NCBI GenBank assembly: GCA_016935415.1
Contig: JAFGRA010000186.1
Location: forward strand, 1 to 44,203
Reading direction: 5' to 3'
DNA length: 44,203 nucleotides
From: Anaerolineales bacterium
GTDB lineage: Bacteria; Chloroflexota; Anaerolineae; Anaerolineales; UBA11579
Shown here: one piece after another, positions 1 to 44,203 of the stretch
Layout: each line of letters begins with the position of its first letter
How positions within the stretch are numbered: position 1 is the first letter of the stretch
Made by a program: the position numbers and the translations under genes
Notes under the pieces: model-generated
Database searches by the model: none
What the model saw: the letters and a program-made list of their open reading frames with translations, nothing else
What the model was told of the DNA's origin: nothing

Positions 1-2
1 CC

Positions 3-500
3 GCCCCGTCGCAGATCATCGTTTCTGCCTCCGGAGATACGATCGCCTATAACGGGCCAGGGAAGGATTACGCCGCAGTGGCTACCTTATACCAAACGCA
101 GGAATTAGATTGCGTTGGGCGCAGCGCAGATGGAGAATGGATCGTTTTCCTGCTGGCAGATAACCGCACCGCCTGGGTGAATGCCGAAAACCTGCTGATC
201 AATTTTGATCCATATACATTGGAATCAATCGAAGCTCCCCCAACCCAGGAAATCATGTATAAACTGCTGATTGTCAACAACACCGAAGATGCCTGGTTCA
301 TCTCTATCCCCGAAGCCGATATTCCAGCCACGAACGTAGCAGAAAGCGCATCGCTGGTCTTTGAACTCCCGGCCCAAACCTATCACGTCGTGGTCGGAGG
401 GAAGCGCGGCGGCGAATCGAAACTCGTCACCCTAAACCAAGACATCACCGTCAAACTCAACACCAGCAGCACCCAGAAGCTTCTGATCACGGTCGAATGA
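3..500 (+). CDS. SH3-like domain protein, C-terminal part (5' end lies outside the window)
   Basis: The reading frame is open from nt 3 (APSQIIVSASGDTIAYNGPGKDYAAVATLYQTQELDCVGRSADGEWIVFLLADNRTAWVNAENL), typical of a bacterial SH3 repeat; stop at 498-500. Confidence 0.7.
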   Translation, partial: APSQIIVSASGDTIAYNGPGKDYAAVATLYQTQELDCVGRSADGEWIVFLLADNRTAWVNAENLLINFDPYTLESIEAPPTQEIMYKLLIVNNTEDAWFISIPEADIPATNVAESASLVFELPAQTYHVVVGGKRGGESKLVTLNQDITVKLNTSSTQKLLITVE

Positions 501-619
501 TAGTACAATGTTTAAATTGCCCAGCAATTAAAAAACGAGTTCACCAAATCTGAACTCAACAACCCATTTACAGCTATTGGTATCAAAAGAGTGTTTTTCA
601 CCATTGAGGAGACCCCACC

Positions 620-1198
620 ATGCTTACAGACCTGATCCGTAAAAATCGCAGCTACCGCCGCTTTGAAGAAAGCCACGCCATCGACACAGAAACCCTGCGC
701 GGACTGGTTGACCTGGCACGCCTCTCGGCGTCGGGCGCCAACATGCAGCCGTTGAAGTACCTGCTCACCAACACCCCGGAGCAAAACGCCAAAGTATTCC
801 CGCACCTGGGCTGGGCCGGGTATCTGGCCTACTGGCACGGCCCTGAAGAAGGCGAACGTCCCTCGGCCTACATTATTATCCTGGGCGACACGGAAATCAA
901 GGAAGCCCAACACATGGGTATCGACCCCGGCATCGCCGCCCAAAGCATCATGCTGGGCGCAGCCGAAAAAGGGCTGGGCGGCTGTATGCTTGGTTCGATC
1001 CAGAAAGACGCACTCCGCCAGGACTTGAACATCCCGGCGCACTACGAAATCTTGCTGGTCTTGGCATTGGGCAAACCGGCCGAAAGCGTGTTGCTCGAAG
1101 ACCTGCCCGAAGACGGCAGCATCAAATATTATCGCGACGAAGCCGACGTCCATCACGTGCCCAAGCGTGCCCTGGACGAAATCATCGTAGAACTCTAG
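620..1198 (+). CDS. Nitroreductase family protein
   Basis: N-term LIRKNRSYRRFEES, LVDLARLSASGANMQPLKYLL and GLGGCMLGSI are nitroreductase motifs; GAGGAG Shine-Dalgarno (SD) upstream of ATG. Confidence 0.9.
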   Translation: MLTDLIRKNRSYRRFEESHAIDTETLRGLVDLARLSASGANMQPLKYLLTNTPEQNAKVFPHLGWAGYLAYWHGPEEGERPSAYIIILGDTEIKEAQHMGIDPGIAAQSIMLGAAEKGLGGCMLGSIQKDALRQDLNIPAHYEILLVLALGKPAESVLLEDLPEDGSIKYYRDEADVHHVPKRALDEIIVEL

Positions 1199-1210
1199 AA
1201 AGTGATATTT

Positions 1211-2230
1211 ATGTCCGACTCACGGAAGCGAAAATCACCTTTACGCCTGGCTGCGGCGCTGTGCGTGGCCGCGCTGGGGGGCTACCTGGGTTACCTATTC
1301 GGTTGGATCTTGAAACACCTGCTGGCCGCCAAGCCTACCGAGACCTTGCAGCAAGACACCAACCTGCTTGCCCCGGTCGGGGTGACTTTCTCCGGGGAAG
1401 CGGAAGAAGAAAGCTATTCTGTATCGCACACCATCGAGAGTGGCATCGAGCGCATCGTCTACACCCCCAAAGAACGTAAGCACGAAACACCGATCTTGAT
1501 GCTGCATGGCATGTGGCACGGGGCGTGGTGCTGGCGCTACTGGCAGCAATTATTCGCCCAGTGGGGTTGGGAGAGCATCGCCTTCAGCCTGCCGGGGCAT
1601 GCCAACTCCCCAGTACAACGTCCGCTCCGGCAGTGCACGCTGGACTACTACTTGAGCTTCCTGGTCGCCGAGGTCGAACGCCTGCCGCGTAAACCGATCT
1701 TGTTCGGGCACAGCATGGGCGGCGCGCTGGCACAATGGTATTTCAAGTATGTTGGCGAACTCCCTGCCGCCGTGCTGGTGGCCCCCTGGGTGGCACACAG
1801 CATCTTGGCTGATGGATTCTTCCCTTTGCTCAAACTCGACCCGCTGGGCTGTTTGCAAATGTTCACCACCTGGGACGCGGCGCCCTTTGTACGCAACCCG
1901 GAGCAAGCTGCCCGCAAGCTGATCTCCGCGCGAGCCATCCTGAGCCCCGAAGACCTGCACGCCAAGCTCGGCCCCGAATCAGCCCTGGTACTCTTCCAAC
2001 ACAACCCGCCTTTCTGGACGGCGAGCGAACACCTGTCCACCCCAATGTTGTGGCTGGTAGCCGAAGAAGACGCCGTGGTCGGCAGGCGCAATTCACTGCG
2101 GTCGGCTGCCTTTTACCAGGCCGACTACATGCTGGTGCGGGATGCCGGGCATGACCTGATGCTGGAACACAACTATCTCAAGACGGCCGAGTCCATCAAC
2201 CGCTGGCTGGCGAACCAGGAGATCGAATAA
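1211..2230 (+). CDS. Alpha/beta hydrolase with N-terminal transmembrane segment
   Basis: LMLHGMWHGAWCWRYW oxyanion region, GHSMGGALAQ nucleophile elbow, late DAGHDLMLE His. ORF begins at GTG 1202 but ATG 1211 is equally plausible. Confidence 0.85.
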   Translation: MSDSRKRKSPLRLAAALCVAALGGYLGYLFGWILKHLLAAKPTETLQQDTNLLAPVGVTFSGEAEEESYSVSHTIESGIERIVYTPKERKHETPILMLHGMWHGAWCWRYWQQLFAQWGWESIAFSLPGHANSPVQRPLRQCTLDYYLSFLVAEVERLPRKPILFGHSMGGALAQWYFKYVGELPAAVLVAPWVAHSILADGFFPLLKLDPLGCLQMFTTWDAAPFVRNPEQAARKLISARAILSPEDLHAKLGPESALVLFQHNPPFWTASEHLSTPMLWLVAEEDAVVGRRNSLRSAAFYQADYMLVRDAGHDLMLEHNYLKTAESINRWLANQEIE

Positions 2231-2392
2231 GACCGGATCAGCGCGGCACACAGCACAAGGAAAATAGGGCCTGCAAACCATACCCTTTATACATCATCAT
2301 TAGATACAAGATTCTAAAAACTCAGCACATTCCACTTATCAGTGAATGAGTCTCCCCTCAGTGCATCAACAATACTCAGTGTTTCAGTGATT

Positions 2393-3064
2393 CTAAGTTG
2401 GGTTTTCCAGGCGCAAGCCGTGGCCGCGCACAGTGACCACGTACTCATGGGCGTTATCCACCTCGGCCAGGCGGTCGCGCAGGCGACGCACCAAGGCGTC
2501 CAGGGCCTGGTTGGACACTTCGTAGATACTCTCTTCCCCCCATACGGCTTCGATCAAATCCTCACGCGAAACTACGCGCCCGCCCTGGTGGTAAAGCTTT
2601 TCCAGCAGCGTATACTGTGCCACCGACAACGGCGGGATGATCTCGCTCTTGCCCACCCACACCCGGCGGGAGCGGTGGTCGAGGCGCAAACGCCCTTGCT
2701 TGAGTGGCATTCCAGCGGTTTCTTCCAATGTCAATGGCACGGTGGCATCGGAACTGAGGAACACAAACTGTTGTGCCAGGGCGACCTGTACTACATCGCC
2801 GTCTTGCAGCAACACCTTCTCTTCGATTTGTTGTCCGTTATAGTGGGTGCCGTTCTTACTGCCCAGGTCTTCCAGCGTAACCCCCTCTTCGGTAACGGTA
2901 AAACGAGCGTGCTGTCGAGAAACCTGCCGGTCGGCAACCACAACCTCGCAGTCAGCATCTCGGCCGACGATCAACTCCCCGCTTATGGGCCAGCGTTGGC
3001 CGTTAAGTGGTCCCGTCTGTGCGATCAGTACAGGTAACTCTTCTATGCTCCGCTCCATATTCAC
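2393..3064 (-). CDS. FHA domain fused to OmpR-type winged-helix DNA-binding domain
   Basis: FHA signature GRDADCEVVVADRQVSRQHARF...LGSKNGTHYNG, then wHTH VAQYTLLEKLYHQGGRVVSREDLIEAVWG...VRRLRDRL...VVTVRGHGLRL. Confidence 0.9.
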   Translation of the reverse strand: MNMERSIEELPVLIAQTGPLNGQRWPISGELIVGRDADCEVVVADRQVSRQHARFTVTEEGVTLEDLGSKNGTHYNGQQIEEKVLLQDGDVVQVALAQQFVFLSSDATVPLTLEETAGMPLKQGRLRLDHRSRRVWVGKSEIIPPLSVAQYTLLEKLYHQGGRVVSREDLIEAVWGEESIYEVSNQALDALVRRLRDRLAEVDNAHEYVVTVRGHGLRLENPT

Positions 3065-3351
3065 GTTCTCCTACTCACGAGGTATAATACCAGAAGATTC
3101 ACTAGCTGAAAATGTTAATGCTTCTAACGCCATAGAACGATAATGTTGCAGCGAATCTGATTTTTGAGAAAACCGCAGAGAAATTGCCCTTCTCAGGTCG
3201 GCGCAGGCCACTTTATTCGGCTGGTGTGCCTGGCCTGCTTTATGCACTTAAGCGACGGGCCGCCATTTCCCTGCGGGAGGGTGTCGGGTTTCGTTTTACG
3301 AAATCTATTAATGATTTTGCCTTTGGCTAAATCAACAGGGATCACAGCATC

Positions 3352-4335
3352 ATGCCATTGAATACCGGCGAAGTTCTTCGCCAACGCTACAAGATCCAAC
3401 GCTTCATCAGCCAGGGTGGCATGGGTAGTATTTACCTGGCCGAAGACCTGCGCCTGGAAGGGCGGCTGTGTGCGGTTAAGGAGGTGCGGCTGGACCAGTC
3501 GCTGCCACCTGAAACGCTCATGCAGACCCGCGAACAATTCCAGCGCGAGGCCAATGTATTGGCGCGGCTGGATCACCCCAACCTGCCCAAGGTATCCGAC
3601 TTTTTCTCCGAAGAGCAAAGCGATTTCCTGGTGATGGATTTCGTGCCGGGTAAAGACCTGCGCACGCTGATGATCGAAGCCCGCCAGAAGGGCGAATACC
3701 TACCCGAGCGCGACGTACTGGCCTGGGCCGGTCAGTTGGCCGAAGCGCTCACCTTCCTGCACAGCCAGGACCCACCCATCCTGCACCGAGATATCAAACC
3801 CAGCAACCTCAAGGTCACCCCCAACGGCGTCCTGAAGCTGGTCGATTTTGGCCTGGTCAAGATTCTGGCCTCGGATGAAGCCACGATCACGATCGTGCAG
3901 GGGCGCGGCACGGCACTCTACACCCCCCTGGAGCAGTACGGCGGCGACACCGGCCACACCGATGTACGCAGCGACGTGTACGCCTTCGGCGGCACGCTCT
4001 ACCACCTGCTCACCAACACCGCCCCAATGGAAGCTCGTGAGCGTTTCCTGAATCCCAATAATTTGCCCAGCCTCCAGGAACTCAACCCGGAGATCAGCCC
4101 GCGCACCGACCGGGCAGTAATGTGGGCCTTGAGCCTGCACCCCGACGGCCGTCCGCAGAACGTGCAGGAATTCCAGGAAGCTCTGTTAGGTGTATGGGAC
4201 CCGAGCAGCCGCCCGCGCGGCCCGCTGCCCGCGCCCACTTTCAACGACGTAATTTCCTCCCCCCTCGAACGCACACTGGTGTGGATTTCGGCCGGGTTGC
4301 TGTTGCTAAGCTTGATCGCCACTTTGGCACATTAG
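3352..4335 (+). CDS. Serine/threonine protein kinase with C-terminal TM helix
   Basis: GGMGSIYLAED, AVKEV, HRDIKPSNLKV, DFGLVK, SDVYAFGGTLYHLLT; C-terminal hydrophobic helix LVWISAGLLLLSLIATLAH. Confidence 0.95.
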   Translation: MPLNTGEVLRQRYKIQRFISQGGMGSIYLAEDLRLEGRLCAVKEVRLDQSLPPETLMQTREQFQREANVLARLDHPNLPKVSDFFSEEQSDFLVMDFVPGKDLRTLMIEARQKGEYLPERDVLAWAGQLAEALTFLHSQDPPILHRDIKPSNLKVTPNGVLKLVDFGLVKILASDEATITIVQGRGTALYTPLEQYGGDTGHTDVRSDVYAFGGTLYHLLTNTAPMEARERFLNPNNLPSLQELNPEISPRTDRAVMWALSLHPDGRPQNVQEFQEALLGVWDPSSRPRGPLPAPTFNDVISSPLERTLVWISAGLLLLSLIATLAH

Positions 4336-4372
4336 GGCACAAGAGAATCCAGGGGAGTATGAGGTGTAAATC

Positions 4373-4414
4373 AAACAGGTTCCTGGCAAACAGCATGCCA
4401 GGAACCTGTTTTCT
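4373..4414. terminator. Bidirectional intrinsic terminator between convergent genes
   Basis: AAACAGGTTCCTGGCA-loop-TGCCAGGAACCTGTTTTCTT, a perfect stem with U-rich tract. Confidence 0.85.
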
Positions 4415-4434
4415 TCTGTCTTTGCAATGTATCT

Positions 4435-5400
4435 CTACTGGAGGTAAGTCCGGCAGATGGCCTCGATGTGCCGATGATCTGTACCGCAGCAACCACCCAA
4501 CACACTCAAGTGTCTCAAATTATCGCGTAAGTCCAGGTACTGGCTACCAAGTTCTACAGGGTCGCCATCGTCGAGTACTTCGGCTTCATCAAGTTCTGCA
4601 TGACTCAGACGCGAGGCATTTGCCCGGATTCCACGGATCCTTTGTACCCAATCCTCATCCACGTTTAATGCATCTTTGAAATGGGTAGGATGGGCGCAGT
4701 TGATCATGTAATACGCCGGGCCGGAATCTGTGGCTTCGTCTACCTGCTGGATGGCAGCTTTCAACGGTTGGCCGCTGGGTAGGCTGCCATCGGTCTCAAC
4801 GGTGAATGAAATCACCACGGGAATTCCAACAGCTTGCGCCGCCCGGACCACACCAATCGATTCTTCGGCATAGGTCATCGTGATAGCGGTGATCATATCG
4901 GCACCGGTTTCCGCCAGGGTTTCGACCTGAGCACGGTGGTATGCTTCTGCTTCGGCGGCGGTCATCATGCTTCCTGGGATGTAGCCATCACCGCGCGGCC
5001 CAACACAGCCACTAATGACCATTTTCGTGTTTTGATCTTCGTATTTCGCACGCATTGCGATCAGCATCTTGATGGCCTGATCGTTCACGTCGGCCAGTTC
5101 TTGAGCGGAGTAACCGATCTTTTGGCCCCAATCCTGACTGGCACGCCAGGTGGCGCTCTCCAGGATGAATCCAAGGCCATATTTCTTGGCGATCCTGGCA
5201 TAAGTATCGTAGTAGTTGTGCAAAGCCTGATACCCTTCGGTGTTCTTGAACAGATCGAAAGCCGCGAATTCGGGCAGGTCGAACCCTTCGTGGAAGACCA
5301 GGGTTGTTTCGAGGCCACCATCCGTGAGGAAGATACCATCGGATAGTTGGGGCAAAGCATTGCGATACTTTGCCTGATTTGTTTGTCCGTTACCGTTCAT
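4435..5400 (-). CDS. Homocysteine S-methyltransferase family protein
   Basis: LTDGGLETTLVF, NCAHP, and LGGCCGTDHRHI zinc-binding motif. Confidence 0.9.
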   Translation of the reverse strand: MNGNGQTNQAKYRNALPQLSDGIFLTDGGLETTLVFHEGFDLPEFAAFDLFKNTEGYQALHNYYDTYARIAKKYGLGFILESATWRASQDWGQKIGYSAQELADVNDQAIKMLIAMRAKYEDQNTKMVISGCVGPRGDGYIPGSMMTAAEAEAYHRAQVETLAETGADMITAITMTYAEESIGVVRAAQAVGIPVVISFTVETDGSLPSGQPLKAAIQQVDEATDSGPAYYMINCAHPTHFKDALNVDEDWVQRIRGIRANASRLSHAELDEAEVLDDGDPVELGSQYLDLRDNLRHLSVLGGCCGTDHRHIEAICRTYLQ

Positions 5401-5520
5401 GTCTAACTCTCCTTATTTCTTTGTTTTGGTTACGGACAGTAGTTTACAGAAACAAGGCGGATTTGTTACCTGCCAAAAGTTAGGTTTTATGGTTGGGTTT
5501 AATGGTTGGGATAGGCAAGG

Positions 5521-8031
5521 TCAGTCAATAATCCCAAGTTCACGGGCTTTAGCGGCCGCCCGGGTGCGATTCTTTACCCCCAATTTTTTATAGATCTGGC
5601 TGGAGTACCACTTGGCCGTGCCGGGCGTGATGACCAGGGCCTCGGCAATTTGCTTGTTGGTGAGGCCATCGGCAATAAATTGCAACACTTCTAACTCGCG
5701 TTCTGTGAGTGGATCGATCAACACGGAGGATGGCGTGTGCAGTTCAGCTTTCTGGTCTGCCGCCAGTTCCAAGGTTGGCAGCCAGACCAGGATGTCCGTA
5801 ATCAGTTCATCAATAGCAACATTTTCTTTTAATGAAGAAGAGATATCCAATTTGTTCTGGTGGGCGATCTTATGAATCAATGCGACGCTTTCGCGCTCGT
5901 TCTCGTTAGCGTCTACCAGGGCGACGATTTGTGGGACGGTGCGAGTTTCGCCGACCTGAACCAAGAGTTGGGCGATTCCTGACAGGATTGCCATGACCTG
6001 TACATGATATTGGATATCGGCGCTGATTTGCAACGCGGCCAGGAAGCAACGTTGGGCTTCCTGATAATTGCCTTGTTCCAGGGCAACTTTTCCAAGTCCG
6101 TTTATCGAAGTGGCTAAACCACCCCGGTCGTTGATCTCTTGATACAATTCTCGACTAGTTTGAAAACTACGCTGAGCTTCTTGATAGTCTCCGGTTTTGA
6201 AAGCGATCTCCCCCAGGGAGTTGAGCGCTACCGCCATACCTTCTGGATCGGCGAATTCTTTCCTAATCTGGTAGCTAGCCTTGAAATGCCCCCGAGCAGT
6301 TGTATGATCACCCAAGGCGTTGGCTACTTTTCCCAAATCGTTGAGGCAGTAAGCCAGAAACCAACGATCCTGATTTTGTTTAGCGAGTTGGTAGGTTTGT
6401 TCGGCATAATGCTGTGCATTTTCAAAGTCGCCGGTGTGGAAAGCAGCAGAGGTGAGTAAATAGCAGGAAAACTGCTCGTTCCAGATTTCGCCGCGAACCT
6501 GGCTTTCCTGCAACACCTCCCTGCCCAGGCGCGTAGCTTCGGTGTAGTCCCCGCGGATCGAAGCGACCATACCCAGAGGGATGCGTGGGTCGAAACCCAT
6601 ACCCAGATTTGGCCTGATCTTATGCTTTTCAAATAGCGCCATACTTTCGAGCGCGTTTTTCTCGGCTTCAGCGATCTTCCCCAGCCGGATACTCAGCCAA
6701 GCCTGATCGCACAATATCGACGCCAGGAGCGAATCGTTTTGTCGTGAGATCGGCTGCTGCTTCAGCATGGTTTCGGCTTCTTCCAGGGTACGACTGCATT
6801 CCACATAGCGGCTTTGAAATTGGTAAAAGATAGACAACGCCATCGCAGATTGTTCGATTGCCACGACGCTATCCGTTTCGATGGCCCATGCCCAGGCTTT
6901 TCGGATGTTCCCAATCTCCGTTTTAACTTCCTGCAGAGAATCTCTTTGTCGCCCAGCAATCAGACCGCTTTCAAAGCTTTTGATGAATTCGATGTAGTAC
7001 CAACCAAACCTGTCCCGCGCCTGAAGCATTTCCTCGGGAGATTTTTCCAACTGCTTTTTCGCACACTTCCGAATAAGTTCGTGGATCTGGTATCGGCCGG
7101 TAGGCATTACTCGCAAGATGGATTTATCCACCAGCGCCGACAAAATGGGTAAAGAAGCTCCCGCCACTTCGCGGGCGGCCCGCACATCGAATCCCCCCCG
7201 GAAGACCGATAGGTATTTGAGCACAGTGCGTTCATCCGCGTCCAGGCGCTTCCAGGACTGGTCGAATACGACTTGCATGCTGCGGTGCTGCGGGGAAATA
7301 TTGCGCAGGTTACTTTTGAGGAACTCGATATCACGTTGGATTTCATCGGCAATGTCCATGCAGCGCAAGGTTTTCGTCCAAGTTGCGGCCATTTCGAGTG
7401 CCAGAGGCAAGCCTTCCACAAGCTGGCAAATGCGCACGACCCCGTCTTGCTCGGCGTGCAAAGTAAAATCCGGGCGCACGTGTTGGGCACGGTCTACGAA
7501 GAAATGTACGGCACTATATTTGTCATCTCCCTCCAAATCATTACCTTGGGGATAAGGCATCCCATCGACCGGGTAAAGCCATTCCTCCTGTAAATTAAGG
7601 GTTCTCTGAGAAGTCACAAGAATTTTTACCGCAGGCGTGGCCTGAAGTAACCGGGCGACGAATTCGGCTCCCGCCGATATATCTTCGAAGTTGTCCAATA
7701 CTAGGAGGTTTTCTTTATTGCTCAAGTAATTGAACAATTGTTGCTGCGGCTCTGCCTGCCCGGCAAGCGACAGGTTGAGTGTGTCAGCAATCGTGGATAC
7801 AAGCTGATCGATGGACTGAACCGGCTGCAAATTAATGAAAGTTACTCCACCAAGAAATTCGTCGGCAATGGAGCGACTAACTTCTATGGCCAGGCGCGTT
7901 TTACCCACCCCACCGGGGCCAACCAGAGTCAGCACGCGGCAGGCTGGATCGCGCAGATATTGCTGAATAGCAGCTAATTCTTCTTCCCGACCAATAAATG
8001 ATGTCGGCTGCATTGGAAATACAGCAACCAT
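5521..8031 (-). CDS. NB-ARC/TPR transcriptional regulator with C-terminal LuxR HTH
   Basis: P-loop LVGPGGVGKTRLAIEV, Walker B NLLVLDNFED, TPR repeats, LTERELEVLQFIADGLTNKQIAEALVITPGTAKWYSSQIYKKLGVKNRTRA. Confidence 0.92.
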   Translation of the reverse strand: MVAVFPMQPTSFIGREEELAAIQQYLRDPACRVLTLVGPGGVGKTRLAIEVSRSIADEFLGGVTFINLQPVQSIDQLVSTIADTLNLSLAGQAEPQQQLFNYLSNKENLLVLDNFEDISAGAEFVARLLQATPAVKILVTSQRTLNLQEEWLYPVDGMPYPQGNDLEGDDKYSAVHFFVDRAQHVRPDFTLHAEQDGVVRICQLVEGLPLALEMAATWTKTLRCMDIADEIQRDIEFLKSNLRNISPQHRSMQVVFDQSWKRLDADERTVLKYLSVFRGGFDVRAAREVAGASLPILSALVDKSILRVMPTGRYQIHELIRKCAKKQLEKSPEEMLQARDRFGWYYIEFIKSFESGLIAGRQRDSLQEVKTEIGNIRKAWAWAIETDSVVAIEQSAMALSIFYQFQSRYVECSRTLEEAETMLKQQPISRQNDSLLASILCDQAWLSIRLGKIAEAEKNALESMALFEKHKIRPNLGMGFDPRIPLGMVASIRGDYTEATRLGREVLQESQVRGEIWNEQFSCYLLTSAAFHTGDFENAQHYAEQTYQLAKQNQDRWFLAYCLNDLGKVANALGDHTTARGHFKASYQIRKEFADPEGMAVALNSLGEIAFKTGDYQEAQRSFQTSRELYQEINDRGGLATSINGLGKVALEQGNYQEAQRCFLAALQISADIQYHVQVMAILSGIAQLLVQVGETRTVPQIVALVDANENERESVALIHKIAHQNKLDISSSLKENVAIDELITDILVWLPTLELAADQKAELHTPSSVLIDPLTERELEVLQFIADGLTNKQIAEALVITPGTAKWYSSQIYKKLGVKNRTRAAAKARELGIID

Positions 8032-8069
8032 AATCCACCTTTTTAGACCTCAATTATAAAATTATGTCT

Positions 8070-8098
8070 ATTATGAAACAATATTGAAGAAGTGTCAA
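8070..8098 (-). promoter_or_regulatory. Sigma70-like promoter of the LuxR-type regulator
   Basis: On minus strand TTGACA (8098-8093), 17-nt spacer, CATAAT (8075-8070). Confidence 0.75.
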
Positions 8099-8223
8099 CA
8101 ACAAGCCGGCGCGTTAGGATCTAAATTTTTCGATCAATATTTACAAACGTCAGCTTGAAGTCGCCAGGAATGGATGCGATAATAAAAGCAAGCCAAAAAC
8201 CTTCGCTTACACCAAATCCACGA

Positions 8224-9570
8224 TCAGCTCAATCCGCGCGCATCAATCGCCGCCATCACCGCATCGTAATCGGCGGGCAGTTCGACCGGCGGATTGGCAT
8301 AACGCGCTGAACCTTCTGCTAAGTTCCCGGTGTGGTAGGCCACCTTGAACCCGGAGAATTTCAAACCATGGGCGGTCGAGATCACCACCGCACACTCATC
8401 CGATTTAATCACGCCTTTATCCAACAGCTTGAACAACGCTCCCAAGGCCACACCGGTGTGTGGGCAAGCATACAAGCCCGTGCGATCGGCGCGCGCCGCC
8501 GCATCTGCCAACTCGGCCTCACCAACCTGCTCGACCACGCCGTCCAACTGCTGCAAGACCTTAACGGCGCGCTCGTAGCTGACCGGGTTGCCGATCTGGA
8601 TGGCGCTTGCCAGCGTCTTCTGGGCACTGACCGGGTGGTATTGCTCGAAATGGGTCTGGTAGCTCAAGTAGAGCGGATTAGCCCTCTCGGCCTGGGCACA
8701 GGCGATGCGCGGCAGGCTGTCGATCAAGCCCAATTCCTTCATCATCAAGAAACCGTTGCCGATGGCGCTGACGTTGCCCAGGTTGCCGACCGGCAGCACG
8801 ATCCAATCCGGCACCTGCCAATCGAACTGCTTGACGATCTCGAAGGCCACTGTCTTCTGGCCTTCCATGCGCAGCGAGTTCATCGAATTCGCCAGATAAA
8901 TGGTGGGGTCTTCGGTAAGCTGCTTGACGATCTGCATGCAGCCATCGAAGTCCGTATCCAATGAAAGCACTGTAGCCCCGTTGGCAATCGGCTGGATAAG
9001 CTGCGCGGTGGAGACCTTGTCGCGCGGCAGCAAGATCACCGCCGGGATTCCGGCCGCGGCTGCGTAGGTCGCCAGCGCCGCCGAGGTATCACCGGTCGAG
9101 GCACAGGCCACTGCCCGAATCGGCTTCCCCTGCTTGAGCATCTGATGAACGGCCGAAACCAACACCGTCATGCCTAAATCTTTGAAGGAACCGGTGTGGC
9201 TGTTGCCGCACATCTTGACCCACAAGTCGGGCAGGCCGATCTGCGCCCCTAAGCGGTCGGCGCGGAAGCAATTGGTGTTGCCTTCGTACATCGAGATCAC
9301 ATTTTCGTTTTCGAGCACAGGCAGCACCCATTCCTTGTAACCCCATACCCCGCTGCCATAGGGAAAATCATTGCTGCGCGTGCGCCCATCGAAGAGCGCT
9401 TTCCATTCTGCTGCACTGGTCTGGCGCAGGGCATCCATATCGTGGGCCACGTTGAGCAGCCCGCCGCAGTCTTCGCAGCGGTAAACGACATCGAAGACCG
9501 AATAGCGCCGCCCGCAGCCGCGCACACACTCGAACCAGCAATCGTAGGCCGGTAGTGAACCGTTTTGCAT
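8224..9570 (-). CDS. thrC: Threonine synthase
   Basis: N-term zinc-ribbon-like CxxC region, PLP-enzyme motifs [13 protein letters not shown]...[44 protein letters not shown] 9570 has an SD (GGAGG); the track's upstream ATG 9600 overlaps the preceding stop. Confidence 0.92.
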
Positions 9571-9599
9571 TGTATCTCCTCCGTTTTTCCCCGCAGTCA

Positions 9600-10733
9600 T
9601 CAGTCTGCGCCTACCGCGTGAGTTTGAATTTCGTGGATCGCCAGGTAACCCTCGGCGCGCTGTTCAGGCGTGGGCACCGAGGCTTCCGGCGGCTTATCGG
9701 ACAGCGAGAACAGCAGCGCGCCCTGCTTCTTCCAGGCTTCGGCCGCCAGGCGCACTTCCTGCGTCAGCACGATCTCCTCCTGCAACATACGCTCGACTGG
9801 CGCATCGTCCGGCAGATTTCCCAACCAACTGGTTGTAACAATGAATTCGTTCTGGCGAAAAGCCTTGAACGGGGTTGGGTCGCCTTTTTGCACATTGACG
9901 AACACATCACCATGCACCTGCCGCAAATTTCCCGGCAGTTCTGCCAGGCGTTCGGCCACTTCACCAATGAACTGCGGGAAACTTGCCATCCTCCCGGCGT
10001 TCACTGCTTCGGCCAGTTCGTCCCGCCCGTACAAACCGGCGCTGACCATCAGGCAAATGTAGGTCAGGTAATCCTGGTTGTCGGTCGTGAAGGGATGATA
10101 CTCTTGCTGATTGAACAAATCGTAAGCCGCCTTGAAACTTTCTGGGTCGAAATCATCACCCAGCAAAACTTCGACCGTGCGATGGGCCGCCACGACGCGC
10201 GCCCGGTCGATGACCTTGTCATTGCGGCCGCGCGCCCCCAACAATGTCTTGTCCAGATCGATCAACACGACCGTGTGTTCATCAATGGTCAAGCCGCGCG
10301 CTTGCAGGAAGGCGTTGAAGCGTTCCAGGTCAGCCCAACGGTTGGCATAATAGATTGGCGCGCTGGAAGGCTCCTGGGAAGCCACAGTCACTTTTTGCGG
10401 GCTTTCGCTGCCAATGAAGGCAAAACCGCGCCAGCCCCCGGCGTTGAAGATATTGGTAAAAGCGGTGCCGTCGTTCATGCGCGTATCCCCGACATACACT
10501 AACTTTTCGATGGGTACGCGCAGGCCGCGCTGGCGTTGGGCTTCCTCTAGTAACGCCACCATGATCTGGGCATATTCGACTGAAGTTTTGCGGGGGATGG
10601 CAATCCCGGGCCAACCGGCGCGCTCGCTCAGTTCAGCAAAGCGCGGCAGGCGAGTATCCATAGCCTGCATATCGCGGTAAACCAGGTTATCGCCGAGGAT
10701 ATCACTTACTGAAATGCGCTCGTAGACTTTCAT
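9600..10733 (-). CDS. HAD-superfamily-like protein with permuted motif order
   Basis: RKTSVEYAQ...[16 protein letters not shown] (motifs III/IV-like, residues 48-92) precede [12 protein letters not shown] (motif I, 155-166) and [17 protein letters not shown] (motif II-like, 335-351). Confidence 0.7.
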
Positions 10734-12145
10734 ACACTTGCCTCCTCGATCACACGCTTGTGAATATGGCGCACGGCTTCTTCACCTTCTTCTGATTTTA
10801 CTACCAGCGAAATGCAAAACTCGGAAGAACCCTGGGCGATGGCGATCACGTTAATATTCGCCTCACCGAGCGCCCCGAAGACGCGCGCTCCCACACCGGG
10901 GGTATCGCGCAGCCCCGAGCCGATCACGGTCACGATCACCACGTCATCATGCGCCCAAATACGGTCAATATCCCGCCGGGCCAATTCCAGGGCCATCTCG
11001 CTTTCCAGGGACGCGATCACCGCCGGGGCCGTATCGGTCGGGATCAAGAAGCAGATCGATTGCTCCGAAGAGGACTGCGAGATCATCAAGACACTCGCGC
11101 CGACCCGGGCCACCGCTGCGAAGGTGCGCGCCGCAATACCGGGCACGCCCAGCATACCGCGCCCTTCTACCGTTACCATGCTCAAGTTCTTGATCGCCGT
11201 AATCGCGGTGATCCGCCCGCTCACCGCTTCCGGATGAGCACAGATGCGCGTCCCGGGATAACTGGCATTGAAGGTATTCTTCACCCACAACGGAATGTCT
11301 TCCTCGATGATTGGGCGAATTGTCTTGGGGTGCAGCACCTTGGCCCCGAAGTAGGCCAATTCGCTGATCTCAGCAAAGGAAAGCTCGGGCACAACGCGCG
11401 CTTCGGGCACGGCGCGCGGGTCGGCGGTCATCACGCCGTCCACATCCGTCCACGTCCACACCTCGGCGGCGCACAGGCACACCCCCAGGATCGAGGCCGT
11501 ATAATCGCTGCCGCCGCGCCCCAGGGTGGTGATCACACCCTTTTCGCTGGCGCTGACAAAGCCGGTCACTACCGGCACGATCCCGTCTTCGAGCAGTGGG
11601 GCCAGGTTCTCCGACACGCGTTCGCAGGTCAGGTCCATCAGGGGCATGGCGTTCTGGAAATTTTCGTCGGTGACGATCAAATCCGTGGCGTCCACAGCCT
11701 GGCTTTTCAGGCCCTGCTGCCACAGGAAAGCCGCTACCACGCGCGCGTTGATGCGCTCGCCCAGGGAAGTGATCGCATCCATGCCGCGCGGCGTAACCTC
11801 AGCCAGGACATGGATGCTGTTGCAAAAAGCGCTCAACTCTTCCAGATATTCATAGACTACCGTCTGTAGCTTTGCTTTCTCATCATCAGCGGTGATCAAA
11901 GCATCGATGGTCTGGCGGTGCCGGGCGCTCAACTCAGTAATGATATCCCGGTAAGTGTGCTCGTCGCCGTCAGCCGCAGTGCGGGCGGCGCGCACCAGCA
12001 GGTCAGTCACGCCGCTCATCGCCGATACGACCACAACCAGGCCATCCCATTGGGAAGCCTGTTCCTGGACAATGGCAGCCATGTAGTTAAGCGCCTCCAC
12101 GCTGCCGACTGAGGTACCACCGAATTTCATCACGAGAGTCTTCAT
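10730..12145 (-). CDS. lysC: Aspartate kinase with C-terminal ACT domains
   Basis: VMKFGGTSVGSVEAL; TTLGRGGSDYTASILG; WTDVDGVMTADPR; two ACT-like regions. ATGA overlap with the downstream HAD-like gene. Confidence 0.95.
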   Translation of the reverse strand: MKTLVMKFGGTSVGSVEALNYMAAIVQEQASQWDGLVVVVSAMSGVTDLLVRAARTAADGDEHTYRDIITELSARHRQTIDALITADDEKAKLQTVVYEYLEELSAFCNSIHVLAEVTPRGMDAITSLGERINARVVAAFLWQQGLKSQAVDATDLIVTDENFQNAMPLMDLTCERVSENLAPLLEDGIVPVVTGFVSASEKGVITTLGRGGSDYTASILGVCLCAAEVWTWTDVDGVMTADPRAVPEARVVPELSFAEISELAYFGAKVLHPKTIRPIIEEDIPLWVKNTFNASYPGTRICAHPEAVSGRITAITAIKNLSMVTVEGRGMLGVPGIAARTFAAVARVGASVLMISQSSSEQSICFLIPTDTAPAVIASLESEMALELARRDIDRIWAHDDVVIVTVIGSGLRDTPGVGARVFGALGEANINVIAIAQGSSEFCISLVVKSEEGEEAVRHIHKRVIEEASV

Positions 12146-12438
12146 TGAATCATCCTATATCATACGATTTATAGCCATTTGACCGGCAGATATTAAATGT
12201 TGTAATCTTATCATGAGAGGACGGATTTTACAGGGAAAAGCGCAAGAATCAGGAAAAGCGGTTAGCCTTCAGCGGTCAGTTTTAAAGGGAAATGTTATAC
12301 TTTTCATGTTCGGTGAACGCTTTAACATACGTAAGATATAGCTAACCGAAGAGGGTCGCAGAGATGGCCGACAAGCTCCCTTTATCTCCACATTACTCTG
12401 CGTCCTCTACGATAAATATTCTCACATAAGGAACCACT

Positions 12439-12861
12439 ATGAACGTATATTTTGCCTGTTCGATCACCGGGGGACGACAAGATGCCGGCGTTTATCAGAT
12501 CATCGTGGACGCCATGCAAGCCGCCGGGCACGAAGTCCCCACCGCGCTGCTCGCCTGCGAAAAGGTTGTCGACCTGGAAATCGTCGTCGAACCGGAGGAA
12601 GTGTACACGCGTGATGTGGCCTGGATCGATGACAGCGATGCCCTGGTCGCCGAGGTGAGCACGCCCTCGCACGGCGCCGGTTACGAGATCGCCCATGCCC
12701 TACGCAAGGGCAAGCCGGTGTTGTGCGTGCACCGGGCAGGCGTGCTGGTCTCCAAGATGCTGACCGGCAACACCCACGCCAACATTTCCATTCGTGCGTA
12801 TCAGTCAGATGCCGAAGCCGCCCGGATCGTGATCGATTTCCTCAAAGCATTAGAAGATTAG
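12439..12861 (+). CDS. Nucleoside 2-deoxyribosyltransferase-like / DNPH1-like nucleotide hydrolase
   Basis: VYFACSITGGRQD N-terminus; DALVAEVSTPSHGAGYEIAHALRKGKPVLCV. Confidence 0.8.
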   Translation: MNVYFACSITGGRQDAGVYQIIVDAMQAAGHEVPTALLACEKVVDLEIVVEPEEVYTRDVAWIDDSDALVAEVSTPSHGAGYEIAHALRKGKPVLCVHRAGVLVSKMLTGNTHANISIRAYQSDAEAARIVIDFLKALED

Positions 12862-12863
12862 CT

Positions 12864-13835
12864 ATGGGCGAGTCCTTCGCTCCCGAAACCCTCGAAGCAA
12901 TTTTTCTGGCGCAGGTCGCCGCCGACCCGAGCAGCCTGCACTTCTCGCCGGTGCGCACCGGCAAACACAACAGCTCGTTCTGGGTGCAGAGCAACCGCGG
13001 CAAATTCGTGCTGCGCATCGCCCCGCCGGATGACGCCGGTTTCCTGTTCTACGAGCGCCTGATGATGCGCCAGGAACCTGAACTGCACACCCTAATCGGA
13101 GTGCAGACCGAGATCCCGATTGCCAAAATCGTCGGGCATGATTTCAGCCGGGAGCAGATCGCCCGCGACTATCTGGTGATGGCAGCCTTGCCGGGCACGC
13201 CGCTGAGCGACGCCCATTGGCTGGGACAATCGATACTCAACCGCGCCCTCTACCAGGTTGGCGAGCACCTGCAAGCACTCCATAGCTTGACCGCCACCGA
13301 ACACCTGGGCCAACGCTCCTACGGCTATCTGGGCGCACACCATCCGATGGAGCCCCAACCAACCTGGTGGGAAGCTTTCCGGGTGATGTGGCATAAACTC
13401 CTCGACGATGTGGTAGCCTGCGGAAGCTACACCGATTTCGAAGCCGACCACCTGCGCGCCTTGCTCGACCGGCACCAGGAACACTTCCAGCACGCCGTTG
13501 AGCCGCACCTGCTGCACATGGACGTATGGGGCCAGAATATTCTGATCGACGAACACGGCAACGTGACCGGCCTGGTCGATTTTGACCGGGCGCTATGGGG
13601 CGATGTGGAAATCGAGTTTGCGGTGCTGGATTACTGTGGGATCAGTGAACCGGTTTTCTGGGAAGGCTATGGGGCTGAACGCGATGCGTCCCACGCCGCC
13701 CAGATCCGCCGCCAGTTCTACCTGCTCTATGAAATCCAGAAATATATGCCGATCCGCGTCTGGCGGCGCAACAACCCTACCGAAGCCGCCCGCTACAAGG
13801 AATACAGTTTTCGGGTGGCCGCCGCGCTGGAATAA
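12864..13835 (+). CDS. Aminoglycoside phosphotransferase (APH)-family protein
   Basis: Begins 2 nt after the preceding stop (MGESFAPETLEAIF). HMDVWGQNILIDEHGNVTGLVDFDRALWGD is the APH catalytic/DFG-like motif. Confidence 0.85.
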   Translation: MGESFAPETLEAIFLAQVAADPSSLHFSPVRTGKHNSSFWVQSNRGKFVLRIAPPDDAGFLFYERLMMRQEPELHTLIGVQTEIPIAKIVGHDFSREQIARDYLVMAALPGTPLSDAHWLGQSILNRALYQVGEHLQALHSLTATEHLGQRSYGYLGAHHPMEPQPTWWEAFRVMWHKLLDDVVACGSYTDFEADHLRALLDRHQEHFQHAVEPHLLHMDVWGQNILIDEHGNVTGLVDFDRALWGDVEIEFAVLDYCGISEPVFWEGYGAERDASHAAQIRRQFYLLYEIQKYMPIRVWRRNNPTEAARYKEYSFRVAAALE

Positions 13836-13870
13836 TCTTTCTCGCTTCAATATTCCCAAAGAATCAGTAA

Positions 13871-13891
13871 GGGCGGGTACAAGACCCGCCC
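13871..13891. repeat. Short palindrome GGGCGGGT-ACAAG-ACCCGCCC, possible terminator or dispersed repeat
   Basis: Perfect 8-bp inverted repeat between convergent genes; related palindrome at 23525-23541. Confidence 0.6.
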
Positions 13892-13931
13892 GCTAAATTA
13901 TCAACTACTTTCTATCGTATTAGGAAACCAA

Positions 13932-15848
13932 CTAAGCCACCGGCAAGATCACCCAGAAGGTAGAGCCAACGCCCACTTCCGAGTCAACCCAGATGCGCCC
14001 GTTGTGGTTCTCGACAATCGTCTTGACGATTGCCAGGCCCAGGCCGGTACCCTGGATGTCTTCGGGGGCATTGCTGGCGCGGTAGAACTTATCGAAGATA
14101 TTGGGGTGCTCTTCCGGTGGAATGCCCTGGCCGTTATCCGTCACCTGGATCAGGATTTGTCCGTTTTCCTCGATGGCATAGATGCCGATCTGGCCGCCCC
14201 TGGGGGTGTACTTGACGGCGTTGCCCAGCAGATTATCAACCACCTGGCGCATCTGGATCGGGTTACCGAAAACCGGGGGCAAATCTTCGGAGCACTCGAC
14301 CACCAGTTTGTGATCCTTGGCATCCAGCAAATGCTGGTAGCCTTCCACCGCATAATTAATCACCGAATAGATGGAAACCTGTTCAAACTCTTTGCTCAGG
14401 CCACCAACTTCAATGCGGCTCAAATTGAGCAAGTCGTTGATCAGTTCAGTGATGCTGTTGACGCTAAACTGCACTTTCTTGATGAACTCGCTTTGTTTTT
14501 CATTGATTGGCCCGGCGCGGTCGATCAACTCCACATAACCTAAAATGGAGGTCAGTGGGGAGCGCAGGTCATGAGAAACCGCATTAACGAAATCGGTCTT
14601 CAGGCGGTCTACTTCTTTCAAATAAGTGATGTCATGCAGCGTAACCACCGTCCCGATCCCGGGCAGTTCGGTCACCTGGATGCTGAACACATTGTTCTCG
14701 TCGATCTCCAATTCAGCCCGGAAAGGATCGTCGAGTTCGCCGCGGATCGCTTTGGACAGGATCTCATTCTGAATCACATCGTCGATCGCTTGCCCGCTGT
14801 AATCGTCTTCACCCAAATTGAAAATACGGCGTACCATGCGGTTGACCAGCAGGATGTTCCAGGAATTATCGACGACGATCACACCGTCCTTGATCTGGGT
14901 CAGGATCCGGCCAAGCTTATTACGTTCCAGTTCGCTTTCCGAATACAGGCGGGCATTCTCCACGGCGATAGCAGCGTAGTCGGCCAAGGCCGACATCACC
15001 ATCACATCGCGCTGGCTGAAGGCATTACCACTCTGGCGGTTATCCACGCCCAGCACACCGATCGTACGGTTGTGGATACGCAGCGGCACGTAGATCAGGG
15101 CATAAACCAGGTAGGAGGTCTTGATCTTAGTGGGGTCTTTGGCATCGAAATGGATCGGCTTGCCCAGGCGCACGACTTCCCCGGCCAGCGTGTCATCCAC
15201 AGGGATACGGAAAGTGCGCACGAAATCTTCCTGGAAGTTGCGCGCCGCCCGCATGTATAGTTCACCGCTCTCATCATCCAGCAGCAAAATGCTGCCCTCT
15301 TCCGCCCCGGTCAATTCTACGGCGGCATCTACCACCGCGGTAAGCACATTATCCAATTCCAGGAATGAGGTCACCGAGCGACCGATGTTGATCAGCGTTT
15401 CCAACGCCTCCACTCGCCGTTCCAACGGCCCGGTGTAGCGGCGCGACTCCAATTGGAGCCAATTCATCCAATGTGTGCGGCGGTCCAGGCCGCGGCGCAC
15501 CGCTTCTAGGATGGCGTTGGCACGGATCGGGGGTGAAAGCCAATCGACCACGCCCATCCGCAGTACCTTCAGCGGCAGCGAGGCCGAGCGATCCGTGGTA
15601 AACAGCAAGATCGGCAGCGTGGGCTGCTGGTCGACGATCTTCGAAGCCAGCTCCAGATAATGGCAATCCGTCAATTTATCTCCGAGAATGACCAGGTCGG
15701 GACGCCCCGAGCGGATCAGCTTTTCAGCCGCCGCGCAGCTCTGGGCAACGGAAACCCGGTAACCCGCCGGAGTCAGGATGCTGCGGTCGAGCAGTTCCAG
15801 CGTTGCCGGATCGGAGAGAATCAAGAGAATGCGTTCGTTTTGGGTCAT
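13932..15848 (-). CDS. Receiver-like/GAF/PAS sensor histidine kinase
   Basis: N-term receiver-like fold, GAF, PAS, HisKA FVNAVSHDLRSPLTSILGYVEL, HATPase VTDNGQGIPPEEHPNIFDKFYRA...GTGLGLAIVKTI. Confidence 0.92.
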   Translation of the reverse strand: MTQNERILLILSDPATLELLDRSILTPAGYRVSVAQSCAAAEKLIRSGRPDLVILGDKLTDCHYLELASKIVDQQPTLPILLFTTDRSASLPLKVLRMGVVDWLSPPIRANAILEAVRRGLDRRTHWMNWLQLESRRYTGPLERRVEALETLINIGRSVTSFLELDNVLTAVVDAAVELTGAEEGSILLLDDESGELYMRAARNFQEDFVRTFRIPVDDTLAGEVVRLGKPIHFDAKDPTKIKTSYLVYALIYVPLRIHNRTIGVLGVDNRQSGNAFSQRDVMVMSALADYAAIAVENARLYSESELERNKLGRILTQIKDGVIVVDNSWNILLVNRMVRRIFNLGEDDYSGQAIDDVIQNEILSKAIRGELDDPFRAELEIDENNVFSIQVTELPGIGTVVTLHDITYLKEVDRLKTDFVNAVSHDLRSPLTSILGYVELIDRAGPINEKQSEFIKKVQFSVNSITELINDLLNLSRIEVGGLSKEFEQVSIYSVINYAVEGYQHLLDAKDHKLVVECSEDLPPVFGNPIQMRQVVDNLLGNAVKYTPRGGQIGIYAIEENGQILIQVTDNGQGIPPEEHPNIFDKFYRASNAPEDIQGTGLGLAIVKTIVENHNGRIWVDSEVGVGSTFWVILPVA

Positions 15849-15903
15849 CGATTACACCAGTTTAAAATACAGGCCAACCTGTAATGGGAACTTCAAAACC
15901 AGA

Positions 15904-17559
15904 TCACTCCGCAGGCGGCAAAGCAAAATAGAACGTCGAGCCTGCTTCCAGCTTGCTCTCGGCCCAGACCTTACCGCCGTGCGCATTTACAATTTCTTTT
16001 ACCAGCGCCAGGCCGATGCCCAGGCCGCCGCTTTGCTTGTTGATCGGGTTATCGACCTGGAAAAAGCGGTCGAAGACGTGGTTGAGGTGTTTGGCGCTGA
16101 TACCCATGCCCTGGTCCCATACCGAAACCTGCGGGTATTTATTACGCGCCCGGCCAAGCTGCACCATGATTTCGCGATCCTTCGGGCTGTACTTGATCGC
16201 ATTGGAAAGCAGCGCATCGAATACCAGATTGATCTGCCCGACATCCACATTCACGTACAGCGGCTCAGAAGGCAGTTCGGCGATGATCATCACTTCGGCC
16301 TCCTTGGCAGCCTTCTGGGCCCGGCCCACCGCCTGGTTGGCGAGATCGTTCAAATTGACTTTCTTTTGATTCACCGGGGCGGCCGTTTCGCGCATCTTCT
16401 CCATCGCATCCAGGATAGCCAAGACCCGTTCCAGTTTTTGTTGGGTGGAGACCAAGGCATCGCGCTGCACGGATTTCAGGGAACCCATCTCACCATTCAC
16501 GAAAACATCCACGTAGCCTTTGGCCGAATCCAACGGAGTCCGCAGTTCGTGCGTAACGTGATCGATGATGTCGTTCTTGAGTTCATCGCTGTTTTTGACC
16601 TGCTCAACCGCTTGCTCCAGGGAGGCGGCGCGTTCATCCAGCGCACGAAACAAACGTGAGTTTACCAACGAGATCGAGGCATAATCGCTGACGCCGGCCA
16701 ACATGGCCTGGTCGCTGGAGTTGTACTCCTTATCTTTCTTGCGCATCACAACCATCAGCGCCACGGTTTGCTTCTGCACTTTCACCGGCACGACCAGGGC
16801 AGCCTTGCCCAATGAAGCAATCTTGAATCGTCCTAAAGGTTGGCCGTGGATGGAAAGCGGTTCCCCGGACAGTGCCACCAGCGAACTGATGCCGTCGTCC
16901 CACGGTTGGTTGAGGTTCTTCGCCAGGGATTTGGGCAGACCTTGATGGGCAGTGAGAATGAATTCCTTGCTGCGTTCGTCGCGCAGCAACAGCCAGCCCA
17001 GATCAGATTCGCTGATGCGGATGGCACCTTCAACAATCTGCCCAAACAGCTCTTTGTGGTCGGTGACCGAGGTAACTGCCTTGCCAATCGAGAAAATGGT
17101 GGTCAGTTCGTTGACACGCTTTTTCAATTCCTGGTTGGTCTGCTGGAGTTGACGGGAGAGGCTGGCGCGTTCGCGGCGGGCGCGCACCTGTTTCATGGCT
17201 CGCTCGACCGCCGCCAGGGCTTCGGCCTCACGCACCGGGGCGCGCAGGTAATCGGACGCCCCCAGGCGGAAGGCCTGAATCACATCGTGTTCTTGCCCCA
17301 GCGCCGCGATCATGATGACAGGAATATCAATATTCTGCGACGCCAGCGCCGCCAGGAAATCTTTCCCGCTCAAGCCGGGCAGGTCAAGGTTCGCGATCAC
17401 CACATCCGGGGCATAGGCAATCGCCTGCTGCAGCGCTGTACTGGCTTCGGTAAGTACTTTCACTTCGAAGCCCTGGGGGCGCAGCACCTGCCGCGCGATC
17501 AGGTCGCTGACCGCGGGGTCATTTTCAACTACGAGGATCTTTTCTTTCGTCGCTGCCAT
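15904..17559 (-). CDS. Receiver-like/GAF sensor histidine kinase
   Basis: MAATKEKILVVENDPAV receiver, GAF, HisKA IIDHVTHELRTPLDSAKGYVDV, HATPase VWDQGMGISAKHLNHVFDRFFQV...GLGIGLALVKEI. Start at 17559 preferred over the track's 17619. Confidence 0.9.
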   Translation of the reverse strand: MAATKEKILVVENDPAVSDLIARQVLRPQGFEVKVLTEASTALQQAIAYAPDVVIANLDLPGLSGKDFLAALASQNIDIPVIMIAALGQEHDVIQAFRLGASDYLRAPVREAEALAAVERAMKQVRARRERASLSRQLQQTNQELKKRVNELTTIFSIGKAVTSVTDHKELFGQIVEGAIRISESDLGWLLLRDERSKEFILTAHQGLPKSLAKNLNQPWDDGISSLVALSGEPLSIHGQPLGRFKIASLGKAALVVPVKVQKQTVALMVVMRKKDKEYNSSDQAMLAGVSDYASISLVNSRLFRALDERAASLEQAVEQVKNSDELKNDIIDHVTHELRTPLDSAKGYVDVFVNGEMGSLKSVQRDALVSTQQKLERVLAILDAMEKMRETAAPVNQKKVNLNDLANQAVGRAQKAAKEAEVMIIAELPSEPLYVNVDVGQINLVFDALLSNAIKYSPKDREIMVQLGRARNKYPQVSVWDQGMGISAKHLNHVFDRFFQVDNPINKQSGGLGIGLALVKEIVNAHGGKVWAESKLEAGSTFYFALPPAE

Positions 17560-17801
17560 CGGTTCAATAATAGCACGATTGTCTGAATTTGTGACGCAGA
17601 AGCGCGTGCGCAAATACAAACAATTTTGTTAACCAGCAAATTTCAGCAAGCTCTCCAAGATATATTTTACCCGCTTTTGCAAGATTCGATTTTGTGAGAC
17701 CTACGTTTATAATTATGTCCATAGGTGTAGGATAGCCCGCCGCAGGATCAGAATTTTATATATGAAGCGTTAGAGTTCCATTAGAGGTGTTTTCGTGCGC
17801 T

Positions 17802-17831
17802 TGACTCATCGGGTTATCTGGTCATACAATC
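17802..17831 (+). promoter_or_regulatory. Putative sigma70 promoter upstream of the dnaJ-like gene
   Basis: TTGACT, 18-nt spacer, TACAAT. Confidence 0.5.
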
Positions 17832-18022
17832 TATTGAATCGTTCCTTTTAAGATTGGAGCGATGATTGGGATTGCATTTATCCCCAGACTTTTGTGAACA
17901 CATTACGCATTTCAAACTCCTCCGGGCGGACTGCCTGTTGGGGAAGGCACAAATATTTATCGATAGCGTTGTGCTTTCTTCGGGAGGAGGAATGGACACA
18001 GCGAACAATTTGGAAAGCAACC

Positions 18023-19012
18023 ATGGAATATCAAGATTATTATAAAACTTTAGGTGTCGAACGCAGTGCCAGCGAAGATGAGATCAAGAAAGCTTATCGC
18101 AAGCTGGCCATGAAATATCATCCCGACCGCAACCCGGATGACAAGGACGCCGAAGAGAATTTCAAGCAGATCAACGAAGCTTACCAGGTATTGGGCGACT
18201 CGGAAAAGCGCGCCCGCTACGACCAATTGGGTTCGGCTTACCAGCAATACCGCCAGAGAGGCGGCCAACCGGGTAATTTCGATTGGTCGCAATGGTTCAC
18301 CGGCCAGCAGCCCGGCGGCGGCAATGTGCGTGTCGAATACTCCGATCTCGGCGATATCCTCAATGGACTGGGGGGCGCCGGAGGCATGGGCGGCTTCTCC
18401 GATTTCTTCAATACCATCTTTGGCGGTATGGGCGGACAGGCCGCGCGCCGCTCCACACGCGGCGGGCAACAAAGCTATCGCCGCTCACAGCCGCGCGCCT
18501 ACGAGCAGGAAGTCACCATCAGCCTGCAAGAAGCTTACACCGGCAGCACGCGCAAACTAGACGTCAACGGCCGCCTGCTGGAAATCAAAATTCCGGCCGG
18601 GGCGCGCACGGGCACCAAAGTGCGCATGAGCGGGGCCGGGCCAGCCGGGCCGGACGGCGCGCCTTCCGACCTGTACCTGGTCATCAAGGTTGCCCCAGAC
18701 CCACGCTTCACCCGCGAGAAGAACGACCTTTATACTGATGTGAACGTCGATCTATACACTGCCGTCTTAGGTGGTGAGATCAAGGTCAACACGCTGAGCG
18801 GCAACGTGCTCCTGAATATTCCCGCCGGGACGCAGCCCGGCCAGACCTTCCGCCTCAAGAAGCGCGGCATGCCCGACCTGAAAGACAAAAATAAAGCCGG
18901 CAACCTGTACGCCAATGTGCAGGTGTCGATCCCTAAGAAATTAACGGATAAAGAGAAAGAACTTTTTGAGGAGCTTGCCAGGCTTGCAGCCGATCAAAAG
19001 GTGCAGGCATAA
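18023..19012 (+). CDS. DnaJ/CbpA-type co-chaperone without zinc-finger region
   Basis: [39 protein letters not shown]-domain with HPD, Gly-rich linker, C-terminal DnaJ domain, no CxxCxGxG repeats. Confidence 0.93.
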
Positions 19013-19034
19013 ACTCAAATTTAAGGACGGTACA

Positions 19035-20198
19035 ATGAAACGGCGATTATTGATTTCCCTCACCCTGATTTTACTGGTATTTCCGGCGATTGGATTGGCC
19101 TGTAGCTTATCGGTCCCGTCCCTCGATCTCCCTGCCCTACCTGCAGTGACCGAACAAGCTGTACAAGTAGAGGTGGTACCCGAGTCTGAAACGGCCGCCG
19201 ACGCGCCCGTGAGCGTCGACCCGCCTCCGGCCCCCGACCTGATCGCGCAGCAAGATGCTTTCGTGCGCATCTACCAGCAAGTCAGCCCGGGCGTGGTTTC
19301 CATTCAAGTGCTCAATGAATTTGGCGGCGGCAGTGCCTCCGGCTTTGTCTATGACAAGCAAGGCCACATCGTCACCAACCTGCACGTGATCGAAGATGCG
19401 GAAGAGATCATCGTCTCCTTCCCGTCCGGCATTATCACCGAGGCGCAGGCAGTTGGCACCGACGCCGATTCTGACCTGGCCGTGCTCAAGGTCGACATCT
19501 CCGCCGACGATCTGGTTCCCCTACCGCTGGGCGATTCGGACAGCTTGCAAATCGGGCAGGTGGTGGTAGCAATCGGCAATCCCTTTGGCCTGAACGGTTC
19601 GATGAGCACCGGCATTATTTCCAGCATCGGCCGCACATTGGAATCGATGAACGCCGCCCCAACCGGCGGCATTTTCACCGCCGGCGACCTGATCCAGACT
19701 GACGCAGCTATCAACCCCGGCAACTCCGGCGGCCCGCTGCTCAACCTGAACGGGGAAGTGGTCGGCGTCAATCGCGCCATCCGCACCTTTAATTTCACCG
19801 AAACCGCCGACCCGCTCAATTCAGGCATTGGTTTCGCCGTTTCCATCAACCTGGTCAAGCGTGTTGCTCCGGCATTGATCGAAGACGGCTTTTACCCCTA
19901 TCCTTACCTGGGGATCACCACACCCGAAGAGATCAGTCTGAACGACGTGCAGCGCCTGGAACTGGAACGCGCCACCGGTGTGCTGCTCTCCTCGGTCACC
20001 TCCGACGGTCCGGCGCAAGCAGCCGGTCTGCAAGCCGACGATGTGATCGTCAGCATCCAGGACCAGGAAGTACGCACCTTTGGTGAATTGATCACCTATC
20101 TATTCATGAACACCAGCCCTGGCGATACCGTCACCCTGGAATATATCCGCAACGGCGACCTCCAGAACACCGATCTGATTGTCGGCGCACGCCCGTAA
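19035..20198 (+). CDS. HtrA/DegP-type trypsin-like serine protease with PDZ domain, predicted lipoprotein
   Basis: Lipobox-like IGLAC; triad motifs TNLHVIEDA, DSDLAVLKV, INPGNSGGPLLN; C-terminal PDZ. Confidence 0.93.
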   Translation: MKRRLLISLTLILLVFPAIGLACSLSVPSLDLPALPAVTEQAVQVEVVPESETAADAPVSVDPPPAPDLIAQQDAFVRIYQQVSPGVVSIQVLNEFGGGSASGFVYDKQGHIVTNLHVIEDAEEIIVSFPSGIITEAQAVGTDADSDLAVLKVDISADDLVPLPLGDSDSLQIGQVVVAIGNPFGLNGSMSTGIISSIGRTLESMNAAPTGGIFTAGDLIQTDAAINPGNSGGPLLNLNGEVVGVNRAIRTFNFTETADPLNSGIGFAVSINLVKRVAPALIEDGFYPYPYLGITTPEEISLNDVQRLELERATGVLLSSVTSDGPAQAAGLQADDVIVSIQDQEVRTFGELITYLFMNTSPGDTVTLEYIRNGDLQNTDLIVGARP

Positions 20199-20227
20199 CC
20201 CAAATACAAACCCTTTCGCAATGAACA

Positions 20228-20262
20228 GCAGCCGCTCTATAAAAGAGCGGCTGCTTGCTTAA
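20228..20262 (+). terminator. Intrinsic terminator after htrA-like gene
   Basis: GCAGCCGCTCT-loop-AGAGCGGCTGC followed by a modestly U-rich tail. Confidence 0.7.
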
Positions 20263-20277
20263 TGGTTAATCCTACAT

Positions 20278-20325
20278 GTAGGGGAGGAGGTCATCATCAG
20301 AATGATGATCCAAACCCTCCCCTAC
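20278..20325. repeat. Imperfect palindrome GTAGGGGAGG...CCTCCCCTAC with inner TCATCATCA/TGATGAT stem
   Basis: Nested inverted repeat in intergenic DNA. Confidence 0.6.
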
Positions 20326-20402
20326 GCCATCCCTACCTTACATATCTTCCCCCTGCGGTAAAAGTCTCTCCCTACGCATTCAGAATTTCGCTTTCCAAGG
20401 CC

Positions 20403-20430
20403 TTGACAGGTTCTCAATACTTGTGATAGA
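20403..20430 (+). promoter_or_regulatory. Putative promoter for the leader/rsgA operon
   Basis: TTGACA, 16 nt, GATAGA. Confidence 0.5.
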
Positions 20431-20481
20431 CTGGCGAACGTTGTAATCTATCGGAATTTTATGCCAAAGGAGGCGTGTTTT

Positions 20482-20544
20482 ATGCAAATGTCCGTTGAAT
20501 TTTCCGCAAATCTCGTTGAAGCGCGCCTCGTGATCGCCTGCTGA
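20482..20544 (+). CDS. Putative 20-aa leader peptide MQMSVEFSANLVEARLVIAC
   Basis: AAAGGAGG SD upstream of ATG; short ORF ends 25 nt before tandem terminator-like hairpins. Confidence 0.5.
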   Translation: MQMSVEFSANLVEARLVIAC

Positions 20545-20569
20545 TCGAAGGTACCCACCCTTTCCATTA

Positions 20570-20723
20570 GCGGCCACGGGAGCTTCCGTGGCTGTTTTGT
20601 TTTAACGGCCACGCCATGCGCTTCACTTCCGTGGCCGTTATGTGTTTAGGAACCCGCGCGTTCCTCTCAAGCGAACGGCAGCTTGCCCCGGCTACGGAAC
20701 CTTGTCCGCGGCCGTTTTCTTTT
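20570..20723 (+). promoter_or_regulatory. Tandem terminator/anti-terminator-like hairpins (candidate attenuator)
   Basis: Hairpin A GCCACGG/CCGTGGC + TGTTTTGTTTT (20573-20602); hairpin B AACGGCCACG/CGTGGCCGTT (20604-20639); hairpin C AACGGC...GCCGTT + TTTTCTTTT (20674-20723). Arms of A and B can also pair with each other. Confidence 0.6.
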
Positions 20724-20738
20724 AGAGAGGTGTAAGCG

Positions 20739-20945
20739 ATGCCTTCTATCAACATTTACAATCCAATCGTTGATCGAAACGTTGAGCGCGACGCGGTTGC
20801 CTCTTTGGAGAAACCGGAGCCAAACAAGGGTCACCGCAAGCCCATCAGCGTCCACTATCCCAATTGGGCCAGGTTGGACGGGCTGAATCTCAACTGGAAA
20901 ATACAAACCGACAGCCGAAACAAGGCGATTAGATTACAGGAATAA
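20739..20945 (+). CDS. Small protein of unknown function (68 aa)
   Basis: SD-like GAGAGGTG upstream of ATG; lies directly upstream of rsgA in a compact operon. Confidence 0.55.
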   Translation: MPSINIYNPIVDRNVERDAVASLEKPEPNKGHRKPISVHYPNWARLDGLNLNWKIQTDSRNKAIRLQE

Positions 20946-20951
20946 CTTACG

Positions 20952-22142
20952 ATGAGTAACGAGAATTACAATTACGAAAAACAAAGGCAGAAGCACCAGC
21001 ACAGCCAGGAATTGCGCAAAGCGCGCAAGAAATCCGGCCGCCGCAATACATCCAAGAAACCGCGCCGCAACGACTGGGCGCAGCTTTCGGATGAATACTG
21101 GGAAGACGCTGACCTTGAATCCTTCGAACGCGTCATGCCGCTGGACGAGAACGAACGCCGCCGCTCCGTAGAGAGCATGGCCTACAAAGCAGAGGCCAAA
21201 ACAAACGAAGCAGAAGCAGAAAACCTGGCACCCGCCGGACAGACCGGCGTAGTCAGCGAAGTCAGCAGCGGGTTGTGCCGCGTGCAGATAGACGGCCGTG
21301 AACTACTATGCAGCCTGCGTGGGGCGCTCAAGGCCGAAGAGACCGGCTTCACCAATGTGATAGCGGTTGGCGATCTAGTGATCGTCTCGCCGGATGGCGC
21401 CGAGCGCGGTGTGGTCGAAACTGTGCTGCCCCGCCGCAGCATGCTCGCCCGCCCGGACGTGTTCGCCAGCCACCTGCGGCAGGTCGTGGTCGCCAACGTC
21501 GACCAACTGCTGATCGTGGCAGCCTGGCGCGACCCGCACATCTGGCTGGAATTGATCGACCGTTATCTGGTGACCGCCGAACACAACGACCTGCAAGCCG
21601 TGATCTGCGTCAACAAGATCGACCTGGTCGCGGACCAGGCCGAGTTCGCGGCTGCCTTGCAGCCCTACCATAACCTGGGCTTCCACGTGCTGGCAACCAG
21701 CGCCCTCACCGGGGCGGGCATTGCCGAACTGCGCGAAGTGCTGCGCGGCAAAACCACCGTACTGGCCGGTATGTCCGGCGTAGGCAAGTCTTCACTGCTG
21801 TCCGCCGTCGATCCTGGCCTAGACCTGCACACCAAGACAGTTAGCGAACATTCCGGCGAAGGCCGCCATACCACCACGCAGGTCAACCGCTTCCCGTTGG
21901 CTATTGGCGGCATGGTAATGGACACGCCCGGTATGCGTGAGTTCGGCGTAGCCGGGATCACGCGTCCCGAACTGGATGACTACTTCCCAGAGATCGTGGC
22001 GGTAAGCTACAAATGCCAGTTCAACGACTGCACCCACCTCAACGAACCGGACTGCGCTGTGCAGGCTGCCGTTGAGGCCGGAGAAATCGCCCAGAGTCGC
22101 TACTATAGCTATACAAAAATCTATGCTGACCTGCCTGAATAA
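20952..22142 (+). CDS. rsgA: Ribosome small-subunit-dependent GTPase with basic N-terminal extension
   Basis: Permuted GTPase motifs NKIDLV (G4) before GMSGVGKSSLLSA (G1) and DTPGMREFG (G3); zinc knuckle CQFNDCTHLNEPDC. Confidence 0.95.
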   Translation: MSNENYNYEKQRQKHQHSQELRKARKKSGRRNTSKKPRRNDWAQLSDEYWEDADLESFERVMPLDENERRRSVESMAYKAEAKTNEAEAENLAPAGQTGVVSEVSSGLCRVQIDGRELLCSLRGALKAEETGFTNVIAVGDLVIVSPDGAERGVVETVLPRRSMLARPDVFASHLRQVVVANVDQLLIVAAWRDPHIWLELIDRYLVTAEHNDLQAVICVNKIDLVADQAEFAAALQPYHNLGFHVLATSALTGAGIAELREVLRGKTTVLAGMSGVGKSSLLSAVDPGLDLHTKTVSEHSGEGRHTTTQVNRFPLAIGGMVMDTPGMREFGVAGITRPELDDYFPEIVAVSYKCQFNDCTHLNEPDCAVQAAVEAGEIAQSRYYSYTKIYADLPE

Positions 22143-22153
22143 TTCAGGCAGGT
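22131..22153 (+). repeat. Hairpin spanning the rsgA stop codon
   Basis: CCTGCCTGAA-TAA-TTCAGGCAGG, 10-bp perfect stem; weak U tract TTGTGTTT follows. Confidence 0.6.
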
Positions 22154-22178
22154 TGTGTTTAATTTATGGAGGTTGCAC

Positions 22179-23432
22179 GTGTACAAGCTAAAAGCTGTAC
22201 CCGTTTATTTGATCTTTTCATTTTCATTTGGGCTAATCACCTCGCTGGCATTCCTGGTCAGCCAGATCTACCGCATCCAGATGGTTGGCCTAAACCCGCT
22301 GCAACTCGTGCTGGTCGGTACGGCCCTGGAAGCGGCCGCCTTCGCCTTTGAAATCCCCACCGGCGTGGTAGCCGACACCTACAGCCGCCGCCTCTCGGTG
22401 ATCATCGGCTGTGTCGTCTTTGGGCTAGGCTTGATCCTGGAAGGTGCCATCCAACTCTTCCTGACCGTGCTGCTGGCCCAGGTCGTGTGGGGATTGGGCT
22501 GGACTTTCATCAGCGGGGCGCTGGACGCCTGGATCGCTGATGAGGTTGGAGCGGATACGGTCGGCCCGGTCTACATCCGGGGTTCGCAGTTGGGCACGAT
22601 CGGCAGCCTGGTTGCCATCCCGATCAGCGTGGTGCTGGGCAACATCATCGTCAACCTGCCCTTCCTGGTGGGCGGCGGCCTGTTCATTGCCCTGGGACTC
22701 TTCCTAATCGTCTACATGCCCGAAGAAGGATTTACCCCCGCCCCACCCGAAGAGCGCGAGACTTTCCGCTCGATGACAACTACCTTCCGCGAAGGCGTAG
22801 GCATGATGCGGGCGCGCCCAATCTTGCTGATCTTCGTGGCCGTATCGCTTACCGTTGGCCTGGCCTCGGAAGGCTGGGATCGCCTCAGCGATGCCCACCT
22901 GCTGGCACACTTCACCTTCCCTACCTGGGGCGACATGACCGTGGTGACCTGGTTTGGCATCTTCGGAGCGATTTCCGGCATCCTCGGCCTGATCGTCAAG
23001 GAAATCATCAAACGCCGCCTGGACACCACCAACCAGGTCGCGCTGGCGCGTGCCTTGCAGATCATTCCCCTGTTGATTGCGATCAGCGTACTCACCTTTG
23101 CCTGGACGGATTCATTTGCCATTGCGGTGGTGATGACCTGGATCGTAGGTATCAGCCGCGGTGTTGCTTATCCGCTGGAAGCAGCCTGGATGAACAAGTA
23201 CATCGACTCCAAGGTGCGCGCCACCGTGCTCTCGATGACCAGCCAGGTCAATGCCCTGGGGCAGATCGTCGGTGGGCCGGGTGTGGGCTACGTCGGCAAC
23301 CGTTTCTCGCTGCCCAGCGCCCTCTCGATTTCGGGCACACTGTTCGCCATACCGTTCTGGTTGTATGGTTTGGCCTTGCGCCGTAGGTCAAGCATGTTGG
23401 ATCTGGGCGAGGAAGTGGTGGAAGCTTCGTAG
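22179..23432 (+). CDS. MFS transporter
   Basis: About 12 hydrophobic segments; EIPTGVVADTYSRRLSVIIG MFS motif-A-like loop. GTG start at 22179 with GGAGG SD preferred to 22155. Confidence 0.88.
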   Translation: MYKLKAVPVYLIFSFSFGLITSLAFLVSQIYRIQMVGLNPLQLVLVGTALEAAAFAFEIPTGVVADTYSRRLSVIIGCVVFGLGLILEGAIQLFLTVLLAQVVWGLGWTFISGALDAWIADEVGADTVGPVYIRGSQLGTIGSLVAIPISVVLGNIIVNLPFLVGGGLFIALGLFLIVYMPEEGFTPAPPEERETFRSMTTTFREGVGMMRARPILLIFVAVSLTVGLASEGWDRLSDAHLLAHFTFPTWGDMTVVTWFGIFGAISGILGLIVKEIIKRRLDTTNQVALARALQIIPLLIAISVLTFAWTDSFAIAVVMTWIVGISRGVAYPLEAAWMNKYIDSKVRATVLSMTSQVNALGQIVGGPGVGYVGNRFSLPSALSISGTLFAIPFWLYGLALRRRSSMLDLGEEVVEAS

Positions 23433-23524
23433 GCGGATGTATATAAAGTACTCTGGGCGACGCCGCAGCAATTTTTGAACGCTAACTTGTTGCAGACGGC
23501 TTCAGTCGCCGAGATACAATCCGG

Positions 23525-23541
23525 GCGGGTTCGAAACCCGC
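23525..23541. repeat. Short palindrome GCGGGT-TCGAA-ACCCGC
   Basis: Same style as the 13871-13891 palindrome. Confidence 0.5.
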
Positions 23542-23563
23542 TCCTGCATACTTCTTAAACAAA

Positions 23564-23597
23564 ATTCTCCCGAAGGACTACTAGCCTTCGGGAGAAT
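23564..23597. terminator. Bidirectional terminator between MFS gene and gyrA
   Basis: ATTCTCCCGAAGG-ACTACTAG-CCTTCGGGAGAAT between convergent genes. Confidence 0.8.
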
Positions 23598-23625
23598 ACA
23601 TTTACCTGATTACTCAGCGCCTACC

Positions 23626-26349
23626 CTATATATCCATCTTGGTTTGCTGGCTCGAATCACCGCGCTTCTTTTTGCTCGAAGAAGATTTCTTGGTCGTGCT
23701 GCTCTTGCGGGTACTGGTTTTCTTTTTGCTGCTCCCGGCAGACTTACTGCGTGAACTGGTGGTCTTCTGTTTCGCCGCGCTGGTTTTCTTGCTGCGCGAG
23801 CTGGTCGATTTCTTGGCCGCGCTGGTCTTGCCGCCGGAAGACTTGCGACTGGATGCTGATGACTTACTGGAAGTAGACTTCGTACTGCTGGTAGAGCGCT
23901 TCTGCTTGGTCTTCCGTAAGTCGTCCGGAACCTCCCAGGGCACAACCATCTTAACCAATTCCTCGGCATCCTCTTTATTATCGAAAATGAGCTTCCCATC
24001 CGAGGGCCGCGTGCGCACCGGCGCAGAATCCAGCCGCATCAGGCGCGGGGTGCGGCGGATGCGATGTACGCCGATCTCGGTAGTGTATTTGTCAACCGTC
24101 ATGCCCACCAACTGCACGCCATCCGGCAGCTTCCAGGCGATCACACCCTGGCCGTAACGCCCTTGCGTGGGGAACTGCGACATCTTGAGGCGCTTGCCCT
24201 TGCTATCGGAAGCCAGCAGGAAGGTTTCATAACTCTTATCGACCACGTCCATGCCGATCACTTCGTCATCCCCCTTGAGCTTGATGCCGTTCACCCCGGC
24301 AGCCACCAGTCCCATCGGGCGCACGTCCTCTTCGGTAAAGCGGATCGCCATACCCTGGGCGGTTGCCAACAGAATCTCGGAACTGCCATCAGTAAGCTGC
24401 ACCCAACCCAACCGGTCGCCATCATTGACCTTCACGGATTGGAAGGTTTGCGCCGACGGGCCGGGCATCTCGGCCAACTCACTCTTCTTGACCATGCCGC
24501 CGCGCGTCCCGAAGAAGATATACCAACCTTCGGCGCGTTCGTCGGATGGAGGCAAGGTGACCAGAGTTGCCAGCTTATCCCCTTCACGCAACGGGCTGAC
24601 CTGCGCGAATTGCGCGCCATTTTCGGGCGCGTCTGCTTCCGGTACGGCGTGCACCGGGATGGCGGCGGTCTTGCCATCCTCGGCGATCAGATACAAGGTA
24701 TCGCGCGTATTGGCGCGCACGGTGAATTCCACTGCGGCGCTGCCCCACAGGCGCGGCTGCTTGTCTTCCGGCGAGCGGGCGATCTTGCCATCGCCATCGA
24801 CCGACACCCAGGTGAACTTATCCTCGACCATATCTTTGGCGGTCAGCACCGGGCCGGCCTTTTGGCCTTCTGCCAACTGCACGATCTGCGTGCGGCGGCG
24901 GTCAGCATATTCCTCTTTTACATTCAGGAGTTCGTCGGCCACTACCTTGCGCATCTTGGCCGGGGAAGCCAGCAAATCTTCCAGGTATTTGATCTCGCGC
25001 TGCACTTCCTTGTATTCGGTCTCGATCTTCTTGCGCTCGAGCGCCGCCAGCCGCCGCAGCGGCATATCCAGGATCGCATTAGCCTGGATTTCGGAAAGTT
25101 TGTATCGTTTCATCAAGCGGTTGCGAGCGTTATCAACGTCACGCGAGGAGCGGATCAACTCAATGATCTCCTCCAGATTCTTCAACGCCACCCGCAGCCC
25201 GTCCAGGATGTGGGCCCGCGCCCGGGCGCGTTCCAGATCGTACTCACTGCGCCGTTGGATCACCGTCAAGCGATGCTCCAGGTAAACGCGCAGCGCCTGC
25301 TTGAGGGTCAATAGAGTGGGTTCGTCATTGACCAGCGCCAGCATAATGATACTGAAGGTGCTCTTCATCGGCGTTCGTTTGTAGAGATCGCTCAGCAGTT
25401 TGCGGGAGTCGGCCCCACGCTGCAACTCGATCACAATGCGCATACCGGTGCGGTCACTTTCATCGCGCAGGTCGCTGATCCCTTCCAGTTTGCCGTCGCG
25501 GGTCAGGTTGGCAATGCGCTCGATCAACGAAGCCTTATTGGTCATGTAGGGCAATTCAGTGACGATGATACGTTCGCGGCCACGCCCCATTTCTTCCATG
25601 TGAGCAACCGCCTGCACGGTCACGCGCCCGCGGCCGATACCGTAAGCTTTCATCAGGGCATCAGAATCATCGATGATCGCCCCGCCGGTGGGGAAGTCCG
25701 GGCCTTTGATGAATTCCATTAACTTTTCGAGGTCGATGTCATCAACCTTGGACCAGTTATCCAAAAGATAGATCAAAGCGTCGATCACTTCGCCCAAGTT
25801 GTGGGGCGGAACACTGGTCGACATACCAACTGCAATCCCGGTAGCGCCGTTCACCAACAAATTGGGGATCGCCGCCGGCAGCACAACCGGCTCTTGCAAG
25901 GTTTCATCGAAGTTATTACCGAAATCAACCGTGTTCTTCTGAATATCTTGCAGCATATTCACAGTGGGGGAAGCCATGCGTGCTTCGGTATAACGCATGG
26001 CGGCAGGCGAATCGCCATCCACACTGCCGAAATTACCTTGCCCATCCACCAAAGGCAGCCGCATGGAAAAGTCCTGCGCCATGCGCGCCATCGCATCGTA
26101 AACGGCTGTATCACTGTGGGGGTGGTACTTGCCCAAAACCTCACCAACCACACGCGCCGATTTCTTATAGCCGGTATTGGGACGCAATCCCATATCATGC
26201 ATGGCGTAAAGGATGCGCCGGTGCACGGGTTTGAGGCCGTCGCGCGCATCGGGTAGGGCGCGCGAGACGATCACGCTCATGGCGTAATCCAGGTATGCCT
26301 GCTGCATTTCTTCGTCGATGTTAATTAATCGTACCCGACCAACTTCCAT
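23626..26349 (-). CDS. gyrA: DNA gyrase/topoisomerase IV subunit A with Ser/Lys-rich C-terminal tail
   Basis: [50 protein letters not shown] (active-site Tyr), GyrA CTD blades. Confidence 0.93.
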
Positions 26350-26555
26350 TAACTTATCTCCTGAACGTTAATTTATTTCTCAATCTTGCCCGCGGTTGTG
26401 CCGGAGCAGGCTGCTTGCCTGCTCAAATCAGAACATTTGTTTTATATTTTATCATACGGCTAATCCCGGTCGAAGTCAAGACCGGCGGGTATTATAAAGC
26501 CAAGCACGGCAATACCCAAGCCCATGCCGCGCGCAAGCGTACCTTTAATTGTAGC

Positions 26556-26591
26556 AAAAAAAGATGACCTGCGCTTCGCGCAGGCCATCTC
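26556..26591 (-). terminator. Intrinsic terminator of rpoC
   Basis: Minus strand: AGATGGCCTGCGCGAAGCGCAGGTCATC followed by TTTTTTT. Confidence 0.9.
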
Positions 26592-26621
26592 GATTTCACT
26601 TTCTAATGATATTTCTAAAAC

Positions 26622-29600
26622 TTAGTCCGCCGCGGTGGGTTCAGCACTCACGTCTAACGCTTGCGCGGCTTCCTCACCTTCACCGGCTTCAGCTTCCAGT
26701 TCGGCCATTTCGACTTCACCTTCCGGCAAAGCTTCTTCAGCCTCCAGGCCGTAGCCGGTACCGGCGGGAATGAGCTTACCAAGAATAACGTTCTCCTTCA
26801 AGCCGTACAGGGGGTCTTTCTTCCCAGCGATGGCCGCAGTAGACAGCACCCGGATGGTATGCTGGAAGGAAGCTGCCGACAAGAAGGACTCGGTATTCAG
26901 CGAGGCCTTGGTGATGCCCAACAGCAGTTCGATGGACTTGGCAGGCTGCTTGCCTTCGGCCAGCATTTCCTCGTTGATCTTGCGCAGTTCCAGGCGGTCG
27001 ATAAAGTCGCCCGGCAGCAGTTCGGTGTCGCCGGGGCGGGTGACCTGCACCTTGGACATCATCTTGCGGATGATGACTTCGAAGTGCTTGTCGTGGATAT
27101 CCTGACCCTGGGAGCGGTACACCTGCTGTACTTCTTTGAGCAGGTAGCGCTGGCAGGCCTCGCGGCCCTGAATGCGCAGGATGGAGTGCGGGTTGAGTGA
27201 ACCTTCGGTCAGCGGCTGGCCGGGTTCCACCGTGTCGCCGGTGCGCACGATCAGGCGCGTGTTGGAAGGCACTTCGTACTCGGCTTCCTCGCGCTGTTCG
27301 TAAGCGACGATCACTTTGCCTTTTTCAATGCGTACCTTACCGCCGTTGGTGGCGGTGATGGTAGCATCGTCATGCTTGGCAATCTCGTCACCAGCTTCGA
27401 CCTCGGTGCTGTCTTTGACAGTTGCTTTCCAGCCTTCCGCCAGGTCATATTCATCGTTGACCATTTCGCTGTATTCCACGCGCACCACGCGCAGATCGCT
27501 GAAGCGTTCGGACTGGATCACTTCAACCTTGCCACCCAGTTCGGTCACCACGGCTTCACCTTTCGGTGCTCGGCGAGCTTCGAAAAGTTCTTCCACACGG
27601 GGGAGACCGGTCGTGATGTCACCACCGGCAGCCACACCGCCGGTGTGGAAAGTACGCAGCGTAAGCTGGGTCCCCGGCTCACCGATCGATTGGGCAGCCA
27701 CGATCCCGACTGCGGCGCCAAGGTCAGCCTTACGGCCGCGACCCAGGTCCATGCCGTAGCACTGGATGCAGATGCCGCGTTCACTTTCGCAGGTCAATGG
27801 CGAGCGGATCATCGCTTCGGTGATCCCGGCTTGCATGATCTTGCGGATCTGGTCTTGCTCCAGCAACACGTTACGCTCGATCAAGACCTCACCGGTTTCA
27901 GGGTGCACGATCCGACGGGCAGTTACACGCCCGTACAGGCGGCCACTCAATGATTGACCGGCTACATCATCACTGCTGCGCAGCCAGATACCGTCTTCGG
28001 TCTCACAATCATCCTCGGAAGTGATCACGTCCTGGGAAACGTCCACCAGGCGGCGGGTCAGGTAACCGGCGTCAGCCGTACGCAGCGCCGTATCTGCCAG
28101 ACCCTTGCGGGAACCGTGCGTAGAGATGAAGTATTCCAGCGTGGTCAGCCCTTCGCGGAAGTTGGAGCGGATCGGCAGCGGAATGATGCGCCCAGACGGG
28201 TCAGCCATCATACCGCGCATCCCGGCCAACTGGGAAATCGAACTGAAACCACCCTTGGTGGCCCCAGAGTTCGCCATCGTCGCCAGGTTGCCGAACGGGT
28301 CCATTTCTTCACGCACGGCGGAAGCCACTTTGTTGGTGGTCTCCTGCCAGATCTCGATCACGCGGTCGTTCTGTTCTTGCTCGGTCAGCAGACCGCGGCG
28401 GAAATCACGCTCGACGGCCTGTTCTTCTTCCATGGCTTTGGTGATGATCTCTTGCTTTTCCTCTGGAATGGTAATGTCGGAAATCGCAATCGTCGTGCCA
28501 GAGCGCGTGGCGTATTTGAAACCAATATCCTTGATGGCGTCGGCAACCCCGGTGGTAGTTTCATCATCGGAGACTTCGATCAACTCAGCGATCAAGTCCT
28601 TGATATCACCTTTATCCATCACGTAATTGACGAATTGGATTTGCGGAGCCAGCACCAGGTTGAAGAGCACACGCCCCACCGTGGTATCGATGATGCGGGT
28701 TTCCGGTTCGGCCAGACGATTATTTTCATCATCGTACCAGGTCTCTGTGCGCACTCGGATATTGGTGTGCACCTTGACCTGGCCGAGTTGGTAAGCCATC
28801 TCGACTTCGTCCATGTCAGCGAACACGCGCTCGCTGCCATCGCTGCTGTTCTCATCGCGCATGGTCAGGTAATAGACGCCCAACACCATATCCTTCGACG
28901 GGCCGATGATCGGCTCGCCGCTGGCAGGCTTGAGCAGGTTGCGGGAGGAAAGCATCAATTCGCGCGCCTCTTTGACCGCTTTTTCGGCCAACGGCACGTG
29001 CACGGCCATCTGGTCACCGTCAAAGTCAGCGTTGAAGGCGGTGGTAACCAATGGGTGCAACTGGATGGCGCTGCCCTCGATCAAAATCGGCTCAAAAGCC
29101 TGAATACCCAAACGGTGCAGGGTGGGAGCACGGTTGAGCAATACCGGGCGTTCCGTGATGACCTCTTCCAGAACCTCCCAGACTTCGGGGCGGTTGCGGT
29201 CCATGAAGCGGCGGGCGCCCTTCACGTTGGCGGCATAGTTATGCGACACCAGGCGGGAGATCACAAACGGGCGATACAGTTCCAGCGCCATGCTCTTGGG
29301 CAAGCCGCACTGGTACAGCTTGAGCTGCGGGCCAACCACGATCACCGAACGGCCGGAATAGTCCACACGCTTACCTAACAGGTTGCGGCGGAAACGGCCC
29401 TTCTTGCCTTTGAGCAGATCGCTCAAAGATTTTAGTTCACGGCGGCCGCGGCGGGAAAGCGCTTTGCCGCGCTGCGAATTATCGATCAGCGAGTCGACCG
29501 CTTCCTGGAGCATACGCTTTTCGTTGCGTACAATCACGTCCGGTGCGCCCAACTCCAACAGCCGCTTGAGGCGGTTGTTGCGATTGATCACACGGCGGTA

Positions 29601-30905
29601 GAGGTCGTTCAGGTCAGAGGTGGCGAAACGCCCACCGTCCAACTGCACCATCGGGCGCAGGTCGGGGGGGATGACCGGCAAGATGGTCAGGATCATCCAC
29701 TCGGGCCGGTTGTTCGAGCGGCGGAATGCTTCCACCACTTTCAGACGCTTGGTCGCTTTCTTGCGTTTTTGCTTGCTGCGGGTGGTGCGCACCTCGTGCC
29801 ACAGTTCCTTGGACATGGTTTCCAGGTCAAGGCGCTTGAGGATATCGTGGAATGCCTCGGCGCCCATGTCGGCCCGAAAAACCTGGCCCCAACGCTGGCG
29901 CAGTTCGCGGTAGCGGTGCTCGCCCATGAACATTAGGGGATGCAGGTCGAGCAGTTCGTCACGCAGGCGTTGATATTCGGCGCGGATGGCGGAATTCTGT
30001 TCTTCGATTTGTTCGCGGACTTCGTGAACCGCGTTCTCGGCTTCGGCTTTGATACTGGCAATTTCGATGTTGATGCGTTCGATCTCGCGCTGCTTGCGGT
30101 CGTCGGTCTCTTTCTCCAACTCTTCCAGGTAACCTTTGACGACTTCCTGCACTTTGGAGATATGCGCGTTGGCAATTTCTTCCCCGGCATTGACGATCAC
30201 GGTTTCAGTCGCCGAGAAGGTGATTACCTTCTTGTTGGCTTTACCAAGATCGTCTTGCAGGCGGGTTTCCAGACGCTGCCCTTCTTTGATGACCGGGTCA
30301 AGTTTGGTGGTCAGCTCTTCGCTGTAGCGCTCTTCAATCTCGGAAATACGGGTTTCCAATTCCTCGATCTTCTGGTCGCGCTCGAACTGGACTTCGGCGA
30401 TCTTGACGTTGGCACGTCCGCCGTGGTCCTTATCAGCCGCGTCCATTTCCTCGTCGAGGCGATCCAACGCCTTCTGGCGGGATTCTTCGTCGACGTAGGT
30501 GACCACGTACTGTGCAAAATAGAGCACGCGATCCAGGTTGCGGCGAGAAATATCCAGCAGCAAACCCAATGAGGAAGGCACGCGGCGGCTGTACCACACG
30601 TGCGCCACCGGGGCGGCCAGGGCAATGTGCCCCATACGTTCGCGGCGGACGGCCGAGCGGGTGACTTCAACGCCGCACTTATCACAGACGATCCCCTTAT
30701 AACGGATATTCTTATACTTACCACAATAACATTGCCAGTCGCGGGTCGGGCCAAAGATGGCTTCGCAGAACAGGCCATCTTTCTCCGGGCGCAGGCGGCG
30801 GTAGTTGATCGTTTCCGGCTTTAGCACCTCACCGTAAGACCAACTCCGAATTGTTTCGGGCGAAGCCAGGCTAATTCGAAGTGCATTCAATCCCTTCGCT
30901 TCCAT
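26622..30905 (-). CDS. rpoC: DNA-directed RNA polymerase subunit beta'
   Basis: Zinc ribbon CYCGKYKNIRYKGIVCDKCGVEV; catalytic NADFDGDQMAVH; trigger loop/bridge helix TQLTLRTFHTGG. Confidence 0.98.
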   Translation of the reverse strand: MEAKGLNALRISLASPETIRSWSYGEVLKPETINYRRLRPEKDGLFCEAIFGPTRDWQCYCGKYKNIRYKGIVCDKCGVEVTRSAVRRERMGHIALAAPVAHVWYSRRVPSSLGLLLDISRRNLDRVLYFAQYVVTYVDEESRQKALDRLDEEMDAADKDHGGRANVKIAEVQFERDQKIEELETRISEIEERYSEELTTKLDPVIKEGQRLETRLQDDLGKANKKVITFSATETVIVNAGEEIANAHISKVQEVVKGYLEELEKETDDRKQREIERINIEIASIKAEAENAVHEVREQIEEQNSAIRAEYQRLRDELLDLHPLMFMGEHRYRELRQRWGQVFRADMGAEAFHDILKRLDLETMSKELWHEVRTTRSKQKRKKATKRLKVVEAFRRSNNRPEWMILTILPVIPPDLRPMVQLDGGRFATSDLNDLYRRVINRNNRLKRLLELGAPDVIVRNEKRMLQEAVDSLIDNSQRGKALSRRGRRELKSLSDLLKGKKGRFRRNLLGKRVDYSGRSVIVVGPQLKLYQCGLPKSMALELYRPFVISRLVSHNYAANVKGARRFMDRNRPEVWEVLEEVITERPVLLNRAPTLHRLGIQAFEPILIEGSAIQLHPLVTTAFNADFDGDQMAVHVPLAEKAVKEARELMLSSRNLLKPASGEPIIGPSKDMVLGVYYLTMRDENSSDGSERVFADMDEVEMAYQLGQVKVHTNIRVRTETWYDDENNRLAEPETRIIDTTVGRVLFNLVLAPQIQFVNYVMDKGDIKDLIAELIEVSDDETTTGVADAIKDIGFKYATRSGTTIAISDITIPEEKQEIITKAMEEEQAVERDFRRGLLTEQEQNDRVIEIWQETTNKVASAVREEMDPFGNLATMANSGATKGGFSSISQLAGMRGMMADPSGRIIPLPIRSNFREGLTTLEYFISTHGSRKGLADTALRTADAGYLTRRLVDVSQDVITSEDDCETEDGIWLRSSDDVAGQSLSGRLYGRVTARRIVHPETGEVLIERNVLLEQDQIRKIMQAGITEAMIRSPLTCESERGICIQCYGMDLGRGRKADLGAAVGIVAAQSIGEPGTQLTLRTFHTGGVAAGGDITTGLPRVEELFEARRAPKGEAVVTELGGKVEVIQSERFSDLRVVRVEYSEMVNDEYDLAEGWKATVKDSTEVEAGDEIAKHDDATITATNGGKVRIEKGKVIVAYEQREEAEYEVPSNTRLIVRTGDTVEPGQPLTEGSLNPHSILRIQGREACQRYLLKEVQQVYRSQGQDIHDKHFEVIIRKMMSKVQVTRPGDTELLPGDFIDRLELRKINEEMLAEGKQPAKSIELLLGITKASLNTESFLSAASFQHTIRVLSTAAIAGKKDPLYGLKENVILGKLIPAGTGYGLEAEEALPEGEVEMAELEAEAGEGEEAAQALDVSAEPTAAD

Positions 30906-30982
30906 TCAAGCCTCCATTAATCCAAACTGGTTATCCAAACTACCCCTGGAATTTACAAAATGATTTGATTTCCCCACCCAGC

Positions 30983-31049
30983 GCGACAGAGGCCATCCGC
31001 GTTCTCGTGTCTAAGGAGAACATGGGCGAAACCTGCTTACTCTCGTCGC
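30983..31049 (-). promoter_or_regulatory. Structured element in rpoC 5' UTR
   Basis: Outer helix GCGACGAGAG/CTCTGTCGC enclosing hairpin GTTCTC...GAGAAC on the minus strand. Confidence 0.45.
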
Positions 31050-31127
31050 AGAGCATCTCACAAATAGCTGACCAGCAGCCAAATGGGGTATGGTTGTGTT
31101 GATTTACACCGAACAAATGTGCTATCC

Positions 31128-31177
31128 AGAAAACAAACGAAAGCAAGCGCCTGAGATTTTCCTCTCAAGCGCTCGCT
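31128..31177 (-). terminator. Terminator-like hairpin in rpoC leader
   Basis: Minus: AGCGAGCGCTTGAGA-GGAAAA-TCTCAGGCGCTTGCT (15-bp stem with two G-U pairs) then TTCGTTTGTTTTC. Confidence 0.65.
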
Positions 31178-31212
31178 GTAGTTTACTTAATTGTCACTGA
31201 TAATCCAGTATG

Positions 31213-31241
31213 ATTATATGGAAAATCAAGAGGGCTGTCAA
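31213..31241 (-). promoter_or_regulatory. Perfect consensus sigma70 promoter for rpoC
   Basis: Minus: TTGACA (31241-31236), 17-nt spacer, TATAAT (31218-31213). Confidence 0.9.
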
Positions 31242-31439
31242 GAGCAACCTACGCACTGCTTACATATTCTTAATCTATTTTTGGGGCATCTTTCCAGGGA
31301 TTTAGATGCCCGTCAGATAAGAAACTTGCCTTTACAACAAATTCTAACGCTCCCTTCACCAAATAATCAGCCCATCCCGATGAATTATGTTATAGTTCTT
31401 GAATTATCCGTCCGATCAAATTTCTGAGAGAATAAAGTT

Positions 31440-32843
31440 ATGCGCCCGCTTCCTCGTAAAAGTATGCTCTTTATCGCCATCTTGGTGATCTCCGCCCTGT
31501 CCTGCCAGACTGTCACCCAATTCTTCGAAACGCAGCCCACGCCCGTCCCGCTGCACGAGTTGGAAAATACCCCCACAACCGGTTCGGCGATGGTCACCCT
31601 GACCCCGTTCCCAACCAGCACCCCCGCGCCGGACAGCACCCCCACCGAAGCAGACTCACCGGTGCCGCCCACGCCCACGCTCGTCCCACTTTCCCTGGAA
31701 GAGCGCCAGGCGCTCTTCGATGAATTTTGGGAGATCGTCAATGACGAGTATTTATACGCCGACTTCAACGGCCAGGATTGGGACGCGATCGGTGATGAGT
31801 ACCGCCAGCAAGTGACCGACTTGAGCATCGAGGATTTCTATTACGCCCTGGACGAAATGATCTACCTGCTGGGCGACGATCACTCCGTCTACCTTTCGCC
31901 CCAGGCCGCCGCAGCCGAAGACGCCGAGTTCGCCGGGAACAACGATTACGTCGGCATCGGCATCTACCACATGCCGGTTCCCGAAGCCGCACTGACCACC
32001 GTGATCCTGACCTTCCCCGGCAGCCCGGCCGAAAACGCCGGCCTCAAACCGCACGACAATATCACCGCCGTTGACGGTAGACCATTATTCAACGGAGACG
32101 AAAATATTCTGGATGAGCTACGCGGCCCGGTGGGCAGCGTGGTCACGCTCACCGTACAAACCCCCGGCCAGGATCCCCGCCAGGTAACCATCGAGCGCCA
32201 ACGCATTCAAAGCTCCGTGCCGGTGCCCTGGGCGCTGCTCACCAGCCCCTCCGGGCAACGCATCGGATACATTATGGTGACCACCTTCAACGACCAGACC
32301 ATCCCCGACGAAGTCGAGGACGCCCTGCGCGCTATGACCGCCGACGGCCCATTGGACGGCTTGATCGTTGACAACCGCCTGAACGGTGGCGGGGCAGATT
32401 TTATCCTGCAAGACACGCTGCGCTATTTCACCTCCGGCACAGTGGGCCACTTCGTTAACCGCCGCCAGGAAGTACCGTTAGAGGTGCGCGCCCGCGATAT
32501 CAACGGCTCGCAGGAAGTGCCCCTGGTGGTGCTGGTTGGGAAAGATACGATCAGCTTTGGGGAAGTGTTCGCCGGAATCCTCCAGGATCGCGCCCGCGCC
32601 TACCTGATCGGTGAAACCACGGACGGCAACGTTGAGATCCTCTACGGCTATGACTTCACCGATGGCTCGCAACTGTGGATTGCCCACGACACCTTCCGCC
32701 CGGCCATCGACGCCAACGCCGATTGGGAGGAAACCGGCATCATCCCCGCAGAAGAAATCCCGGTGCAATGGCATGAGGTCACGTTATCCACCGACCCGGC
32801 CGTGAATGCCGCCATGGATTATTTCGATACGCTGACCAAATGA
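31440..32843 (+). CDS. S41-family (C-terminal processing) peptidase, predicted lipoprotein
   Basis: Lipobox-like ISALSC, Thr/Pro-rich linker, PDZ, then LIVDNRLNGGG and VLVGKDTISFGEVFAGILQD. Confidence 0.85.
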   Translation: MRPLPRKSMLFIAILVISALSCQTVTQFFETQPTPVPLHELENTPTTGSAMVTLTPFPTSTPAPDSTPTEADSPVPPTPTLVPLSLEERQALFDEFWEIVNDEYLYADFNGQDWDAIGDEYRQQVTDLSIEDFYYALDEMIYLLGDDHSVYLSPQAAAAEDAEFAGNNDYVGIGIYHMPVPEAALTTVILTFPGSPAENAGLKPHDNITAVDGRPLFNGDENILDELRGPVGSVVTLTVQTPGQDPRQVTIERQRIQSSVPVPWALLTSPSGQRIGYIMVTTFNDQTIPDEVEDALRAMTADGPLDGLIVDNRLNGGGADFILQDTLRYFTSGTVGHFVNRRQEVPLEVRARDINGSQEVPLVVLVGKDTISFGEVFAGILQDRARAYLIGETTDGNVEILYGYDFTDGSQLWIAHDTFRPAIDANADWEETGIIPAEEIPVQWHEVTLSTDPAVNAAMDYFDTLTK

Positions 32844-32930
32844 CCAATCCCCTGATCAAAAACAAAAACAGGCGCATCACTTTTCAACATACGCCTGTTT
32901 TGCTAATTGCAATTTCTAATCTGTAATTTC

Positions 32931-33938
32931 TTATTTACCTTTACGCCCCGGCAACCCCACCGCTTCACGCACTTCTTGCATCGTCTGCTTGGCAATCACA
33001 GAAGCACGTTCGGCCCCATCGTAGAGGATGTCCCAGATTTCGTCAGGCTTTTCTTCCAATGCGGCCCGCCGTTCGCGGAAGGGCGCCAGGTCTGCGTTCA
33101 AGTTTTTGGCATAGCGCTTCTTGCAATCCACACAGCCGATCCCGGCTCGGCGGCACTCGACATTAATCATCTCGACCTCTTCCGACGGGGAAAAGATCTT
33201 GTGCATGGTGAAGACGTTGCACACATCCGGGTCGCCGGGGTCGTCGCGGCGCAGGCGCTGCGGGTCGGTCAGCATTTGCATGACCAGCTTCTGGGTTTCT
33301 TCGGGAGATGCAGCCAACTCGATATGGTTATTGAGGCTCTTGCTCATCTTGCGTTCCCCGTCGATACCCAGCACCTTGGGGATTTCGGTGGCCTTCATCT
33401 GCGGCTCGACCAACACGTCCTGCACGCCGTAGCGATAATGGAACGAGCGCACGATCTCACGCGTAAACTCAATGTGCGGGGCCTGATCGACACCCACCGG
33501 CACGAGGTCGGCCTTGTAGAGCGTGATGTCGGCGGCCTGCAAGACCGGGTAACCCAACAAGCCGTAGTTCACGTTGTCGGGATGGTCGCGCACCTTCTCC
33601 TTGAAGGTCGGCAGGTCGGTCAGCTTGCCCATCATAGTGACCATCGAAAAGATGACGTGCAGTTCATTCACTTCGGGGACGTGCGATTGCACGAAAAGGA
33701 TGGTTTCTTCCGGGCGGATGCCCATCGCCAACCAGTCCAGCGCCATTTCGAAAGTATTCTCTTTCAGGCTCTGGGTGGTTTCCACCGTGGTCAGGGCGTG
33801 CAGGTCAACGATACAGTAAATGCAATCGTACTCGTCTTGCAAGCCCACGTAATTCTTGATCGCACCCAGGTAATTGCCCAGGTGCTGGCGGCCGGTGGGG
33901 CGGGCGCCGGAAAAAACGCGGCCCTTCTTTGCGCTCAT
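32931..33938 (-). CDS. trpS: Tryptophanyl-tRNA synthetase
   Basis: HIGH-like PTGRQHLGNYLGA; GERKMSKS; C240-x21-C262-x6-C269-x2-C272 cysteine set. Confidence 0.96.
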   Translation of the reverse strand: MSAKKGRVFSGARPTGRQHLGNYLGAIKNYVGLQDEYDCIYCIVDLHALTTVETTQSLKENTFEMALDWLAMGIRPEETILFVQSHVPEVNELHVIFSMVTMMGKLTDLPTFKEKVRDHPDNVNYGLLGYPVLQAADITLYKADLVPVGVDQAPHIEFTREIVRSFHYRYGVQDVLVEPQMKATEIPKVLGIDGERKMSKSLNNHIELAASPEETQKLVMQMLTDPQRLRRDDPGDPDVCNVFTMHKIFSPSEEVEMINVECRRAGIGCVDCKKRYAKNLNADLAPFRERRAALEEKPDEIWDILYDGAERASVIAKQTMQEVREAVGLPGRKGK

Positions 33939-34195
33939 GCGTGCTCCTCTATATACTTTTTGAAGATTTGGGTCATTTCGCCCGGTTCAGCGTGACGGCC
34001 CAGTTGTTTTTTGGAAAAGATCAAATCATCATTCACCGCAAATTCGAAGCGGCCACCGTCAGAAGGGATTAGCGTAAAACCTTCGATCTGGCGCGCCAGA
34101 TTCGCGTCGTTCAAGATTTCAGCGACCAAACTGGTCGCGTAGCCGGTATAGTTTCAAACTACACAGTACTCCAATGAGACTTTGAAATGGGTCAC
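33935..34195 (-). CDS. SelW/Rdx-family selenoprotein (in-frame UGA at 34156-34154), missed by standard ORF calling
   Basis: GGAGG (34205-34201) then GTG 34195; translation MTHFKVSLEYCVVUNYTGYATSLVAEILNDANLARQIEGFTLIPSDGGRFEFAVNDDLIFSKKQLGRHAEPGEMTQIFKKYIEEHA. YCxxU, GGRFEFAV..LIFSKKQLGRHAEPGEM match the SelW/Rdx pattern. ATGA overlap with trpS. Confidence 0.87.
34122..34138 (-). promoter_or_regulatory. Bacterial SECIS-like hairpin
   Basis: Minus: GCGACC-AGTTT-GGTCGC; apical loop begins after 21 nt downstream of the UGA and has G at loop position 2. Confidence 0.7.
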
Positions 34196-34378
34196 AACAA
34201 CCTCCTATATTATAGGCTTAAAAAGATTTCCCGCCGGTGATATGACGGGAGGAGTAAATCAGCTTCACGCGGTGTGAGATTGCAAATTACAGCTTACAAA
34301 TTGCAGATCGTAGTCACAATCTTAGATCATTGCCGATATGTAAATGCGAGCAAAGTATAACATATCCAATACGCTAAC

Positions 34379-35800
34379 TTACGGCCGCCAGGAGTAATAC
34401 AAAAGAGAAAATGGCGCACTGTCTGTATCCATCCTACTCAGATCCACCAGAGTCTCCGTTTGTACTTCCCGCCCCTGGAGAGATAACGATTTAATCTGGT
34501 CCCCATAGATATTTGCTTCAATATTGACAGCTACCTTATAAGAAATCACATCGGGAAAGAAAAACGCATACAATTCTGGAACTATGTGAGATTCCGGCAT
34601 GCTATATGTTGCTCTAACCCGCCATGTGTCCGGGTCTAAAAAGTATAAATTATCGTCCAGACCATGACTGAATGCAACCTGCTCCCCAATCAGCGGGTTG
34701 CCCCATTCTCCTGTGGTGAGGTCTTTCAAATTCGCCCAGGTCTGTGTATCAATATCAAGCTCCCATAAGGACAAGAATTTTGGATATAAGCCCTGGAGCA
34801 CATAAAAACTACTGATCAGCTTGCGGTCTTTGACCTGGATGGTGTAATAATCATCTACGGGAAAGCCAAACCAGGCATCGGCTGGAAACTCAACCGGATA
34901 GGGAATCTCAATGGTTGAATAATCGCCAATTGAATGTACCTGCACGACCTGAACCGAATTACCCAAAATAACCAATTCATCTTTACTCAGCCATACCGGC
35001 TGGTTATTCAAATACCGGATCGGTTTTTCATTTTTCTCCTGTACCAAAATACGGTCGGTTTCACCGCTGGAGACTTCTACAAGGTAGTAGCTGTATCCAC
35101 TAAAATCTTGGTGTACAAAGGCGATGTATTTCCCGTCTGGAGACCACACCGGTGGGTACTCAATCCAGGAGACACCGATCACACAACTATCCCCCCAATA
35201 GGTATCATAACGCGTAACTTCCTGACTAACTTGGCGCTGATCACTGCCATCGGGCCGCATGACCCAGATACTATCTGTACCGGCCATCTCTGGATCAAAT
35301 GGGAGGCTAGCATTGACCTGCTTAGGTTGAGATTTTATGTACGCAATCCAGTTCCCATCGGGAGACCAGACAGGGTAAATATAATCCGTCTCAGGTTCGG
35401 CCAATAACACATCAAGCGCATCATAAGGATATTGGGATACGCCAATTTGGCTTCTCGTATCAGGGTCACACTGCCACAAAAAATCTCCTCCAAAATTCAG
35501 CGCAATATCGGGGTGTGGGAATGGTGTCGGGGAAGGCCCGGGAGTATCTTGCGGCGTCGGAGTCGCTGGCGGAGATGTGGCCGTGGGCGCAGCCGTCTGC
35601 GCTGCCCACTCCGTCTGCTTGGCTTGGTAGGTTGGAAGATATTCCTTGCTGGTCAGGGTTTCTGTTGCTGTCCGCGCTACCGGCGACATAGTCGGCGTAG
35701 CTGTGCTTTGCAGCCCAACATCACTGCCACACCCCGCCAGGAGGAGCAGGGCAAGCAGCAAGATCAACAATCGAAACTTCCCACCATCCATCATTCCCAT
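34379..35800 (-). CDS. Lipoprotein with TolB/PD40-like beta-propeller repeats
   Basis: Lipobox LLLAGC; repeats YPVWSPDGNWIAYI, PPVWSPDGKYIAFV. Confidence 0.8.
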   Translation of the reverse strand: MGMMDGGKFRLLILLLALLLLAGCGSDVGLQSTATPTMSPVARTATETLTSKEYLPTYQAKQTEWAAQTAAPTATSPPATPTPQDTPGPSPTPFPHPDIALNFGGDFLWQCDPDTRSQIGVSQYPYDALDVLLAEPETDYIYPVWSPDGNWIAYIKSQPKQVNASLPFDPEMAGTDSIWVMRPDGSDQRQVSQEVTRYDTYWGDSCVIGVSWIEYPPVWSPDGKYIAFVHQDFSGYSYYLVEVSSGETDRILVQEKNEKPIRYLNNQPVWLSKDELVILGNSVQVVQVHSIGDYSTIEIPYPVEFPADAWFGFPVDDYYTIQVKDRKLISSFYVLQGLYPKFLSLWELDIDTQTWANLKDLTTGEWGNPLIGEQVAFSHGLDDNLYFLDPDTWRVRATYSMPESHIVPELYAFFFPDVISYKVAVNIEANIYGDQIKSLSLQGREVQTETLVDLSRMDTDSAPFSLLYYSWRP

Positions 35801-35965
35801 GCTATCCCTCCACGCAGGTCAACACCAATCCCATTGCGAATATCATCGCTAACATGATAACCCGAATTAGCAGGCCTGTCATTAGCAAGCTATTAAGACC
35901 CCATAATGACAACAAATTATGCTCTCGTTTTTACCCAAGTGAATGAGCCGAAATCGGCATTCCCC

Positions 35966-37036
35966 CTATTCCTCCACGCGCACAATGTCCCAGGTGTCAT
36001 CGGCTTTGAGGGTGGCGGGCGTATCCCCATCCCACCAATAGTGATAGTAGAAGTAGTGATAACCTTGCAGCACGGAGGGATTGCGGCCCAATGTAACGAC
36101 AATGTGGTCGGGCGACATGGCGGCGAAGTAATCCGCGCGCAAGTTGTCGCGCTTGCCCCAGGTTGGGTCGACCGGCACCCAGCCCGCCCCCGGCAGGTAG
36201 ACCTCGGTCCAGTCGTGCTTGGTCTGGCCCGGCTCGTAGTAGCCATCGGCGTAGTAAGTCACGCCCTCGACGAAACGCGCGGGGATACCCTGCGAGCGGT
36301 TGAGGGCAATGAACAGGTCGGAGAACTCGGTGCAGTCGCCGCCCCGGTTTTCGAGCGCGGTCAGCGCCCCCAGATCCATGGGCTCGTAGCCGGTGTAGGT
36401 GATATTGTCGCCGATGTAATTGTAGAAAGCCTCGACCTGCTGGCAGGTGTTGGCAACGTTGGTCGACAGGTTTCCGGCCAGATTATAGATGCGCTGGTTA
36501 TCGGCCTCGATGAAGGCTTCCGGCTGGTCGAATTCATCCGGCAGCATCCCCACACACTCGTCCAACGTGATCTCTACGGCGTTGACGGCTACTGCGTAGC
36601 GCAGGTGAATGTCCAGCACATCGCCGGGAGCCACATCCTTGAATTCGAACAGAGCGTACTCGTTGCCGTATTCATCGCTGACACGCTGGTAACCAGCCGG
36701 GTCGGTTTCGGTGGAGAGCACAATCTGGTACGGCCAGACGTGCCGCACCAGCGCTACCCAGATCTGGATTTTTGTAACCGGCACCTGACCGGTATTCTGC
36801 AAATTGACGGTGTGTTCGATCTCGTAGTTGACCACAAGGTCTGCGCTGGAGATATCGTTCTCCCCCGGGCCGGGCGCTAAATGCTGCACCACCTTGGCGG
36901 GGGCCGGGCCGCCCGAGCCGGAGTTCAAGGAAGGGTTGGACTCCCTGACGCCTAGCACCTGGCGGGTGACGTAATTGCACGATAGGCTGGTGAGCAGCAG
37001 CATCACCAGGATCAACAACAAACCTTTGCGGCGCAT
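35966..37036 (-). CDS. Transglutaminase-like domain protein, predicted lipoprotein
   Basis: NRGGDCTEFSDLFIALNRSQGIPARFVEG; KHDWTEVYLPGAGWVPVDPTWG (Cys/His/Asp triad); N-term signal LLTSLSC. Confidence 0.85.
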   Translation of the reverse strand: MRRKGLLLILVMLLLTSLSCNYVTRQVLGVRESNPSLNSGSGGPAPAKVVQHLAPGPGENDISSADLVVNYEIEHTVNLQNTGQVPVTKIQIWVALVRHVWPYQIVLSTETDPAGYQRVSDEYGNEYALFEFKDVAPGDVLDIHLRYAVAVNAVEITLDECVGMLPDEFDQPEAFIEADNQRIYNLAGNLSTNVANTCQQVEAFYNYIGDNITYTGYEPMDLGALTALENRGGDCTEFSDLFIALNRSQGIPARFVEGVTYYADGYYEPGQTKHDWTEVYLPGAGWVPVDPTWGKRDNLRADYFAAMSPDHIVVTLGRNPSVLQGYHYFYYHYWWDGDTPATLKADDTWDIVRVEE

Positions 37037-37831
37037 CTACTCCGCAACCTCCCCTTCTATGTCCTGCATTTGGAAATCGGCGGCGTCCGCCTGCCAATCG
37101 CCGCGCCACAAGACCGTATCCAACTGCACGGCCTGGGCACCGGCCCTGAGCATGGCTTTGGCCTGTTCAGGTGTATAAATGCCGCCTGCACCGATCACCG
37201 GCAGGTCGGCCTTCGCCAGCGCCTGCACTACCGCCAACGCCTGCGGGAAGAGCGTCGGCCCATACAGGCGGCCGCGCACCAGTTCCCCATTCTGGCCGGG
37301 CAGCGCGCCGCGCGGCGGGGCCAGGCTGATCGCCGCCGCGCCCGCCTCCAAGACCACCGGCGCAAGCTCCAAGGCGCGGTGCAGCGGCAGGCGCATGACT
37401 ACCGCCAGTTCGCCCTGTGCGGCGGCGGCCATATCTCTCGCCAGCCCGGCTTGCATCTCATCCGGCAAACCGATCTCGACCGCGGTCACGCCTTCTTGTA
37501 TTTCCAGGCGCTCGACCATCTGCACGATCTGGTGCGGCTGGTCGCTTAGCAGGTGTACGATCACCGGCAAGGGAGCACGCGCCCAATAGGCGGCATAATG
37601 CCGAAGCACGTACCCCAGCCCATGGTTCGGGTAACCGGTGTGCAGCAAGGCCCCACCCGGGAACGGCAAAAAGCGCGGCAGCCGCGCCGGGGTGCGAGGC
37701 GTAAGGCTGATCGGGCTGGTGATGAATGCCCCCAGGCAGTCCAGATCGAGCGGGCCGCGCGGGTCGGGGAAAAAGCCCAGGCTTCCGGCGGCGTTCATCA
37801 ATGGGAGGTTTAAATGCAGGTCGAATTTCGG
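37037..37831 (-). CDS. Dihydroorotate dehydrogenase-like TIM-barrel protein
   Basis: MNAAGSLGFF N-terminal, GYPNHGLGYVL, LPVIGAGGIYTPEQAKAMLRAGAQAVQLDT. Confidence 0.65.
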   Translation of the reverse strand, partial: PKFDLHLNLPLMNAAGSLGFFPDPRGPLDLDCLGAFITSPISLTPRTPARLPRFLPFPGGALLHTGYPNHGLGYVLRHYAAYWARAPLPVIVHLLSDQPHQIVQMVERLEIQEGVTAVEIGLPDEMQAGLARDMAAAAQGELAVVMRLPLHRALELAPVVLEAGAAAISLAPPRGALPGQNGELVRGRLYGPTLFPQALAVVQALAKADLPVIGAGGIYTPEQAKAMLRAGAQAVQLDTVLWRGDWQADAADFQMQDIEGEVAE

Positions 37832-37977
37832 CATGATAATCAGTATTCGGTAAATGCCCTGGCAAGAAATTTTTACAGCCAAAGTCTTTTGGGCGTTTAC
37901 CTAAGTATAGTAAACCAGCCACGTTAAGTGCAGATTAATTGTGTGGCAAGTTTGGAATAAATCATCCACGAACATGA

Positions 37978-37983
37978 TATAAT
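37978..37983 (+). promoter_or_regulatory. Extended -10 promoter (TGATATAAT) 7 nt upstream of ATG
   Basis: TGA-TATAAT-CCCGCCT-ATG; the expected +1 coincides with the start codon. Confidence 0.6.
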
Positions 37984-37990
37984 CCCGCCT

Positions 37991-38785
37991 ATGGACGAAA
38001 TAGAGCAAACTTCATCGCATACCGAAGATTTCGAAGCCGAAGACGACGGCAGGTTATTGACATTCAAGGTAAACCGGTCGTTCTTCACCCTGATTACGAC
38101 AATCGTGGCCTTCGTGGCCGGAATTGGATTGGGCTTTGTATTTTGGGGACGCGGCGCAGCACCAGTTGCTACCGCCAACACCGCCGAGCAACCCGCTGCC
38201 GCAGCGGCCCAACCCGCACAACAAGCCGCCGCCACAGAAGGCCCGATCCCGCGCTACGATTTTCCCCTCGCCGAGGACGCGCCCATCTTGGGCAAAGCAG
38301 ACGCGCCGATCCAGATCATTGAATTCAGTGATTTTGAATGCCCCTATTGCCAGCGCCACTTCCAGGAAACCTACCCCCAACTACTGGCCGAATATGGCGA
38401 TGTGCTCCAATTGGCCTTCGTCGATTTCCCGTTAACCAGCATCCATCCCAATGCCTTCCCCGCTTCGGAAGCGGCGCACTGTGCTCAAGACCAGGGTGCT
38501 TTCTGGGATTATCACGATTTACTCTTCGAAGGTTCCCTCGGCTTGAGCCGCGAGGCCTACGAAGGCTATGCGGAAGAACTCGGACTGGACATGGGAGCAT
38601 TCACCGAATGCCTGGATGAAGGCACCCATACCCAAACCGTGCAGAACAATTTCGAAGCCGCCCGCACCTTGGGCGTGCAGTCAACCCCTACCTTCTTGAT
38701 AAACGGTATCCCGGTGGTCGGGGCGCAGCCTTTCGAGATTTTCCAACAAATCATCGAAGGCGAACTCAACGGCACCAACAACTAA
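37991..38785 (+). CDS. Membrane-anchored DsbA-like thioredoxin-fold protein
   Basis: N-terminal TM helix; FSDFECPYCQRHF; VQSTPTFLINGIPVVGAQPFEIF. Confidence 0.92.
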   Translation: MDEIEQTSSHTEDFEAEDDGRLLTFKVNRSFFTLITTIVAFVAGIGLGFVFWGRGAAPVATANTAEQPAAAAAQPAQQAAATEGPIPRYDFPLAEDAPILGKADAPIQIIEFSDFECPYCQRHFQETYPQLLAEYGDVLQLAFVDFPLTSIHPNAFPASEAAHCAQDQGAFWDYHDLLFEGSLGLSREAYEGYAEELGLDMGAFTECLDEGTHTQTVQNNFEAARTLGVQSTPTFLINGIPVVGAQPFEIFQQIIEGELNGTNN

Positions 38786-38802
38786 TCTAATATTTGCGAA
38801 TC

Positions 38803-38837
38803 GAAACCGGCTGGCTAACGCCAGCCGGTTTTTTTAT
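38803..38837 (+). terminator. Intrinsic terminator
   Basis: AACCGGCTGGC-TAAC-GCCAGCCGGTTTTTTTA. Confidence 0.9.
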
Positions 38838-39172
38838 TGCGGGTCTTCGTTGTGAGCGCCACCCTCTATTGGGATAATTTCATCCTCAGTAGGGTTGACA
38901 ATAATACTAAAGACTATTGCATAAAATACTGCACTCAAAACCACCAGTACGTAAACTATGCCAAAATATTCCACCTCGAGTAGAGGCACCTTGCCCAACC
39001 CAACCAGAAAACCAATAACAAACGCAACCAGAGTAGGTATTACCAGGATAATCCCGGTAACACGTGCGCGCCATCCCTCAAGCTTGATTTTTCTCGTCAA
39101 CTGAAATTTTCCAGTACACAATGCATATATACCTACAAAAAAGATTGCGATATCGATCATTTTCCAGAGCAT
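38834..39172 (-). CDS. Small membrane protein of unknown function
   Basis: Three hydrophobic segments; ATG at 39172 with GGAGG SD. Confidence 0.65.
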   Translation of the reverse strand: MLWKMIDIAIFFVGIYALCTGKFQLTRKIKLEGWRARVTGIILVIPTLVAFVIGFLVGLGKVPLLEVEYFGIVYVLVVLSAVFYAIVFSIIVNPTEDEIIPIEGGAHNEDPQ

Positions 39173-39190
39173 ACTTCCCTCCGAAATCAC

Positions 39191-40495
39191 CTAGAACAAA
39201 ATCGGGATCGCCAGGATCAGGAAGGTCGTCCAGGCCAGGTAGGCGACTGCCGCCACCTTGAAGCTCTGGTGCAGGGCGGGCAGCCAATCCGCTTTCCCGG
39301 CGCGCAGCACACTGACCAGCAGATATATCAGAATGCCGATATTGATGCTGTTCCAGCCAATGATGGTCAGGCGGTTCTGGGTGATGCCGCCCTCCACCGT
39401 GCGGTACACGGTGGCCGACATGGCGTACAGACTGACCACGATCACCAATACGGTCAGCACGATGATGCCGGTGCGCAGCCATTTCTGGACACGCGCCGAG
39501 AGGCCTTCCAGCGAGATCGGGGTAACCCCTACCAGCAGCCCCATGATGGCAAACAGCATCAAGTTGTAGATAATAAGCACATCGCGGTTCTTGAACGGCT
39601 CCGAGAAATTGAAGGGGATGAACCCCAGGTAGATCAGGCCAACCAGAATGGTAGGCAGCAACATGAAACGCGGCACGGTCGCCACCAGGCGGCTGATGCC
39701 GCGCTCGAAGTCTTGTTCGAGCGGGCTTGCCTTCGGATCATAGCCGATCGCCACCGCGATGACGGCAATCACCCCGGCCCCGCCGGCAAAGCCCAGTCGC
39801 ATGATCTCATCGGAAATCTCGACGTTTAATGCATCAAATAGGCCAAATGTGATCCCAATGAAAATATACACCGCCCCCAGGAAAAGCCCGCCGGTCACCA
39901 CCGCCTCGATGGATTTATGTAAGAAGGCATACAGCGCTTTAGCATCCGGCCGCCAGCCCAGAAGCGCAGCCCCCACCCCAATCCAGGTCAGCAAGGGCAG
40001 GTGAGCCGCCATCGATTGGCGATAGTGCTGATCCCAGGGCGAATTGGCGAACACATATGCCACCGCCGCCGTGATCACACTGCCAACAATCACGGCTTTC
40101 AGCGTATCTTTGCGGGTGGTCAACGCAAAATAGACGATCATGAGTAGGCCGACAATCGGCGCCCACAGCAAACCGAAGTAGGGCATGAACGGCCTGACAT
40201 CAGCAAATTCAAGGTCCGGGTCCGAAACGATCCACAACAAAAGCCCGGAGATCAGGCTGATCGGCACCACCAGCCCCCAGTTGACGATGCGCTGCTTGAC
40301 GACTTCGATACCTTCCAGGGCCAGCAGGCGGTAGTGCCAGGCCGCGAACAGTAAGCTGTCCGCCTCCTGGGCATAAGCCGCCGCCACCCCCGCGCCGAAT
40401 TGGTCAGCCTCGCCCGCCTTTCGAGCGGCTTGATATAAATTTTCTAATACTTGGGGATCAGTGCGAGCAGCAAGGATTTTAGTCTGATAATCCAA
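39191..40495 (-). CDS. Multi-pass membrane protein of unknown function
   Basis: About ten hydrophobic segments in a 434-aa ORF after a soluble N-terminus. Confidence 0.75.
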   Translation of the reverse strand: MDYQTKILAARTDPQVLENLYQAARKAGEADQFGAGVAAAYAQEADSLLFAAWHYRLLALEGIEVVKQRIVNWGLVVPISLISGLLLWIVSDPDLEFADVRPFMPYFGLLWAPIVGLLMIVYFALTTRKDTLKAVIVGSVITAAVAYVFANSPWDQHYRQSMAAHLPLLTWIGVGAALLGWRPDAKALYAFLHKSIEAVVTGGLFLGAVYIFIGITFGLFDALNVEISDEIMRLGFAGGAGVIAVIAVAIGYDPKASPLEQDFERGISRLVATVPRFMLLPTILVGLIYLGFIPFNFSEPFKNRDVLIIYNLMLFAIMGLLVGVTPISLEGLSARVQKWLRTGIIVLTVLVIVVSLYAMSATVYRTVEGGITQNRLTIIGWNSINIGILIYLLVSVLRAGKADWLPALHQSFKVAAVAYLAWTTFLILAIPILF

Positions 40496-40640
40496 TTTCC
40501 ACCTCCACTACAAGCCGATACAATACTTCTATTATACCGTTAGCGGGGCAAACGCAAACAGCCTGTAGATAGTTTCTACCGGCTGTCTCAAATGAGATTT
40601 TATCTCCGTGCAAAATTGACGAAGAATTTTTCGTTGACTT

Positions 40641-40949
40641 CTAACTTGGTGGAGGCAGCGGATCGTCCATATCAGGCAAATCCACAACAGCACTTTCAGC
40701 CGGTTTCTGGCGCAAGGTTAGCACCCCCACCACCACCGGCACGACCATGAATAACAGGCCAACACACAAAGCCACAATGCCTACCCAGATGGGGGTTTGC
40801 CCAGAAGAAGAGAAATCGCCAAACTCACTCGTATACGTTCCTAAACCCGCAGCAGTCAGGCCACCATACAAGCAGGCGCAAATGCCGGGACAGCCGCACA
40901 GCAAAACTGCTACAACTGTGAGAATGATCGCCGTCGTTCGATTTTCCAT
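40641..40949 (-). CDS. Small Cys-rich two-TM membrane protein of unknown function
   Basis: AGGAGG SD; LLCGCPGICACLYGG and a second TM. Confidence 0.65.
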   Translation of the reverse strand: MENRTTAIILTVVAVLLCGCPGICACLYGGLTAAGLGTYTSEFGDFSSSGQTPIWVGIVALCVGLLFMVVPVVVGVLTLRQKPAESAVVDLPDMDDPLPPPS

Positions 40950-41007
40950 TGCAACAACCTCCTAAATAGTAATTTATATTGCTTGAATTTACAAAATGCA
41001 ACAATTC

Positions 41008-42951
41008 TTACTTATAATTCTCGATCTCAATCGGCTCGATCTCGTCAGCCGGTTCGAAGCCAAAGATGCGGCCATAGAAATACAGCTCCCCTTCCAAAGC
41101 ACGCTCGACGTTCTCGGCGATGCGGAAGCCGTGCTGTTCACCCTCGAAGGGTACGTAGGCCACCGGTACGCCCTTCTGCCGCAGGGCAGCCACCATCATC
41201 TCGGCCTGATTGGGCGGCACAACTTTGTCATCCAAACCCTGGAAGAAGATTACCGGCGTATTGAGCTTGTCGGTATTTTGCAGCGGCGAACGCGCATCGT
41301 ACAGTTCTTTGGCTTCCGGGTACGGCCCCACGAGGCTGTCCATGTAGTGTGCCTCGAACTTGTGGGTTTCCAGCGCCAGGGCGGTGATGTCGCTCACGCC
41401 ATAGTGGCTGGCACCGGCGCTGAACACATCGCTGAAGGTCAGCGCACACAGGGTCGTATACCCCCCGGCGCTGCCGCCGGTAATTGCCAGGCGGTCGCCA
41501 TCCACGTCGCCGCGTTCGACCAGATACTTCGCCCCATTCACACTGTCGTCCAGATCGACCACACCCCACTGCCCGTACAGGCGCTCCCGGAATTCACGGC
41601 CGTATCCGGTGCTGCCGCCGTAGTTGAGGTCCAGCACGGCAATGCCGCGGCTGGGGAAGTATTGCAAATCGAAGAGCAATTGCGTGCTCGTCGCCGCGGT
41701 TGGCCCGCCGTGGATCATAATCAACAGCGGCGGTTTCTCTCCAGCCGGGGCTTCGTAATCAGCGTTCTGCGGCGGGTAATACAGGCCATAGGCCGTTTTC
41801 CCACCAGTTGTGGGAAACTCAATTGACTCGGGCACCGATAGGTAACCGGCATCCACCTGTTCGCCATCTTCTTCGCGGAGCACTTCATATTCATCGCTGC
41901 CCAGGTCGACCAGGATCACGGTGGTTGAACGTTGAGAAGAACCGGCCACCACAACCATTTTATCGCCGACCACGTCGGGATATTCGAAGAAAGTGTAGGG
42001 GGTTTCAATTGTATGCAACGCGCCGCTTTCGACATCCAATGTGGCGATCTGCCAGATGCCATCCTGCGTATACATGCAGGCAATTGTTTCAGCGGAGACA
42101 AAGTTGTAGGTTTTGTAGCCAAACACCCACTGTGGCACCGCAAATTCAGCTTCCATCAACAAAACTGGTTCGACTTGCGCACCATCCCAGCGGTAGAAGT
42201 TCCACCAGTTGCTGCGGTCGGAGACGAAGTACAGCCTGCCGTCCGGCGACCATTCGGGCTGGAAGATCGCTTCGGTTTTACCCCCAGCAACAAACTGCGG
42301 TTCGCCCAGCGAGCCATCCGGTTGGAACTCGGCCACGTACACTTCGGTGCCATCCCAGGGCATGTTGGGGTGGTTCCAGGTGATCCAAGATAATTTACTG
42401 CCATCCGGGCTGAGGCGCGGGTTGGCGTAGAAATCGTTACCTGCTGCCAAGACCTGCACGACCTCCCCGGTGACCAGGTCGATGCTGGCCAGCAAATTTT
42501 GCGCCTCGCGGTCACCGGCGCGATGGTCTTCCATTACACAGTGCAGGCGCAGCCGCTTGCGGTCGACAACCAGATCAGCATAGCGCACATTGATTTCCGG
42601 GGTCAGCGGGACCGGCTCGCCGCCCGGTTCCAGGCGGAAAATGCGCTGGTCAGGGAAATTGACGAAATACATCACCCCTTCGGAAACGGTGAAGGAAGTG
42701 CCGCCATATTCGTGGACTCGCGTGCGCACGTTGTAAGGGGCAGGGTTGACGTCCGTAGTTTTGCCATCCGGGGTGCGACGCACAATCACATAGCGCCCCT
42801 TTTCTACCGGGCGGATCTCACGCCAGTATACATCTTCACCATCCACAACCGTGCCGCCAAATTTAAACTTGGTGCCACCTTTGGTCACCACCAGCCGGGT
42901 GGTGATCGGCGATTTCCAGGAACCATAGGGGGCAATCTTCTTTTCAGCCAT
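41008..42951 (-). CDS. S9-family prolyl oligopeptidase/acylaminoacyl-peptidase-like protein
   Basis: WSPDGRLYFVSDRS propeller repeats; MIHGGPTAATS; GGSAGGYTTLCAL nucleophile; late GEQHGFR His. Confidence 0.92.
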   Translation of the reverse strand: MAEKKIAPYGSWKSPITTRLVVTKGGTKFKFGGTVVDGEDVYWREIRPVEKGRYVIVRRTPDGKTTDVNPAPYNVRTRVHEYGGTSFTVSEGVMYFVNFPDQRIFRLEPGGEPVPLTPEINVRYADLVVDRKRLRLHCVMEDHRAGDREAQNLLASIDLVTGEVVQVLAAGNDFYANPRLSPDGSKLSWITWNHPNMPWDGTEVYVAEFQPDGSLGEPQFVAGGKTEAIFQPEWSPDGRLYFVSDRSNWWNFYRWDGAQVEPVLLMEAEFAVPQWVFGYKTYNFVSAETIACMYTQDGIWQIATLDVESGALHTIETPYTFFEYPDVVGDKMVVVAGSSQRSTTVILVDLGSDEYEVLREEDGEQVDAGYLSVPESIEFPTTGGKTAYGLYYPPQNADYEAPAGEKPPLLIMIHGGPTAATSTQLLFDLQYFPSRGIAVLDLNYGGSTGYGREFRERLYGQWGVVDLDDSVNGAKYLVERGDVDGDRLAITGGSAGGYTTLCALTFSDVFSAGASHYGVSDITALALETHKFEAHYMDSLVGPYPEAKELYDARSPLQNTDKLNTPVIFFQGLDDKVVPPNQAEMMVAALRQKGVPVAYVPFEGEQHGFRIAENVERALEGELYFYGRIFGFEPADEIEPIEIENYK

Positions 42952-42959
42952 GCAATCTC

Positions 42960-44201
42960 CTACATACGTAGCTTGGCATTCAGTTCATTTTCCAGGCGGC
43001 GGACAATCTTGGCGCGCTGCTTGGCAACTTCCTTATCGGTCAGGGTGCGGTCGGGGTCCTGGTAAGTGATGCTGTAAGCCAGGCTTTTCTTGCCCTTGCC
43101 GATCTGTTCGCCGCGGTAGACATCAAATAATTGTACACCTGTTACCAACTTACCGCCGGTTTGCAGGATCAGTTCTTCCACCTGCACGGCGGGCAGTGTT
43201 TCGTCTACTACCACAGCCAGGTCTTCCAGCACCGGCGGGTAGGCAGCCACATCGCTGACCTCGTAACGTTCGGGGATCACTTCCAGGATGGTCTCGAGGT
43301 AGAAATCACCGGCCTGCACGGGTGCGCCGAAGTTATATTGTTCTTGCACCAGCGGGTGCAGTTCACCGATTACGCCGAGTTGTTTATCACCCAGCATGAC
43401 GCGCGCACACTTGCCGGGGTGATAGATCGGGTTCTCACACAGTTCGTAGCGCGCCCCCTGAATGTGCAAGCCATCCAGCAATGTTTCGACTACACCCTTA
43501 AGATCGTAGAAATCCATCGCAGTATCATCGGCACCCTGCCAGGTCGGCAGCTCGCGCGGGCCGGCCAATGCCAGCGACAGGCGGGTGAACTCATCCGGCA
43601 GGCTGCCCGACTCCGATGAAAGGAAGATCGGGCCGATCTCGAACACGGCGATATGCGGGCGAATGCGGGTGTTAGCCTCGACGATTTCAAGCACGCTGGC
43701 CAGTACGCTCTTGCGCAGCTTGGCGCGGTCGGGCGCCATCGGATTCGCCAACTCGATATAGGGACGGTCATCCGCGGGCACGTCAGGGGGCAGCAGGCGC
43801 TGCTCACGCTCCGGCGCGGTCATGCGGTAGTTGATGATTTCCTGCATTCCCAGGCTGGCAAGGATATCGCGGATGCGTTCTTCAGTATCAAGTGAAGGGT
43901 TATTGCGCTGCGGGGGCAGGGCATCTTCCATCAACGTTTCGGGAATATTCTCGTAGCCGTAAATGCGGGCAACTTCTTCCATCAGGTCGGCCTTACCAAT
44001 CACGCCTTCATCAATATCAAGGCGATGATCGGGCACGGTGGCAGTCAGCGATTCACCGTCGACCTCCACTGCGAACTCCAGACGGCGCAGGATGTCGGCC
44101 ATCTGCTCGACGGTCAGGTCGATGCCCAGCCAGCGACGGGCATCAGCCGGGGTAACGGTCACACTAGGGTCCTGGTGATGCAGCGGGTACTCGTCGACCA
44201 A
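42960..44201 (-). CDS. pheT: Phenylalanyl-tRNA synthetase beta subunit, C-terminal part (continues beyond the window)
   Basis: LLGD-like B5 region, MEEVARIYGYENIPE, C-terminal anticodon-binding FDVYRGEQIGKGKKSLAYSITYQDPDRTLTDKEV. Confidence 0.93.
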   Translation of the reverse strand: MVDEYPLHHQDPSVTVTPADARRWLGIDLTVEQMADILRRLEFAVEVDGESLTATVPDHRLDIDEGVIGKADLMEEVARIYGYENIPETLMEDALPPQRNNPSLDTEERIRDILASLGMQEIINYRMTAPEREQRLLPPDVPADDRPYIELANPMAPDRAKLRKSVLASVLEIVEANTRIRPHIAVFEIGPIFLSSESGSLPDEFTRLSLALAGPRELPTWQGADDTAMDFYDLKGVVETLLDGLHIQGARYELCENPIYHPGKCARVMLGDKQLGVIGELHPLVQEQYNFGAPVQAGDFYLETILEVIPERYEVSDVAAYPPVLEDLAVVVDETLPAVQVEELILQTGGKLVTGVQLFDVYRGEQIGKGKKSLAYSITYQDPDRTLTDKEVAKQRAKIVRRLENELNAKLRM

Positions 44202-44203
44202 CC

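What the first reader, a model, noticed from the sequence alone, without database searches (positions are those of the whole stretch)
9600..10733. Apparent circularly permuted HAD protein inside the threonine pathway operon
Canonical HADs run motif I (DxDxT), II (S/T), III (K), IV (GDxxxD). Here the N-terminal half holds III/IV-like [11 protein letters not shown]...[16 protein letters not shown] and the C-terminal half holds [12 protein letters not shown], a long cap-like region, then II-like [17 protein letters not shown], after which the protein ends. The order III-IV-I-II is what a circular permutation would produce.
Basis: partly seen in the sequence, partly recalled or inferred. Interest (0 to 1): 0.75.

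Follow-up and report, generated by a model that had tools for sequence, protein, structure and literature searches.

The report
Circularly permuted HAD, likely homoserine phosphorylator
A bacterial phosphate-handling enzyme has the four signature pieces of a huge, well-known enzyme family (HAD), but with the front and back halves of the chain swapped, and it occurs in just those relatives that lack the usual threonine-pathway enzyme homoserine kinase, so it probably does that job.

Summary
The ORF at 9600-10733(-), 377 aa, sits in an overlapping aspartokinase / ORF / threonine synthase operon and belongs to an unannotated family (no Pfam, NCBIfam or PDB match). In 74 homologs K49, D83, D88, D159, D161 and S345 never vary: the four HAD motifs, in the order III-IV-I-cap-II. 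Profile tests support circular permutation: block I+II matches HAD motifs I-II, block III+IV matches HAD motifs III-IV, and the re-permuted order gives one end-to-end alignment (global score 32.9; native 19.0; shuffles 4.2±2.9). AlphaFold2 gives one compact fold (pLDDT 95.6, pTM 0.92). Foldseek, a sequential method, finds no match, and no coordinates were available, so active-site geometry is untested.

Function: 0 of 52 carriers have a strong homoserine kinase ThrB, against 212 of 347 non-carriers (p≈1e-19, relatedness only partly controlled), with both states inside three genera. Carriers tested keep homoserine dehydrogenase (32/32) and threonine synthase (31/32). Best explanation: a permuted HAD that makes O-phosphohomoserine, working like Pseudomonas ThrH but not a member of that family. 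Reaction and phosphate donor are inferred, and one genome has another proposed homoserine kinase beside it.

The parts
9600..10733 (-). Permuted HAD-like protein (377 aa), called pHAD here
   Evidence: ORF; 53/399 genomes of the order (52 clear) and 29/399 of the phylum sample carry a homolog; AF2 pLDDT 95.6, pTM 0.92
10587..10595 (-). Motif III: P47-R48-K49, followed by helix 52-68
   Evidence: R48 and K49 invariant in 74 homologs; aligns to the HAD motif III 'KP' region
10470..10505 (-). Motif IV: strand 77-82, then G82-D83-T84...D88
   Evidence: G82, D83, D88 invariant; GDTENDR in family f36; strand 77-82 in the model
10299..10430 (-). Equivalent of the canonical HAD C-terminus: strand 102-108, strand 127-130, helix 133-145, now joined by a short linker to motif I
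   Evidence: AF2 secondary structure; the global alignment reaches HAD column 157 of 158
10245..10274 (-). Motif I: strand 154-159, D159-x-D161-K162-T163 (D159 = presumed nucleophile)
   Evidence: D159, D161, K162 invariant in 74 homologs; aligns to HAD motif I
9777..10235 (-). All-helical cap of about 150 aa (167-319) with conserved R168-G-R170, H213, T216, D218-N-Q-D221, T287-P288, F292-R293, E296
   Evidence: AF2 helices; invariant columns; no resemblance to the HAD core by profile (score 12.7, inside the shuffles)
9690..9716 (-). Motif II: strand 340-344, then S345-D346-K347-P348
   Evidence: S345-P348 invariant; aligns after motif I as in HADs once the cap is left out
8224..9600 (-). Threonine synthase ThrC, downstream, 1-base overlap
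   Evidence: TIGR00260 240 bits
10730..12145 (-). Aspartokinase, upstream, 4-base overlap
   Evidence: TIGR00657 416 bits

Best explanation
The gene encodes a circularly permuted HAD-superfamily enzyme. The ancestral C-terminus (last strand and helix) is joined to the ancestral N-terminus (motif I), and new ends were opened between motif II and motif III, so the order along the chain is III-IV-I-cap-II. It most likely supplies O-phosphohomoserine to threonine synthase in place of the missing homoserine kinase ThrB. Proposed mechanism: Asp159 takes a phosphoryl group from a donor (unknown; ATP, pyrophosphate, an acyl phosphate or a phosphoester such as phosphoserine) as an aspartyl-phosphate, with Mg2+ held by Asp159, the Asp161 backbone and Asp83, and with Ser345 and Lys49 holding the phosphate. 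Asp161 then activates the homoserine hydroxyl held by the helical cap, giving O-phosphohomoserine. Shown here: motifs, their conservation and order, profile support for permutation, operon context, and mutual exclusion with ThrB. Inferred: 3-D juxtaposition of the motifs, catalysis, donor and acceptor. Sub-claim confidence: permuted HAD 0.85; supplies the homoserine-phosphorylation step 0.65.
For: Permutation: four complementary HAD motifs, all invariant; block profiles match HAD I-II (score 30.6, shuffles 12.2±2.8) and HAD III-IV (32.4, shuffles 12.3±2.5); permuted order global 32.9 against native 19.0 and shuffles 4.2±2.9; rotation scan peaks only when opened between motif IV and motif I; unrelated ThrC, Asd and AK profiles give nothing; single confident AF2 fold with the expected helix-strand(IV)-helix-strand ... 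strand(I)-cap-helix-strand(II) succession. Function: TIGR00191 ThrB over cut-off in 0/40 carriers vs 32/40 non-carriers; in the order sample 0/52 vs 212/347, Fisher p=9.7e-20, with both states inside genera g16, g31 and g102. Homoserine dehydrogenase in 32/32 carriers; a ThrC above 200 bits in 31/32 carriers and 10/10 ThrB genomes but only 3/37 genomes with neither. pHAD lies next to aspartokinase, Asd and/or ThrC in nearly all loci, and follows homoserine dehydrogenase and Asd in L048 and L050. ThrB in non-carriers often lies next to ThrC. APH-type homoserine kinase over cut-off in 0/80 genomes, ApgM-type in 2/80. Precedent: ThrH, a HAD, makes phosphohomoserine by phosphotransfer (PMC1079889).
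Against: Foldseek found no significant PDB or viral match for the full model, nor a PDB match for the III-IV fragment; a sequential method could miss a permuted chain, but the fragment search gave no positive support either. No coordinates, so active-site geometry is unmeasured. G100 carries pHAD directly beside an ApgM-type proposed homoserine kinase over cut-off, so at least one genome has both. G382's only copy (L050) has lost K49, D83, D88 and D159 although that genome has no strong ThrB. Sub-threshold APH-family kinases exist in f36 carriers, and the shikimate-kinase-like homoserine kinase of PMC5764234 was not searched for. HADs are mostly phosphatases, and no donor is known. Shared ancestry of the genomes is only partly controlled.
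Confidence: 0.62

Rival explanations
1. A circularly permuted HAD, but a plain phosphatase that hydrolyses a phosphorylated intermediate or damage product of the aspartate/threonine pathway, or regulates it, rather than making phosphohomoserine.
For: Most HADs are phosphatases; a full phosphatase residue set is present; same operon context; coexistence with an ApgM-type homoserine kinase in G100.
Against: Does not explain 0/52 vs 212/347 mutual exclusion with ThrB or why carriers keep Hom and ThrC without a known homoserine kinase.
Confidence: 0.2
2. Not a HAD: an unrelated Rossmann-like protein with convergent DxDxT and GDxxxD loops.
For: No Pfam HAD model matches above threshold; Foldseek shows no HAD among the best 50 matches.
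Against: Two independent blocks each match the complementary half of a HAD profile far beyond shuffles, and unrelated profiles do not match; all four catalytic motifs are invariant.
Confidence: 0.12
3. The threonine step is done by another, unrecognised kinase (for example APH-family or shikimate-kinase-like), and pHAD serves a different branch of the aspartate family such as methionine or lysine.
For: Sub-threshold APH-family hits in f36 carriers; an APH-fold kinase lies at 12726-13835(+) in this window; a shikimate-kinase-like homoserine kinase is known in Desulfovibrio (PMC5764234).
Against: The APH hits also occur in ThrB genomes G001 and G005; the window APH gene is on the other strand and scores 22.8 bits against a cut-off of 271; pHAD is the recurrent gene between Asd or aspartokinase and ThrC.
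Confidence: 0.15
4. Two truncated HAD fragments fused by a frameshift, gene fusion or assembly artefact.
For: The order III-IV then I-II could arise by fusing two broken genes.
Against: Same full-length architecture in dozens of genomes of several families; one AF2 fold with pTM 0.92.
Confidence: 0.01

Closest known systems
HAD superfamily C1-cap phosphatases (reference set: HADs of the same genome group, found with PF00702)
   Same: DxDxT, S/T, K and GDxxxD motifs; helical cap inserted between motifs I and II; strand-helix context
   Different: Motif order III-IV-I-II instead of I-II-III-IV; a larger cap with no detectable similarity; Pfam HAD models do not recognise it
ThrH of Pseudomonas aeruginosa (phosphoserine:homoserine phosphotransferase)
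   Same: HAD catalytic residues; proposed product O-phosphohomoserine
   Different: ThrH has canonical order (my own knowledge of the family); no NCBIfam match of pHAD to any such model; its donor phosphoserine is untested for pHAD
ThrB homoserine kinase (GHMP fold, TIGR00191)
   Same: Pathway position near ThrC; mutually exclusive genomic distribution
   Different: No NCBIfam match of pHAD to it; different fold
ApgM-type proposed homoserine kinase (TIGR02535), ThrB2/BT2402 (PMC9026213) and shikimate-kinase-like DvMF_0971 (PMC5764234)
   Same: Each is a non-orthologous replacement for ThrB
   Different: Different families; pHAD matches no NCBIfam model

Membership tests
HAD superfamily | Motif I DxDx[T/V] after a strand | tested here: met
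   strand 154-159, DLDKT; D159, D161 invariant
HAD superfamily | Motif II Ser/Thr after the second strand | tested here: met
   strand 340-344, S345 invariant
HAD superfamily | Motif III Lys before the helix that precedes motif IV | tested here: met
   K49 before helix 52-68
HAD superfamily | Motif IV GDx3-4D after a strand | tested here: met
   strand 77-82, GDTRxND or GDTEND
HAD superfamily | Motif order I-II-III-IV along the chain | tested here: not met
   order is III-IV-I-II; only the re-permuted profile aligns end to end
HAD superfamily | Recognised by HAD family models | tested here: not met
   no Pfam or NCBIfam hit for the query; one member at E 0.16 for PF00702
HAD superfamily | HAD Rossmannoid sheet (order 3-2-1-4-5) with the four motifs meeting at one site | tested here: inconclusive
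   secondary structure fits; Foldseek found no match; no coordinates available
ThrH | Canonical-order HAD recognised by its family model | tested here: not met
   permuted order; no NCBIfam match
ThrH | Phosphoserine-to-homoserine phosphotransfer | not testable with these tools
   needs an enzyme assay
ThrB / TIGR02535 / TIGR00938 homoserine kinases | Match to the family model | tested here: not met
   no NCBIfam match

The most novel reading that the evidence does not exclude
This is a naturally circularly permuted HAD family, a topology for which no description was found here, that works as a bona fide homoserine kinase or phosphotransferase, possibly using ATP directly, and that has displaced ThrB repeatedly across a bacterial phylum.
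Probability: 0.4. Interest if true: 0.88.

Novelty: new variant of a known kind. Interest (0 to 1): 0.74.

Why it matters
HADs are one of the largest phosphoryl-transfer superfamilies and are described with one motif order; a conserved natural permutant would show that the fold tolerates new termini between motifs II and III, and would explain why annotation pipelines miss it. The phylogenetic profile also fills a specific gap: how many genomes with homoserine dehydrogenase and threonine synthase but no homoserine kinase make threonine. Both claims are directly testable with a laboratory E. coli thrB strain and a crystal structure.

Tried and rejected
1) Foldseek of the full model against PDB and BFVD and of the III-IV fragment (residues 40-149) against PDB: no match with E<=0.001; uninformative about permutation. 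2) Profile comparison with the cap left in: only motifs III-IV aligned and rotation made no difference, because the cap breaks the local alignment; hence the de-capped core. 3) Degenerate or fused-gene reading: rejected by conservation and AF2. 4) ApgM-type and APH-type homoserine kinases as the general explanation for missing ThrB in carriers: over cut-off in only one carrier and none, respectively. 5) viral-contig scans failed three times; plasmids and phages gave no homolog. 6) Literature searches for a permuted HAD found nothing relevant except the general HAD-CheY relation; the library is open-access only, so this is weak evidence of novelty.

Full report
WHAT IS THERE. The ORF at 9600-10733(-) encodes 377 aa. 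Its ATG overlaps the aspartokinase stop by four bases and its TGA overlaps the ThrC start by one base, so the three genes form a packed operon; the neighbours are confirmed by NCBIfam. Neither Pfam, NCBIfam nor PDB sequences recognise the protein, and searches with 46 or 34 family members do no better.

FAMILY. Homologs were found in 53 of 399 genomes of the same order at E<=0.01 (52 after setting aside one weak hit, G270) and 29 of 399 of a phylum-wide sample. One GTDB record is titled Chloroflexia, so the phylum is probably Chloroflexota. In 74 aligned members the following never vary: R20, R48, K49, G82, D83, D88, W133, D159, D161, K162, R168-R170, R179, H213, T216, D218-D221, T287, P288, F292, R293, E296 and S345-P348 (the degenerate copy L050 was excluded). 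K49, G82-D83...D88, D159-x-D161-x-T163 and S345 are the catalytic residues of HAD motifs III, IV, I and II. In the divergent family f36 motif IV is GDTENDR, the textbook GDxxxD spacing.

IS IT A CIRCULAR PERMUTATION? I built a profile of 38 ordinary HADs taken from the same group of genomes, left the cap out of both families, and compared profiles with hhalign. The I+II block scored 30.6 at HAD columns 6-54 and the III+IV block 32.4 at columns 78-128; sixty column shuffles of each gave 12.2±2.8 and 12.3±2.5 and never reached the observed score. In global mode the permuted order scored 32.9 over 153 of 158 columns, the native order 19.0 over 81, shuffles 4.2±2.9. Opening the circle at every fifth residue gave 30-38 for start points between residues 86 and 156 (after motif IV, before motif I) and at most 27 elsewhere. 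ThrC, Asd and aspartokinase profiles gave background scores. With the cap left in, the test is blind. AlphaFold2 on the 46-sequence alignment gave pLDDT 95.6 and pTM 0.92. The succession helix 52-68, strand 77-82 (IV), helix 87-99, strand 102-108, strand 127-130, helix 133-145, strand 154-159 (I), helical cap, helix 325-336, strand 340-344 (II), strand 371-375 is what a HAD cut between motifs II and III and rejoined end to end would give. The refutation condition 'two independent incomplete domains' is therefore not met. The other condition, distance of the DLDKT Asp from K49/D83, could not be measured. Foldseek found nothing for the whole model or the 40-149 fragment; this is expected for a permuted chain with a new cap but leaves the fold assignment resting on sequence.

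WHAT DOES IT DO? Around the homologs, the neighbours are aspartokinase, aspartate-semialdehyde dehydrogenase and threonine synthase in nearly all loci, with homoserine dehydrogenase as well in L048 and L050. The missing step of that pathway is homoserine kinase. ThrB (TIGR00191) exceeds its cut-off in none of 40 carriers and in 32 of 40 non-carriers. In the order-wide sample 0 of 52 carriers and 212 of 347 non-carriers have a strong ThrB (Fisher p=9.7e-20). Relatedness inflates that p-value, but both states occur inside genera g16, g31 and g102, and the protein tree mixes families, so replacement or transfer probably happened several times. Homoserine dehydrogenase is in 32/32 carriers. A ThrC above 200 bits is in 31/32 carriers and 10/10 ThrB genomes, but only 3 of 37 genomes with neither; the ApgM-type genome G024 also has one (the 200-bit line was drawn by me after seeing the scores). 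Other homoserine kinases do not account for this: TIGR00938 exceeds its cut-off nowhere, TIGR02535 in one carrier and one non-carrier. In 9 of 12 ThrB loci examined ThrB sits beside ThrC, much as pHAD does in carriers.

MECHANISM (inferred). By HAD chemistry, Asp159 would be phosphorylated by a donor and the phosphoryl passed to the homoserine hydroxyl. ThrH of Pseudomonas aeruginosa, a HAD, does this from phosphoserine and is not an ATP-dependent kinase (PMC1079889). The donor here is unknown.

LOOSE ENDS. G100 has both pHAD and an ApgM-type proposed homoserine kinase side by side. G382's only copy lacks most catalytic residues. Shikimate-kinase-like homoserine kinases (PMC5764234) were not searched. 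Distribution outside this phylum was not tested.

NOVELTY. No circularly permuted HAD was found in the searched literature, an open-access library only. I file it as a new variant of a known kind: HAD chemistry, non-canonical order, with a likely role as a replacement homoserine kinase.

Noticed in passing
L050:3036-4175 (genome G382): A full-length pHAD copy in which K49, D83, D88, D159 and several cap residues are replaced together, as in a dead enzyme, while the ORF stays open; that genome has no strong ThrB.
   Followed up: partly
L014:246-1631 (genome G100): An ApgM-type proposed homoserine kinase (TIGR02535 over cut-off) lies directly downstream of pHAD, between it and ThrC; the only carrier seen with both.
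   Followed up: partly
L009:1498-2646 (genome G086): pHAD split by one in-frame TAA; may be a pseudogene, a sequencing error or a split gene.
   Followed up: no
37 genomes with neither ThrB nor pHAD, e.g. G027, G036, G048: Most lack a ThrC above 200 bits too, keeping only weaker ThrC-like paralogs; possible threonine auxotrophs or another route.
   Followed up: partly
window:12726-13835 (+): APH-fold small-molecule kinase near the operon on the opposite strand; weak resemblance to homoserine kinase II (22.8 bits, cut-off 271).
   Followed up: partly
L170 (genome G024): ThrC, an ApgM-type proposed homoserine kinase and a short ThrB-like reading frame in a row, as if ThrB were being displaced.
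   Followed up: partly
window:5521-8031 (-): 836-aa protein that by eye looks like a MalT-type regulator: P-loop ATPase, repeats and a C-terminal LuxR-like helix-turn-helix.
   Followed up: no

Follow-up and report, generated by a model that had tools for sequence, protein, structure and literature searches.

A candidate ribosome-controlled transcription attenuator upstream of a second rsgA gene, and its relatives across the Anaerolineales

Described leaders and the layout of the locus

The control of genes that act on the ribosome by the ribosome itself has been described in a few bacterial leaders, and the one nearest to the element studied here is that of vmlR in Bacillus subtilis, where a ribosome-protection gene is governed by transcription attenuation through an anti-antiterminator, an antiterminator and a terminator (PMC9226507). 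A short uORF lies inside the anti-antiterminator region; initiation on this uORF is needed for the control, and other uORF sequences work as well (PMC9226507). In Listeria monocytogenes, the hflXr gene (rli80) is a second copy of a ribosome GTPase gene that is kept under uORF-dependent attenuation beside the housekeeping copy, and HflXr is the resistance copy of this GTPase (PMC6310831). The uORFC-6-1 motif found 5' of hflX in Bacillales is likewise a candidate ribosome-controlled leader of a ribosome-rescue gene; it serves mainly one gene in one lineage, and Chloroflexi are not mentioned in that report (PMC8632094). No description of such leaders in Chloroflexota was found in the literature we searched, where absence is no proof of absence, and the leader scored above the gathering threshold of no Rfam 15 family; the RNA switch presented below is apparently undescribed.

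The stretch of DNA analysed, called the window in what follows, is an Anaerolineales contig of 44,203 nucleotides (JAFGRA010000186.1), and all features discussed here lie on its forward strand. An earlier note on this DNA had pointed out a promoter, a 20-codon ORF with a strong Shine-Dalgarno sequence (SD) and three GC-rich hairpins, two of them ending in U-tracts, followed by a small ORF, a ribosome GTPase gene and an MFS gene. Every one of these elements is where that note had placed it, the hairpins being tandem terminators; family matches bore out the GTPase and MFS genes, the former being a second rsgA paralogue. The putative promoter (20403-20432) consists of TTGACA at 20403-20408 and, after 18 nt, TAGACT at 20427-20432 with an extended -10 TG. 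In a simple scan the count of such one-site matches was no more than chance in shuffled sequence; judged by eye, TTGAC..TGnTAnaCT-like sequences precede most of the orthologous leaders. The leader ORF (20482-20544) has its SD, AAAGGAGG, at 20466-20473, starts with ATG at 20482, reads MQMSVEFSANLVEARLVIAC and stops with TGA at 20542-20544. Terminator hairpin A (20569-20603) comes next, with a stem-loop at 20569-20596 and a U-tract that extends to 20603, and is followed by hairpin B (20604-20647), a tandem back-up terminator made of a hairpin proper at 20604-20639 and a weak U-tract in the tail ATGTGTTT. The third terminator-like hairpin, C (20674-20723), is likewise a back-up; it ends at about 20719 with the U-tract TTTTCTTTT, and was missed by the consensus terminator scan of the window. 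As a whole, the 306-nt leader has a more stable fold than its dinucleotide shuffles (z = -2.66, 1/100).

This leader and its relatives in the order share with vmlR the predicted three-structure attenuation with a short uORF. In vmlR, the uORF is 3 codons long and carries a single-stranded SD, whereas the Anaerolineales leader ORFs have 12-35 codons and the SD is itself the first arm of the switch; and unlike vmlR, one architecture serves many unrelated gene families. The logic is that of vmlR and hflXr; set apart from both are an SD that doubles as an arm of the switch, a longer leader and the number of gene families that share a single architecture.

Pairings conserved among the leaders

The earlier note had proposed mutually exclusive 1:2, 2:3 and 3:4 pairings among the two arms of hairpin A and the two arms of hairpin B. 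The attenuator logic of this proposal is well supported by covariation in more than 100 leaders, but the assignment of the arms is not: its regions 1-4 begin no less than 25 nt beyond the leader stop, out of reach for any choice made by a ribosome that translates the leader, and they were rejected as the main switch. The conservation of alternative pairings, which that note had set as a test, was found with other arms. In the assignment that is well supported by the comparison of leaders, region 1 is the leader SD (AAAGGAGGCGTGT, 20466-20478), an anti-antiterminator arm that pairs with region 2; region 2 is the end of the leader ORF (GCGCGCCTCGTGATCGCC, 20521-20538), which can take either region 1 or region 3 as its partner; region 3 is the 5' arm and loop of hairpin A (GCGGCCACGGGAGCTT, 20570-20585); and region 4 is the 3' arm of A, so that terminator A is the 3:4 pairing. 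The key pairing, 1:2, was absent from the earlier proposal. In the window it joins the leader SD at 20469-20478 to the ORF end at 20521-20529, with AGGAGGCGUG in the leader's own SD and GCGCGCCUCGUG a little 5' of the stop.

Two alignments bear on 1:2 and 3:4. In a hand-anchored set of 12 leaders, 92% of the cells pair and 8 pairs show double changes; the doubly changed cells number 16, where shuffles have 6 (0/500). In 99 leaders, double changes occur in 18 of the 19 pairs, and there are 162 compensated cells against 42 in shuffles (0/500), in an alignment that was fitted to the covariance model and so leans to it. A change in the SD flank is matched by one in its partner, as in the pairs GGCACAC/GUGUGCC of one leader (L032) and GGAGACGUG/CACGUCUC of another (L075).

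The other approach compares the pairing of a region with its own partner and with partners swapped in from other leaders. Among 94 independent leaders, own partners were better for both 1:2 (-17.8 vs -15.0 kcal/mol) and 2:3 (-18.0 vs -16.0 kcal/mol), each with p<=5e-5, and gave no advantage in the control pairing 1:3 (p=0.78); the outcome was unchanged when similar leaders were removed. This test is diluted by the automatic hairpin picking, which chose the second terminator in some leaders. In the 15 rsgA leaders the own 2:3 partner was again better (p=5e-5, or 1.5e-4 without near-copies). It is worth noting that 2:3 is part of no search model; the covariance-model hits, whose E-values are rough, were selected for 1:2 and 3:4. 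A column-based count of the 6-bp core of 2:3 was uninformative since this core hardly varies. Region 1 is more similar to the region 3 of its own leader than to that of other leaders (p=0.0045), as would be expected if both compete for region 2, and in a leader from another class (L235) the three regions have changed together, to GGGGUGU, ACACCCC and GGGGUGU.

All 111 leaders examined carry one to three terminators, in tandem pairs or triplets in 81 of them, and an intrinsic terminator with a U-tract stands 5' of the regulated gene in these as in the window. Anti-antiterminator, antiterminator and terminator are mutually exclusive, and each of them is conserved. The arms of hairpins A and B are complementary in the way the earlier note had stated, the 5' arm of A with the 3' arm of B and the 3' arm of A with the 5' arm of B. 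The latter pairing also covaries: the 3' arm of A fits its own B 5' arm better than those of others (p<=5e-5; 111 leaders), so release of A could disarm B too.

Genes under the leader

The RsgA protein of the window (20952-22142) falls within the RsgA GTPase superfamily, matching PF03193 with 191 bits and TIGR00157 with 232 bits against a cut-off of 100, and carries a basic N-terminal extension of about 95 residues. In the tree it groups with orthologues that share the extension, and their clade (SH-aLRT 98) stands outside that of the housekeeping proteins; the same genome has a housekeeping RsgA elsewhere (G000:C289:14357-15232); the reading of the window protein as the housekeeping RsgA was rejected on both counts. 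The other leader-controlled RsgA proteins form a further clade of their own (SH-aLRT 99). Four "housekeeping" rows of the tree (L007, L008, L012 and L023), which sit on a long branch, probably stem from wrongly chosen ORFs and leave the result unaffected. When scored with the covariance model, the leader was present at 14 of 14 long-RsgA loci and at 0 of 64 other RsgA loci. In the orthologue leaders a strong SD precedes an ORF of 19-24 codons, GYGCGCCU lies close to the end of this ORF, and the terminator has the form GGCCACGGG..CCGTGGCC; at one locus (L006, G004:C61) there is an in-frame TAG near the start of the long rsgA, with the leader intact.

Like hflXr, the long rsgA is a second ribosome-GTPase copy behind a uORF-bearing leader, here a candidate attenuator, beside a housekeeping copy; hflXr differs in that it encodes an HflX rather than an RsgA, has a 14-aa uORF with an RLR motif, and belongs to Firmicutes (PMC6310831). 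By analogy, the long RsgA would be the counterpart of HflXr. A role of RsgA as a resistance factor was not found in those parts of the literature that the search covered.

Behind rsgA lies the gene of a predicted MFS efflux-type protein (about 22179-23432; the ORF caller starts it at 22155). It resembles the TetA(P)/Tet(40) tetracycline efflux proteins, with 45.6% identity to TetA(P) of Paraclostridium plasmids, but scores 363 bits with the TetA(P) model, below the curated cut-off of 750, and is called TetA(P)-like here in that sense. The tetA(P) gene of Clostridium perfringens is itself under transcriptional attenuation. A TetA(P)-like pump gene also follows the long rsgA at two other loci (L003 and L033), and a RIO1 kinase gene takes this place at a third (L077).

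The leader is by no means confined to rsgA. The covariance model R1, built on the rsgA leaders only, matched in 208 of 400 Anaerolineales genomes, and R2 matches were found in 24 of 25 sampled genomes of the order, 4 of 14 from the rest of the class and 3 of 262 from the rest of the phylum. The 22 genomes reached through non-Chloroflexota loci gave no R2 match at E<=1e-3 and one at 0.003. Read by eye, matches outside the order also lie 5' of RIO-like, ABC or RsgA-like genes. A DNA search with the leader in 61 relatives recovered only the leader itself: its sequence has diverged too far, and a comparison works only when it takes structure into account.

For a census of downstream genes, 98 matches outside the rsgA set were fetched and 96 proteins scanned; they include 37 GNAT acetyltransferases, 18 RIO1 kinases, 14 RsgA proteins, 11 ABC ATPases or exporters and 4 MFS proteins. 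One downstream ABC-F protein is above the NCBI cut-off for ribosomal protection-like ABC-F (436.7 vs 380). Resistance-type similarity, by homology only, thus extends over TetA(P)-like MFS proteins, this ABC-F, GNATs and a drrA-like ABC protein. Of the 11 RIO1 genes in 61 genomes, 9 have the leader no more than 1.5 kb 5' of them; for a tenth it lies at a greater distance, with an rsgA in between. The window's genome has four leaders, that of the window and three more, which lie 5' of an ABC ATPase gene (L239, G000:C142), an ABC exporter gene (L246, G000:C296) and a RIO1 kinase gene (L256, G000:C255). In other genomes the leader often stands 5' of two or three tandem RimJ/RimL-like GNAT genes (L117, L124, L126 and others). 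At three loci (L077, G026:C71 and G073:C9) rsgA adjoins a RIO1 kinase gene, under the leader in L077 and G026, an adjacency that may point to a shared function at the small subunit.

Ribosome position, inducer and alternatives

Taken together, we read the window element as one member of a large Anaerolineales family of ribosome-controlled transcription attenuators, which would be switched on when ribosomes are held at the first leader codons; we put the probability of this reading at about 0.8. Comparative sequence analysis and folding show the leader ORF and its geometry, the alternative pairings and how they covary, the existence of the family and the genes that lie downstream; the direction of the switch, its inducer and the functions of the proteins we infer. 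With no ribosome on the leader, region 1 would pair with region 2 and leave region 3 free, so that terminator A forms and transcription stops. A ribosome in normal translation would advance to the leader stop, which lies about 8-12 nt beyond region 2, and would cover that region, so that 3:4 again forms. A ribosome held at the first leader codons would cover region 1 instead and leave region 2 free as it is made; region 2 could then pair with region 3 before region 4 is made, and terminator A would fail. The freed 3' arm of A could capture the 5' arm of B, possibly passing the antitermination on, and RNA polymerase would continue into the RsgA-MFS operon.

In transcripts folded up to the loop of A, the expected number of 2:3 pairs rises from 8.2 in free RNA to 11.8 when a ribosome sits at the start and falls to 1.1 when it sits at the stop, and shuffling region 3 lowers the value at the start to 5.6; the corresponding values for the window are 8.6, 12.9, 0.3 and 7.0. 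As long as no ribosome is present, 2:3 remains a competitor of 1:2. At equilibrium, terminator A is favoured even with the ribosome at the start (mean P 0.82 vs 0.99 in 111 leaders; 0.74 vs 0.98 in the window), and strong switching is seen in only 21 of the 111. Since in most leaders the finished terminator wins at equilibrium, wherever the ribosome is, the switch must be kinetic and set by the order of synthesis. Such dependence is usual for attenuators, and equilibrium folding of the complete leader is accordingly a poor test of switching, for which folding to the loop of A is more telling.

The signal would most likely be an inhibitor of initiation or early elongation. An antibiotic that inhibits translation is a plausible inducer in light of the TetA(P)-like pump, the ABC-F and the other resistance-type genes; in that case the RsgA paralogue would work on 30S subunits that are faulty or blocked by the drug, which the pump would carry out of the cell. 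The alternative to be taken most seriously, though we consider it unlikely, is that the leader senses the general state of translation, such as a slow-down of initiation, cold or an assembly defect, rather than antibiotics, with RsgA and RIO kinases as assembly factors induced when subunits are defective. The leader would indeed react to the position of the ribosome and not to a ligand, and RsgA and RIO1 are small-subunit maturation factors where they are known; yet many of the downstream genes code for efflux-type pumps, GNATs or an ABC-F, which fits drugs better than assembly defects.

The geometry of the leader ORF bears on whether the peptide matters. In all 111 leaders a short ORF of 12-35 codons lies just 3' of the SD and 5' of the terminator, starting with ATG in 110 and TTG in one. 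The anti-SD ends at a median of 8 nt 5' of the leader stop, mostly 5-14 nt in the 92 clear cases, so near that a ribosome at the stop must cover region 2. It is read in all three frames (63/19/10), which argues that selection acts on the RNA and not on the peptide. These observations make it improbable that the nascent peptide, for example RLV near the leader end, stalls the ribosome with a macrolide-type drug in the manner of ErmCL. The leader of hflXr does employ RLR (PMC6310831), and RLV occurs in several leaders (the window, L033, L077, L080 and L076); the RLV codons, however, are the anti-SD in one frame, other leaders give SAP, CLL or ASG, and a ribosome stalled at RLV would cover region 2 and so favour termination. 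Still less probable is an amino-acid or aminoacyl-tRNA attenuator of the trp/his type, which has the same 1:2/2:3/3:4 logic but for which the leaders contain neither regulatory codon runs nor common residues, and the downstream genes are not biosynthetic. Both were rejected on leader ORF geometry and frames, and the second also for its missing codon run. That the hairpins simply end transcription of the upstream protease gene as tandem terminators, or control read-through, next to a chance small ORF has almost no probability left, for although promoter and terminator counts are near chance in a simple scan, the leader is conserved and tied to its genes across the order, and its SD covaries with the leader end. 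Comparison with relatives places this layout far from chance.

Returning to the attenuator held open by stalled ribosomes, a wider proposal can be made, tentatively and at somewhat less than even odds: that the whole order runs a cis-acting translation-stress regulon with no shared transcription factor, in which one leader architecture, whose SD doubles as an arm of the switch and recurs in the loop of the terminator, has been copied or re-evolved 5' of many unrelated genes, and in which RsgA paralogues and bacterial RIO kinases make up a novel class of factors that are induced by drugs and protect or repair ribosomes. If our reading is right, a large bacterial group rich in uncultured members senses translation inhibitors via a common RNA device, and the device marks genes of unknown role that are likely to handle blocked ribosomes. 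Bacterial RIO kinases and the two RsgA clades would gain a testable role in ribosome protection or repair, parallel to that of HflXr, and there would be a handle for new resistance genes in environmental genomes.

Some smaller features of the operon deserve mention. The 68-aa ORF between the terminators and rsgA (20739-20945) had four weak matches (E 0.004-0.009), with no convincing relatives and no family in the scans. ORFs of 60-68 codons with a very strong SD occupy the same place at other loci (L033, at 2790-2984, L077, L080 and L081); their sequences are barely alike and match no family, and they could represent a further leader or a small protein under rapid evolution. In the window, CCTCTC at 20663-20668 and again at 20725-20730 can pair with the SD of this ORF (GAGAGG), which would make translational control as in vmlR possible. 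Further downstream, a terminator-like hairpin between rsgA and the MFS gene (22127-22155) could lower the expression of the pump.
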